Assembly: GCF_949628265.1 (NCBI RefSeq)
Contig: NC_088789.1
Span: 25,971,883 to 26,035,882, forward strand
DNA length: 64,000 nt
Source: Cloeon dipterum
Lineage: Eukaryota; Arthropoda; Insecta; Ephemeroptera; Baetidae
Reading direction: 5' to 3'
Part shown: positions 1 to 64,000 of the stretch, in pieces
Layout: every line of letters starts with the position of its first letter
Numbering within the stretch: the first letter of the stretch is position 1
The notes under the pieces: model-generated
What the model saw: only the letters and a program-made list of their open reading frames with translations
Database searches by the model: none
What the model was told of the DNA's origin: nothing
Translations under genes and position numbers: made by a program

Positions 1-26
1 ACCAAAGAACTTTTTCAAGTTCTTAC

Positions 27-3000
27 CGGCACGTCTGATAGCAGAAGACTTTCGGCTTGCCTATCAAAAATTTACACGACTGTGAGCTGAACTGCGAGTG
101 TATCCAAGTCATAGGCACCTGAGAAAAATGGAAGAATTTATTAAATTGAAATGTTAAATAAATTACTATGTCACTCACCGACTTGCCATCTGAGCACAAG
201 ATTGCATTTCCTCTACCACTAGTCTCCAGCTCTTCGCCGTGCGCCATGATCACCATGAAACACACATCAGTGCAGTAGTGGTCTATGCTCTGGGCGAAGC
301 TTCTGATGGCTCCCTTAAACATCTGCAAAAGACCAGTCAAATTCATTTGAATAAATAGAGAGTTAAATTGATTTTACCTCCGCAGTAACTTCCTCCTTAA
401 GATTCTCAGGGAAATTGGTAACTAGAAAGCCTAGCTCCCTCAGGAGTGCAGTAATATTTTTCGTGTCGATCTCTGAACCCTGGCGCTCCTTCTCTTCATG
501 GTTGTAATGGGGGTATGAATAGATGTTCAACACAAGTGCCGAGCCCTTAGGGTTGGACAGGCATCTGTAGACTTCCTGTGATTGTAATAAGACACTATTT
601 AATTGTTAAGTAAACAAACTGATTGGCGGCTGATAAGTTCAGTTCTTTCATAACAACAAATCATCAAATACAATGATTTACCGGAACATTCATTACTCAA
701 AAAATGATAATTACATTTGTTTTACATATTAACGCACTCACCTTGCGATTTAATTTGTTGTTTGCGTCCAAATCAAATCTCTTCCTGGATGGTTTCACTT
801 TGATGTGTCCGGGATTCGAGACTACTTCAGCATCCAAATCTTGGTGAGTTTCCATAACAAACTTAGCCTTTTCATTGTATGCTCCCTCCTTGACCGCTTT
901 TTTAACATCAGGATTGATGTCACTGAGCTTCTCTGTTAAAATAGATGGTTTGGCTCCGCTTCCATTGGTTTGTCTAGGCGGGCTGAAACGGAATTTTGAA
1001 TTATTTTAAACAGAAACCAAGGACAAATTAAAAGATACTTTTGGTATGAGATGTTTTCGCGAGGTTTGGAGTAATAATACTGGCTGAGGATATTTGTCAC
1101 TTGGGTATTGCGCATGAACGCGGCAGCTAAGCGCCTATACGGGTCCTCACACTCCATCTGCGTAACGTAGGAGAAAAAGTCAACAATTTTGGAGTTGGTG
1201 TGTGAAGTCTTCTGAAACACAAAATAACTCGATTTAAGGCAGGCGTCTCGGTGCCGTACAAATTGCGCACAGTTCAATAAACTTCCAATTTTCATTGTTG
1301 AATTGATCCTTACCCTTTTCTTTCAACAAGGAAAATTGCATTATTTGGCTGTTGAGCTGAGCACACCACAATGATTAGTTAGGGCTGTCTCCTTACTTGA
1401 AATCCGATTTAATTTCAAAGCCAAGAGTTTCCCCAATAAGTGGCATACACCGTTGGACAGATCTCGACGAGAGGAATCGGAATATGCCAAGTAAATATGT
1501 TCGAGCACTGTAAATTTTGGAGAAAATTGTCGAAATTTGAATTTTTATTGTAGGAAGGTTTTTTTTATTATTGCAAATTGTTGAACAAATTGTTTATCGG
1601 TCAATTGTTTAAGGCATCCTACAATAAAAATTCAACATTTTGCCATTTTTCTCCGAAATTTACAGTGCTTGGAATATTTTCTTGGCATATGTTCCGATTC
1701 CTCTCGTCGAGATCTGTCCAACGGTGTGTGCCACTCATTGGGGAAACTCTTGGTTTTGAAATTAAATCGGATTTCAAGTAAGGAGACAGCCATTGCCATT
1801 TGAAAAGCACGGTAACTTTCCAGCCAATTTTCTCAAAAAATTCCAGTGCTTCTCAAATCAATTTAGGCTTTAACTGAATCCTAAGGGATGAGTTTATGCA
1901 TTGGCAAAGAGCATTTTCCAGGCTTTTCCAGTATCATTCCTCTTTAAACCGATTTTCTCAAAAATTCAAACGGCAACCTGGGATTTTATTGCATATTCCT
2001 AATTTTTAGATATTTCAATAAGAGGACTTTGCATACATTTTCTGCGCAGCTTTACTTGCAAATTTGGAATCCAAATTTTTAATACTTATGTTCTTAATAT
2101 TTTAAAGAAAAACTTAATTAACAATAAATAACAGAACAATAAATTAAAAATGTTAAGCGATAATAATGACTTTACGTGCGAAAGAAAGGAATTCAAATAC
2201 TGTTATTCAACTTTTGTAACTTTGAATTAAGCAAGATGGTGAAACAGGAAGTCAACACTTACACCTCAAAACTGTACATATGTATTTCTATTTTTATCAC
2301 AAAAACTTCTGTTACGTTGTTACCAGCAACAATTTCAAGTAGTGAATAAAAAGTAAAAATCATTCAGCTAACACTCTCCATATTTTGGTCAGTTAAAAAC
2401 GTTGTAATATAAAATCTTCATTACTTGCAAACCTAAGTTTTATGTCGGTCTACATCATATACATTACGATAGAATACGACATATTTTCTGTTACTAAAAA
2501 AACCCTGTGCGTTTGGGAAAACCCTTGATGGAAATTAATAAATGCGCAAATTGGACTTACTTTAAAATATGAGTATTGATCTGAAGGTATCACGTCACTC
2601 ATCAAGTCCACAGCATCTTTGAGATTGGCGTTGGAGATATGGTCCGCGAGCTTGTTTATGTTGCTCATGATCAAATTGCGTTGTTCTTCATTCATGCCAA
2701 CAAATTCTTCTTGAGCCTCATCGCCATTTGACGAAAGCATCGTTTGAGTTGTTTCCGACTCCTCACTAATTTGGCTGAAACACAACATATTAATTAATAT
2801 TAATATTTATTTATGTAATGGATTAAAAAGACAATTTAAAATAGCTGATTAGTTGAGACTTATCAGTCTTAAAATATACAGCAAAGATAAGGAGATCTTT
2901 TCAATTTTGATAAGATCTATTTCCTTAGCCTAAGTAGAGCTTAAGCCGATTGAGCAAGTTGATAAATTCAACTTCCTGGATTTACATAAAAAGAAAAGTG

Positions 3001-4770
3001 ACTGTTAGAACCAAAAAATTAACTTCACGAGCCAATTTTAAATTTGTTATTATTTGCGATCAGGTCTGGATGATTTATTTTATCACCTTGTACCAAACAA
3101 ATTATTTAATTAGAATATTACCGTGTAATGGGGCGTGGACGTGACGGCATGAGCTTAATGAAGTGCTTGTTTATGTCGTCGAATCCCAGAAGATGACAGG
3201 TGTTGCAGAGTTCCTCAAACATGTTGGGGTGATCCAAATATAATAATTTAGTGTAGAACTGCCGAACATCCTGCTCGGTCTTTGAGTTGTCTCCAGTCTG
3301 CAGAACGGAAATGAATCAGATACATTTTGAAAGTGAGCTATTGTTTCACAGATCCTATATGATTCATACAAAATTTAGTGATTTTAAGGACATGTACGTC
3401 AATATTTCTTTTAATTGTAATAGTCAGAGCGTCGTTAAATTTTGAGAAATAGGCCAAAGCGATACTACAAACAAGTGCATCGTGACGTCATCGCTTTTCA
3501 GGGTTGCTTTTATAGACAAACAATCGGAATGGAGCAACAATAAAAAACCCTTTCAGCGCCAACCTGATGGGATTAAAGAGGGTATTCCCAGGACCATGTT
3601 TTCTGTGGACCTGGATTTAATACCCTTCATGGGAAGCACCTGGCAGGGCATGACCACCAAGTCTAGGAGGGTCCCCAGTCCTGGCATTATTTGCCAAATT
3701 TATCGAAAAAGCTTTCTTTTGATCCCTTTCTCCGGCGTGCAAATTGTGAAGTAAATTTCCCACCTACGCTAAACAGATCATGATTCCAATTGGGAGACAG
3801 ATGATGCTCACCGCTTGATTAGCATGCAGATTTAAAAACGGCGAGAAATTTTAATCATTTCCTAATTTTTAGATAGTATTTCAAATTAAGGCAAAAAGGA
3901 TTTTTACAAATAATGACCTATTAAGCTTCATTATAAGTGGCCTTCATATTAAGGGTTGTCACAAAATTAAAATGGCCTCTCTTCTTTGTCCAGCTCTTGT
4001 CTGCTGACGCTGTGGCCATTTCTAATAATTTCAAAGACACTCTTTTTGACTAAAAATGTTTAAGCACGAAATTTCAAATATTATTTGCTTGACGTCCTTT
4101 AAAGTTTAAAACTAAAATTAAATAATTCGCAGAGTTTATCATGCTTGAAACAGTAATAATTTATTTATAAAAGTTTTGAATTTGCCATCCAAATATTATT
4201 ATAGGTTTTATCCTCTAATTTTAAACCTAATTCAAAAGCAAAAGCTTCAGATTTCAATTTTTCAAGGCAAACATTTTATAAAACCGTTTAAACTCATAGG
4301 CATAAAATGATTGACAACCCTTCTTCCAAAATTAATTTATCAATAAACGAGTGATCGATGATCTCTATTATTTAAAATATCTAAATACATACATACATAC
4401 TTAATAAACAACACTGCTCATATTTGACCCGGAAGGTCACTGGGCTAAACTCACTCACCAGTTTGTACTCCTCAATTTCAACTCCATTCTGGCGCATCAC
4501 CTCAATAATCCGATGGATACTAACGCTGTTTGTAACCGTGACCAACGATTCCATACTATTGTTGATGCAGGCGACCTGTTCGGGGGTCATGCGGGGCACC
4601 TGTGGCTCAGCGGCCATCCCTCCGGCGACGACGTTCCTGAGCAATGGTTGCATCGCTGCAGACAGAGCTCCGTCAATCTCTTCTTCTGCGTCCTCGGATC
4701 TGTCGTCAGCTGCAGAAGGTGTATTGCAGGTCATGATGCTCAAACAGCCCCCCATGTCCTTCCATTCCAT
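27..4770 (-). CDS. Dual-CARD initiator-type caspase (Dronc-like), partial at left edge
   Basis: Cysteine protease of the caspase family, probably an apoptotic or immune initiator acting in cytosolic adaptor complexes. Exons on the minus strand: 4459-4770, 3122-3297, 2561-2774, 1039-1211, 742-982, 378-575, 179-322, 27-118; the rest lies beyond the left edge. Intron phases are consistent throughout. Exons 1-2 encode a CARD-like helical domain starting at MTPEQ. Exons 3-4 encode a second one starting at MNEEQ. Exon 5 is a linker. Exons 6-8 give the p20 subunit: the basic ERQGSEID motif, the catalytic His in MAHGEE, and the catalytic Cys in KPKVFCYQTCR. The Gly that normally follows, and p10, would be encoded off the window. 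Start chosen at the ATG of MEWKDMGG. The similarity I recall is greatest to insect Dronc, but two CARDs are unusual. Intron 1 holds a fossil ASH2L exon and intron 3 holds repeats. The plus-strand sister gene is at 55145-60761. Family assignment is firm; orthology is inferred. Confidence 0.9.
1249..1372. repeat. Palindromic MITE relic in caspase intron 3
   Basis: Degenerate inverted-repeat sequence related to the 142-bp elements at 37961 and 49141; it keeps the core words TTCATTGTTGAATTGAT and TTCAACAAGGAAAATTGC. The same relic sits in the equivalent intron of the plus-strand caspase (58033-58157). It was therefore present before the two genes were duplicated. Confidence 0.6.
1383..1791. repeat. 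Large inverted repeat (about 173-bp arms) in caspase intron
   Basis: The left arm (1383-1555) is an imperfect reverse complement of the right arm (1617-1791), with a spacer of about 60 bp. The arms share GGCTGTCTCCTTACTTGAAA and ATCTCGACGAGAGGAATCGG in opposite orientation. The right arm and the sequence following it to about 1940 match the dispersed element at 23317-23745. The left arm therefore looks like a second, inverted partial insertion. The sister caspase intron lacks it. Confidence 0.75.
3556..3700 (+). pseudogene. Fossil ASH2L exon 3 inside caspase intron 1
   Basis: This is clearly similar to ASH2L exon 3 at 62838-63010. It encodes readable remnants such as KEGIPRTMFSVDLDLIPFM and TKSRRV. 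It also retains the intronic acceptor tract (AATAAAAAACCCTTTCAG) seen upstream of the real exon, so it came from genomic DNA rather than from an mRNA. About 28 bp near the 5' end of the exon is deleted, more bases are missing after the NLMQ-equivalent codons, and the reading frame decays. It lies antisense to the host caspase. It cannot make a functional ASH2L segment. Confidence 0.88.
3800..3965 (-). repeat. Fragment of dispersed ~400-bp AT-rich repeat family
   Basis: Contains CGCTTGATTAGCATGCAGAT and, on the minus strand, a tract with AATACTATCTAAAAATTAGG. Related sequence occurs near 1975-2080, 19490-19760, 30885-31290, 39540-39950, 40195-40620, 50900-51150, 57585-58010 and 63110-63200. 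No coding capacity was seen. Mobile element class is unknown. Confidence 0.55.
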
Positions 4771-4930
4771 ACCAAGCGTCCCGACGGTTGTCCAGGCCCT
4801 CCTCGCTCGGTGTCGTCCTCAATGTGAGCGCGGTTGTGGCTGCCGTCTGTCTCAAACTGTATCACAAAGCAGACAACAAAGTGTAAAACACGTCGAAATG
4901 AGTGAGAAAAGCGTGAGTCATGTCTCGCAA
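4771..4930 (-). promoter_or_regulatory. 5' flank of minus caspase, conserved in sister gene
   Basis: This segment is the reverse-oriented counterpart of 54950-55144. Both contain TGAGTCACGCTTTTCTC, CATTTCGACGTGTTTTAC, and an untranslated leader with GTCCTGGACAACCGTCGGGA or close variants. Similarity fades beyond about 4930 and before about 54945, which marks one breakpoint of the inverted duplication. No TATA box is evident. It is presumably the proximal promoter and 5' UTR. Confidence 0.6.
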
Positions 4931-6039
4931 TCGAGTTGACAATACTGTGTTGAGTGTTGAGTGTGTTAGTGGTGGTTATAGTCGATTACGACGCCACCTG
5001 TGGACCGTGACCGCAACGTGATTTCAGCGTGATGCTGTATTACATATAAAAAGTCGAGCCTTGCGATCGCCTCATTGAGCGGGAATTTTTGTATTCTCAA
5101 CAAAGAGAACACGTCACGCAACAACTATGATATTATTGATCCGAGAAAGTGCGATTTTTTCTTATTGCTATCACACAGATGACACAGAATATAAAATAAG
5201 ATGATAATATTATTTATCTCAAAGGAAAACTTTCTTTTATTAGCGGTTTCCGAATTTTCTCCATTTTTGAAAACCTTCTACGGCTGTAAAATCACATAAA
5301 AGGCGCACGAGTTTGACTTAATAATTCAGCTGCTAAGCTGAGTGTGAGATCCAAAATCTTTTCAAATTTGGAAAGCTTATAAAAATTGGAATTGTATGCA
5401 ATGCAGACAAAATATTTTCCCCAGGTCAATTTCCCGGAAAATCCGTTCGAAAATTGATTTGAACTTACCAGGACCAAAATAGGCCAAAATTAAGCTGGAT
5501 TTTATGACAAATGACTGAGAAAAAATTACAATAATAGCATAAGTTCTGCATGCAATTTCCCCAAAACTATTTTTTTCCAGAAATTGGACGAAAAATCACT
5601 AACTTTTCCGAAGTATTAATTGTTATAAGACGTATGTGGCATAATATATTAGAATTTTAACCCAATCGCTTTCTCCCAGATAAAAAATCGTCATGATAAC
5701 AGAAGAGTTCTAAGAATTCCAACTGTGTGATATTCGGTGTGACGTTTAATGCAAAGTTCCTGATATGTTTTCTCGCAGTCGATGATAAGAGTGGTTTTAA
5801 TCCGGTCAAGGACGTTTTATAAGACTTCTGCCGACACTAGAAACTTCCGAATCAAATTTAAATATATATATTTGTTAATTAAATGCCCATTTTAAGTATT
5901 GCAAACCAAATCGTAAGCGAAACGCAGAAAATATTTATTTGGCTTTCACTCTACACCGAATATTTTTAGGTTTAATAAAAAAGAATAATATTTCATGCAT
6001 TGCGTCAAGTTGCAAAATCAGCAGATCTTTATCGATTTC
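4931..6039. other. Intergenic, no gene seen
   Basis: AT-rich sequence without a recognisable coding exon. Parts of 5130-5530 resemble 21355-21700 (shared words TGATCCGAG, TTTTTTCTTATTA, GGAAAACTT), so an old dispersed repeat is present here. Confidence 0.5.
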
Positions 6040-6047
6040 CTTTTTAT

Positions 6048-6315
6048 CAGCGGGGGCCAGATGTGCGATAAAATTTATTCCCAAACTGCGCAGATCTGAA
6101 TGTGGGAAGCAAAAAGCCCTCTTTGGATTCCCGTACGAGTGTCAAAAGTTTGTTTTTACGATCCAAAAGACTCAAATAGTACAAAAAAAATGCAAATTAT
6201 GTCACAAATATTCACGAAAACTTGGTTCTTTTAGCGCATTTTCACGTGACCGTGTTTTCGCACCATACTCCACCGGACGCCATATCTGCGCGTCGCACGA
6301 ATCTGGTGCCCGCTG
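6048..6315 (-). mobile_element. hAT-type MITE, copy A (268 bp)
   Basis: The terminal inverted repeats begin CAGCGGGGGCCAGAT at one end and CAGCGGGCACCAGATTCG at the other. An exact 8-bp target duplication, CTTTTTAT, lies at 6040-6047 and 6316-6323. An 8-bp duplication with CAG-type termini is characteristic of hAT transposons. The interior is non-coding. Two related copies are on the opposite strand at 21766-22030 and 33077-33336. Confidence 0.9.
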
Positions 6316-6406
6316 CTTTTTATTAGACAAGGTGGTCCCTGATCAAAATATAATTTTGTTTTAATTCTGGCTAAATGATGATACAAAAAATAGATTCTCA
6401 TTTTTT

Positions 6407-7066
6407 TGCTCTTTTTATCCCTGACCGAGGACCTACAAGGGCGCGCACTGCACTAGCACGAATGCTGAAACCCGGGTCCCATTAACACCGCGAACGGATA
6501 ATTTATTTGCTCGAAAAAGGAAAGGGATTTCCGTCTTGAAGTCGTGATATATTTTTTAATTATTTGAAACTTTAATTAGTGTTAAAGCAACATTAATTTA
6601 GAGGCAAAAATAATAATATTTCATAGGAGTAGGCAACTTAAATTAACCAGCCCGTTGGCTCGCATTGTTAAGGCACTCTCAGGAGTGTCAAAGCAATGAG
6701 AGGTATTTGAGCAGTTCGGAGATCTAATACTGGCTACCAAATATGTCAGAGATGGCAAAAAGTGAATAGTTCAGTGACTCGAAACGCTCAAATTGTTCAA
6801 CGGGCTGGGAGGCGCACCGGCGCCGACTCGCTACTTGCTGGTTTGCACCTTTCCAGCATGCGTGATTTGGCTTCACGGGACGAATGTCTAGCGTTTCAAT
6901 GCAGTCCTCGGTGCGGAGGCAAGTGGCCCTTGAGTGGGCTGGGTCCCTGTGCGGCCTGGTGCGCCCATGTTATCCGTTCGCGGTGTTATTGGGACCCGGG
7001 TTTCAGCATTCGTACTAGTGCAGTGCGCGCCCTTCCCGGTCCAAGAGGACAGGGATAAAAAGAGCA
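6407..7066. mobile_element. Fold-back element with ~95-bp terminal inverted repeats
   Basis: The left arm 6407-6501 and the right arm 6970-7066 are near-perfect reverse complements, sharing GGGCGCGCACTGCACTAG and AATGCTGAAACCCGGGTCCC. The interior of about 470 bp has no convincing ORF. Part of it (6655-6735) weakly recalls a tRNA-type pol III promoter. It was probably a non-autonomous DNA element. I did not find clear target duplications because both edges fall in A/T runs. Confidence 0.75.
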
Positions 7067-8343
7067 AAAAAAAAAATAGGAAGTTTAGCTCAAAATATTA
7101 TCTTCTACCACGGTTGAAATTATAAAAGGAAGTTTACTTGCACGGTGTTCATATGCACGATTGTTTAAAATATATATGGAAAATAATACTAACCTCTTTG
7201 GCTGAAATTGAAGCGAATGAAGAAATTACGAAGGTTAAAACTAGCTTATTCTTGTTTTTTCTACCCTATCGCAAAGAAAACATATTCTATTCACTGGAAA
7301 AAAGGTTGTTTGTCGGATTGAAACACAAATGCGCACAATATATAACAACTTTGATAAAACTGCTGATGCTTGACTGACGAGGAGACGCGGAGCAATATAA
7401 TGATTCATAGGATTCATACAAGTGCAGCTGACAAAGGCAAGTGGCAAGTGCGCGCTGCAGCCGTCTAGCCAATAAGCACGCGCGGAAAAGTCTTTGACTT
7501 ATTGTTACTGAGAAATTATTGGCAGTGGAGAGTTCTAATCCCGCCCTACAATTAATTGCATTTTTTCATAATATGTACGCACACAATATAATAGCGATGA
7601 CAGTAGAAATAATGATTTTGATGCAAATTTGTGTCAGCGCCGAGTCGTGAGCCTGTTCTCTTACTATTTGCCAAGCTACTACAGGTGGGTTGACGGCATA
7701 GTTGTAAAGCAAAGCAGGGTTGTAGCTTTAAAATCCATTCCTTTGGATATATATTTTTTATTGTGGTGCACGTCGATGAAAATTGCAAGGCCTATAGAGC
7801 GCAGCTACCTGAAGGTTGAGTCAGGGGGGAGAGAGCGAGAGCCAGTATCGCTGGTCTTTTCTGCGGTCGGATGGACAGGTGGCATCTGTCCTTGGAATCC
7901 GAGAATATATACTATTATTCTCTATTTCCTGCAATGGTCAATACACAATAAATGCATTGAATATAGCCCTCTCCGCGGAGTAGTTATCAGGCTCCTCTCC
8001 CTTCGTTCTCCCTTTTGGAATTACAGCTCCGTTTTTTAGCTTGACCGCGGCAACGCAGGGCAGAAGGATATAGCTTTGTACATTATTTCAGGGTTGAGCC
8101 CAAATAGTGTTCTCGTCAGGGAAACCCCTGACAATTAGTTAAACAGGCAGTTCCACCACAGGCAGCAATTAGTTTGTTGTAAGAAGTATTACTTAAAATA
8201 AAAGAAAGCACATTCGCGGCTATATCATAATTTTGATGCCATGAATATTTTTTTTTATTTTGAATGAATTTATTATTAAACGCATACATAAGTAAGTTAA
8301 GGCCAAATAACTTCTATGCCATAAGAGGCAGTAGGAGAAACTT
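7067..8343. other. Intergenic, no gene seen
   Basis: There is no recognisable protein. 7440-7560 has a weak B-box-like word (GAGTTCTAATCCCGCC) that could mark a decayed tRNA-derived SINE. A short perfect hairpin (GTCAGGG, loop, CCCTGAC) lies near 8116-8133. Neither is strong enough to name. Confidence 0.35.
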
Positions 8344-8526
8344 TTAGGTCAAAGAGTTTAACTGCCGTTTCAATGGAAAATTCATGCAAGTTTTTAATAC
8401 TATAAGTTGCCATAAGGGCTGCCCTTGCTCGTTTCTCCAGTTCTCCACATGCCTACCAAAGGATAATCCTGATACTTGAAACATAACACCCAAATAACAA
8501 AATTCTGGGACAAAATCCACATTCAC
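8344..8526 (-). pseudogene. Decayed non-LTR reverse transcriptase fragment
   Basis: The minus strand encodes a short piece with VPEFCYLGVMFQVSGLSFGR HVENW, resembling the stretch of non-LTR reverse transcriptases just after the polymerase core (the FxYLGV...GLSF..H region). Only about 60 codons remain, so this is a dead fragment. It differs in sequence from the element at 9477-10690 and may be another family. Confidence 0.5.
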
Positions 8527-9476
8527 ACCACATTTTACACCTTTCCATGAATATTTTTTGAATATTCAAATATTTTTATTAGGACATTTAAAGTTCCCGG
8601 CACACATTATTGCATCATCGGCTTCGATTTTTCAAGACAATTTTATTTGTATAAAAACTTGTGCTGTTTTGATCTCTTTCTCCCCCTCTAACTGAGTGTG
8701 AGCCCGGTCGGTAACTTATTCGAGTGGAAGAATCTGTCAAGCGGAGGATCTATAGAACATTGTTGTTGCTTTGGTTCCTGCAAAAGAGGTCTTTCTGCTC
8801 GAGTTATAAATAGGCTATTAACAATATGTTCAATAGAAATGTAACCATGCTTCGTCTGGTTTGATTGAGCCTGGTTTTATATATGTATATTGAACATAAA
8901 AAACGACCTCGAGCGGTCGCATATATTTCTAAAGTCTTAGGCTTTCAACGTTTATGCTAGCTATTTTTTGTTCTTGTACCCTGTAACACAATTCAGCAAA
9001 TACAATTTTTTAGAACAACAAATTCTGTCAAATTCAATAATCTTAAAGAAAAGAATAAAAAAGGTCAAATTTCCTTTCGCACACTTGCTATAGTTTATAG
9101 AATTTATGTAGCGCACTTTACTGAAGTGATTTTGGCTGTCAAAAGGAATTTTTTCCTACAACAAAAGACGGCCTAATATATTGCTCACAAATTTAGCAGC
9201 AAAAAAACAGGTATTTGGGGATTTCCTCCTATTCCGTATTTTTTCCGAATTTGATAAGATGTCATATTTTGCGCCAAACAATCCAGAGTTCGAAAAATTC
9301 AAATTTTTATTTAAAATTATATTAATCCTCTTTTAGATTCAAATTTTGGTTTATTACGGATCAGCAGGGCAACTGTGCCCCATACATCCACATCCAGAAC
9401 TTAACAAAAATATAACAAAGCATTTTTTTGTATTTGATAACAGAGGGAATAGTAAAATCAGTCTATCATATCAGTA

Positions 9477-10690
9477 TTTGGCAAGAAATGTTTGGCTCAG
9501 TTTTTGTTTGAATGCACTTGAGTTCCCATTCATACACAGATTCGGCGACAGGTTGTTCCACAGGCGATAACAAATGACTTGGAAGCACTGCTCAGGCACT
9601 GTTACACTGACAAAGGGGGCCCGAAGTCGCATTCGATGCGCCCGTGACCTACCCAAAAAATCGACATCATGCATTGTTGTTACAAGATTGCGCAAATATT
9701 GAGGACTATTATTATACAAAATTTTGTGAGTCTGGACTAGAATATGCAGTTTACGTCTATCAGTGACATTTAATATTTGGCATTTTTTGTACAACGGGGA
9801 AAGTCGCTGACCACGTTTCACTCCGAAAATATACCTTATGAGATGATTTTGCAATACTTGCAGCCTATTGATCTGCGCCGCGCTCAAGTTACAAAACACA
9901 ACATCAGAGTAGTCGAAATGGGGTAGTATCAACGCTTTTACTAGTTTAATTCTGATTTTTTCTGGAGTCACATTCCTAAACTTCTCTAAAGTTTTTAACG
10001 TGCCAAAGACTTTTTGAAAAATTCGCGAGACTTGCCCTTCCCATGACAGGTATCGGTCGAACACAATGCCTAAGTTTTTGACTCGGTCGCTGAAATCAAA
10101 CTCGACGTAATCTACATCCACCTCGTCACGATACGGCAATTCCGTTTCCATTATGCGCACATTACTCAAGTTCTTTAAGTCGAGCCTGGAGTGAACTCGC
10201 TCGGACCCGACCAGCAGAACTTGCGTTTTCCGCGGATTCAGCTTAAGCCCGTGTCGCTCAGACCATATGACAACATCATTTAAAATAGCATTCATTACTG
10301 CGACAGAATTTACAATCTCGTCCGGCCTGCAGCTCAAGTATAGCTGTATGTCGTCAGCGTAAAGGTGATAATTGCAGCGCCCTTTAAAGAGATGCACAAC
10401 GTCATGCGTGAACACGGAAAACAATAATGGGCCGAGAACCGAGCCCTGTGGAACACCTGCCTCGATTTCAACCCATTTTGAGAATTTTCCGCCTTCACCC
10501 CTGATCGCGTGCGTTCTCCCGCTGAGAAAACTGCGAAAAAAATTTATTGCCGATTCCGAAAAATTTTAACTGCTGCAATTTAATCAAAAGAAGTGAATGA
10601 TCAACAAGATCAAAGGCCTTGGAGTAATCTAAAAATATCATCAGCGTCAGCTCGCCTTTGAAAATTGAGACCCGGAGGTCTTCAGTCTTC
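9477..10690 (-). mobile_element. 5'-truncated non-LTR retrotransposon (reverse transcriptase)
   Basis: The minus strand encodes the C-terminal two thirds of a non-LTR reverse transcriptase. Reading from high to low coordinates: FLDYSKAFDLVDHSLL, then the motif GVPQGSVLGPLLFSVF, then the catalytic YADDIQLYL box, and a long C-terminal region ending at FKQKLSQTFLAKY. The part from 10424 down is one open frame of 317 codons. Upstream, the frame between SKAFDLVDHS and GVPQGS is disrupted. No endonuclease domain is present, so the copy is truncated at its 5' end and inactive. The motifs fit CR1/Jockey-like elements; the clade is not certain. No target duplication was identified. Confidence 0.87.
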
Positions 10691-10699
10691 TTTTAGTGA

Positions 10700-11520
10700 A
10701 ATCATTGGCACTCTAGAATTGATTTTTTTAAGAATTTGTTTATTTTGGTCAATCATTAAATATTTATGATCTGCGATCAAAATTAATGCATGTTTGTTTT
10801 TTAATAATGCGCCAAATTCCGTAAAATACCCGCGGAAAAATTCGAACCCTGATTTCGCATTAGAGGCTGAAGATTGTTTTTTTACGTTGTCACAAAGGGC
10901 CGCAAAGTAGATTCAATTTAGTTTATTAATAGACAGATTTGCTAATTTTTAAATAATGAAAAAGTAAGACAGCGCCAGCAGATATTTGTACTTAAAATTA
11001 ATTCATTATTTACTCATGATTATGAGGAATGGTTTTATATCAAACGTCATTTCGTCATCAATACGTGTGAATGAAAAAATCGGTTGAACCCTAATCTCAT
11101 TCTATCACGGTCATAAATATCGCACTTTTATACGCAGATAAACAGCATGATCAGTTAAATTGAATCTTCATTCAACGGAGTGGTAGAAAATGAGATCATT
11201 CTTATTGATTCATCACTTATCAATGCGATGCAAAGCTTACATGAAATTCAATTGTTAGATACTGAAGTTGATTAAATTATTTGGGTTACTCACGTTTCTA
11301 AATGAAAATTTTGTAAATAAAGTAAATTTGAGGTTTTCCTAGAAATAATTAAATTTTTTACCGCTTGTTTATGCAGTCTTTTATTTTTAAATTTTGTATT
11401 TAAATGCCTAGCTAACATATGCACACTTAAATTCTAGTAGTTTCATCAGATATTTTTGTTAAAAACTATTTTACGTGTGTGAATTAGGCACACACAGTCT
11501 GTTTCTCTCTCTGGTTTTGC
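10700..11520. other. Intergenic, 3' side of UBX gene
   Basis: AT-rich sequence without coding signal. It should contain the 3' UTR and poly(A) site of the minus-strand UBX gene. Confidence 0.4.
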
Positions 11521-12708
11521 TCATGCGTCAGTTTGCGTAACAATCAAGGCATGTTTGCCGACAAGTCCTGCTTCCAGTAGTGAAACATTTGATCCTTCGC
11601 AGTGAAGGTCTCGTCGGGGCAAAGGGACAGAAATGTCAAACCAGTCTGGCGCGTTGGGGTAGCAGAAAATAAAATCGAAGACGTCCTGTAAGAAGTAAAA
11701 ATGTTGAAATATTGGCTCCGCTGAGAGGGTTTATATTTTTTCATACCTTCAGCTTGTCTGAGTGGCGAAAGCGTCGCGTGATTCGCTCTCCGTTGGGCAA
11801 TCTGATTGCTAATTGCGACAATTCTGGCAGGCCTGCTGGTGGCTCCACGGGAATCCTGGCGGCCTTTTCTTTCCTCATTTTATCGAGTAGCTGAAGGAAA
11901 TTATTCATTGTTAAATATGTTAAAGCTAATAGACACTCAAAGTGGAGTGTCTTTCATTCAATAGAAACAATTCGATATTTATATATACATCTTCCGTACG
12001 ATAGAAATTTAATTACCTCCTTTTGTGCATCGCGCTCGTGTTTTTCCAAACACAACTTCAAAAGCTCTTCTTCAATAGCCATTAGCATTGACTCCTTCAT
12101 TTTGACGAATTCCTATAGAAATTGCAAAACCAAATTTTAATTTTATTTTGTTCACAACAGGTCCATTAAATTAAAAATGAAAGATGTGATGTAATTGTGA
12201 TATGAGCAGACCTCTTTCTTTTTCTGGTATTCTTCCTCATCTAAACACAAATTTGCCAGAAGCTTTTCAATGTCATGCAGCTTTTGTGCTTTCCTCTGCT
12301 CTCTTTCTTGGTCCTCGCGCAAACATTGAAGGTATTCGTTATCCTGCTGTTGGCGGAGCAGCTTTGTTTCAACTCGGTCGAACCTGCACAGTTGGTAATG
12401 AAAGAGATTATTGACCAATACGCTTTAAGAGGTTTATCAATATTTTCAGAGAGCTAAAAGGGTTTACTGCAGCTATTAAGACCGTTGCATTAATATTGGG
12501 TCTATTAAAAAGCACATGAATACTAAAAAAAAAAAATACCTTAAATCGCTCCGGACCACACTCGAGTCGTCAAAGTTCCTATAAGCATCTCGCTCTAAAA
12601 ACAAATTCAAATGAAAAGAAGGACAATTTTTATTGGTAACGAATTCAAAGCCGCCCGAAAAACTGTAGAAAAAAACTCACCTATGGGATTCATTCGCCCA
12701 ACATCCAT
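11521..12708 (-). CDS. Small FAF-like UBX-domain protein
   Basis: Predicted adaptor for the p97/VCP unfoldase. Six minus-strand exons: 12681-12708, 12540-12594, 12212-12383, 12017-12112, 11747-11890, 11521-11685. Phases close to 219 codons. An acidic/basic helical region (LLRQQQDNEYLQCLREDQE, about residues 35-110) matches the segment that precedes the UBX domain in FAF1/FAF2 proteins. The UBX domain, about residues 135-215, reads IRLPNGERITRRF, then a hydrophobic strand, then VPLPRRDLHCEG. The FxPRR-type loop that contacts p97 is present as PLPRR, with Leu in place of the usual Phe. UBA and UAS domains are absent, so the protein equals only the C-terminal third of FAF proteins. Start chosen at MDVGRMNPI; MNPI is an in-frame alternative. 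Family call is firm, exact orthologue unknown. Confidence 0.85.
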
Positions 12709-13680
12709 TTTTGGAAACCTTGCTCCAAAATCAAGGTAGCACACTGCCGAAAATTATATCTGAAACATCAAAAAAAGATTAATTTAAAATTTGCTTTTCT
12801 CGTCTGTCACGGAAAACGCGTTTATTACTAGACGGCAGGGAGCTACAATCAGCAAGAGAAATGCTCAACATATAAAGAAGGAAATATTTTTAGCCTTGAA
12901 CGATGCACATCCCTCCGCATTTTGTAAGTTCCAGTGAAGCTTTATTGTTAAATAAGGAATTCAACGAATGGCGTTGGTGGTTATAAATATTTCCAAATTC
13001 ATTTCTGCGGTTGTGCATGTGCGTAAAACAATCAACTAAGCTTCGAATGTGTTAATAATTTATAATTTTATTTATAAGGCTGTGAAAAACACCTCAAATT
13101 CGTCTGAAAACTAAGGCGGTTCAAAACTATTTTCCGCCTAACGAATTAAATAAAAAATAAAAATGCTGGGTGTTTCCTCGAGAGATTTGATTTTTCATAT
13201 TTTTGCTAAGAAATATATTGATTTTTTATTAAGTATATGTAGTTTTAGGATAAAAATAACCAAGTTTGATGGAAAATGGAATCCATTTTCCCGGAAAATC
13301 AGGATGAAATCTTGAGAAATCATATTCTTGGTGCTTACAAAATTGTAAGTATATCTCGAATTCTAATGAACTCTGTGCCTAGACGCCTATTTAGACGGTC
13401 AACAACTCTGATTATATTTGCATTTTTTATTTGACCTCAGGGGTGACACAAAGCACGTACCGTGTGGGAGAGACACAGAGGAAAATTATTGAGCCGAACC
13501 AGACGCTTCTCTCGCCTTTGATAGTTAATTTTGAACATCATTGAGATATAATCCGCCACAAGTGGTCTGAATCCTTTTGGTCGGCGGAAAAGCTAAAAAT
13601 TCTCTCTGTACATAAAAGGATTAATTATTTCATTTCATACGCACTTTGTAATTATTAAAAAAACCGGCTCGAGCCTTTTG
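12709..13680. other. Intergenic; contains dispersed repeat 13240-13415
   Basis: No gene seen. 13240-13415 is an inverted counterpart of 61590-61760: both share AAGTTTGATGGAAAAT and TTTTCCCGGAAAATCAGGAT. It is a dispersed repeat of unknown class. Confidence 0.55.
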
Positions 13681-14018
13681 AGTGGCGCGCAAAGCCAGAC
13701 GCTATAGGAACAAAACAGGAATTAAGAATAATTTGCGCAAATTATTTCGCAGACAAACAGCTCGACGCGAATTGCACGCAATTTGGTGTGTCGAGGGCGG
13801 CGAAAGAGCGCCTTTTTGGTCGGCGGCAGCGCGGCGGCAGGGCGCAGGGTCCGTGCGTATCGATCTGTGGGCCCAGCAACGAGAGGGGCTGCAGCCCTCG
13901 GACTTAAAAGCCGCCGCAGCACCACCTACGCGCCACAAGTCGCGCGGACAGACAAGCGACCCGAACCCGCGTCGCAGCTGCCGAACCGACCGACATCACC
14001 TGCAAACGACACCTCGCG
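13680..14018 (+). promoter_or_regulatory. GC-rich island with candidate non-coding first exon
   Basis: Strikingly GC-rich against an AT-rich background, with a TATA-like CTTAAAAG near 13903 and a good splice donor (CTCGCG|GTAAGC) after 14018. It could be the 5' UTR exon of the prohormone gene, whose coding exon begins after a splice acceptor at 26247. That would imply a 12-kb first intron. Inference only; no ORF here looks genuine. Confidence 0.35.
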
Positions 14019-17000
14019 GTAAGCACCATTTACCTGCACACGTTGCAAAATGCACCAGAGCAGGCTAATTGCTGTCCGAAAGGCATTTTATGCACGCCTC
14101 CCTCGCTCCAGTGTGCGTGCCCAGGGATGATTAGTTAAATAAGCATGACGCAAACAAGGTGAACGAACAAGTTTTTTGCCGTCGGTTCGTGTTTGTTAAG
14201 GGAAAGGGTCGTTTCTCGGCCTTGATTGAAAAATTTCGACCTTGTGCCGCTAACAAGCACAAAAACTAGAAACATAAACCCCAGGGTGGATGTATTTTTA
14301 AAAACAACTGTTTCCCCGATTTCTTGAATTTTCAGGTCAGCGTAAAATAAGTAAGATGAATATTTTTAATTTTGTTACAAAAGCACATAGCCCACACACG
14401 GGATATGCTGAGCAGATCAGGTTCTAAAAAATATATTAAAACTAATTAAAAATAAATTAATTCAACAGAAATGATTTTTTTCATTTCTATATGTATTAAT
14501 TGAGAAATAATTAAGATCTAGCCTCGTCCGCTCGGACGCAGCCTTCCTCTTGCTCCTTCGCAACAAACCTTCTTCAAGCTGCACTGATTTTTAGAGTTTG
14601 CCCCTAGAGAAATTCCCTGAATTTGACAGTGTTCTCTAATTAACTGTGAGAAAAAATCAAATCGACCAAATTTTAATAAGAGGCTTCCACTTTGGGTTAT
14701 ATTTTACAATCTAGAACGGCTTCTATTCAAATTGAATGCTCTCTGATTTTGCTCTGCTGCTATATCATATTTAATTACTGTGCAAACAAAATATCATCGC
14801 GTGCTTGCCCTTTTTTAAGAGAGTTAATGAGACAGTCAGTCGCGCATTATTCACAAAAACCGTGGGTGAAATTACAAACCTTAATGGACTGGACTTTGCG
14901 TCCTTTGAGATAGTTTGCGTCAGACATGAAATAATTAATTAGCACAAAAATTGTATACGTTCACTTTTCGTTTTTGCTAGAAAGCACGGATTCATTGCAG
15001 GGAAAAAAATATGGTAGATTTTACAAGGGCGCAGCTTTTATAGCTAAATTGTTAGGAGAAATGTTATCATAACGATCTTGTGCATTTCTACCTTATCTTT
15101 TATTTAAAAAAGAAACGAGGCCATTTCTTGATAGCGAAAAGCGGGATATAATTTTCAAAAATATTGCAATAATCAAGAATGTAATTTTTTTCCCCCCGAT
15201 GACGCAGTCACACTGTTATCGAAGTTATCGGGTTCTGGGTCATTGATTAGGGTGTTATCTGATTATTACTCATCAGCTCATGAAGAGGAAGTGCACAGTT
15301 TCTAGAGCCCCTTTGCGATTGTAAAATATTTCTTCTCAAGCCCCAATATTTTAAGTTTTAATGGAATGCATTTTAACAATTTCCCGGTAGAGAAAAATTA
15401 ATATACAAGAAAGTTGTGACACGTACGCCGCCATTCGGGATAATTGTAATATAGAAGTCCCGCAGGGTTTTAATTAACAATTCAGCATCGGCTCAAACAG
15501 CGGTGGTGTACTCGTGAATTTTCAAAAGTTCCGCATGACTGATAGCCCGAAATGAATTATGTATGTATTCTGCTGGAAAAGTCCCAGCGGGCCCGAAAGT
15601 TGTGATTAATAATTCAACTGTAGAGAGCGTGTCACGGTGATGGAAATGCTATTTTTTTTGGAAACAAGAGAGCCCGACCTTTGCCATTTGCGCAACATAA
15701 TGAGAAACATTTGTTTCCTCATTTGCAGAATGATGTTATCATCGTACGGGTAGAAAAATAGCCTCCTTTCACAAGAAAATTGCTGATGAAAAACAGCTGC
15801 AAAAAGAAAAAAAAGGGCAAACAGCAATCAGTGTAGTAAAAAGTCCGCACTTTGACGAGAGAGTTAAATGCATCTACCGGCGAATGTTCTACTTCGTGTA
15901 ATTAACATCCAAGTTTTTCCAGGAAAATTCGACTGAAATATATCTCCATTTTCAATGCTCCTTCTCTGGTAAAAGGTTCAATTCAGGGAGGATCAAATGA
16001 TGTGCTTATTTGGTAGCATTGGATACCGAGAATTCTCGAAATCAATTGCAAACGGACTGAGCCAAATATATAAATAGAAATGCTGCAAAACGATAAAAGC
16101 TCTTATTCCAGGAATAAACTTTAGACTCATATGGCATATGTGTATATTTCAAGTTTTTGTGTTTAAATAGTGGATATTGATCATAACCGCATATTAACAT
16201 TAATCGTGACGGTCTGTTATCAATGAGTCAGATATCTACAAAGCTGAGATTAAGTGATAATTTGATTTTTGTTATGTTATTTGGCTTTGTTAATATAATT
16301 GCGTATCTTGGAATGGTAAATAAACTGTATGTTTTGCTTTTCGTAACTTTAAGAAACACATAAGCCAATAAGTAACATATTTTCACCCTTTTAGGAGTTA
16401 ATTGAAACACCCCCTTATAAAGATGAGCTTTTGCGTGTTTTATTCATCTGCAGAGAGAGCACTCCAGGGGCACCTGTCAAAAGTGCCAAGAGCTGGCAAG
16501 GGGGAGAACGAGAGAGGGAATCTTGACACTTAAGTGTATCAATTGATGGTACGATTTCTCAAGAAATAAAAACAATACGACCACAGAGGTGCTTTCTGCA
16601 GAAAAACGAGCCGACGAAGGCCGATGTAGTGAGCCCCGTTGCATCGCCATGGCAACAAACCAAACACCAACGGATTGGCCTGCAGGCTCGACTTGATCAT
16701 TTCGCCATTCAGGGGCGAATAGATATAGGCCCCTCATTTAATCAAGTCGGAAAATTACATCACCGACGCCACCCTGATGGAAACACAATGCGTTTGTGCC
16801 AGATCAACAGATGGCTCGATTTAATGCGAATTAGTCTACTGCATGGCCAATCAATATCCGCGAATGGATGGTTCGTTCACCCTTCATCAGGGTCGGACTG
16901 GAAGATTGAAAAATTATTTTCTCCATTTTGCAGACTTAGCAAAAATCTGCACAAATTAAATCAGTTCTTGATTTTATTAGTTTCGTTAATCTAATCATCC

Positions 17001-18640
17001 CTTTCCAAAGCTCAAATAAAATATAAAAACCTTTGCATTCCCGAAACACCCAGAGATTTTCTCACTCTTGCCCCAAACGCAAATATATTTATAACAAAAT
17101 TGAAAGTATCATTTTTAGCTCCTTATTCTTCATTTTCCCGACGAAAAAAACGAACTAGCTAACGAATTGATTAATTAATTAATTTGTCCAGTCCATCCCT
17201 AGCTCTAAATATGAATTCGGCGCACAATACAGCCCTGACGAGGGTCGAACAGACGCGACCCACGCCCGATCCGAACGCGTTGATTAATTAGCCGGGTTGA
17301 TGAGCACACGACGAGCAGACAGTGACAGAGAGTGGGTTGATGCGTTTGACGTGCATGTGTTTAGTCTATTTCGATTGTTGCGTAGCTCCAGCGCGTAATT
17401 TGATTACTTGTGTGCGTTTATCACTCCAGCCGCGGGTCATGGGGTAGCATTTTGTAGTCCAATTAGTGATCCATATATAGGATAGCAACTATATATACAA
17501 TGCTTGGCTTGATCGATTGAAACTATAGCTGTAATTGAAGGCCAATTTCGGTAGATTTTCTTTGTTTGCGCGGCAGCAGAGATATCGCCGTCTGTTTTAG
17601 AGACCTTTGAATACTAATAGATGTGTAAATAACATGTATGCAAAAAAGAGAGCTTTCAGAAAGCTCATTTTGATAGTAAAAAAATAAGGAGCGCTCCATG
17701 ATTAAAAATGTAAACATGGCCTGGATTTAAATAGAGCAACGAGAAAAATTCCAGGAACAATTAAGCAGCTTAGCTTTTTTCATATTACGTTGCAGTTAAT
17801 CATTCCAAGCAGGCAGAGTAATAATAAATTCCAAGGAAATAGGTCATTTAATGATGCCAGTGATGATAAAATAATTTTTTCTGCTTTTAACGAGCGCTAC
17901 AAAAATGCACATATCCTAAATTCTGATTCGCTTAACTAACCTTATGATTTTTGGAAACATAAAACCGATTTCTAAAAGTGAACAATTCTGCTTCTTTTGG
18001 CACGAAATTATTTTTCCATTTCAGAATTAAATTGAGAGCAATTAAAAATACTCACGCAGGAATTTAATTGCGTTAGATGAGAGAATGGCTGGGATGGTCG
18101 AGACCCGTGGGGCTGGAACAGTGTACAATGTATTCACTTATAGCCAACTATCCTTAAATTTTTATACCCTCTAGTACAGTATAGAGCAAATATTGTATTT
18201 TTTACTCTTTGTTTCAATATTTTGTTTGATTAAAATCAATATATGTTACGATATTCTAAGAAATTAATCGAAAATTTGTTTTCTTAATAATTGTTCTCAG
18301 ACTTTGACAAACAAACATGTATTCCTCGCGTCTATATAAGTTAAATTGTCATGTAATTATACAAAAATATACAAAGTTTTGAATTGTATCCCCCAATAAT
18401 TATGAATATAATTTTTGTTTAATTTCCTTTATAAAAACACGCAAGCAAGCGTAGTGTACATAAAAATTATCTTATTGTAAAAGAATGAAAAACGTTCAAG
18501 AATAGATTCTATTCATGTTTTGTCGAGGGGAAATGTTAACCACCAAACCTGCAAAACTTGAGAATCCTCTTTATTTCCTTCCTAAAATAATGCGCTCAAG
18601 TTTCTTTTTATAGGCAACGATCGCATTAAAAATTCACACC
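14019..18640. other. Gene-poor AT-rich stretch
   Basis: No coding exon, RNA gene or clear element recognised. Short GC-richer patches at 16600-16880 and 17210-17450 stand out and could be regulatory. This is speculation from base composition alone. Confidence 0.4.
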
Positions 18641-19140
18641 CCTACTTTTCTCTCAGCAGCGGCTGGAAATTCCTCTCGAGGACGGAGGAAAGAAAGTTTG
18701 CCAAGTGCGTGGCGTGGCGACGACGCGGTTGCCTGCTAAAAATTTATGCCGCGCGCAAATAAAACTTTCCGGCCAAGCGCACGCATTGTTCTCCGGGTGG
18801 AGAGAGCGTGGGCCGTCGTCGCGGCGAATTCATCGTCGTCGGCGCTCCGAATTGCGGCACCTGCTTGGGACTGAGCCGTGCCCCAGTCTCTTAATTTGAT
18901 TTCCAGGCAGCAATACGTGGGGTGGCTCAAGGCGAAATTCCGTGCTGCCCCGAGCATGCCATTAGCATCGTGCGGTTATTGCGGATTTCATCTCACGCTC
19001 GTGCTCGTCTTTGCTCACTTCTTTTCGCAATCGATAGCTGCACATGCCTTCGAGAATTCAGGCAGCCCACTCTGCCTCGCCTCGCCTCGCTTAATTGCAA
19101 AAGGGAAGCCTTTCGCGCGCTAAAAGCATCTAGCCACTAA
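18640..19140. other. GC-rich island, possible regulatory region
   Basis: About 500 bp, distinctly richer in GC and CpG than its flanks. Open frames exist on both strands, but none resembles a known protein, and composition alone explains their length. It may be a promoter or enhancer. Confidence 0.3.
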
Positions 19141-19489
19141 TGAAATCAACCGGAGCAACATTTCCATCTCAACGACGACTTCCGTTCCATTGTCTTCACT
19201 CTGGGGACGTGACAATCAGTCGAATTTACTCGAAACTTCTGACTTTTAAGAGAGCAACTTGTGGAATATTCGTAATTGAATTTTAGCCGTCAGTGAATTT
19301 TTTTTTTTAAGAAATCAGGAGCGAGGAACAGTTAAATAAATCAGATTTTGCTCAAACTCCTGGCTTTTGTCAGTGATTTATCACTTGATTTTTATTCTTT
19401 TCGTCGCGATCAATCCAACGGTGCGCAATTTATGGTCAAATGTCCCTATAAATTATGAAAAAATCACGTTTTGCAATATTGAGACAGTT

Positions 19490-19760
19490 GATGCTCACCG
19501 CTTGATTAAGATGCAAACTTTTAAGCCGGTATTTTATTAAAAGTTTAAACAGCAACCTGGGAAATTTTTAGCTCTTCGTAATTTTTCTTTCAAGGAGTAA
19601 ATTGCCTCAAATTTTCTTTAAAGCTTTTCTTTAATGAAGTTGTATATTTATATATTAAGGGTGAGATTTTATCAGCTATAGTTTTAAGAAATGGCAAAAA
19701 AACTCACCAATTTGAGCAACTTAAATTTGAGTACTTACAATTAAAACTTCTTTAAGAGGG
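19490..19760 (-). repeat. Copy of the dispersed ~400-bp AT-rich repeat family
   Basis: Begins with GATGCTCACCGCTTGATTAA, shared with 3801-3820, followed by a degenerate tract with GCAACCTGGGAAATTTTTAG that matches 1970-2000 and, in reverse, 57660-57680. Non-coding. Confidence 0.5.
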
Positions 19761-20679
19761 AACAGATTTATTAATTGTTTCAGGCATTTGACATTATTTT
19801 GAACTATTAATATTAAAAACGCTAGAGCTTTTTGAATAATGAAGAAATAGTTTCATTGAACAAAAAAGACGCAGTTATAAAATACGTAAAACGATTTGTC
19901 CCTCCAAGTATTAAAATTAAAAAAATTTGCAAGAAATCCAAATTATTGTGTTTATTGTCTAAAACTCACAGTCAATATAATTATAATAAATAAAGTTTGG
20001 GATTCTATCTGATTCGGACGGTGTATAATAATAACTTAAATAAATAGAAAATCATTTCATTTTTTGTATTCATTTAAAAATAATGAAATTCATAAAATTT
20101 TAAATTCAAATTTATTTATATTCTCCAGCTGAAATATTCGTTGCATTAAAAGGGGGGAAATTTGAAAATGTATAATATATGCTAGATCTTTACTTGTTGG
20201 AAGAGTAAAGGAGGACTTTTTTAAGCAACGAGCCTGAATTCCGTTCTATGAAACAACCAACTTTGAGTGCTGACACGTTAATGTAGTATATAATTAGGTT
20301 TTTGTTTGAAATTTCGCTCAAGGCAGCTCACAATTTCGATGTTGGGACCGCTCTAGTAAGAAAAAAATTCGTGCCGTACAGATTTTTTAAATTTTGCCTG
20401 AAAATGTTTAAGAATTTTGAACAAATTTAAATGAACGACATTTTTGCGATATTTAAATGTCGTAATCTCTCGTTTTATGATTTTTCCTGCACCCCTGCTG
20501 TAGCACGCAATATTCAGAAGTGGATTCCAAATAAACTCGCCCAATTTCCTCGGCACAAAAAGGCATTCATTTTCGTTCCACTTGAGAAACGATTGTGCTC
20601 AAGACTTCACCTCATTGTTACAGTCGAGTTGCCATTCTTCTCTTATTCCTTCGGCGCCTATATGTGTATTATATTCTTG

Positions 20680-21070
20680 TTCTTTCACGCAGAATGGACG
20701 AGCCCCTTTCACACGCCCCGGCACGTAGCACGTGATTTTCCATTCCGGCGACGCACTTTCGGCCTCTTTGTTCGCGACTCTCGGCGACAATTTCGCAACA
20801 AGCGCGAGCGCGCGCGTGTCGAGTCGAGCGTCAACCGTCTTTGCGAGCGACGAGGAACAAAAACTTGTGGCATGAATTCTTCGTCAGTGGAGCACTCGAG
20901 AATATTAACGCACAGAATGAATGGGCCGACGAGGAATTCGCTCATGAAGCAGAGTCGCCTGCCGCTCGGCGACGCAGGCAACGCGTCGCTCGAACGTGCC
21001 CGGCCCGTTGCATACGCTCGTCGACGAGGCCGGGTCTCGCTCTCTCGCTCTGTCACCGCTTTTATGAGCT
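20680..21070. other. GC-rich island, no supported gene
   Basis: CpG-rich patch with overlapping long frames on both strands, including a 213-codon one on plus. The translations are arginine/serine-rich low-complexity strings without domains, so I treat them as chance frames. Confidence 0.3.
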
Positions 21071-21765
21071 AAAGTTTTTGCGTGGGAGATCGTTGAATCT
21101 GCTAGATTGGCATGGCAGAGAGAGCAGCCTCTCGTCTTGAGCGCTTGATTATTGACTGACTGACTGAGTGAGGGCTCGTTTCAAATCGACATCGCGTTTT
21201 TCTGCGCACTACTTCTTTCCTCCAGGAAAACTTCAGTAATTGCAATGAGAAGATCGATAGAAATGAGAATATTCTCCGATTGGGTGCCAGCGTTTTAAAT
21301 ATGGAATCGAAATTGGATTTCATCCAGTGCAGAGAGAGGTCTGGGAAATATGATTTTATCGGAAATTGCATATATCACTTGTTGCCACAGGCCATGAATA
21401 GTTCCAAATAATTTAAAGCAAAAAAGATGAGTATTTTCTAGGGCTATCAAGCCACTAATCTGACAAGGATTGATCCGAGGAAAATTATTTTTTCTTATTA
21501 CCATCATGCAGAGAAAGGAAAACTTACCGTTATTTGCATTTTTCGAGTTTTGGACGTTCAAATCTTGAATTTTGAAAACTTTCAACGATTATTTACAGCT
21601 GTTAAGTATAATGGACAATCTTGAAAATTTTTAATTCAAGATTTTATAGTGGATTTTGACCGTTTTAAACGCTTGAAAGTATTTTATAAGCCGCTCTTCT
21701 GTTAGTTTAAGTAATTTTGCTGTTCAGTTCACAAATAACGTATATCTTAAAATAATTAATTTTAG

Positions 21766-22030
21766 CAGATTCGTGCGACGCGCAGATATGGCGTCCGGTG
21801 GAGTATGGCGCGAAAAAACGGTCACGTAAAAATTCGCGAAAAGAACCAAGTTTTCGTCAATATTGTGACATAATTTGCATTACTTGAACTAATTGTGTCT
21901 TTTGGGTCGTAAAAACAAACTCTTGACACTCGTACGAGAATCCAAAGAGAGCTTTTTGCTTCTCACATTCAGACGCCATCTTGGATCTGCGTAGTGGGAA
22001 CCAATTTTATCGCACATCTGGCCCCCGTTG
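21766..22030 (+). mobile_element. hAT-type MITE, copy B (end damaged)
   Basis: Interior matches copies A and C closely (GTGCGACGCGCAGATATGGC near the left, CGCACATCTGGCCCCCG at the right). The outer bases of the left terminus are missing and the right terminus is mutated to CCCCCGTTG. No 8-bp target duplication is visible. It is the most degraded of the three copies. Confidence 0.82.
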
Positions 22031-22299
22031 AAATTGAGAAAATAAATTAAATTATATTTGTGTGCACCACTTATATCAGACTTTAGTAATCCAATTTTTT
22101 TACCAAAAAATGTTAGTTTCGCACACATCAAAATACATATTATTTAGCGTAAAGGAGAAAACACATAAAAAACAGACAAAAACACACATATATTAAAATG
22201 AGCCATTAAGAAATTTGGGCAAATATAACAATACTTCCTGTAGAATAAATGTTTTATTACAAGCAACTTAACATTTTTTTTTAGAAAACTCTCAGAGTT

Positions 22300-23310
22300 T
22301 ATTTCCTTCAAGTCAGAATGCACGGCGGCAATGGTATGTCGTGTGCGAGCTGCGAGTTTAGAGTGAGTGCAAAACTGCTATTGATTTACAAGAGCCGAGT
22401 GTGTCTGTCTGTGTGAGCGGTGATATTTCTAGTTTCAAGGCTGTCGACGACCAATTCGCAAGCCACCAACCCTTTTTTCCGCTCGCTTGCTTTCACGTTG
22501 ATTGCATGCAAAACGTCAATGCCTTGGGCGAAAATAAACACGTCACTTATCAGCCGCGAAACACGCTCGGAATCGAGTAAAACATCCTGCGGAGACAGTC
22601 CTTTTTTGCAGGAAGTGCGTAGAGCGCGGAGGAGGACAGATTTACGAGGGCAGAGAGGGTAGCAATAATGCAAATCCTGCTACGTGCTGCTTTCCCGCAC
22701 TGTCCGTCGGAATAAAAAACCACTATATGTGAACTGAAAAAAAGCCGAGAGTTGGCTCCGGGATTTTAGCGCGGGCGTGCCAAGGTTGCTAATTTGCTAA
22801 ATGAGACGAGGAGGCCATGAATAAGCTTTAATTGTGCCTGCAATTGTGCGCTCTGCATTGTGCACTGTTCTATGGCTTGGATTCTTGGCAATAAACAGAA
22901 TGGGGGCTTACTAACATTAATGCTTGGCAATTGCCTTCCTTAGAGGTATTCGGGATTAAAATTTTAGTAGTTCTTTGAGCTAATCCTTGATGAAATGAAT
23001 TTTCTGGAGGTTGAAGTTAGCAGTAGGTACAAAAGTTGTCCTGATTTTTGTCGTTTTGGTTAAGTAATCCTGTTTTTGAGTGAATTTATGCACGCAATGA
23101 ACTGAAATAAAATAATATTAAGAGAGGAGCCCTCTTTTCTAAGAAAACTTGAACGTTCAGTTTTGATCTGGAAATTTCTAAAATTTTTCCTCGGGGAATT
23201 TTGTTTTCGGAAGCACTAAAAAATTATATGCTATTTAATTAACGTTCTAGAATAAATTTTCAACACGCACATAGGTTTAACGATTTTAAACTCTGGCTAA
23301 ACTTTATCTT
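22300..23310. other. Intergenic, no gene seen
   Basis: 22320-22680 is relatively GC-rich with an open frame of 95 codons on the minus strand, but I recognise no domain and no splice context. The rest is AT-rich filler. Confidence 0.3.
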
Positions 23311-23316
23311 TAAAGT

Positions 23317-23745
23317 GGAATGATACTGGGCAACAACTGAAAATTAGTTGAATTGTTGGTAGCCATAAGCAATTGATCGATAAACAATTTGTTCAACAAT
23401 TTGCATTAAATAAAAAAGGACATTGCTACAATAAAAATTCAAATTTTGCCAAATTTCTCCAGAATTTATTGTGCTTGAACATATTTTCTTGGCATATTCC
23501 GATTCCTCTCGTCGAGATCTGTTCAATTGTGTATGCCACTTATTGGGGAAACTCTTGCTTTTGAAATTAAATCGGATTTCAAGTAAGGAGACAGCCATTA
23601 CCATTTGAAAAACACGGTACCTTTCCAGCCAATTTTCTCGAAAAATTACAGTGCTTCCTAGGTCAATTTAGGCTTTAACTGAATCCTAAGGGGCGAGGTT
23701 ATGCATTGGCAACAAGCATTTTCCAGGCTTTTGCAGTATCATTCC
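23317..23745 (+). mobile_element. ~430-bp terminal-inverted-repeat element
   Basis: Bounded by GGAATGATACTG at the left and its reverse complement CAGTATCATTCC at the right. Most of it matches the right arm of the caspase-intron repeat (about 1560-1940), including TTGGCATATTCCGATTCCTC and TCAAGTAAGGAGACAGCC. Non-coding, so a MITE-like non-autonomous element is likely. Confidence 0.65.
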
Positions 23746-24546
23746 TCTTTTAAGTGAAATAATATATATCTCGCAATTTAGAAAAACAATTCATCTTAAT
23801 TTACATTTAAAATTAGGAAAAAATTCAGTTTACAGCATAATTTTCGGCTCCAAAGTTTTTATTTTGGGCTTACAAAAATTTCAAATGGTTAGGCTTTATT
23901 TGCGTACTGAAAAATGCGGTTGAATGTGCCAAGAGGAGAATTCCCCTACTCAAAACTTACACGATTTCTAAGAGAGGAGTCGAAACCAAACAGAAAAAAG
24001 CATGTCCCAGGCAAAATAAATTTCAGAAGTCAATCCCAACAACAACAACTGATTCTATTGACATCTTGATAAAACCAACAATGCTCATCCTGTAGAGCTT
24101 CGACAGTTCAGAAGTTTCCTCTAGAAAAAAATCACGCCGCAAGGGATTCGGCCAAAACAGTGTTATTGATAAACACAAAAATCGCTGTCAATAAATTCAT
24201 ATGGTGCACATCCAAGCGAGCATCTGCCAGATTGATTTGTTTTTTTGCACGTGAGAAGGGCGCGTTCATGCATGCAGGGTGCTGCAAAATGCCAAGAAAG
24301 GAAAAAAAAAAGTTGGCACAATCACCGCGCACCATCGGATTGAGCTGTGTGACGCAAGTCGGCGCCCACACACACCGAAGGAAACAGAAGCAGCGCATGA
24401 AGGCGTAGTTTGTCGTTTGCAACATTTTTGCAGAGCGTCGTTTGATAAATTGCGGCAGATAGTAGCGCAAATCTTTTGCGTGTGTAGTGCGGACAAGTTG
24501 GCGCCAGTCTAGCTGGCACTGGATCAAAAAAGGCCCGCAGAGGGAT

Positions 24547-24547
<1 letters not shown>

Positions 24548-24608
<61 letters not shown>
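24548..24608. repeat. (CT)n microsatellite, 61 bp
   Basis: Uninterrupted CT dinucleotide tract. The plus strand is pure pyrimidine. It lies in the gene-poor region upstream of the prohormone gene. Confidence 0.98.
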
Positions 24609-24612
<4 letters not shown>

Positions 24613-24619
24613 CAGAATT

Positions 24620-26246
24620 ATGTAATTGGATCTGGGGCCTAACTTAATATCGTGCTACGGCGACAATGAGACTTTCCTCCTCTGCTAAGTGTCAGAAATG
24701 GGCGCCGCAGAAAGACGCAGTTCTGTGTATTTTTCATCGATGACAATTAATTTGCATAATGGAAGCTCCAGCAGCAGCGTCTATAAAGGGAGATTGAGTT
24801 TTCTTAATATGCGCATCAAAAGGCAATTTCTTTGATGGAAGAGATTCTTTCAAAGAGAAATGGAGTGGAAAGTGACGTGTTAGGAACTGATTGCATAAAT
24901 AAACTGAGAACCCCTTTGAGTAGTAAAGCGTGTAGTGCACATAAATGTGATTTAACGACTGACTGCGGCAAAATGTTGCCCGAGGGAGTCATTGGAAAAT
25001 TATGAATGCTGCGATGCAGGCGCAAATATTTAGTATAAAAAGTTGTGCTATTCAACAGCGAGTCATTTCCGTGAGAGGTAATTTCTATCTATCAAAAGGA
25101 TAGAAAAGTAATTTGTGTAAATTGAATGGCTTGATTTTCTGTAAAAAGCAAACAGAAAAGAGGCATAAAAACTTAATTATCCTCTTCAAAAGAAGATCTA
25201 AATCAAGGCAACTGCACTGTAGGAGTGATTTGGAAGTAAGCCTTTACTAACATAAGTACAGTTTTAGTTCAATTTAGGTTTTGTATCGATTGATGGGTGT
25301 TTGTTCAAGGCTCTGTACTCTGTAACTTTCATAAAATGCAACTGCGAAGAAAATAACTCCACATATTAAATAAATGATGAAATTTACTATAGTCAAAAAT
25401 TTTTTGGGCAATTATTTCACACTTTCAAAATAAAAGGAAATAATTTAATAAATTTAATCTGTTATTTATGAAAAATATTGCGATCAATCAATCAGCTACG
25501 AAAAAATTGGAGCAATTAAATAACGAGTTTTGGAAAGTAAAAAAGGCACATTGATCTATTCCTTTAAAAAAAGACATCAGATTGCTTCTAAATTATTTTT
25601 AAGCATTTCTCATGCGGATTTCATTCGTTTGGAGTCACTGAACAGTGCTCAAATTGAAAAACAATCTCCAGAAATGATTAATCAAGCATCCTGCCCTTCA
25701 CTTTTAGGTTTTACGAGGGTGTCGTCTCATTTCTTAAAGAATAACATCTCCCTCGGTTTGTTGTACAACATTTGTCCTTTTGTTGTTTTTAGTTGGATTG
25801 GCCCGTCATTCAGGGAACTAAAAGCAGCAACCAAACAAACAAGTTTTTTTGTGTGTGTGCTCTCGGCAGAAGGACTCGGGGCCAAGTTGCCGCGGCCAAT
25901 TTGGAAGGGGCAGCGAGATATGAATCACGTACGCGCCGGCGAGGGAAGCATCAAGCGGTCCGTCTTTGAGAAATAATCGGCCGAGCGCATAAATCCCAGG
26001 ACGCACACACAACCTGCAGAACTGACTACTCGACTTTTACGCTGACGCAAATCGATGCGCCGACTGAAATTGATTCGCGGCGCCGGCGACCGGGCGACGC
26101 CTGACGTGCCGGAAATTTCCTCGAATCCAACCACTCTCCGCGCTCTCGCGACGACTCCCTTTTTATTCATGAGCCCCATTGTTGTTGCTGTCCCCTGAGG
26201 CGAAAGAAATGGAATGAAATGTCTTTTTTCTTGTCTGTGTTGCGCA
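24620..26246. other. Upstream region of prohormone gene
   Basis: No supported coding exon. 25850-26180 is GC-rich and contains GCATAAATCC (25987-25996) in a TATA-like setting about 260 bp before the coding start. It may be a proximal promoter. The alternative is the distant candidate exon ending at 14018. Confidence 0.35.
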
Positions 26247-26258
26247 GAGCCAATAGCT

Positions 26259-29200
26259 ATGCAGCGAGTTTTACTGCTGCTGCTGGCCGTCGCGACATGG
26301 GACGCCTGGGCCGCGTCCATCCCTTTCGACGAGGGATCTGACAGCCTGAGAGGAGCCCTCGAGGCTTTGGACCGCAGACAACGAGCCCTCCAGCAGAGGC
26401 CGCAATACGTGCAAAGACAGCATGCCAACAGGTATGTTGCATTTTTTTTGCATATCTTAGAAAAATCTTTTAGTTTTTTTAACTCTTTCATAAATCGTGT
26501 GCATTTTTTTACTAAAATTAATAGTTTTAAAGCATTTTAACAATCCCAAGCCATTAAATCCGTTAAAATGTATCGTTTTGACCTAAATTTTCAATTCCTC
26601 TTTCTCGAACCTATAATTTAACTCATTAAAAGTTTTGACCGAAACTAATTAGAACTCTCCAAAGCGTAACGAACGGGAGAAAAATCTGTAAATTAGCCGC
26701 AAAAGCTGATTTTACTGGAAAAATCATGCTTTTACCGGTTGGCAACGAGGCTCTACAAAATTTTTCCTTGAATTGAACAAGATCAATAACCTGTTAATGG
26801 AAAATTCAGCGGGGAAAATTAAGCTTTTAAAAGGGTTCTTCTTACCTTTAAAGAGCGTTTAAATTCCAATCATTTTTCTCAAAGCAATCTTATTACATTT
26901 ACATTTTTTTTCTGCTGGATGACAAGTTTTGGTTTCTATACCCGAAGCCCCAGTTCAAGAGCGACTCATTTTTTCGCTTGTCAAATTACAATTTTATTAA
27001 TAGCAAACCAACATCCCCTAATTTTCCTGCGGTGATAATTTTTATTTTTTTATTCAGCTAATTTAAATTTCTTAAAATATTACTGAAATAAATTTGTGTT
27101 CGTTTCTATAATTTCAAAGGCAAATTTACTCATTGTTTCCATTGTAGAGGGAGTAATTTCATTCCAGCCATAATGTTATGCAAGTCTAAAGTATACTTTA
27201 GCTGCTTGCTTCACTATTTTCAAGACGGACCTAATTTTGTTAAGGCGTGAAAGCTGAAATAACTTCCTGAACTATACGATAAAAAAAGTTCTCCCCATTA
27301 CAAAATCAAAGGAAAACTTCTCGCAAATTGCCTGTTCTCCTATCACTTTTTGTTGGTTTTGCTGAAGATATTGCACAAATCAGAAATCTGTCAATTGCAA
27401 CTTAGTCAGAATTAATCTAGCTGACTTATTATTTAAGATTTTACCTTTTATCTAGAATTACGTTGCAACCTTCGCGTACCCAGGCGTTCATTCGGGTCGC
27501 AGGACAGAACTCCCCTGACTTTCCAAAAATAAATTTAAGAAAGCAAAATAAAAAAGCTCACAATCAGTGAAATATTGTTTCTCTCCACTCACTCTGCCAA
27601 ACTTGCGGGGTGTTAAGTCTGCGGACGTCTCCCAGTACACTATTGCACGTTGCTATCGCGTGGAGAAATAACTCTCGAGTGATCCAAGGGTTATTTCATT
27701 CATGGTTATATAGTGATGACGAGCGAAGGGTTTCGCCCGCCAGAAAACATGGCCGAGGGTATGTGAGTGACCAATAGTCTCACAACACTTTTACAAATGA
27801 CAATGAAACGCAGGTGGTCGACGACGAACTGCTTTAGACTGGGAAATTGATTCGCCCCCCAGAAAGATTACTTTTGCTATTGAAATAATTCTGACACAAA
27901 GGGCGTTGAGGATTTCCGGGGAGATTACTTATTACTTTGTGCAGGTGAAAAATAAGTATTGTTAGAAATAGCGCTTTTGATCGAAATCCATTGTGGTATA
28001 CTTATTGTTAATATGGAATATTATTGGAAATAAAGTGTTTGGAAATTTCCATTGGGGTTGCGGTGCCATAAAAGATTCACAAATCAAACCTCACATTCGC
28101 GCTCATTTTATCAGTTATACACAATGCAGTTTTGTATAATATAGTAAGCTGGAAATAAAAGTTACCAAAGTTCTTGGAGGACTTCTAATCAAAATAAAAT
28201 TCGTGCATAAATCAGCCCATTCACTGGTCTAAGATCTAATCTCGTCCTGAATAGGCTCCCGCGGGATAAGAAGGACAACGACGGAGAAGACGACTCGGTG
28301 GAGCTCATCAACGACGACGGTCAGCCGGAGGACATCGGGTAAGCGCGTGCATGCTTTAATAGTATTATGGCCGGCCGCTTTGCATAATGGCCAGCAAGTC
28401 GCGTGGTGCGTCCATTAGCCGGGCCGTTGCAGAAAGTTGGTTCTATCGGTTTATGACCAGACCATTTATTTTCTGCTTTGTAGCTATGGTTACCAGCGCG
28501 AACGTCAACCGGGAAAGTTGTCGCCGGAGCAGCTGAAGCAGGCCATGTTGGCCGTGCTTGGAGATCAAGGTAGGCACTCTTACTCACTCACACACACGCA
28601 CACATTCGACGAAGTATTATTTGGCCTCTCTGTGTTTGCCATTCCTCTCACACTCTCGGGGAGAAACTCTTCAGGCACTGCAAAAGCTTAGAAAGTAAAA
28701 CAGATGATGGGAAATGGGAATCGTGAGCCTCATGTTACACCCACAAAAGGTGCTCGCACAAAAATGTTAACAAGTGTTCCAAACCAGATAGAAGTCTCAT
28801 TCTCCCTCTTACGATCGATGTTATCAGAAGTTTTGCAAAATTTGTTGTGAAATAAGGGAGCATGCATGGTTCTTTTGAAAGCAGCGCACATAGCTTTGCT
28901 CTTTCTCTCAAGGCCTCGATAACGTGACGTGCGCGGGCACGTGTGCATGTTGAAAAACATTAGATGCAGTAAGTTTGATTACTTTGCATTCCGTAAACAA
29001 CAGTTGCTTGAATTCCCGCGGATAAATTCTGCACAGCAGATAAGAAAGTTTCAAGTGAATAATTTCCCGTGTTTTTTTTTTTCGATGGTTTAGAGCCTTC
29101 CAATTTTCTTTTTGTTGCTTCTTTTGCATTTCAGAAATGAATAAAAATCTTTTTTATGTTAAACTCACTGGTTCAGCCCATCTCATTGTCAGAAGAACGT

Positions 29201-30031
29201 TTTATTGTTTGCGTGACTATGTAGTTTCTGCTTGTTTTTTTTGCTATATCATGCATTGACAAACGGAATGTGAATAAAGACCTAGAGAGACAGGCGGAGT
29301 AATTAAGTCGCCAAAACGTTTTTTGCTCCCATTAAAACCCCATGTTTAATTCCTCTGTTTAACGATCTACTTGCAGCAAAAGATTTTTTTCTATCAATTA
29401 ATAAAAACGCAGAAAACCCATTAAAAGTCGATTAAAATCGCTTTAATTGCTAATAAAAATACGCAAATTGGAGGCAAAAGCCACGGTTTTTGCAGCTCCA
29501 ATTCGCAATTAACTCATTTTAAATCCACTTTGAATACATATAAATGCTGGATATACCGATTCTTTAGCTGCAAGTAGACACTTAATTAATCATGCAGTGT
29601 CACGCGTGACGGCAGCAGAACAAAAAGCAATATACGAGTGGCATCGAACATTCATGGGTTCTTACTGGAGGAAATGCTTTCACCGACTCTTTTTATTCCG
29701 CTCGTCTCTACTGAAGGTCTCTCAATATGAATAAATTATTCACTCCCATTTCAATAGTGAGAACAGTAAACAAAATATTTTTTAGCGCATGATTGTAGTG
29801 AGTTTTTCTTCAAGAATGCTCACAATCAGTAGCTATACGGAACCTGAAATCAGGGCACCGACGCAAATTGCGATTTCTAGGAAATAAATATCAAAAGAAA
29901 CGATCTGTGTTCTTGTTAGAGCTCCGCGTGTACTAATTGGAGAGCTGTCGGCAACATTTCCCATTAGCGTTCAGTCAAAGAAAACGGGAAAGAGTTGTTT
30001 TTGCTGGGGAGTGTAACAAAGCAGAAACGGA

Positions 30032-30087
<56 letters not shown>

Positions 30088-33000
30088 TTGTAGACACAAC
30101 AGGGGGAAACAAACGAGACGTGTGTATGTGTGTGTGCCCTGTCAACAAGGTCTCCCGCGGCCGCGCGCGCCGCAAATTGAGAGGCGATATATCCCTTTGT
30201 CATTGCAGTGTGTGTTTTCCATTCCATTTGCTGTCCGTCCGTCCCGTCCGTGGTGTTTTCTCTAGAGAAATAATTGCAGACGACGAGCCGGACAACGAGG
30301 GCGAGGACTACAGTGACGATGAGGAAAAGCGCGGAGCGCCCGCCTCCATGTTCCGCGAACGCAACCAGCAAATCAAGCAGCACCACCGCAAACGAACCTC
30401 CGACTCGACGGCCGAGGAGGAGCGCAAGTACCGCCACCTGCTCGCCGCCCTCTGGGACAAGTACCAGGCCGAGGAGCAACAGGTAATGTTAAAATCACGC
30501 CCCGCCACGCCGGGACACTCGCGATTTTTCGCCGCCCCCGCCCCCGCCGCCGCAGACGCAAATGAGATTATGCAAATGCCGACGAGATGCGGGCGGCGGA
30601 TACCGAGAAGTCGCGTTTGCAGCTGTCTCACCATTTGCATAATGGCTTTTGTGGCGGAAAACTTATATACGAATGCGCTCTGGGGTCGGGCAGACGGATG
30701 GCTGCGCACTTTTCAACTTGTAATTGGGTTCGGGCGTGAGTTTCATTGGAGCGCAAACAAAACCAAAATTGATTACGACGAAGGGTTGCTTGTTTCTCCA
30801 GACGCCGAGCAGATATTATGATTCACGCCCGAGAAACTTCTCCATGGCGTGAAAACTCGAGTTTGCAAACAACTTACTTGTAGTGAAGCTTTACAGAAAA
30901 TTTGTGATAAAATCCTTTTTACCTTAACTTGAAATACTATCTAAAAGTTAGGAAAAGGCTCAATAATTCCCAGGTTATGCAATTTAAATTTTTTAGAAAA
31001 TCGGCTCCCTACTGTAAAATCACGATTCATTTCACAATTTAGTGAATTTATCCTCCAAATTCGCGACGAGAGGGATCGAAATCAAGGGAAAATAAATCAT
31101 GACGACATTTAATTTTTCGAGGAATTTGGAAAAATCTTAAATTTAACTGTTCTTCTGTCCTGACTTCATTATTGCACATAGATGAGGATAAATATTGCTA
31201 AATTTCCCACAGAATAGACTCAATAAACCACATGCTTAAGCCAAGAATGCAAATTTTTCAGATTCAATTTATTGAATCATTCCCTCCAACACAATTTAGC
31301 CTATATTAAATGTGTCAGCAACTTTTAAAATAGAAAAATGAGTACCATTTCAGTTTTTTCCATGTCATAATTAAATGCAACTCATTCGAGCGATGATAAT
31401 GATAATAAAACGCTAAAGATAGGATTTTGTTTCTGCTCGCGGTGCAGATAAACACCCACAGTCAGCGCCAAGGCTGATATGGCGATGATTAATGGCTTTC
31501 ATTATGGCACACACGCTATTGATTTTCGCGCTCGACTCTTTATTTGAGCAGCGGAAAAGTGCGGAGTAAGGCGTCGTAATCACCATTAACGCTGAAAGAT
31601 TAATGGTCTTACAGGGAAATTTATTTTGCGGATGCGCAGTGACAATTTATTTATGGTGCAGCACTTCAAACTTCTGCAGACTAGAGACCAAGGCTATTTA
31701 TTCCCTTCAAGCCTCGCCACGATGAATTTATTTGCTAATTTTATTATATCAACTAGGTCAGTTTAAAAATTGATTATATACAAGGAGATCTCTCTAAATA
31801 ATTCAATTTCTAACTAACACAATTTTTTATGGCTCGCAGGAAGCAAAACGGCAGGGTGGAGACTACGGCTATGAAGGCTACGACTTTTACAACTCGCCCA
31901 TGGCCTGGGGCTCAAGCCACTTTGACGGAGTGAAGCGCAACTACGGCTATAACGAAGGCTACGACATGTACAACTCGCCGATGGCATGGGGCGACGGCCA
32001 CTTTGAGGGCTACAAGAAGCGCAGCGCCGAGGACGACCCCTGGTACCCTGCCTATAACCGGCTGCCCAACAAGCGGATCACCCTGAGGAAGCGTAGCTCA
32101 AGCCCACCATTGCACCAGGAAACCGACGAGAAGACCAAGGCCGAGTTGGCGGAGATTTTCGACAAGAAGCAGCCGTCCAACAGCGTCAACCACAAGCAGA
32201 CGCCGGTGACCACTGTCAAGCCTGTGGCCAGCATCAGCACAGAAAAGCCGCAACAGGTGATTTTAAATTAAAATCTCGGAAAGGAAATCTCAATACGCAT
32301 GAAATGGTATTTTATCGTAGTATTTTTATTCAAATTTAGTTGATTTTAAAATATGTTTTAGAAAATTTAGTCTTTTAATCTTCTAATCATTTTAAAATTT
32401 TAAAAAAGCTTGATGATCAGATTCACAGTTGCACAGCTTGTGTTTGAGTGGTATTTATTTATTAATTGAAAAGCCGAAGGCAAATAAAACTTTCGCATAA
32501 ATAAAGTTTTTTCGATTTTAATATTTTTGTGTTTTTTACCAACCAGAAGGTGATCAAGAAGAAGTCTGTGGACTGGAGCCAGTACTTTGGCATGGACAAG
32601 CGAAGGAGTCTGGACGAGATGGACGACGACGAGAGGAAAATGATGGAGCGCTACTACCGCACCTTCGCCCTGGCCACCACCCTGAAGCGGAAGCGCAGCA
32701 CCCCGATTACCGTGCAGAGCGGCGATCCCAAGCTGGACGACATGGAGCACAAACTGAGGGTCATGGAGGACCTCATCGTGGACGAGGCGGTCAAGTACAC
32801 CGGCGCCCACCAGGGCACTGACGACCCCGTAGATGTGAAGAAAGTCAAGGTTTGAATTTTAGAATTTTTTTCCACGACGTCGGGATTAAAAAATCTTATG
32901 CGCGCAACATTTATTTATTTTTTAATTAATCATACCAATTGAAAATTTCACTTGAAAATATATAAATTATATTATATCAGCCGTTATTCAAATTGAAAAT

Positions 33001-33645
33001 CAACAGAAAATAAAACAACCTCTTTTATTTATATAGAAATGCCAGTTGTTAGCAAACCAACATATTTATTTGAGAACAGCGGGGGCCAGATTCGTGCGAC
33101 GCGCAGATATGGCATCCGTGGAGTATGGCGCGAAAAAACGGTCACGTGAAAATGCGCGAAAAGAACCAAGTTTTTGTCTATATTTTGACATAATTTGCAT
33201 TACTTGTACTAATTGTGTCTTTTGGATCATGACACTCGTACGGGAATCCAAAGAGAGCTTTTTGTTTCCCACATTCGGACGCCATCTTGGATCTGCGCAG
33301 TGGGAACCAATTTTTTCGCACATCTGGACCCCGCTGTTTGAGAAATTTCGTTATTTTAAATTCTTATAATATCAGGTCCTGCGGGAACTGTTATTTGTTT
33401 TTTCACCCTCCAGCAAATTAAGTTTGCTCAGACTAAACTTTATAATTTGGCCTTTTGTTCTCAGGACCAAGTTTTAAAGCAATTAGCCGCAGCATACAGT
33501 TTGGAAAAAATGAGGCAGGGCCTTGCTGAGTTCCGCTCAAGTTTGAATGAGAATTCTGAGGAGAAAAGGTAAAAGTCATCGCTCAAAACTTTCCCAATTT
33601 AAATATTTATACAAATTCACAATTTACAGGTCCATTCGGAAGTAA
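26259..33645 (+). CDS. Secreted dibasic-rich prohormone (granin/neuropeptide-precursor-like)
   Basis: Predicted 461-residue secretory precursor, presumably cleaved by prohormone convertases in neuroendocrine granules. Exons: 26259-26431, 28255-28338, 28484-28569, 30280-30482, 31840-32256, 32547-32849, 33465-33568, 33630-33645; phases close perfectly. Residues 1-19 form a hydrophobic signal peptide (MQRVLLLLLAVATWDAWAA). The rest is charged, acidic and rich in KR, KKR, RKR and KRR sites. Residues 187-213 and 216-240 are tandem peptides sharing GYDxYNSPMAWGxxHF, each followed by a basic pair. A third candidate, SVDWSQYFGMD, lies at 328-338 between KKK and KRR. The ATG sits 12 bp after a strong acceptor (TTGCGCAG), so a non-coding first exon exists upstream. 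AATAAA is at 33968. I recognise the architecture but cannot name the peptide family with certainty. Confidence 0.85.
26432..28254. other. Prohormone intron 1
   Basis: 1.8 kb of AT-rich intron with no gene or element recognised. Splice borders are CAACAG|GTATGT and CTGAATAG|GCTCCC. Confidence 0.5.
30035..30083. repeat. (CT)n microsatellite, 49 bp, in prohormone intron 3
   Basis: Uninterrupted CT repeat about 200 bp before the exon 4 acceptor (TAATTGCAG). A short GT-rich run follows at 30118-30135. Confidence 0.98.
30885..31290 (+). repeat. Dispersed ~400-bp AT-rich repeat in prohormone intron 4
   Basis: Shares AAGCTTTACAGAAAATTTGTG-type sequence, CCCAGGTT and AATCTTAAATTTAACTGTTC with copies at 57585-58010 and 39540-40620. 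Non-coding; terminal structure not clear. Confidence 0.6.
33077..33336 (+). mobile_element. hAT-type MITE, copy C (260 bp)
   Basis: Starts CAGCGGGGGCCAGATTCG and ends CATCTGGACCCCGCTG. It is flanked by an exact 8-bp target duplication, TTTGAGAA (33069-33076 and 33337-33344). It lies in intron 6 of the prohormone gene, in the transcribed orientation opposite to copy A. Confidence 0.92.
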
Positions 33646-35273
33646 TTTATTAATTGGTGGGGATTTACGACGTTTAAACAACAAAATTTAAGTAAGTATG
33701 AGACCTTTTTTCGCAACATGCGAGCTTCAACGTAACAAAAAAAAAAAATGACAGATTGGATCAACTGCGGGCGCAGAGTTGCTGACGACGAGAGTTTTAC
33801 AAGTGTCGCACACGCTGACGAGGTCGTCTTTCAAGTGCAACGCTAAAACCAACCCCCAGCGTGATTTTAGAGTGCAAGAGACGACCTCCTGAGAGATGCT
33901 CCACTTGTAAATTGGATTCTGACCGCGATATTTTGAAACTCTTCAACAGGCACACGTCTAAATTTTGAATAAAAGGTCATTGTGTCTTTAACCAAAGTGT
34001 ACTGTTAAATTTAAACGGCTATAGCTCCCTTCTCTATAGGTGTTCCGATTCTCTATTCAAAACCATTCTATTAAAAAATGCATTCATGAAAAAGGAATAA
34101 CTTGGTGTCTTTTGGTGAATGTGTACATATAACTTATGTGCTTTAACCAAAGTGTAATTCAGTGAATTAATTATAAATGGATTGTTATGCATGTGCTTTC
34201 GAGATTGTTCCTTCTCGCATTTGGTACTATATATAGAATATTCTACATCAGATACCCTTATTACATTGATATACGCTTGCGTTTTAAAGCAGAGATAACG
34301 ATATAAAAATAGACAGCAATATACACAACTATTTTTGACGTATTTGGATTATTTAGTTTAACTTTAAGACATGATGGTCAACAATAATTGTATATTTTCG
34401 TAATTGGCGCATTTTGAGTGGCTGAACCATGAATCTGAATGTTAATTTCTAACCCTTTCAGCTCATTATAAAAGAATGTTGTGCGCGCAAATTCATAAAA
34501 AAAATACAGGAGAATGACATGAATCATGACAATAAAAGAGATGTTCAACACACAAAAGCGGTAGCTTACCAAGTGACATTTTGGTTAAATCCCGCACAGC
34601 TATTTCATTTGGAAATGATTTTGAAATAAATGTGCATGTTTATCCAAATCTGAGAATGAAATAAAGTTATTCGCCGTCGAAAATCTGTCAAGAGAGGAAA
34701 ATAAAGAAACACACACACTCGCCCATGATAATGTTGAATCCCTTTAAAATTCTATATTTAATGTAATATTATAACGACGTACTCAAAATCTGTGTACAAG
34801 TGAAGCCTGATGAAGCAGAGCAACAATGGAAAAAGAATTAATAAAAATTTGATCTCATAAAAGAGCACCGAAATTTTTAATTAATATATCAACAAAAAAT
34901 CCTTTGCTTTTGAAGTTTTAACCGATTTAAAATTTACCTGCTGCAAAAGAAATTCAGCATTGTTTGTAACTTAATTAGATATTTCGCAACAATTGCTGTA
35001 GAGAAAAAAAAGTCTTGGTAAAATAGTTTGTTTCTTATTGTGATAATCAGCTCTATATCAGAATTGAGATTAGTCAGGCGCGGAGACGATTGGCACACGC
35101 ACAATAAAACAAAATCGAGTCGCGAGAGGCTTCGGTATCTTATCTCTATATAGCTTTTAGGTGATACCAGCTCACATCTTTCACTTATTGCAACAAACGA
35201 AAGAGGTGAACTGCTCCTCTGACAGGGATTCCGAGCTGAATTCGCTGCAAATTGACAGCACCAGGCCGGCGAG
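33646..35273. other. Prohormone 3' UTR and intergenic spacer
   Basis: AATAAA at 33968-33973 is a plausible poly(A) signal for the prohormone. The rest up to the scramblase start has no recognised gene. A minus-strand frame at 34934-35341 overlaps the scramblase first exon and looks like chance. Confidence 0.45.
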
Positions 35274-37168
35274 ATGCCCCTTCCGGAGTTCAGCGGTAAC
35301 ATCAGTGACTTGGGGTATGAAGATCGCGCATTTTCCGTCAACGATTTGACGCCTCCGCCATCAGAAGCAGGTCAGTGAGCTGCTTATCTTGTCAAATATC
35401 TTTGTATATTTCTTCTCGCCCTAATAAAAACATGATTTCTATGTGATTAATATCTATATTCAAGCTTTGGAAAATGTCTTCTAGATTTAGTACGCGAGAG
35501 AAATGCTGAAATGAGTGGCCCCCCGATAACATTGCAGCCAAGGAGGAATTCGAGCGTCTCTGGCGACGACACAAGCGAGGGACACTCGAGATCGACTGGA
35601 GTAGCGACCAGTGAGCCAAATTCTAGGTGTACCGGGAGGAGCAGCGGAGTAAAATTAACTGTTTTACAGTTGAGGGCAATGCCTGGTCCATGTCCAACAT
35701 TAGCAGATACGTCCCATTGCAGGGTTTGGACTTTCTGCTGCCTGTTGACTACGTCTTCATCCAGCAAACTATCGAATTACTCGACCGTATGATGATTTAT
35801 TTTTATTTAAAAAATATTTTATTAGGCTGAGATCTTGAATTTAACTCTATTTCCCCTCAATAAGAAAAGATGCACACATAACGAATTTAATGCCTCACTT
35901 TCAATTAGATTAAAGCTATTTTTACACCACTTATCGCGCAAGTTTTTAACTGAAAAATCAGGACAAAATCTTAGCATTATTTTTTCCTCATTATGCACAC
36001 AAATAGAAACAAATAGCAAGTAAATATGTTAAAATTAAATTAAATTTGTGTCTAATTAATTAAATTTGAATTTCAGTGCTATCATCAGTAGAGACTGAAA
36101 ACAGATATTTAGTGAAAACTCGATCCGGCGAGACGATTTTCGTGGCGGCCGAGCAGTCGTCGCAGTCGCAGCGCCAATGTTGCGGCGCCTCCAGAGCGTT
36201 CAACATGCGCCTCTTCGACCTGAACAGACGGGAGGCTCTGTCCTTCCAAAGGTTCCTTGGCACTTCCTTGTGCTGCTTTCCCTGTTGCCTTCAGGTATTA
36301 AAAAAATTAATCAGTGATTGAACAGTTGATTCAAATTCTGTGCAAAATTAAATGTCATAATATTAGTTTTTGCAATGATTTTATTTTTAAAAAAATGTAA
36401 ATTAAAGATGAATTGGATTTCTTCCAAGTAAGAATAATTGAGAAACCTTTGGTATGTTTGCGTCTGAAATATCCTATTAATTTAAAGTATTAAGCTGCTC
36501 TCTTTGAATAAAAATCACTTTCCAGCATCGTAACAGTAAAATTTAATAATTTTAATTTATATTTTATTATTTAAATTAATGCTGTTGATTGTCTAGATTC
36601 GTATGGAAAAATTATTAGCCAATTACGCCAATTAAGAAAAGTTAATTTATTTTTTTAACCTTTTTCATTTCAGCGTCTAGATATTTTCGTGCCAGGCGGC
36701 AGGATTGTCGGCCGCGTCCAGCAGGAGTGGACAATGATGATTCCCGAGTTCTTCATCCAGGATTTGAACGGACAGGTCGTGTACAGGCTTCAGGGTCCGA
36801 ACGTCTGCGGCTGCTTTATGTTCAGAGACAGCGATTTCAAGGCAAATTAGAACCGCATTTCTATTTAAATTCTTATCAATTTTATTATTCTAATTTCAGA
36901 TAATGACTAAAGACGGTTACACGCAAATTGGCACCATCTCGCACGGTTGGGATGACTTCTTGCACGCGTATACCCTGAGCATCACCTTTCCGCCAAACGC
37001 CACTGTCGAGCTGAAGGCGGTTTTAATCGGAGCTGCTTTTTTGCTTGTATGCATTTTGTTTTTGAAAGCAATAACGGCTCTAACATAATGATTCAATTTC
37101 AGCAATATCTCTACTTTTTGAGATCGAAAACGAAGAGCTGGATGAGATTCTGCCGTGTGAGATGCTGA
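35274..37168 (+). CDS. Phospholipid scramblase (PLSCR family)
   Basis: Membrane protein of the PLSCR/Tubby-like superfamily, implicated in calcium-dependent lipid movement between leaflets. Seven exons: 35274-35370, 35485-35610, 35670-35786, 36077-36294, 36674-36841, 36900-37046, 37103-37168; 312 residues. After a variable polar N-terminus come LQGLDFLLPVDYVFIQQTIELL, a GETIFVAAE strand, a Cys cluster ending CCFPCCLQ (palmitoylation-type), the core WTMMIPEFFIQDLNGQ, and the C-terminal ELKAVLIGAAFLLQYLYFL helix that is the usual membrane anchor. These match the order of vertebrate PLSCR. Intron 2 is only 59 bp. Intron 5 uses a GC donor (TTCAAG|GCAAAT); read-through would stop after two codons, so it must be spliced. 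AATAAA is at 37363. The start is the first ATG giving consistent phase. Confidence 0.92.
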
Positions 37169-37960
37169 TAGATCAGTAAATTCAACATAGATTAATTTGA
37201 TTGTTGTTTTGTTGTTAAATTAGAACTTATAAATCGATTCATCCCATACTTCTAACAAAAATTAGGATATACAAAAAACAATTTTTTGCAATAAATTTAG
37301 AATTTCAGGTTGTTAAGGATAAATTTAATTATTAAATTTGAGATGATATTTCGCAACTGGTGAATAAAAGAACTTTTCTCTAATTTATTTCAACGTCTTT
37401 TTGATAAATTGAACTTACTATTAATTAATGTAAGCTGTATTCTCACCTGCTGGGCTACATTTTACAAGATTTCGATATCAAATTAAGCTTAAGCTCTGGC
37501 AAGCCCGGTCAGCCGTTTTTCGCTCACAATCAGAGCCCTGTTTACGTGCACTCTTGAAACGCCAGTAAGGAAGTGTCCATTTCGCAGTGACCGTCAACAC
37601 AACTCGCGAATTAATTGAAAACTCCTCTGTGATCCCTTACTCACGGAGCCGAGACAGGGGCAATTTTACTCACGAGTGCGACACCGGCCAATGGCCAAGC
37701 AAGATGCGCGTCTAAAAATAGACGAAATGCAGGTGCAGCAGGTGCAGGAGGGCAGGTGCAGGATTGCAGGTGCAGCAGCCTCTCTCGACGTCACAACAAA
37801 TACAACAAATATAAATCAAAACAACTTTCGGCTCATATCAAAGCTTAATGTGACAGCTCAGTTAGGGGAGAGCAATCACAGACGAAATCACGCGGCAAAG
37901 AAATGGACAAAAAAACGTCAAAAAGCAGACAGATTTATTGGGCGCCGAGGCAACACTTCT
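37169..37960. other. Scramblase 3' UTR and spacer
   Basis: Poly(A) signal AATAAA at 37363-37368. A short imperfect AGGTGCAG tandem run occurs near 37730-37765. No gene seen. Confidence 0.45.
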
Positions 37961-38102
37961 TCGTCCTAGTCCCGGCAAAATTGCGCGACGTTCAACAAAC
38001 ACCCAAATTTTCATTGTCGAATTGATTGTTGACCTTTTCTTGCAACAAGGAAATTCGCGTTTGGTTGTTGAAAGTTACGCAATTTTGCCAGGACCAGGAC
38101 GA
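37961..38102 (-). mobile_element. 142-bp palindromic MITE, copy 1
   Basis: Termini TCGTCCTAGTCCCGGC and its near reverse complement GCCAGGACCAGGACGA. Inverted repeats reach about 37 bp inward (GCAAAATTGCG, TTCAACAA). It has the same length as copy 2 at 49141-49282 but lies in opposite orientation. No clear target duplication. Confidence 0.85.
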
Positions 38103-38110
38103 CTTGCACT

Positions 38111-38513
38111 TGCACGCAGGGTTCGCCCATTTTTCAATGTGCAAAAATGCACCACTGGTTTTTTGCACAAAAAATCAGCTGGAAAAACCCACCAGTTTTG
38201 AGTTTTTCCGGATTTGACCCGAAAATAGTCAGATTTTGCTCCGAAAAAGTCAGAAATGTTGGAAAATTACGTTGAGAGTTAAAATTTTCAGTCTCTTGGT
38301 AAAACCAGTGGCTTAATTTAATACTGATTTTTTAAAATCCCTAATTTTAGTCATCTATCATGATAATTTTTGCTCTCCCATAAGAAAGCATGTATTGTGT
38401 TTCGTAAAAATGCGCAAAATTGCAGAAAAGCACAAAAAAAACAGTTTTTTGCGTTTTATGCAATGCAGCGGGTTTTTCTGGAAAAATGCGGGTTTTTGCG
38501 AACCCTGCGTGCA
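38111..38513. mobile_element. 403-bp element with 16-bp perfect TIRs
   Basis: Starts TGCACGCAGGGTTCGC and ends GCGAACCCTGCGTGCA, a perfect 16-bp inverted repeat. The interior contains AT-rich runs and degenerate internal symmetry (ATGCACCACTGG, AAAACCAGTGG). The inner CAGGGTTCG recalls hAT termini, but no 8-bp duplication is seen. It begins only 8 bp after the 142-bp MITE. Confidence 0.7.
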
Positions 38514-39000
38514 TGAGCGAGCCCTGGGAATAAAAGGGGGGCCCGGCCGGCGTGTCAAGATACTCTTGTTTTTCACCCGCTGCACGAGATGGCAGGTTGT
38601 TTCTCTCCATCGGCACCCCCGTGCTTGTAGATTATCCTGTCATTGCGAGAAACTGGACACCAATCATCCCTGACACTGTGTGAGCCCCAAAACCACTTTA
38701 TTGATTAATAAAAAACGAAGGTAAGAAATTTGCGTAATTTGAGGCGTGTGTGATTCAAAATTACTAATACCAAAAATGTGCATGGTGTTCTCGACTAACG
38801 TGTCTTTGGCGCGTAAACCATTCAAAAATAGAGGGAGAGGTGCGCCGAGTCTGTCAATATCAAATGCGCATCGCGATGCGTATGATAGTTGTGCGTTTTG
38901 CGCTTGCTGCCGGCTTGTTTCTTGTTTATCGCTTGTTTATAACGTTTATAAGCAAATTCATCTCTGTGCACATCGATATTACTATAAATTTTAGTAAATC
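38514..39000. promoter_or_regulatory. Upstream region of SmG gene
   Basis: No gene seen. The last 250 bp before the SmG start must hold its promoter; there is no TATA box at a typical distance, as expected for a housekeeping gene. Confidence 0.35.
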
Positions 39001-40991
39001 ATGAGCAAGGCACATCCTCCCGAGCTTAAAAAGTAAGTAATCGAGATAGATAATCTGTTTAATTCAAATTCATAGTAGGAATGCGCGTTCATATTGTGTA
39101 AACTGAAGTGAACACGCTTAGAAGGTTACATTGTGAAACATTGGAAACTGGCTGATTAATGTTTCTAATTTGTTTCAGATTCATGGACAAGAAGCTTGCC
39201 CGTAAGCAACTTAAAGCATTAATTTCAAGTACGGGTGTTCTAACTAATTAACTCTCTTTGCAGTGAAGTTGAACGGAGGCCGCTATGTGACTGGAATCCT
39301 GAGAGGATTTGACCCGTTCATGAATCTGGTTGTCGATGAATCTATCGAGGAAACCAGAGAAGGACACAAGAAGAATATTGGCATGGTGGTAAGGAATCAT
39401 TTGAAATTGTACTTGTATTTACACAATATGAAATTCGCCAAAGATAAAGAGAAAGGTGCACTACATACCACCACCTAGATATATAATGAAGATAGATACT
39501 CGTTTTAACCTTTTCTGTTTTGCATTATAATTTTTCAAACCGTTGGCAATGTGTTTAAGAAAAGTTTTACTGAAAAATTATTTTTGCCTTAACTTCAGAT
39601 ATAAAATTCTTAGGTTGCTGTCTAAATTAATGAAAAAATCGGCCGTAAAGTTAGCATGCTAATCAAGCAGCTAGCACTCTCTCCCTGTTGTAAAACCACG
39701 ACTATCCCACAATTTTGAGAATATTTGAGGGTTCAAAATTGAGCAAAAAATTCGTTTTTTTCCATAAAATCCAGCAAAATCTTAAATTTAACTGTTCCGT
39801 TGTCATGATTTCACTCTTGCACATTTTAGATAAAAACTTGTTGAATTTCACAAAAATTAACTCTACAAAATACTTTGCAATTATTGGTAACAATGCAAAA
39901 AGGTTTAATTATTGTTGTACTATAAAGTTCTACTGAAATAAACAATTTTTGCCACTCGAGATATTGAGAAAATTTGGGTGTAGCGTAAATTATGATAAAA
40001 TAACAAAAATAAATGTGTGTACCAAGAGATTTACATTTATTCTGCCTCTTTTTATCATTTCATTCATTGGGAAATTAATTTTTCTTCACCATAAAATGAT
40101 AAAGAGAAAGGTGCACTACATACCACCACCTAGATATAATGTAGATGCTCGTTTTTAATCTCTTCTGTTTTGCATTATAATTTTTCAAACCGTTGGCAAT
40201 GTGTTTAAGAAAGGTTTTACTGAAAAATTGTGAAAAATTATTTTTGCCTTAACTTCAGATATAAAATTCCTAGGTTGCTGTCTTAATTAATGAAAAAAAT
40301 CGGAGCTAAAGTTAGCATGCTAATCAAGCAGCTAATACTCTTTCCCTGTTGTAAAACCACGATTATTCCACAATTTTGAGAATATTTGAGGGATCGAAAT
40401 TGAGCATAAAAGTCTTTTTTCCATGAAATCAAGCAAAATCTTAAATTTAACTGTTCCGCGGTCATGATTTCATTCTTGCACATTTTAGAGAAAAACTTGT
40501 TGAATTTCACTAAAAATAAACTACAAAATACTTTGCAATTATTGATAACAATGCAAAAAGGTTTAATTATTGTTGTACTGTAAAGTTCTACTGAAATAAA
40601 CAATTTTTGCCACTCGAGATATTGAGAAAATTTGGGTGTAGCGTAAATTATGATAAAATAACAAAAATAAATGTGTGTACCAAGAGATTTACTTTTTTTC
40701 TGCCTCTTTTTATCATTTTATTTGTTGAGAAATTAATTTTTGTTCACCATATTTGCCTGAAAAATTTCTAGAGTCTTCTAGGGATGAGTTAATTCCTTAA
40801 AAAATGTAATCAGATAATATTTATGACAGCTCTTACCATTGTAAATTAAATCTTTTCCTTTTCTGTTTGTTTTTGTCTTAACTATTGATCCAAATTCATT
40901 ATTTTTCAACTGTTACTAAACTTTCCAAACATTTTTGCAGGTCATTCGAGGGAACAGCATCATTATGTTGGAGTCGCTAGATCGAATTTAG
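39001..40991 (+). CDS. SNRPG: Small nuclear ribonucleoprotein G (SmG)
   Basis: Core member of the seven-subunit Sm ring on U1, U2, U4 and U5 snRNAs, acting in nuclear pre-mRNA splicing. Four exons: 39001-39032, 39179-39201, 39264-39388, 40941-40991; 76 residues, the same length as human SmG. The N-terminus [17 protein letters not shown] is nearly identical to the human protein. Sm1 is [20 protein letters not shown], and Sm2 ends [16 protein letters not shown]. Residues for the Sm fold and RNA contact (the FDPFMN loop and the IRGNS loop) are kept. The last intron is enlarged by a 655-bp tandem duplication. AATAAA is at 41106. Identification is essentially certain. Confidence 0.98.
39443..40750 (+). 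repeat. 655-bp tandem duplication in SmG intron 3
   Basis: Unit 1 (39443-40097) and unit 2 (40098-40750) align end to end, both starting GATAAAGAGAAAGGTGCACT and ending at AAATTAATTTTTxTTCACCAT. Each unit contains one copy of the dispersed AT-rich repeat. Divergence is a few per cent by eye, so the event is fairly recent. It does not touch exons. Confidence 0.93.
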
Positions 40992-41693
40992 CAGCTCTTC
41001 AGCAACCTGCAAGTCACCATCATTTTTTTCTGTGAACGGATGAGAAAAACGCATTTCAACAATATCCTTTGATCGTGTCTCTTACTTCATATTATAAGCT
41101 AGGTTAATAAAGAAAATCACCAAAATGTAATCATGCATTTTAATCTTAAATTAAACCTGTTAATAATTTTATTAAGAAATAAACATTTTTGGGCAGAGGG
41201 AAAATCCAAAAAATTACATTAAATAAATTCTAGATCTGGGATGAATTATTTAAATTAAATTACAGTAACCAAATTCAGGCAGAAGATAATTAATTTTAAT
41301 AGGTCAAATCATAAAAGCAATTAATATTTTTCTCCCTAAATAAAATGCTGCATATTTTTTCATCTCGATTCTGAATTCATCAGAAACTTAAAGATTCTGC
41401 ATAATTGTAATGTGCCTCTGTTTCCTGGTTCAACTTAAGAGTCAAGTTTTCATTTTCATTGTTGATCACGTGACCTTGAAGCACAAGGCACACACGTTTG
41501 TTTACATCTGTTACGCCGGTCCGCCCCTGTCTAACTCTGCTCTCATCTCATCGCACCGCAAGATAAGAACATTGTACGACCAAGTCATGGACCATGATAT
41601 TAACTTATTAAATCTGCAGGTATGCTGATTGAAATTAATAAATTTAAATTTTAAACCTTTGTTTCCCGAACAGGCGAATGAGCTTATTCCATC

Positions 41694-45722
<4,029 letters not shown>

Positions 45723-46049
45723 TGATGTTTTATTTCAAGTAAGGCCACCTTTCTAAATGATAAAACTGAATTTTAGCGTAAGCAATTAGTTGAAACAATT
45801 AAAAAAATGAAAGAGCAAAACTACTCAAATTTTGTCCTTTTATTACTTTAAAAATTTTTATGGCTAGTTTATTTTTAATAAAATTCAGAAAATGATTTCT
45901 CTGTTCTTGGCTTATAGTTTTCAAAATTACTGTATAAATTCTATTTTTTAACAAAATTTGATGGACAGCTAGCAATGATACATTTTTCATTTCTGACCAT
46001 AGATGATATATTTGTTATTGTTTTCTTTCAAAAATAAATTTAAACAAAC

Positions 46050-46650
46050 AGGTTCAATGACTTTTAAATCCAGCAGAAAAAAGGGAATTGCAAAATATCT
46101 AGTTTAACTTTTTACGTAATGAGTAGAACAATAGACTAGATTATGCTGGATTTCATTGAACAAAAAATGTGTTACATAATTTAAAAAAGTGTTATCAAAC
46201 AATAGTCCATTGTCCTTACGTTTTCTGATAAGTGAACCAAAATTTGAGTAACACACGTCGTGGAATTAAAAGTTGCCTTGTCATGCTTGCCACATTTGGT
46301 GAAAAACGATTTATTTATCTTGTCTAACTGCTCATTCAAGTTTTTACTTAATTTTTCCTACTGCTGCTACTCAATATTTGCAAGCCAAAGTTTTTTAAAA
46401 CGCATGAACAAAATTGCAAAAAATACCAAAGCTGGAACTGCTATATAGATGTGCAACTTTTTTACTAATTTATGCATGCATATAGATCCGATTGGACATC
46501 TAAATTGTCTTAACCAAAACAACTAGAAATTGACGTAAATTAGATAAACCGGATAAAACAAAATCCAAAATAGATCATCATCTGTTGTATTATTAATATA
46601 CATAAACAAACAGAGTTTTTCTATTACCAATAATAATTTTAATTCAATTA
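46050..46650 (+). repeat. Dispersed repeat shared with 53427-53905
   Basis: Long stretches match 53427-53905: TTTAAATCCAGCAGAAAA, GTGTTATCAAACAATAGTCC, TTGCCTTGTCATGCTTGCCA. It sits between PEX6 and its decayed 3' copy. The other copy is in intron 4 of the DUF1907 gene. Non-coding; element type unknown. Confidence 0.8.
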
Positions 46651-46652
46651 TT

Positions 46653-47135
46653 TGGTAAATAAATTGACATGAATTTTGTGTCTGCGCAGGTTTTCCTTTT
46701 TCGATAATGTGCAGCTTGAGAAAGAAAACTTGTGAGTCAAGAAAACATCATTGAAGCAGCTCAGAATTTGCATACTTGAGTTTCACCAGCAGAATTAGCA
46801 GTTTACTAGCAGCAAGCAAGAAAACAAAACATGCAGTAAAGATTTTTTATTTCAAGTAAATCTAAAAAAATGATAAAACTGAATTTTTTGCGTAAGAAAT
46901 TAGTTGGAACATTTGAAAAACCTGTAATATCGAAATCATTCAAATTTTGTCCTTTTGTTACTTTGAAATCATTGTGACTAGTTTATTTTTAATCAAATTC
47001 AGAAAATGATTTCTCGGTGCTTGGCTTATAGTTTTCCAAATTACTCTATAAATTATATGTTAAAATTTTAATGGCCAGTTAGCAGTGATACATTTCTCAT
47101 TTCTGACCAGAGTTGATATTTTTGTTAGTGTTTTC
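46653..47135 (+). pseudogene. Decayed duplicate of the PEX6 3' end
   Basis: Reproduces the end of PEX6 intron 8 (GTCTGCGCAG), the start of exon 9 (TTTTCC...GATAATGTGCAGCTTGAG), then jumps directly into the middle of exon 10 (GTGAGTCAAGAAAACATCAT...) and on through the stop region and 3' flank. The intervening exon 9/intron 9/exon 10 sequence is deleted and in-frame stops have appeared. The similarity continues into what was 3' UTR (TTCAGAAAATGATTTCTC). It is a partial tandem duplicate, not a retrocopy. Confidence 0.9.
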
Positions 47136-47581
47136 TTTATTACAAATAAATTAACAAAAAAAAATGCCTTGTGTAGATTCATTTAAAAAGATCATTCCCA
47201 CGGATCTCTGTGCTGAAAAAAATATTAATAAAAGATAAGTCATAATAGATGAAGTAATAGTCGTGATGGAAGAATATGCTGGTTGTGGGCGCGTCCTTCA
47301 CCCTCATCCACTTGGAAGAGAAACAATCATTTGGCACCGCACTCGCGATGACATTGAAACAAGTCGCCGCCGCGCGTGCACTTTTGAAAAGCCTCCTCTT
47401 CAGCAATCGCGTGCAACAAGCGAGCAAGCAAGCCGGCCCTCATGACAATTACTTATTCTCCACCGCCCGCATCTAGAGATATTCACGCAGATACGAGTCA
47501 CCCTCTGGTTCCCACCCACCCCCATTGTGTCTGCGCCGCGCCGTCATGCCCTCTGCTCACCCCTCGCGCTTGGGGGGCGGC

Positions 47582-47588
47582 TATAAAA
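47582..47588 (+). promoter_or_regulatory. TATA box (TATAAAA)
   Basis: A canonical TATAAAA in a GC-rich setting, with a pyrimidine-rich possible initiator about 30 bp downstream (near 47612-47620). It precedes the spliced unit at 47612-48610. Confidence 0.65.
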
Positions 47589-47611
47589 CGCGACTTGTTG
47601 CGGCGCCAGGC

Positions 47612-48610
47612 TCATTTTCCCACTCCGTCCGACTCGGAGCGGACGGAGCGCTGAATCACGGTGCTTCCAACAGTCGATAGCTACCACCCTGGAGGGATGA
47701 ACCTTCAGGGTGCAACCACTGGTCCTGAAAGCGTTTGGCTTGCAGAAACACAATGTAAGTTTTCTATTTTTTAAGTTTCCAAAAGCATTTTTTTAGCAAA
47801 ATGTTTGGAGTTTACTAAGCACGCGCATATTTGAATATTTTTCTTTACAATGTTCTAAAATAAAATAAGCTTCAGCAGTATTTATTAAAGTTGTGTTTCT
47901 TTTTTTATTACTTTATGTATTCAATTCACAACACCTATTTAAAACAGCAAAATTTGAATTTCTTTAATTAATCAGGTATTTTTATTCTCTAAACAAGATA
48001 AAGTTATATTTTTAAAAAACTAAGAATTACATGAAAAACTTTGTACTTTTTCCATACTATATATCTATAAATTTAAATTTCAAATTCATCGTACTGTATT
48101 TTATTCATATAAAATACATTTTATTCAAATAAAATACGTTGCCATATCAACAGAATATACGCATGTGTTAAACTATTCTTTTCATCTTGTTCCAGAATTT
48201 TCTCGGCGAAAACCACAAAAATGAAGACCACTGCGGCTGAACGGCCTTCAGGACCCCATCATCACAATTTTGACAAAAGGAGTTTGTCTTTATTTCAATG
48301 TTGAGTTTTTGTATTTTATTTTTTTGATGTTTTAAAATTATTTTAATTTCTGTGCCTGTGTTACATATTATTTTATTTTTCTTTTTGTTTCTTTTTTGAG
48401 TTTTTGTAGAGTTTTGTTAGTTTGAACCATAACAATGTGTGCCCGTCTAAAAAATCCAAAAAAAGAGTGTAGAACTGTAAGAAATAATCAACGGATCAAG
48501 TTGTGACAAAAAAAAACATTGGTAATCCAGGAGTGCCTTAATCTCTCTGTAAGAGTACGCGCAAAGACGCGAAAGAAACAAAATGTCAAATAAAAGGAAT
48601 GAATTTAATA
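47612..48610 (+). ncRNA. Putative two-exon transcript without convincing ORF
   Basis: Inferred transcript: exon 1 about 47612-47755 with donor CACAAT|GTAAGT, exon 2 from 48197 after TTTGTTCCAG to a poly(A) signal AATAAA at 48589-48594. The first ATG in exon 1 (47698) gives 19 codons and then a stop created at the splice junction. A second ATG in exon 2 (48221) gives a 27-codon frame, MKTTAAERPSG... ending SLSLFQC. Neither resembles a known peptide. The TATA box, the splice signals and the poly(A) signal support a real transcription unit; whether it is coding is open. Confidence 0.4.
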
Positions 48611-49140
48611 TGAGAAGCTCTGAATTTTATTGGTACTAATCACCTTTAAAAAAGTATTTAAATGAATTTATCAATATAAATATACAATAGAATATATTAA
48701 AAAGCAGCTGAATTTTCTGTTTCTTAATACTAACATGAATCGAGCCGAAAAAATATACATTAAAAATGATTCTGTCTGGTTTTAATGAATGTACAATAGT
48801 ATTTATTATATGATTTGACTAAATTTTAGGTCTACTATCATGATAACAAAATATGGCTCTGCTGCTCCCTGCTCATATTAAAATACAAAAGGAATAAATG
48901 AATTTTAGATTATAGTATTTGTCCATATTGAAAATAAGGCAAATTTAGTGATAATTAGAGTGAATATCACAAATTTAAAACTTAAATACCTATCTGATTT
49001 TATGAGCTAAGCTCTGTTGCTATTTTAAATTGTTTTTAAGGAGCATAATATCTTCTGACAAGGAAAAAATCAAATACGAAATACGAAAACTCTGCCTGGC
49101 TGTGTATTATTTTAATTTTAGTAATCAAAATTAAATAAAA

Positions 49141-49282
49141 TCGTCCTGGTCCGGGCAAAATTGCGCAACTTTCAACAACCAAACGCTAATTTCCTTGTTG
49201 CAAGAAAAGGGCAACAATCAATTCGACAATGAAAATTTGGGTGTTTGTTGAACGTTGCGCAATTTTGCCGGGACCAGGACGA
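49141..49282 (+). mobile_element. 142-bp palindromic MITE, copy 2
   Basis: Starts TCGTCCTGGTCCGGGC and ends CCGGGACCAGGACGA; the inverted repeats of about 37 bp include CAAAATTGCGCAAC and TTCAACAA. It is nearly the exact reverse complement of copy 1, in keeping with a quasi-palindromic element. No obvious target duplication. Confidence 0.87.
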
Positions 49283-50235
49283 AATATTAAATGCCGCGCG
49301 GACTAGGTATATGAGTATGGTGCTTATGAGAAATAGGATAACTGATTTGAACTCTTGAAATCGCCGAAATAAATAGTTTTCGTTAACTTGCGATAAATTT
49401 AAGTCTGCCCACAGTTATAACAGAGATATTACTGAAATACGATTTAAATAATCATAGAGAATTAATAAATGGGCTAACTCTCGGATCGGTTCTTTATTTT
49501 TCCAATTTGATTCAAAAGCCTAGATGAGCAATTCATGATGGTTTTAAAAAAATTCCAATTCCTATAAGCCTAAAAAGCAATCGCATTAAACACAATTGTA
49601 TTGAAATACTATTCGTGTGGTCGATGCAGGTGGAAAATATGCAAATCGAGTTTCCAACAACAAAAACCTCGCTGGCCCACAGCACTATAGCGCTTCCTCT
49701 TTCAATCAGGGTGAGAATGCATAATTTAAACTGCGAAGCGGAAAAGCGAGCGGAAGCGCTTTCATGGGAACGAAGTCGAAAATCAGTACCCGCCGCCTGT
49801 TAAACGGCTAATAAGGGATGCACCGATGGGGGTGCTTGAGCGCTCATGCATAATTATACACAATTGCACGTGAAAAAAGCGTGTGCACCGCTCGGAACAG
49901 TCACTTCCTCTGATTTTGAAACGATTTCGCGTCGATAACACTGCGTTGCACGCACCTGACGCGTCTTATATGTTAAAAAAGACAAAAAGTAAGAGGTGCA
50001 CGTTACTTTCGAAACAACCTTGTTTGGCGCATATAAACATGCGTGCTTGTTAATAATTAAACGCAACGGACGGATGAATGGTGTTGCATTGGCCAATATT
50101 CCGCCCGCATATCTTCATAATTTACAAGAGTGACAAAATTATGTGGAGCTAAAAACGAATGCATTCACTAACGAAATGTCAGTCTAGACCGACTTTTGAC
50201 AACAGCAACACATATTGTACAAAAAGTCTGCAAAG
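49283..50235. other. Spacer upstream of secreted-protein gene
   Basis: No coding signal recognised. The proximal promoter of the 50236 gene should lie here; no clear TATA box was found. Confidence 0.35.
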
Positions 50236-51810
50236 ATGAGACACCTTGGAGTTTTTGTAATAGTATTTGCATTATTTATCTCTTCGCCTGTGATGTCTCA
50301 GGGTAAGCACTATATCAATTTAATTTCCACTTTTATTTGGTTATAACTTAACACTTAACATAAGTGCTAATAATTATATTTTGTTTCTAATTGAAATTAA
50401 ATTCAGCTTCTTAAGTGTTTAGCAAGCTGATTTTTTTTCGTTCTACCACTGCAAATTTTCCTTCATATTTTAACATTATTCGATTTAGTTGAGCATCTAT
50501 AATACGTACTTTTTGCCATAATTGCAAAACCTGAATGTGAGTCCCATGCAGACCCCAGCAATAAGAAACTTCCTTTTTGCTCCACTTTTGTTACAGAAAA
50601 AAATTAAACTGGAATATTCCTAGTAAAGCGAGTACGATTGAAAAATGTATGAGAAAAAAGAGCAAAAAAATTAATGAGGAGTGAAAACAAATATTTACTA
50701 CAACCTTTACTTTAAAGAGTTGATGATGTCTTTACAAAATTGAGCGGAGTTCAAGCTTTACAAAATATTTGAGACAATTAATCCTCTTTATCCTTGAGTT
50801 AAAAATTTTTTAGAAATTTCAGATAAAATTGTGCATGTTAATCTTAGCGGCGAGCGCACTCGCTGTCCCCTCATTTGAAAATCATAATTTTATTCGCCAG
50901 AAGGGAAACTGTGCTCATAAATTCGTGCATCATTTGATAGAATACGACGAGCGAGGGATCGAAATTCGAAATTAAAGTGAAAAATCATTGATGAAAAACA
51001 CCGTTTAAAATTTCGATAAATTTGGCAAAATCTGATTATCTCGATCCTGATTTCCAAATTGGACTTATTAGAGATAAACTATATTAGCTAAATTTCACAA
51101 AACAGTAAACTCAAAATGAAATGCTTATTGTTGGCCTGTAAAAAGCTCTACTTTATAATGAAACAAAACGCATTCGCTATCGGATTTCTTCCCAAAAATA
51201 CAATGACATATATAAATAACAATTAAACAAAAATGTGTAATTTTCAGGTAATAATACTAATATTGCCACAAACACAACATCAGTGGAAGCCAAGTCCCTT
51301 GAAGATAAGAAATCAGGCCTCGCCTTTCTGAGCCAGGTGTTGTCCCTGAAGTCGAACAACTCACAATCAGCGACGTCGGTGCTGAACGGCGCGGGCACCA
51401 CCCTGTCGGCCGACGACGACCCCGACAAAATCGCGCCGTTCGACCTGCTGAGTGACGCGGAGAAGCGGTCGCAGTTCATCACCGAGCTGTCCACCCCTGG
51501 CTCGAGCGGCAGCTACGCGACCAGCAACTCGTACCAGCAGTACGGCAAAGTCATTACCTACGCCATCTCGCTGTCCTACGCGCCCCTGCAGCCCGCGACG
51601 AAGACGACGACGACCACCACCGCAAAACTCGAGGCCCCTCAGGAGCAGCCGCCGGAACAGGGGGATAAGGTGAAGAAGTGGGATCCGGCCAACCAGCACT
51701 GGGCCCCGCGGCCGAACGCCTGGAACGGACACTCGTACTATTACCCTTATTACTACATTCCAGGCAAACACTCTTTTTACTTTCCGCCCGTTGATGGGCA
51801 CCGAAAATGA
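50236..51810 (+). CDS. Unknown secreted protein, 209 residues
   Basis: Two exons, 50236-50302 and 51248-51810 (phase 1). Exon 1 encodes a clean signal peptide, MRHLGVFVIVFALFISSPVM, with cleavage likely near SQG. The mature chain starts with an Asn/Thr-rich segment carrying two N-glycosylation sequons (NNT, NTT). It continues with a helical DPDKIAPFDLLSDAEKRSQF region and a Thr-run linker. It ends with an aromatic tail rich in Tyr, Trp and Pro (SYYYPYYYIPGKHSFYFPP). No domain is recognised. The aromatic tail could suit a cuticle, chorion or silk-like matrix protein, or a processed peptide; this is a guess. Codon use in exon 2 is GC-rich against AT-rich flanks, which supports coding. AATAAA at 51847 is just after the stop. 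Confidence 0.8.
50900..51150 (+). repeat. Dispersed AT-rich repeat in intron of secreted-protein gene
   Basis: Matches the 3' half of copies at 31050-31290 and 57780-58010 (GAGGGATCGAAATT, GATTATCTCGATCCTGATTT, GCCTGTAAAAAGCTCTAC-type end). Non-coding. Confidence 0.55.
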
Positions 51811-51852
51811 CGGGACTGATTACTCAAATGTTCTGTCATTTTAATCAATAAA

Positions 51853-52433
51853 ATTATCAATTTTATGCTACATTTATTTATTATCATTGCAGTTAACACG
51901 TTTATACATTAATTAAAAAATTAAGTTAACTTATAAAAAGTTATTAATTATATAAAACTGTTAAAATATATTTATTAAAAAAGCCTTAAAATTTAATTTT
52001 AATAAATTTTACTTTAATTTAATTTTTTAAACTTTATGTTGAGAGTTAACTAAAAACAATTTTGTCATATATATTAATAAAAATATTTCAAAACTTATTC
52101 AAAATTATAAATAAAATACCACCGTATGCTTCAGAATTGCTCGTCTATGACTTCAAATTCGTCAAGTTGATCTTTAGTTGCGTCGTAGCATTTTATATTT
52201 TATCGCGAGTGAGTTAAAAATCTCTTCTTCAATTTGCTCCAGAGGGAGCGCCTGAATGAAACCCACGTGATTTTGTTGTTACAAGCACGCCCTCTTTTAC
52301 TGCCACAACTACTGCTGCTGTGTAGCTGCGCTTACCAGCACTTCGATTTTTTTTTCCTAATTTTTAATTGATTTAAGACCAAGTCATCGCCCATAAGCAC
52401 TGATAAGAAATTGGTCGCACCTTGCAACGCCTT
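51853..52433. other. Intergenic spacer
   Basis: Very AT-rich up to about 52130, then the upstream region of the DUF1907 gene. A GATAAG word lies at 52402-52407, about 30 bp before the TATA box. Confidence 0.4.
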
Positions 52434-52441
52434 TATAAATA
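52434..52441 (+). promoter_or_regulatory. TATA box of the DUF1907 gene (TATAAATA)
   Basis: TATAAATA lies 41 bp before the ATG at 52475. Transcription should begin about 52464, giving a 5' UTR of only about 10 bases, unusually short. Confidence 0.65.
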
Positions 52442-52474
52442 GCGTGTTGGCTGTAGTGTTCGGAGCAGACCGTC

Positions 52475-54540
52475 ATGAGTGTTATTCCAGAGCAAAGCAT
52501 TCCTGTGCAGAAAAAGGCCCTGCATGTGCCGCCACTGCTGGAGGTCCAGGATGGTAATTAAAGTTTAATAATTATTCTTCATAGAGCTCTGAATTAATTT
52601 GCATTTTTTAATCTGTCATGTCTGAAAGACAAAAAATTTAAATATCCTCCGCCAGTTTTCATATTGATATTTTAATTAAATTAATTTTTGCAACAAAGAA
52701 AATATAGGAATGAATATATTTATATTGGAATAAATTTTTTATGCAGTTTCCTTTGAAAAAATTAATTATTTGCTTGTTTTTTGGCATAATTAAAACAAAT
52801 ATCTGTATTTGATCCACCTAAAAATATTTTTTTCTACGTGGAACAGTTCTCCAAAGTGGACTGACGGCCCACTTTGCAGAGGTCCAGGTGAGGACCGTAA
52901 ACTGCCCTGATTTGCGCCAGAAGCCTTTCGATCTTGCTTGCGAAGGTGATTTTTTTTTTTAAATCAATTAAGACCCAAACTCACTGAACAAAAAATCAGG
53001 CCTGGGAGGCAACGCGCGTCTTTTGGACGTCGGTGGCCCTCCGTACCTGCTTCCCTTGGTGCAGCGGGCCAAACTGTACGACATGACCTACTTTGGGTCT
53101 CTCTCTGAAATGCCAGGTCGCTCGTTTCTGATCGGAGCCGGCGCCGGGCCCTGGCCGCGCTACACCGTTAACTGCGAGGTAAAATCTCTCGTCGCGCTCT
53201 GTTTTAAATTTCTCTTGCATGAAAATGGATAAATAAATTTAAAGATGATCGCCAACTTGCTGGTCGAAAACAAAGTGGCAACCGTCAATAAAACTTGGAC
53301 TGCTAGGGTCAACACCACGGATGGAAGTTGCATCGCAGAGCAAGTCCCGGCGGCTGAGTCCCGAAATGCTCTTTTGGGAAATTTCTATTGCTCTGAAGGA
53401 AATCCTGGGCAGGTATGATGATGATTTTTAAATCCAGCAGAAAAGAGGGAACCTCACGCGAAAAATCTAACTCAACTTTTTACGTAATAATAGTAAAACA
53501 ATAGAGTAGATTGTGATGAATTTCATTGAACAAAAAACCGCGTTACGTAATTTAAAAAAGTGTTATCAAACAATAGTCCATTGTCCTTACGTTTCCTGAT
53601 AAGTGAACCAAAATTTGAGTAACACGTAGAATTAAATTGCCTTGTCATGCTTGCCATGTATGGAGAAAAACGATTTATTTATCTTGTCAAACTCCTAATT
53701 CAAGTTTTAACTTCATTTTCCCCTACTGGAAGACTAATTTTTTAAAACGTACAAACAATCCTATGTCACATCTGAATTGTCTTAACCAAAACAACAACTA
53801 CAAATTGACGTAAATGCGTAAATTAGATAAAACAAAATCCAAACTAAATCCGCGGTTTTCTTAAATATTTAAATAGACCGCGTTTTTCTATTGCTTCAAT
53901 AAATATTTAAATTTAATTTAGATTTTTGGACATAACACACAATTTTTTAATCCCGAGAAAATCATTAGGTGATTGAAATCGACTGCAAAAACCGAATCGG
54001 CGCCATTGATTTTGCTGCCAGCATCCGCGATGTTTTGAAAAACAAGTATGGAGACCTGCCAGTCGGTAATATCCCCGTTTTTTATTTTATTTTCTTACCC
54101 TTATCAGCAACTGATCCGGCGCGCCATTCTCTATAGGCATGGGTGGAGTTTTTGTTCTACAGGCTGGAAAAGCAAAACAACACGTGATGCCAGACTTCTC
54201 GTCTACCCCTCTCGAAACCGACGAGGATGTGGACAATTGGCTCAAGTTTTACGACATGTCGGCGCCGTTGATCGCCGTTGGTACGCTAATGTCCACTGAT
54301 CCGGTAATATAAATATTTTGACAGCGTAAACAAATGCAATAACTAATGTGCTCCTCGGGATAAAAGGGTTTGGACCTGCGCATCCAGCACTTCCACAGCT
54401 TCAGCGACCACGGCGAGGCAGGGCATTATCACATTGACACCGATCCGGTGAACGCTCATTATCTGGCCTATCTCGGACTGGCAGACTATATTTACCGACT
54501 GGACAGACCTCCCGTCACCCACCAAATCGGAAGGGACTGA
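52475..54540 (+). CDS. C11orf54/DUF1907 ester hydrolase homologue
   Basis: Orthologue of human C11orf54, a zinc-binding protein with reported ester hydrolase activity, found in nucleus and cytosol. Seven exons: 52475-52553, 52847-52945, 53000-53178, 53245-53412, 53969-54065, 54137-54303, 54367-54540; 320 residues against about 315 in human. Conserved blocks in order: VQVRTVNCPDLRQKPF, LLDVGGPPYLLPLV, FLIGAGAGPWPRY, ALLGNFYCSEGNPGQVIEI, GMGGVFVLQAGKAKQHVMP, and the His cluster QHFHSFSDHGEAGHYHIDT, which is the predicted metal site. It ends THQIGRD like the vertebrate protein. Intron 4 carries a dispersed repeat shared with the PEX6 3' flank. A TATA box lies 41 bp upstream, and AATAAA is at 54576. 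Confidence 0.96.
53427..53905 (+). repeat. Dispersed repeat in DUF1907 intron 4
   Basis: Matches 46050-46650 over most of its length (TTACGTAATTTAAAAAAGTG, CAAACAATAGTCCATTGTCC). Same orientation. It accounts for nearly all of the 556-bp intron. Confidence 0.82.
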
Positions 54541-55144
54541 AAATCAAAAAAATGCTTATAATATATCGTGCCATAAATAAATTGTTTTTCTATTTTCTCT
54601 ATTAATTCGTGCGTTTTTATTCAACTTTATTCCCTCACCACCTTGTTCTGGCTATTTTATGTTTTTTCTTATGATGTACTCTATACATTTTATAATTTAA
54701 AAACTCCCCCAAGTTAAATAAAAGAGATAAAATGTTTTGTTTTGAGAAAAAAACATCATCGATAAAACGACAGGGAGCGTAGTAATCGACTTTAAACACC
54801 AGTAACACACACTATTCTGGTATTCTGTCAAGCTCGATTGCACGATATGAGGTAAGGATCCATACTCTCCTTACTCCTATAGCAGCCCAGCTTACAATTA
54901 GCTTTACTATGAGGCTCGGATTGTTGGGATTGTTAGGGATTATATTTATGTCATGAGTCACGCTTTTCTCATTCATTTCGACGTGTTTTACGCTTTGCTT
55001 TCTGCTTTGTCTTTGTGAAAGAGTTTAAGACTGACGACAGACACAACCGCGCTCACATTGAGGACGACACTAAGCGAGGAGGTCCTGGACAACCGTCGGG
55101 ACACGCTTTGGAAGGACTTGGGCTTGGGCGGGTGTTTGAGCGTC
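54541..55144 (+). promoter_or_regulatory. Spacer and 5' flank of plus caspase
   Basis: From about 54945 onward this mirrors the 5' flank of the minus-strand caspase (4930-4771). Sequence before that does not match, so the duplicated block begins there. No TATA box. Confidence 0.55.
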
Positions 55145-58100
55145 ATGAACTGCAAAAAATGCCAAACGCCTTCGATGACGAGAAATAATGCAGCTGACGA
55201 TGAGATACAGGAAGACGTAGGAGAAGAGATCGAAGCAGCGATCGACAGTGGGATAGCCGCTGACAATGAGCCACAGGTGGTGCCCCGCATGACCCCCGAA
55301 CAGGTCGCCTGCATCAACAATAATATGGATTCGTTAGTCAGGAAAACAACCAGCGTTAGATTGTTTCGGATTGCTAAGCTGATGCGCGAGAATGGAGTTG
55401 GAATTCAGGAGTACGAGCTGGTGAGTGAGTTTAACCCAGTGACCTTCCGGGTCAACTATGAGCAGTGTTGTTAATTAAGTATGTAGATATTTCTAATAAT
55501 AGAGATCATCGATCACTCGTTTATTGATAAATTAATTTGGGAAGAAGGGTTGCCTTTCATTGCCTATGAGTTAGAAATGTTTGCCTTAAGAAATTTAAAT
55601 CTGAAGCTTTCGCTTTTGAATTAGGTTTAAAATTAAAGGTTTTTCTTAAAAATAATTTTTGGATGGCAAATTAAAAACTTATATATTTAAATTCTTCCTG
55701 TTTCAAGCATGATATAAACTCTGCGAGTGTGCGAAATTTGTGATTTTAATTTTCAGTTATAAAGGATAATTATGCTCGTTAAACACATAAAAAGATTTGA
55801 AATTTCGTGCAAAAATCTGTGCTCCGAGATTTATCCAGCCGGTTTAATCCATGGTGGTTTAAAGTTTAAACCACTATTCAAGCCGGTTTTTTTCTGGCTT
55901 TTATAATTTTTTCACAGCTTGTTAAAAACCCACAAGTTATTTCAATAATTGTTTTTTATTTGCATTTTTTAATTATTTTTGCAGACCCTTTACTTCGATT
56001 CATTGCCCACTAACTTTCAATAAATCGTCTCAAAATATGCTGAACTTAAATAGAGTGGTAAAAATTTATGAAACCACCGTGGATTAAAACTCGGAACACG
56101 ACACAATGCACATGTTTTTAACAACGCATTTCAAAAATTTCACCGACGCGCTGACCAATAGAATTAAAAGAAATGTAAACACTTTTTGCATGTATCATAC
56201 ATGTCCTTTAAATTACTATAAATTTTTTATGAATCATATATGATCTGTAAAACAATAGCTCGCTTTCAAAATTTCTCTGATTCCGTTCTGTAGGAAGGAG
56301 ACACCGAAAAGGCCAAGGAGGACGCTCGCCAGTTCTACACTCAATTATTATATTTCGATCACCCAAACACTTTCGAGGAACTCAGCAAAGCCTGTCATGT
56401 TCTTAACTACCACAATCTTAACGAGTATTTCATTCCGCTTGTCCAGTCACGCCTACGCCCTAGTTTACGGTAATATATTATTAAATAAATCTTTTGTTTT
56501 CTAACTGCCCCACTTTTGATATAAATCCAGGAAGTTAATTTTATTAGCCTTGATCAATCAGCTTAGGCTCAACTTCGCAGCCAAGGAAATAGATCTATCA
56601 AGTTTTGAAAGATCTTTTATTTATGTTGTATTCTTTAGACTGTTTAGTCTCGATTAATAATTTTATTGCTTGTTTCAAAGTAATCTTTATTATGGTTCTG
56701 CAGAGCTATTTTTCCCAATACATTGCCATATATAGACAAAATAAATTAAATTTATTGTAAAAGAGAGGTAGTTCAATATTTCTTGAGGAAATGCATTGTT
56801 TTAAAAATTCTTTGAAGTTTTAAATCGTCATTTTAATCCATTACCTAAATAAACAATCATCTTCATTCGTGTTTCAGATCAGTTAGTGAGATTTCAGTGA
56901 CTAATCAAATGCTTAATCCAAACGTTGATGAGACTGATGGTGAGGAAGTCTTTGAAACTGTAGGGATCGGAATGAATAAGCAACAGCGCAGTTTGATCAT
57001 GACAAATTTAAAATATTTAGTTGACCATGTCTCTAATGCCGATCTTAGAGTCGTTGTATCCTCTATGAGTGACCTGATTCCTCCAGACCGACGCTTATAT
57101 TTTGAAGTAAGTCCCAATTGCGCATTTAGTCAAGGGTTTTCCCAAACGTGTGGGGCTTTTTTAGCACTTGAAAAAGCGACCAGGTCGCTAAAACGTCTGC
57201 AATCAAAGACAAGCCAGACAAGGCCAATGTTAAAAGGCAATCACACACTTCAAAATGTTTGCCTGAGATGAAAAATATTTAAATAGTCTGTCTTGAAGTG
57301 ACAATCATGACTGAGGCATATTTGTTCCATTGTTTGGCGATCTGAAAAGAAAAAGCTCGTTGGCCGAAAATTGTTCTAAAAGCGCTTGCTATTTATTCAC
57401 TTGAAATTTTTGGACCAGGACGAGTTATTGTGATAAAAATAGAAATACATAAATATATATATATACTGGTTTGAGTTGCAAAAGTGTTGACTTCCTGTGT
57501 CTCGCCATCTAGTTAGTTAAGTTTTTCTTTAAAATATTAAGAACACACATGTGCAATTACGTTTGGATTCAAGATTCGTGCTCTTCAAGTAAAGCTGTAC
57601 AGAAAATTTGTGCAAAGACCTTTCCTTGAAATGTCTAAAAACTAGGAAAAAAGCAAACAATCCCAGGTTGCCGTTTGAATTTTTGGGAAAATCAGCTCAA
57701 AAGTTTTCAAGCGGGGGCATCAACTGTCTCATTGTACAATCACGATTTGTGCCACAATTTTGGAAAAATGTACCCTCTAATTCGCACACCATTGGATGGA
57801 TCACCACGAGAGGCATTATTATGCGAAATTAATTTAATATTTAGAGATATTTGGAAAATCTAAAATTTAAGTTAATCCTGATTTCATTATTGCCAATCAT
57901 AGAAATTAACTGCTGTTAAATTTGACAAACAATAAACTCAATGAACCTACTCTTTCTTTTGTAAACAAGTCAAAATGATCTTCATTGTTAGCCTGTAAAG
58001 CTCTACTGTATTGAATTTTAACAATGATTTAACTAATCATTGTGGTGTGCACAGCTCAACAGCCAAACGCAATTTCCTTGTTGAAAGAAAAGGGTAAGGA

Positions 58101-60761
58101 CCAATAAATTCAACAATGAAAATTGGGAGTTTATTGAGCTGTGCGCTATTTTTTCGGCACGTGGTGTCAATTTTATTTCCACTATGTCGTTACTACATAC
58201 CCTATAAAAGAACGAAAACTAATATGATATTAATTTGATGAAAATTTCCAGCCTGCCCTAAATCGAATTATTATGTGTTTCAGAACACTCCCCTAACCAA
58301 CTCTAAAATCGAGGAATTCTTTTCCTACATAACGCAGATACAGTGCAAGGACCCGTATATGCGCATGGCTGAAGCGTTCATGCGCAACGTGCACGTAACA
58401 AGTATCCTCAGTCAGTATAACCCTCGTCAAAACATCGCAATCCACAGGTATCTTTTATTTGTCCTTGGTTTCTGTTCAAAATAATCCAAAATTCCGTTTG
58501 GAACCATTAAAAGTGGTGCCAAATCAATAAGCGTGAAAGAAGCATATAGGATGGATTTAGATGCAAACAGGAAATTCAATTGGAAAGTGAGTGCATAATT
58601 TATGTTATTTATATTGTATTAACCCAAATGTAATTATCATTTTTGATCAATTAACGTCCAGTTCTTCATTTAAATGTAATTATTTATCTTATGAATTAAT
58701 TTATATTTTTTCATTTGATTGATAATCACAGGAAGTCTACAAATGCCTTTCAAATCCAAAAGGGTCGGCACTTGTGCTGAACATCTATTCATACCCCCAT
58801 CACAAACTTGATGAGAAGGAGCGCAAGGGTTCAGAGCACGACACGTCACACATGACTGAACTCTTAAACGAGCTAGGCTTTCAAGTTACCAATGTCCCCA
58901 AATATCCTGAGAGTCTTAAGGAGGAAATTACTGCGGAGGTGAAATCAATTTAATTCTCTATGATTCATTCAAATTAATTTGACTGTGGTCTGTTGCAGAT
59001 GTTCAAGGGAGCCATCAGAAACTTTGCTCAGAGCATAGACCACTACCACGCTGATGTGTGTTTCATGGTGATCATGGCGCACGGCGAACAGTTGAAGAGC
59101 AGTGGAAACGCAATCTCGTGCTCGGACGGCAAGTCGGTGAGTTACGTTGTAATTTATTTAACATTTCATTTTAATAAATTCTTCCATTTTTGTCAGGTGC
59201 CTTTGACTTGGATCCACTCACAGTTTAGCTCAATGGAGTGTAAATATTTGATAGGCAAACCGAAAGTCTTCTTTTATCAGATCTGTCGGTAAGAACTTGA
59301 AAAAGTTGTTTGGTGATACAACTAAATAATTAACTCTAATCGTCAGTTACATGCAAACATACGGAAAGGTGGCGTGATTAAAAGGTGTGCAGTGATCTTT
59401 TCAATCAAAATGCACATCTCAGTTTTAGTTATTTTCACCAAGCAAAATTAGGAATATAGCACGCTGTTTGCATGCTTTTAGTTGAGCTGTAAAAATCTTT
59501 TCTAGTCACACCTGATTTTACTGTCTCAAGTAATTAGCTGTCATTGTTGGTAAATTTTAATCTGCGTTTCCTTGCAGGGGATCACATTCTCAGGACCCTC
59601 AGGTGGATCAGTATAATCTTGATGTGACTGCTGAAAGATCCAGCTCTACGTTGGATTGTACAGACCATGAAGATACAGCCTTCGAGTCTCCTAAAAATCT
59701 CGTAAGGATGCTGGATGACATGCTAGTTTGTCATGCTGCTCCTCAAGGTATTTAAAAAACGACTAATTTCATCAATTTCCTAAATATTTAAATTTCAGGA
59801 TTTGAAGCTCTACGAGACAGAGAGGTCGGCTCTGTTTTCATCCAAACCATAATCGAGGTTTTTGTTGAGATGGCCCATGATACGCATGTCCAAAGGATGA
59901 TGGTCGAGGTGAGCGTTACAAATAAATTACTAGCGAAGCATTAATCAAAGTCAAAATTAACCCTATTTGCAATTAATTTAGATTCATACACTATTTTTGA
60001 ATGTTCCGAGAAAATTTTGGTTTGTTTAACATTTTAAATATTCAATGAATATTATTTGAAACGCTTTAGTAAATATTTATGTAGCATTGAAAGTTTAAGT
60101 TCATTTTTAATACTGAGCAATGTTTCGAAAATGTTTTTTTTAAGATAATACCAACATTTCGAGTTCATTTTAATGATAGTTTGCGAATATTCTTTTTTAT
60201 TCTTCTTGCATCGCTGTTAAATTGCTGTAGCCTTTCAAACATTTTCCACGTTCAGCAATGAAGCGAATCTTGGTCTAATAGTTTAAATATTAATTTTACG
60301 ATTTTAATTTTAAAAGCGCTAAAACTGATACTTACTTGACAAACGGAATTTACATAAAAGTTCATTTTAAACATCTGCTGGCAACTCCGGTGTATTAATA
60401 ATTACACTCTTTTCTTGTTTGTTAAAAGTATTTCAAATGCTCCACATATTTTCATTTCATTGAAAACATTTTGTCATTTGTTTTACTTAATCTATTTTTC
60501 AATGAGTCGTATTTATGTAATGTGAAAAATTGAGTTGTTACTGCTCGTCACTAGTTCATTGAAATTTGTTTTTAGGTCGACCGACGTATTAAAAAGAAGA
60601 GCAATGCAACGTTCTCTCAAACGACCACATATGAATCCATTGGTTTCAACAAAGTACTATACCTCCATCCTCACCTGTACCGAAAGACTGAAGAAGAGCC
60701 AGAAGAAGGCGCATGTGGCGTCACAGAAAACGCTGGGACCTCTAATGGAGGAGACTGTTGA
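55145..60761 (+). CDS. Dual-CARD initiator-type caspase (Dronc-like), complete
   Basis: Predicted initiator caspase, 606 residues. Exons: 55145-55420, 56294-56469, 56878-57106, 58284-58447, 58514-58586, 58732-58938, 58999-59136, 59197-59288, 59578-59747, 59799-59908, 60576-60761; phases close. CARD-like domain 1 about 49-142 (MTPEQVACINNNMDSLV; then HPNTFEELSKACHVLN). CARD-like domain 2 about 178-275 (MNKQQRSLIMTNLKYLV; then CKDPYMRMAEAFMRN). p20 about 307-460: SALVLNIYSYP, ERKGSEHD, catalytic His403 in IMAHGE, catalytic Cys451 in YQICRG. Linker with Asp residues. p10: FEALRDREVGSVFIQTIIEV and GFNKVLYLHP. The plus copy has a short linker exon 5 with a shifted acceptor. The position homologous to the sister's ATG is CTT here, so MNCKKC is the likely start. 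Sister gene at 27-4770. Confidence 0.92.
57585..58010 (+). repeat. Dispersed AT-rich repeat in plus-caspase intron 3
   Basis: Shares GTACAGAAAATTTGTG, CCCAGGTTGCCGTTT and AGCCTGTAAAGCTCTACTGT with family members elsewhere. A related stretch in reverse orientation occupies the equivalent intron of the minus caspase (about 1970-2080), so it was present before the duplication. Confidence 0.6.
58033..58157. repeat. Palindromic MITE relic in plus-caspase intron 3
   Basis: Counterpart of 1249-1372 at the same intronic position, with AACGCAATTTCCTTGTTGAA and TTCAACAATGAAAATTGGGA in place. A separate end-like word GGACCAGGACGA lies at 57413. Confidence 0.6.
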
Positions 60762-62415
60762 TTTAAATCTCGGTTGCTAATTTATATTATTTATGATTTG
60801 CGCTAATTGTGTATGTAATTTTGACGACGTTCCTAAGGTGCTAAGGTTACATTCTCAAATTTTTGGTCTTTTAGCGTAGAAACTTGATTGATTCTCAATC
60901 TCAACTCTTCTGGGTCCAGTATGTATACATTGACTGCGATAGTTATTGTTTGTGTCAAACAAAGTAAACCTTTTGTCAATACAATGTCATGTAATCGAGA
61001 AACTAAGATAGTGAGCATTATTAGGTTTTCGAAAGAGAAAAAGTATTTTTGATATGCAATAGTCACGGACAATTCGTAACTGATGAGTGAGGTATAAAAT
61101 AAGTTGTTTCTATGTATTTGCTCACCTCAATATCCAAGGAAGGCATTGTGGGATTTATAAGTATGTATTGTGTGCTCTCTGTTGTGAAGTCTCATCTGCT
61201 TTTTCATGATCTTTACGAAAAATCAAGTAGGAACCTCACTGTCAATTTTAATATTCTGATTGTTCATCTTATTAGGATAATATTGACTAAACTAAAGACA
61301 GTAATTTGATCACTTTGATCAAATGTCCTCAAAAACTTAATAGTAATTTAGTCATTAACGATAGTTAATATATAAGGTAATATTTTATGTGAAGCAAAGT
61401 CAATCATGTGTTTTATTTTGAAATCTGATCCTTGCTTTTTATAGACAGATCAGGCCAAGTCGTGTAACGGCAGATATGCATTAAATATTTTACGTTTAAA
61501 ATGCACAAAATAATCAATAAGCACTGATTGAAACTCTTATCGTGAATTACTCACAATAAAAGCAAAAAAAAAGGAAATAAGAATAGTTGGCCGTCTGAAT
61601 ATGCATCTAGGCCCAGAGTTTATTATTAGAACTCGAGATACTCACAAATATTGTAAGTTCCAAGAAGATGATTTCCCAAGATTTCATCCTGATTTTCCGG
61701 GAAAATGGCCTTTAATTTTCCATCAAACTTGATTATTTTTACCCTTAACTATATATATACTCATTAGGAAAATACAAGTATTGAAAAATCGCAGACCATA
61801 TCAAATATGATGGCGGTAACCAATAGCTGCTGAACAATGAAACACAAATTCGAGTGTTGCAAAAATCGCGTTTAATGCCCAAAATAAACAAATTTTGCGA
61901 CCAATACACAGCATTATTTCTTAAGTTTGAATTTTCACAAACCTTAGAAAGAGAATAGAAAAAAATTGGGTAAGACTTAAGTCCTCCATTGATACTTCTT
62001 CCGGGATTTCCGTTCCCGCGACTGCATCAGAGCATGGAATTGCCGCCTATAATTCAAACCAGCCAGCCAATCAGACGTTGATCTCAATGACAGCCGGCAC
62101 AGCCGCTCTCGTCCCTCTCGTCTCTCTTCTCTAAAACAATAACATCAACAACAGCTTCCCTTATTATTGCGAATCAAGTACAACTACAATCATACTTACT
62201 AGGGCTACCGGCCTATTCTAGCCGCAGTTTGTGTGAATACTAATTAATTAACCGTTTCGAATCGCAGTTTATTTCAACAGACAGCCAGTGAGTTACAAAA
62301 TTTAAATCAAATCCTTTTTCGTCCAGTTCTAAAATCGCACTAAATTTTCATCTTTGTTTTTTGCCAAGAAGAACTTAATATTGTATCATAATTATTAAAT
62401 GCCTACATTTACAGG
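60762..62415. other. Spacer between caspase and ASH2L, with repeat 61590-61760
   Basis: No coding exon recognised. 61590-61760 is the inverted partner of the repeat at 13240-13415. ASH2L probably has a 5' UTR exon ending near 62288 (ACAGCCA|GTGAGT), because its coding exon opens right after an acceptor (TTTACAG|GATG). Confidence 0.5.
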
Positions 62416-63887
62416 ATGAAGGCTGCAGTAGAACCAACCAAAGATCCAGAAATGGATGCTGCTTCCAAAGTGTTGACCTCCATAAACGAGCCAGCCCCAA
62501 ACACCTTGAAGCCGACAGAGCAGCGAGAAGGAAACTGCTACTGGTCTCACGCTCATAAACAAATTAAGGCGTTTGTTTAACTTAAAATTTCTTCTTGCAG
62601 TGGCAAGGAACGCAATTTGAACATAGTTGAGCTGCTGTGCGCCTCATGCAGCCGCTGGTTCCACGAGTCGTGCATCGGCTACCAGCTCGGCAAACTGGTT
62701 CCCTTCATGATGAACTACGTTTTCTTCTGCAAAAACTGCTCTCAGACTGGCCTGGAGAGTTTCAAGAAAAACCAGGCTCGTAAGGATTCACGCTTGTGCA
62801 CTGATTTTTGAGTCTACATAAATAAAAACCCTTTCAGCGTTCCCTCACATGTGCATCACCGCCATCGCCAACCTGATGCAGGCCAGTATTAAAGAGGGGA
62901 TGCCCAGGACCATGTTTTCCAAGGACCTGGATATCATTCCCTTCATGGAGAGCCACTGGGAAGGCATGACCACCATGTCTAGGAGGGTCACCCAGTCCTG
63001 GCATGCAACGGTAATGCTTCTAGCGTTTCAATTAATTAATTATGACTATATTTTTTGGCTATGAAAGTTAAAAGGCCAACAATTACTTTGGAATTTTGAA
63101 TAAAAATTGTGAATTGCTCACCTCTAGATTAGCATGCAAACTTGGGAGCCGAGGTTCTTAGAAATTAAAATAACCAAGGGAATTTTTCCTCTTTTTTAAA
63201 TTGTGATTTAAGTAAAAGTATTTTTCACAGTTTCTGTTTTGTAAAGCTTTACGGTAACTTATTGATTTTTTATTCTCTGACCACAGATCCAAAGAACATT
63301 GGCAAAGGACATTGGCGTAATTTTCACAAATGAGGAATCACCCTCTCCAGGCGGCAATCCTGCCACTCTGGGCCACCCGCTGTTTGGTCTTCTCTTGCAG
63401 GACTTGACCACCATCAAGCCCAACTACGATGCCATGGTAAAGAGCGGAGCTCTGAAAATTACTAACACTGGAGTGCAGAAAGGAGGTATTATTTATTTAT
63501 TTTCGTCAAAATATTCAGAATTTATACATTTTTCCTTTTAAAGGCAATCTGAAAGGCAGAGGAACGAAAAGAAAACTGGACACGGCCGGCCCAGGAAAGA
63601 GGAAGGGTGGAGACGGGTCAACGACCAAGCTGCCCTCGCATGGCTACCCTTTGGACCATCCCTGGAACAAGGACGGCTACAGGTACATCCTAGCCGAGCC
63701 AGACCCGCACGCTCCCTTCCGCCAGGAGTTTGACGAGAGCAGCGACTGGGCCGGCAAACCTATACCAGGCTGGTTGTACCGCACACTCAGTCCGTCCACT
63801 GTTCTGCTCGCCCTTCATGACCGGGCGCCGGTGCTGAGAATCTCTGAAGACAGACTCTCGGTCACTGGCGACAAAGGCTACTGCATG
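62416..63887 (+). CDS. ASH2L: ASH2L, COMPASS/MLL methyltransferase subunit, partial at right edge
   Basis: Core subunit (WRAD module) of the nuclear H3K4 methyltransferases SET1/MLL; it stabilises the SET domain through RBBP5. Exons in the window: 62416-62543, 62601-62779, 62838-63010, 63287-63485, 63544-63887, giving 341 codons; the gene continues past the edge after YCM|GTAAGA. The N-terminus holds an atypical PHD-like zinc finger: [19 protein letters not shown], then WFHESC and CKNC. A winged-helix region follows: [44 protein letters not shown]. Exon 5 has a basic KRKLD/KRKGG segment, then the start of the SPRY domain: [37 protein letters not shown]. The order and wording match animal ASH2L closely. 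Donor 1 (TG|GTCTCA) is weak but forced by the conserved CYCGKE junction. A broken copy of exon 3 sits at 3556-3700. Confidence 0.97.
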
Positions 63888-64000
63888 GTAAGAACACCAA
63901 CAAATCTTAAATTCAGGAAATTTAGTAGATTCAATATTTTTTCCAAGCTCTAACTATGGAGTGAAATGGCAAAGCTTTAATTTTTTATGGCAAGAGCCAT

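Follow-up and report, generated by a model that had tools for sequence, protein, structure and literature searches.

Initiator caspases are usually described with either one CARD or two DEDs, and a locus of Cloeon dipterum (contig NC_088789.1) raises the question of whether a caspase can carry two CARDs in a row and, if so, by which route the second one was gained. Within the window, i.e., the whole stretch of 64,000 nucleotides that was analysed, this caspase gene (gene A) spans positions 55145-60761 of the plus strand in 11 exons, as follows:

Gene A exon 1, 55145..55420, plus strand: acidic N-terminus, then first half of the predicted CARD1 from about 55286; ends in phase 0
Gene A exon 2, 56294..56469, plus strand: second half of the predicted CARD1; ends in phase 2; 176 nt, the length of exon 2 in the sister gene C
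Gene A exon 3, 56878..57106, plus strand: linker, then first half of the predicted CARD2 from 56969; ends in phase 0
Gene A exon 4, 58284..58447, plus strand: second half of the predicted CARD2; ends in phase 2
Gene A exon 5, 58514..58586, plus strand: short linker; uncertain start (58514 or 58532, each in frame)
Gene A exon 6, 58732..58938, plus strand: caspase large subunit
Gene A exon 7, 58999..59136, plus strand: caspase large subunit, including the catalytic His (MAHG)
Gene A exon 8, 59197..59288, plus strand: catalytic QICR/G at its end (the stroke marks the exon boundary)
Gene A exon 9, 59578..59747, plus strand: linker between large and small subunits
Gene A exon 10, 59799..59908, plus strand: small subunit
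Gene A exon 11, 60576..60761, plus strand: small subunit and stop

Exons 1-4 have GT donors and AG acceptors and end in phases 0, 2, 0 and 2, which bears out the phases given for them by an earlier first-pass annotation. Splice sites occur at all junctions of the gene, the full intron phase series reads 0,2,0,2,0,0,0,2,1,0, and the open frame comprises 600 or 606 aa, with the catalytic His and Cys retained. The acceptor of exon 5 looks weak and is unlike that of the paralogue, gene B, which lies inverted at window positions 4734-1 and continues beyond the edge, repeating all 11 exons and both prodomains. The exons of gene B within the window are the following:

Gene B exon 1, 4459..4734, minus strand: start codon, first half of the predicted CARD1
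Gene B exon 2, 3122..3297, minus strand: second half of the predicted CARD1
Gene B exon 3, 2561..2774, minus strand: first half of the predicted CARD2
Gene B exon 4, 1039..1211, minus strand: second half of the predicted CARD2
Gene B exon 5, 742..982, minus strand: linker; 241 nt
Gene B exon 6, 378..575, minus strand: caspase
Gene B exon 7, 179..322, minus strand: caspase
Gene B exon 8, 27..118, minus strand: QTCR/G; exons 9-11 lie outside the window

Exons 1-4 of gene B (276, 176, 214 and 173 nt) have the same frames and end phases (0, 2, 0 and 2) as those of gene A, the phase series is identical over all 11 exons, and the open frame of 663 aa has splice sites at all junctions, with MAHG and QTCRG present. 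In the A/B nucleotide alignment, the gap runs of exons 2-8 are all multiples of 3 (none in exon 2; 3 and 18 in exon 3; 9 in exon 4; 165 and 3 in exon 5; 9 in exon 6; 6 in exon 7; none in exon 8), exons 10 and 11 align without gaps, and exons 1 and 9 have gaps of 6, 2, 1 and 3 and of 6, 2 and 4, respectively. Foreign stretches sit within the introns of gene B.

Both genes encode caspases (peptidase C14), as found from the match of gene A to the Pfam caspase domain PF00656 (E 4.1e-39) and from the motif pairs MAHG/QICRG in A and MAHG/QTCRG in B. Among solved structures in the PDB, the best relatives of gene A were two entries of Drosophila Caspase Nc (Dronc), at 100 and 97 bits, with the next at 77, and gene C likewise matched Caspase Nc best (109 bits), ahead of a caspase-2 chain (105 bits). 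A tree built from 9 caspase domains, those of A, B and C plus six references, joined A and B with C at 95, and that group with Dronc at 97; a grouping of A and B with Dronc to the exclusion of C was rejected (AU 0.016). Judged by the nearest caspase domain in these sequence comparisons, A and B are Dronc-type caspases. Drosophila Dronc, the closest solved relative of the gene A caspase domain, is likewise described as a CARD caspase, of the initiator type, but it has one CARD where A and B have two predicted ones, and its chain reads PFCRG at the active site instead of QICRG (A) or QTCRG (B). A genome-wide NB-ARC search for Dark gave 9 matches; among the five places inspected, four hold long frames resembling, on inspection of the sequence, NACHT/ankyrin proteins, and the fifth has no frame above 200 aa. 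No Dark gene was recognised in the genome by this search or by a human APAF1 NB-ARC query, which gave no match and was run without a positive control; the gene may well be present, in split exons. A search for the TTAGG telomere pattern found no match and was uninformative.

Gene C (C1:41228603-41231953, minus strand, on a different contig of the same genome) has a single CARD. The three genes share the caspase phase series and a CARD encoded by two exons that end in phases 0 and 2: gene C has phases 0,2,0,0,0,2,1,0, and A and B have the same series plus one 0,2 pair. Since the CARD exon pair is present once in gene C, genes A and B hold one extra symmetric pair, which has equal phases at either end and is missing from the sister gene. 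No second CARD exon pair was found when the 9.9-kb locus of gene C was searched; C exon 1 was the best match there for all four first-half exons of A and B, and C exon 2 was found by A exon 2 (E 0.006) and missed by B exon 2 and by both exon-4 queries.

Domain 1 resembles the CARD of gene C in both of its exons, with z 7.9 for exon 1 of A against C exon 1 and z 5.5 for exon 2 against C exon 2 (0 of 1000 shuffles each), and as a whole, with z 9.4 in A and 8.6 in B (0 of 500 shuffles each). The CARD of gene C, in turn, scores z 6.5 with CED-3 and z 4.4 with the CARD of Dronc. In profile comparison, P was 8e-7 between domain 1 and C, 1.5e-5 between C and CARD references, and 0.004 between domain 1 and the references directly. 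Set directly against six other CARDs (five reference sequences and one from the same genome), domain 1 reached at best z 1.1 in A and 2.2 in B, and against the Dronc CARD -0.5 and -0.2. Because these direct matches are poor, the CARD case rests on gene C as a link, through which domain 1 is, by sequence similarity, identified as a CARD. Pfam called no CARD in either domain of A or B or in gene C, and PDB sequence searches with domains 1 and 2 returned no CARD match; the Pfam result is discounted, since Pfam misses gene C and the CARD of Drosophila Dronc itself, at 21.5 bits, falls under the 23.9 cut-off.

For domain 2, the first half (exon 3) matches C exon 1 with z 5.0 in A (0 of 1000 shuffles) and 7.1 in B, and the whole domain matches the CARD of gene C with z 8.5 in B (0 of 500 shuffles) and 3.5 in A (3 of 500). 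Profile comparison gave P 7e-4 between domain 2 and C, with an hhalign probability of only 11-13%, and P 0.056 between domain 2 and CARD references; adding CARD2 to the C profile weakened the match of C to these references. The best direct z against the six other CARDs was 1.4 in A and 3.9 in B, and that against the Dronc CARD was 2.6 and 2.1. Domain 2 is CARD-type in its first half and in its exon arrangement, whereas its second half has no secure similarity. Of the earlier proposal, two units encoded by separate, identically phased exon pairs and followed by a caspase are supported; its choice of a CARD-type over a DED-type prodomain also stands, as the prodomains resemble the CARD of gene C and none resembles a DED in profile comparison.

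The first-pass annotation had further explained the two units by duplication of an exon pair, and of this claim the extra phase-matched pair relative to gene C holds, whereas the similarity between CARD1 and CARD2 is confined to helix 1 and the trees are not decisive. The opening helices, in the stretch and register picked by that annotation, share 6 of 17 residues ungapped, a score reached in 1 of 20000 shuffles. Whole-domain comparison gave z 0.1 to 1.1 in all four pairs and comparison by halves z -0.8 to 1.7 in all eight; direct similarity over the whole domain was rejected on these values and on profile comparison, and the CARD of gene C is a closer match to either domain than the two domains are to one another. 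Intron phases alone are weak evidence, since two-exon CARDs are also described in oyster caspases and in vertebrate caspase-2 and -9 (PMC7836458). The unconstrained CARD tree placed CARD1 beside C and CARD2 outside (support 59), and all three topologies were accepted (AU 0.49 for CARD1+CARD2, 0.60 for CARD1+C and 0.14 for CARD2+C); such sequence trees cannot separate internal duplication from other origins.

We consider it probable that two CARDs came to stand before a Dronc-type caspase through the insertion of a frame-neutral exon pair into a one-CARD ancestor, followed by the copying that gave A and B. This ancestor would have resembled gene C, with its CARD on one exon pair that was split by a phase-0 intron and closed by one of phase 2. 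A further pair would then have been inserted, frame-neutral because of the phase-2 introns on either side; local duplication would be the simplest route, and the pair presumably derives from the same gene. The gene would subsequently have been copied. In this reading domain 2 would adopt a full CARD fold, and a protein is presumably made.

The alternatives overlap one another and parts of this reading. The one that survives best, possible though distinctly less probable, is the capture of the second CARD from another CARD gene, e.g., from a copy lying next to it in tandem, on the model of the CASP1/CASP4 fusion of carnivores; gene fusion is the route reported in carnivores (PMC11117641). The greater nearness of both CARDs to gene C than to one another fits a capture, but two fast-diverging copies beside a slow C would yield those same distances. 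The unconstrained tree and the unrejected positions of CARD1 or CARD2 beside C are met by a sister pair of CARD1 and CARD2 that is also unrejected, and both exon pairs agree with the family's own CARD in phases and in split point.

It is rather unlikely that domain 1 is the one true CARD and that exons 3-4, of CARD origin, now encode a domain whose second half has lost the fold and forms a helical linker. Exon 4 shows no significant similarity to C exon 2 (z -2.0 in A, 1.5 in B), and among other CARD second halves only caspase-9 with B (z 4.0) and caspase-2 with A (z 2.6) gave values above the rest, a similarity that is not secure. The two single-exon pieces of domain 2 that were modelled are helices of poor confidence (pLDDT 76 and 64), the exon 4 piece of A giving two long helices at pLDDT 64, and this, the missing exon 4 similarity and the P value of domain 2 against CARD references would all suit a lost fold. 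Against such a loss, the two paralogues have conserved exon 4 (64% identity, dN/dS 0.35, 0.15-0.73), gene C matches the first half and the exon plan, and about 54 residues should suffice for helices 4-6.

It is very improbable that the two genes are duplicates in decay, or inactive decoys, without a working product. Between A and B, dN/dS is 0.36 (0.24-0.52) for the caspase domain, 0.37 (0.19-0.67) for CARD2 and 0.96 (0.53-1.98) for CARD1, so constraint on CARD1 is unsupported by this measure. Decay would agree with the CARD1 value near 1, the exon 5 acceptor of A and the intronic foreign stretches of B, but both frames are open, all splice sites and the catalytic His and Cys are kept, and the caspase domain has a low ratio.

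Two death-fold domains precede the caspase in Dredd. A tandem-DED prodomain of a Dredd-type caspase is hardly tenable here, matching the Dredd/caspase-8 plan of two death-fold domains but rejected on profile comparison (P 0.09-0.95 for six profiles against four DED references), and with a caspase domain nearest to Dronc and bearing QICRG. The domains of Dredd and caspase-8 are DEDs, in contrast to the prodomains of A and B, which show no DED similarity. A search of the genome yielded no DED above cut-off and therefore cannot point to a better Dredd. Caspase-8 is described with two death-fold domains before its caspase (PMC2779465).

Tandem CARDs had been called a new architecture in the first-pass annotation, which is too strong: a fused carnivore CASP1/CASP4 gene is reported to yield a two-CARD protein, with two-CARD and one-CARD messages both made, and two CARDs are predicted in macaque CASP5 (PMC11117641). 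The prodomain plan of A and B is thus not a new kind, although these mammalian enzymes are, as described, inflammatory caspases independent of Dronc, the carnivore form arising from gene fusion. Among the top open-access literature matches listed, a two-CARD caspase of an insect was named in none of the titles or abstract openings. NOD2, a receptor and not a protease, is also described with adjacent CARDs on a single chain, where they pack on one another and bind RIP2 (PMC3314614).

By analogy with other CARD caspases, the prodomain would likely dock on a scaffold that itself carries a CARD, either an apoptosome of the Dark/Apaf-1 type or a different adaptor, gathering zymogens. The second CARD might tentatively be seen as a second docking surface; packing against the first, like the tandem CARDs of NOD2, is somewhat more doubtful, and the remaining probability falls to a degenerate or spacer role. 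A two-CARD Dronc-type enzyme and a one-CARD sister in one genome form a natural before/after pair for the effect of a second docking domain on activation, and the phase-matched exon pair offers an example of domain gain without a frame break. It is improbable, if conceivable, that exons 3-4 constitute an optional cassette in an arthropod lineage, with one- and two-CARD forms of A and B docking different CARD partners and splitting apoptotic and immune duties, a division with an origin separate from those of carnivore CASP1/4 and the tandem-DED caspases. Exons 3 and 4 of gene A total 393 nt with phase 2 at either end, so in-frame skipping is possible and would give a one-CARD form; transcripts lacking them, regarded in the first-pass annotation as evidence against tandem CARDs, would keep the frame and leave the gene layout unaffected.

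The caspase gene with two predicted CARD prodomain units (gene A; CARD1 in exons 1/2, CARD2 in exons 3/4) comprises 11 exons, with a GT donor and an AG acceptor at every junction. When the 190-Mb genome was searched in translation with its protein as query, a second full copy (paralogue B) was found, and weaker matches on contig C1 corresponded to a one-CARD sister gene (gene C), whose exons were modelled by eye from the sequence:

55145-60761, plus strand: gene A
C4 (NC_088789.1):25976616-25970362, minus strand: paralogue B, from window position 4734 leftwards and past the window edge
C1:41228603-41231953, minus strand: gene C

The gene A protein opens with an acidic N-terminal stretch, followed by the two prodomain units at about residues 48-150 and 183-282; a linker then leads into a complete caspase domain (Pfam PF00656, E 4.1e-39), in which both catalytic residues, His (MAHG) and Cys (QICRG), are kept. 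The exon 5 acceptor is uncertain (58532, giving 600 aa, or 58514, giving 606 aa); the frame is kept by either, and the 58514 choice aligns with the serine-glycine-alanine-lysine stretch of paralogue B. The latter has the same 11 exons and a QTCRG active site, matches both gene A prodomains at 48-61% identity, and differs from gene A in exons 2-8 by gap runs that are multiples of 3. Intron phases are 0,2,0,2,0,0,0,2,1,0 in both copies, bearing out the phases 0 and 2 that the first-pass annotation had assigned to each CARD exon pair.

The gene C model encodes a 428-aa protein with one prodomain and a QACRG active site, and its phases (0,2,0,0,0,2,1,0) include one 0,2 pair fewer than those of A and B; no second CARD exon pair was found within the 9.9-kb gene C locus. 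Exon 2 measures 176 nt in all three genes, and the phase-0 split lies at an equivalent position, 45, 46 and 48 residues past the domain start in CARD1 of A, CARD2 of A and gene C, respectively. The layout supports a history in which a one-CARD Dronc-type gene gained a frame-neutral exon pair before the A/B split; the source of the pair may be the gene itself or a neighbouring one. Of the internal duplication proposed initially, the extra phase-matched pair relative to gene C stands. Tree tests accepted all three placements of CARD1, CARD2 and C (AU 0.49, 0.60 and 0.14), and the unconstrained tree joined CARD1 to C, leaving CARD2 outside that group (support 59). The shared phases are unsurprising in the CARDs of this family, since a two-exon CARD has also been described for oyster caspases and vertebrate caspase-2 and -9 (PMC7836458, in excerpt).

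The best solved relatives of gene A were both Drosophila Caspase Nc (Dronc; E 1.2e-27 and 1.3e-26), followed by a caspase-2 construct (1.8e-20) and then caspase-6, -9 and -8, and gene C displayed the same pattern (Caspase Nc 109 bits, caspase-2 construct 105). In a small, long-branched tree built from nine caspase domains (those of A, B and C plus six references: Dronc, CED-3, caspase-2, -3, -8 and -9), A and B joined C (support 95), and that group joined Dronc (97). A grouping of A and B with Dronc without C was rejected for these domains (AU 0.016).

Whole-domain similarity was scored by global alignment against 500 shuffles. The gene C CARD was matched by CARD1 of A (z 9.4) and B (8.6) and by CARD2 of B (8.5) and A (3.5), and itself matched CED-3 (6.5) and Dronc (4.4). 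The scores of the units themselves against six further CARDs were poor (best z for CARD1 1.1 in A and 2.2 in B; for CARD2 1.4 and 3.9), with values against Dronc of -0.5 and -0.2 for CARD1 and 2.6 and 2.1 for CARD2, in A and B respectively. The CARD case therefore runs through gene C, the link on which, judging from sequence, the CARD identity of the units rests. Profile comparisons gave P 8e-7 (probability 80-85%) for CARD1 with C, 5e-4 to 7e-4 (11-13%) for CARD2 with C, and 1.5e-5 (57%) for C with CARD references; relative to C alone, the latter match improved when CARD1 was added to the profile (2.6e-6) and weakened when CARD2 was added (6.5e-4). A DED prodomain is disfavoured, with z at most 1.5 for all five domains against four DEDs and P 0.094-0.95 for six profiles against DED references. 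The profile check suggested earlier spoke against DED and, against CARD references, for CARD1 as a CARD (P 0.004), with CARD2 at P 0.056, and the described likeness of CARD1 to CARD2 did not extend to whole domains (z 0.1-1.1 across four pairs; profile P 0.11-0.27).

By halves, the first halves of CARD1 and CARD2 in A and B match gene C exon 1 (z 5.0 to 8.7), and the second half of CARD1 matches gene C exon 2 (A 5.5, B 3.3); no match to that exon was found for the second half of CARD2 (A -2.0, B 1.5). Against the second halves of those other CARDs that were tried, the latter exceeded z 2 only for B with caspase-9 (4.0) and A and B with caspase-2 (2.6, 2.2), and half-domain values near 2-4 count little because many pairs were tested. 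When the gene C locus was scanned with single exons, all four first-half queries scored best at exon 1 (E 4e-4, 6e-4, 0.05 and 0.003), and of the four second-half queries, A exon 2 alone found exon 2 of gene C (E 0.006). Folding was limited to two single-exon pieces, both from CARD2, and the predicted helices (first half 4-23, 26-32 and 42-45, mean pLDDT 76; second half 4-20 and 24-44, mean pLDDT 64) are too weak to decide the fold.

According to Nei-Gojobori dN/dS values for A versus B (custom script), the caspase domain stands at 0.36 (0.24-0.52) and CARD2 at 0.37 (0.19-0.67); CARD2 is therefore under constraint between the copies. For CARD1, dN/dS did not show constraint between A and B (0.96, 0.53-1.98), although the resemblance of this unit to gene C is a hint of longer-term constraint.

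By analogy with other CARD caspases, the prodomain should gather zymogens on a CARD-bearing scaffold, as exemplified by Dronc with Ark/Dark (PMC3141678, in excerpt). The second CARD could offer a second docking surface or, alternatively, pack on the first, for which NOD2, whose CARDs pack on one another, is a possible parallel (PMC3314614, in excerpt). Exons 3-4 can be skipped without loss of frame, which would give a one-CARD form, much as the carnivore CASP1/CASP4 gene is reported to yield messages with one CARD and with two (PMC11117641, in excerpt). Since two-CARD caspases have been reported in mammals, the two-CARD plan is not unheard of, and the view of tandem CARDs as a new architecture is too strong. 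Among the titles and opening abstract lines of top-ranked open-access papers, no two-CARD caspase was found in insects or the Dronc group.

Several further features were observed along the A/B pair. A and B agree at 62 of the 66 positions that open intron 1 (55421-55486), and the gene A exon 1 frame stays open until 55474, a possible alternative exon end. In the first half of CARD1 (55286-55420), replacement differences are many and silent ones few (dN/dS 2.4, interval 0.75-11.7, not significant). Introns 4 and 6-8 (0.91-0.92) are more alike than exons 1-4 (0.67-0.76), and exon 9 (59578-59747; linker between the caspase subunits) is only 65% identical between A and B, against 92% and 84% for the introns on either side of it; one reading is gene conversion of the 3' half plus rapid divergence of exon 9. 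Within intron 1 of paralogue B lies a stretch of 142 alignment columns (3554-3687), antisense to B and 82% identical to 62863-63004 in the next gene downstream of A, presumably Ash2-like; it is perhaps a trace of the rearrangement behind the inverted copy. In gene C, the donor after exon 4 (C1:41231048) appears to be GC (AG|GCACGT).

Elsewhere, the sole CARD found by Pfam search of the genome (C3:11478003-11478242) belongs to another gene, presumably DLG5-like, and sits close to the N-terminal end of its open frame. Four long open frames that by eye resemble NACHT NTPases, most with ankyrin repeats (C4 29.27, 35.75 and 36.03 Mb; C2 3.06 Mb), possibly form an expanded immune-type family, and two of them have a PF00656 match within about 2 kb. 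The window also contains a 0.65-kb tandem duplication (39440-40751, 91% identity) as well as two inverted 146-bp repeats (37960-38105 and 49138-49283, 95% identity).
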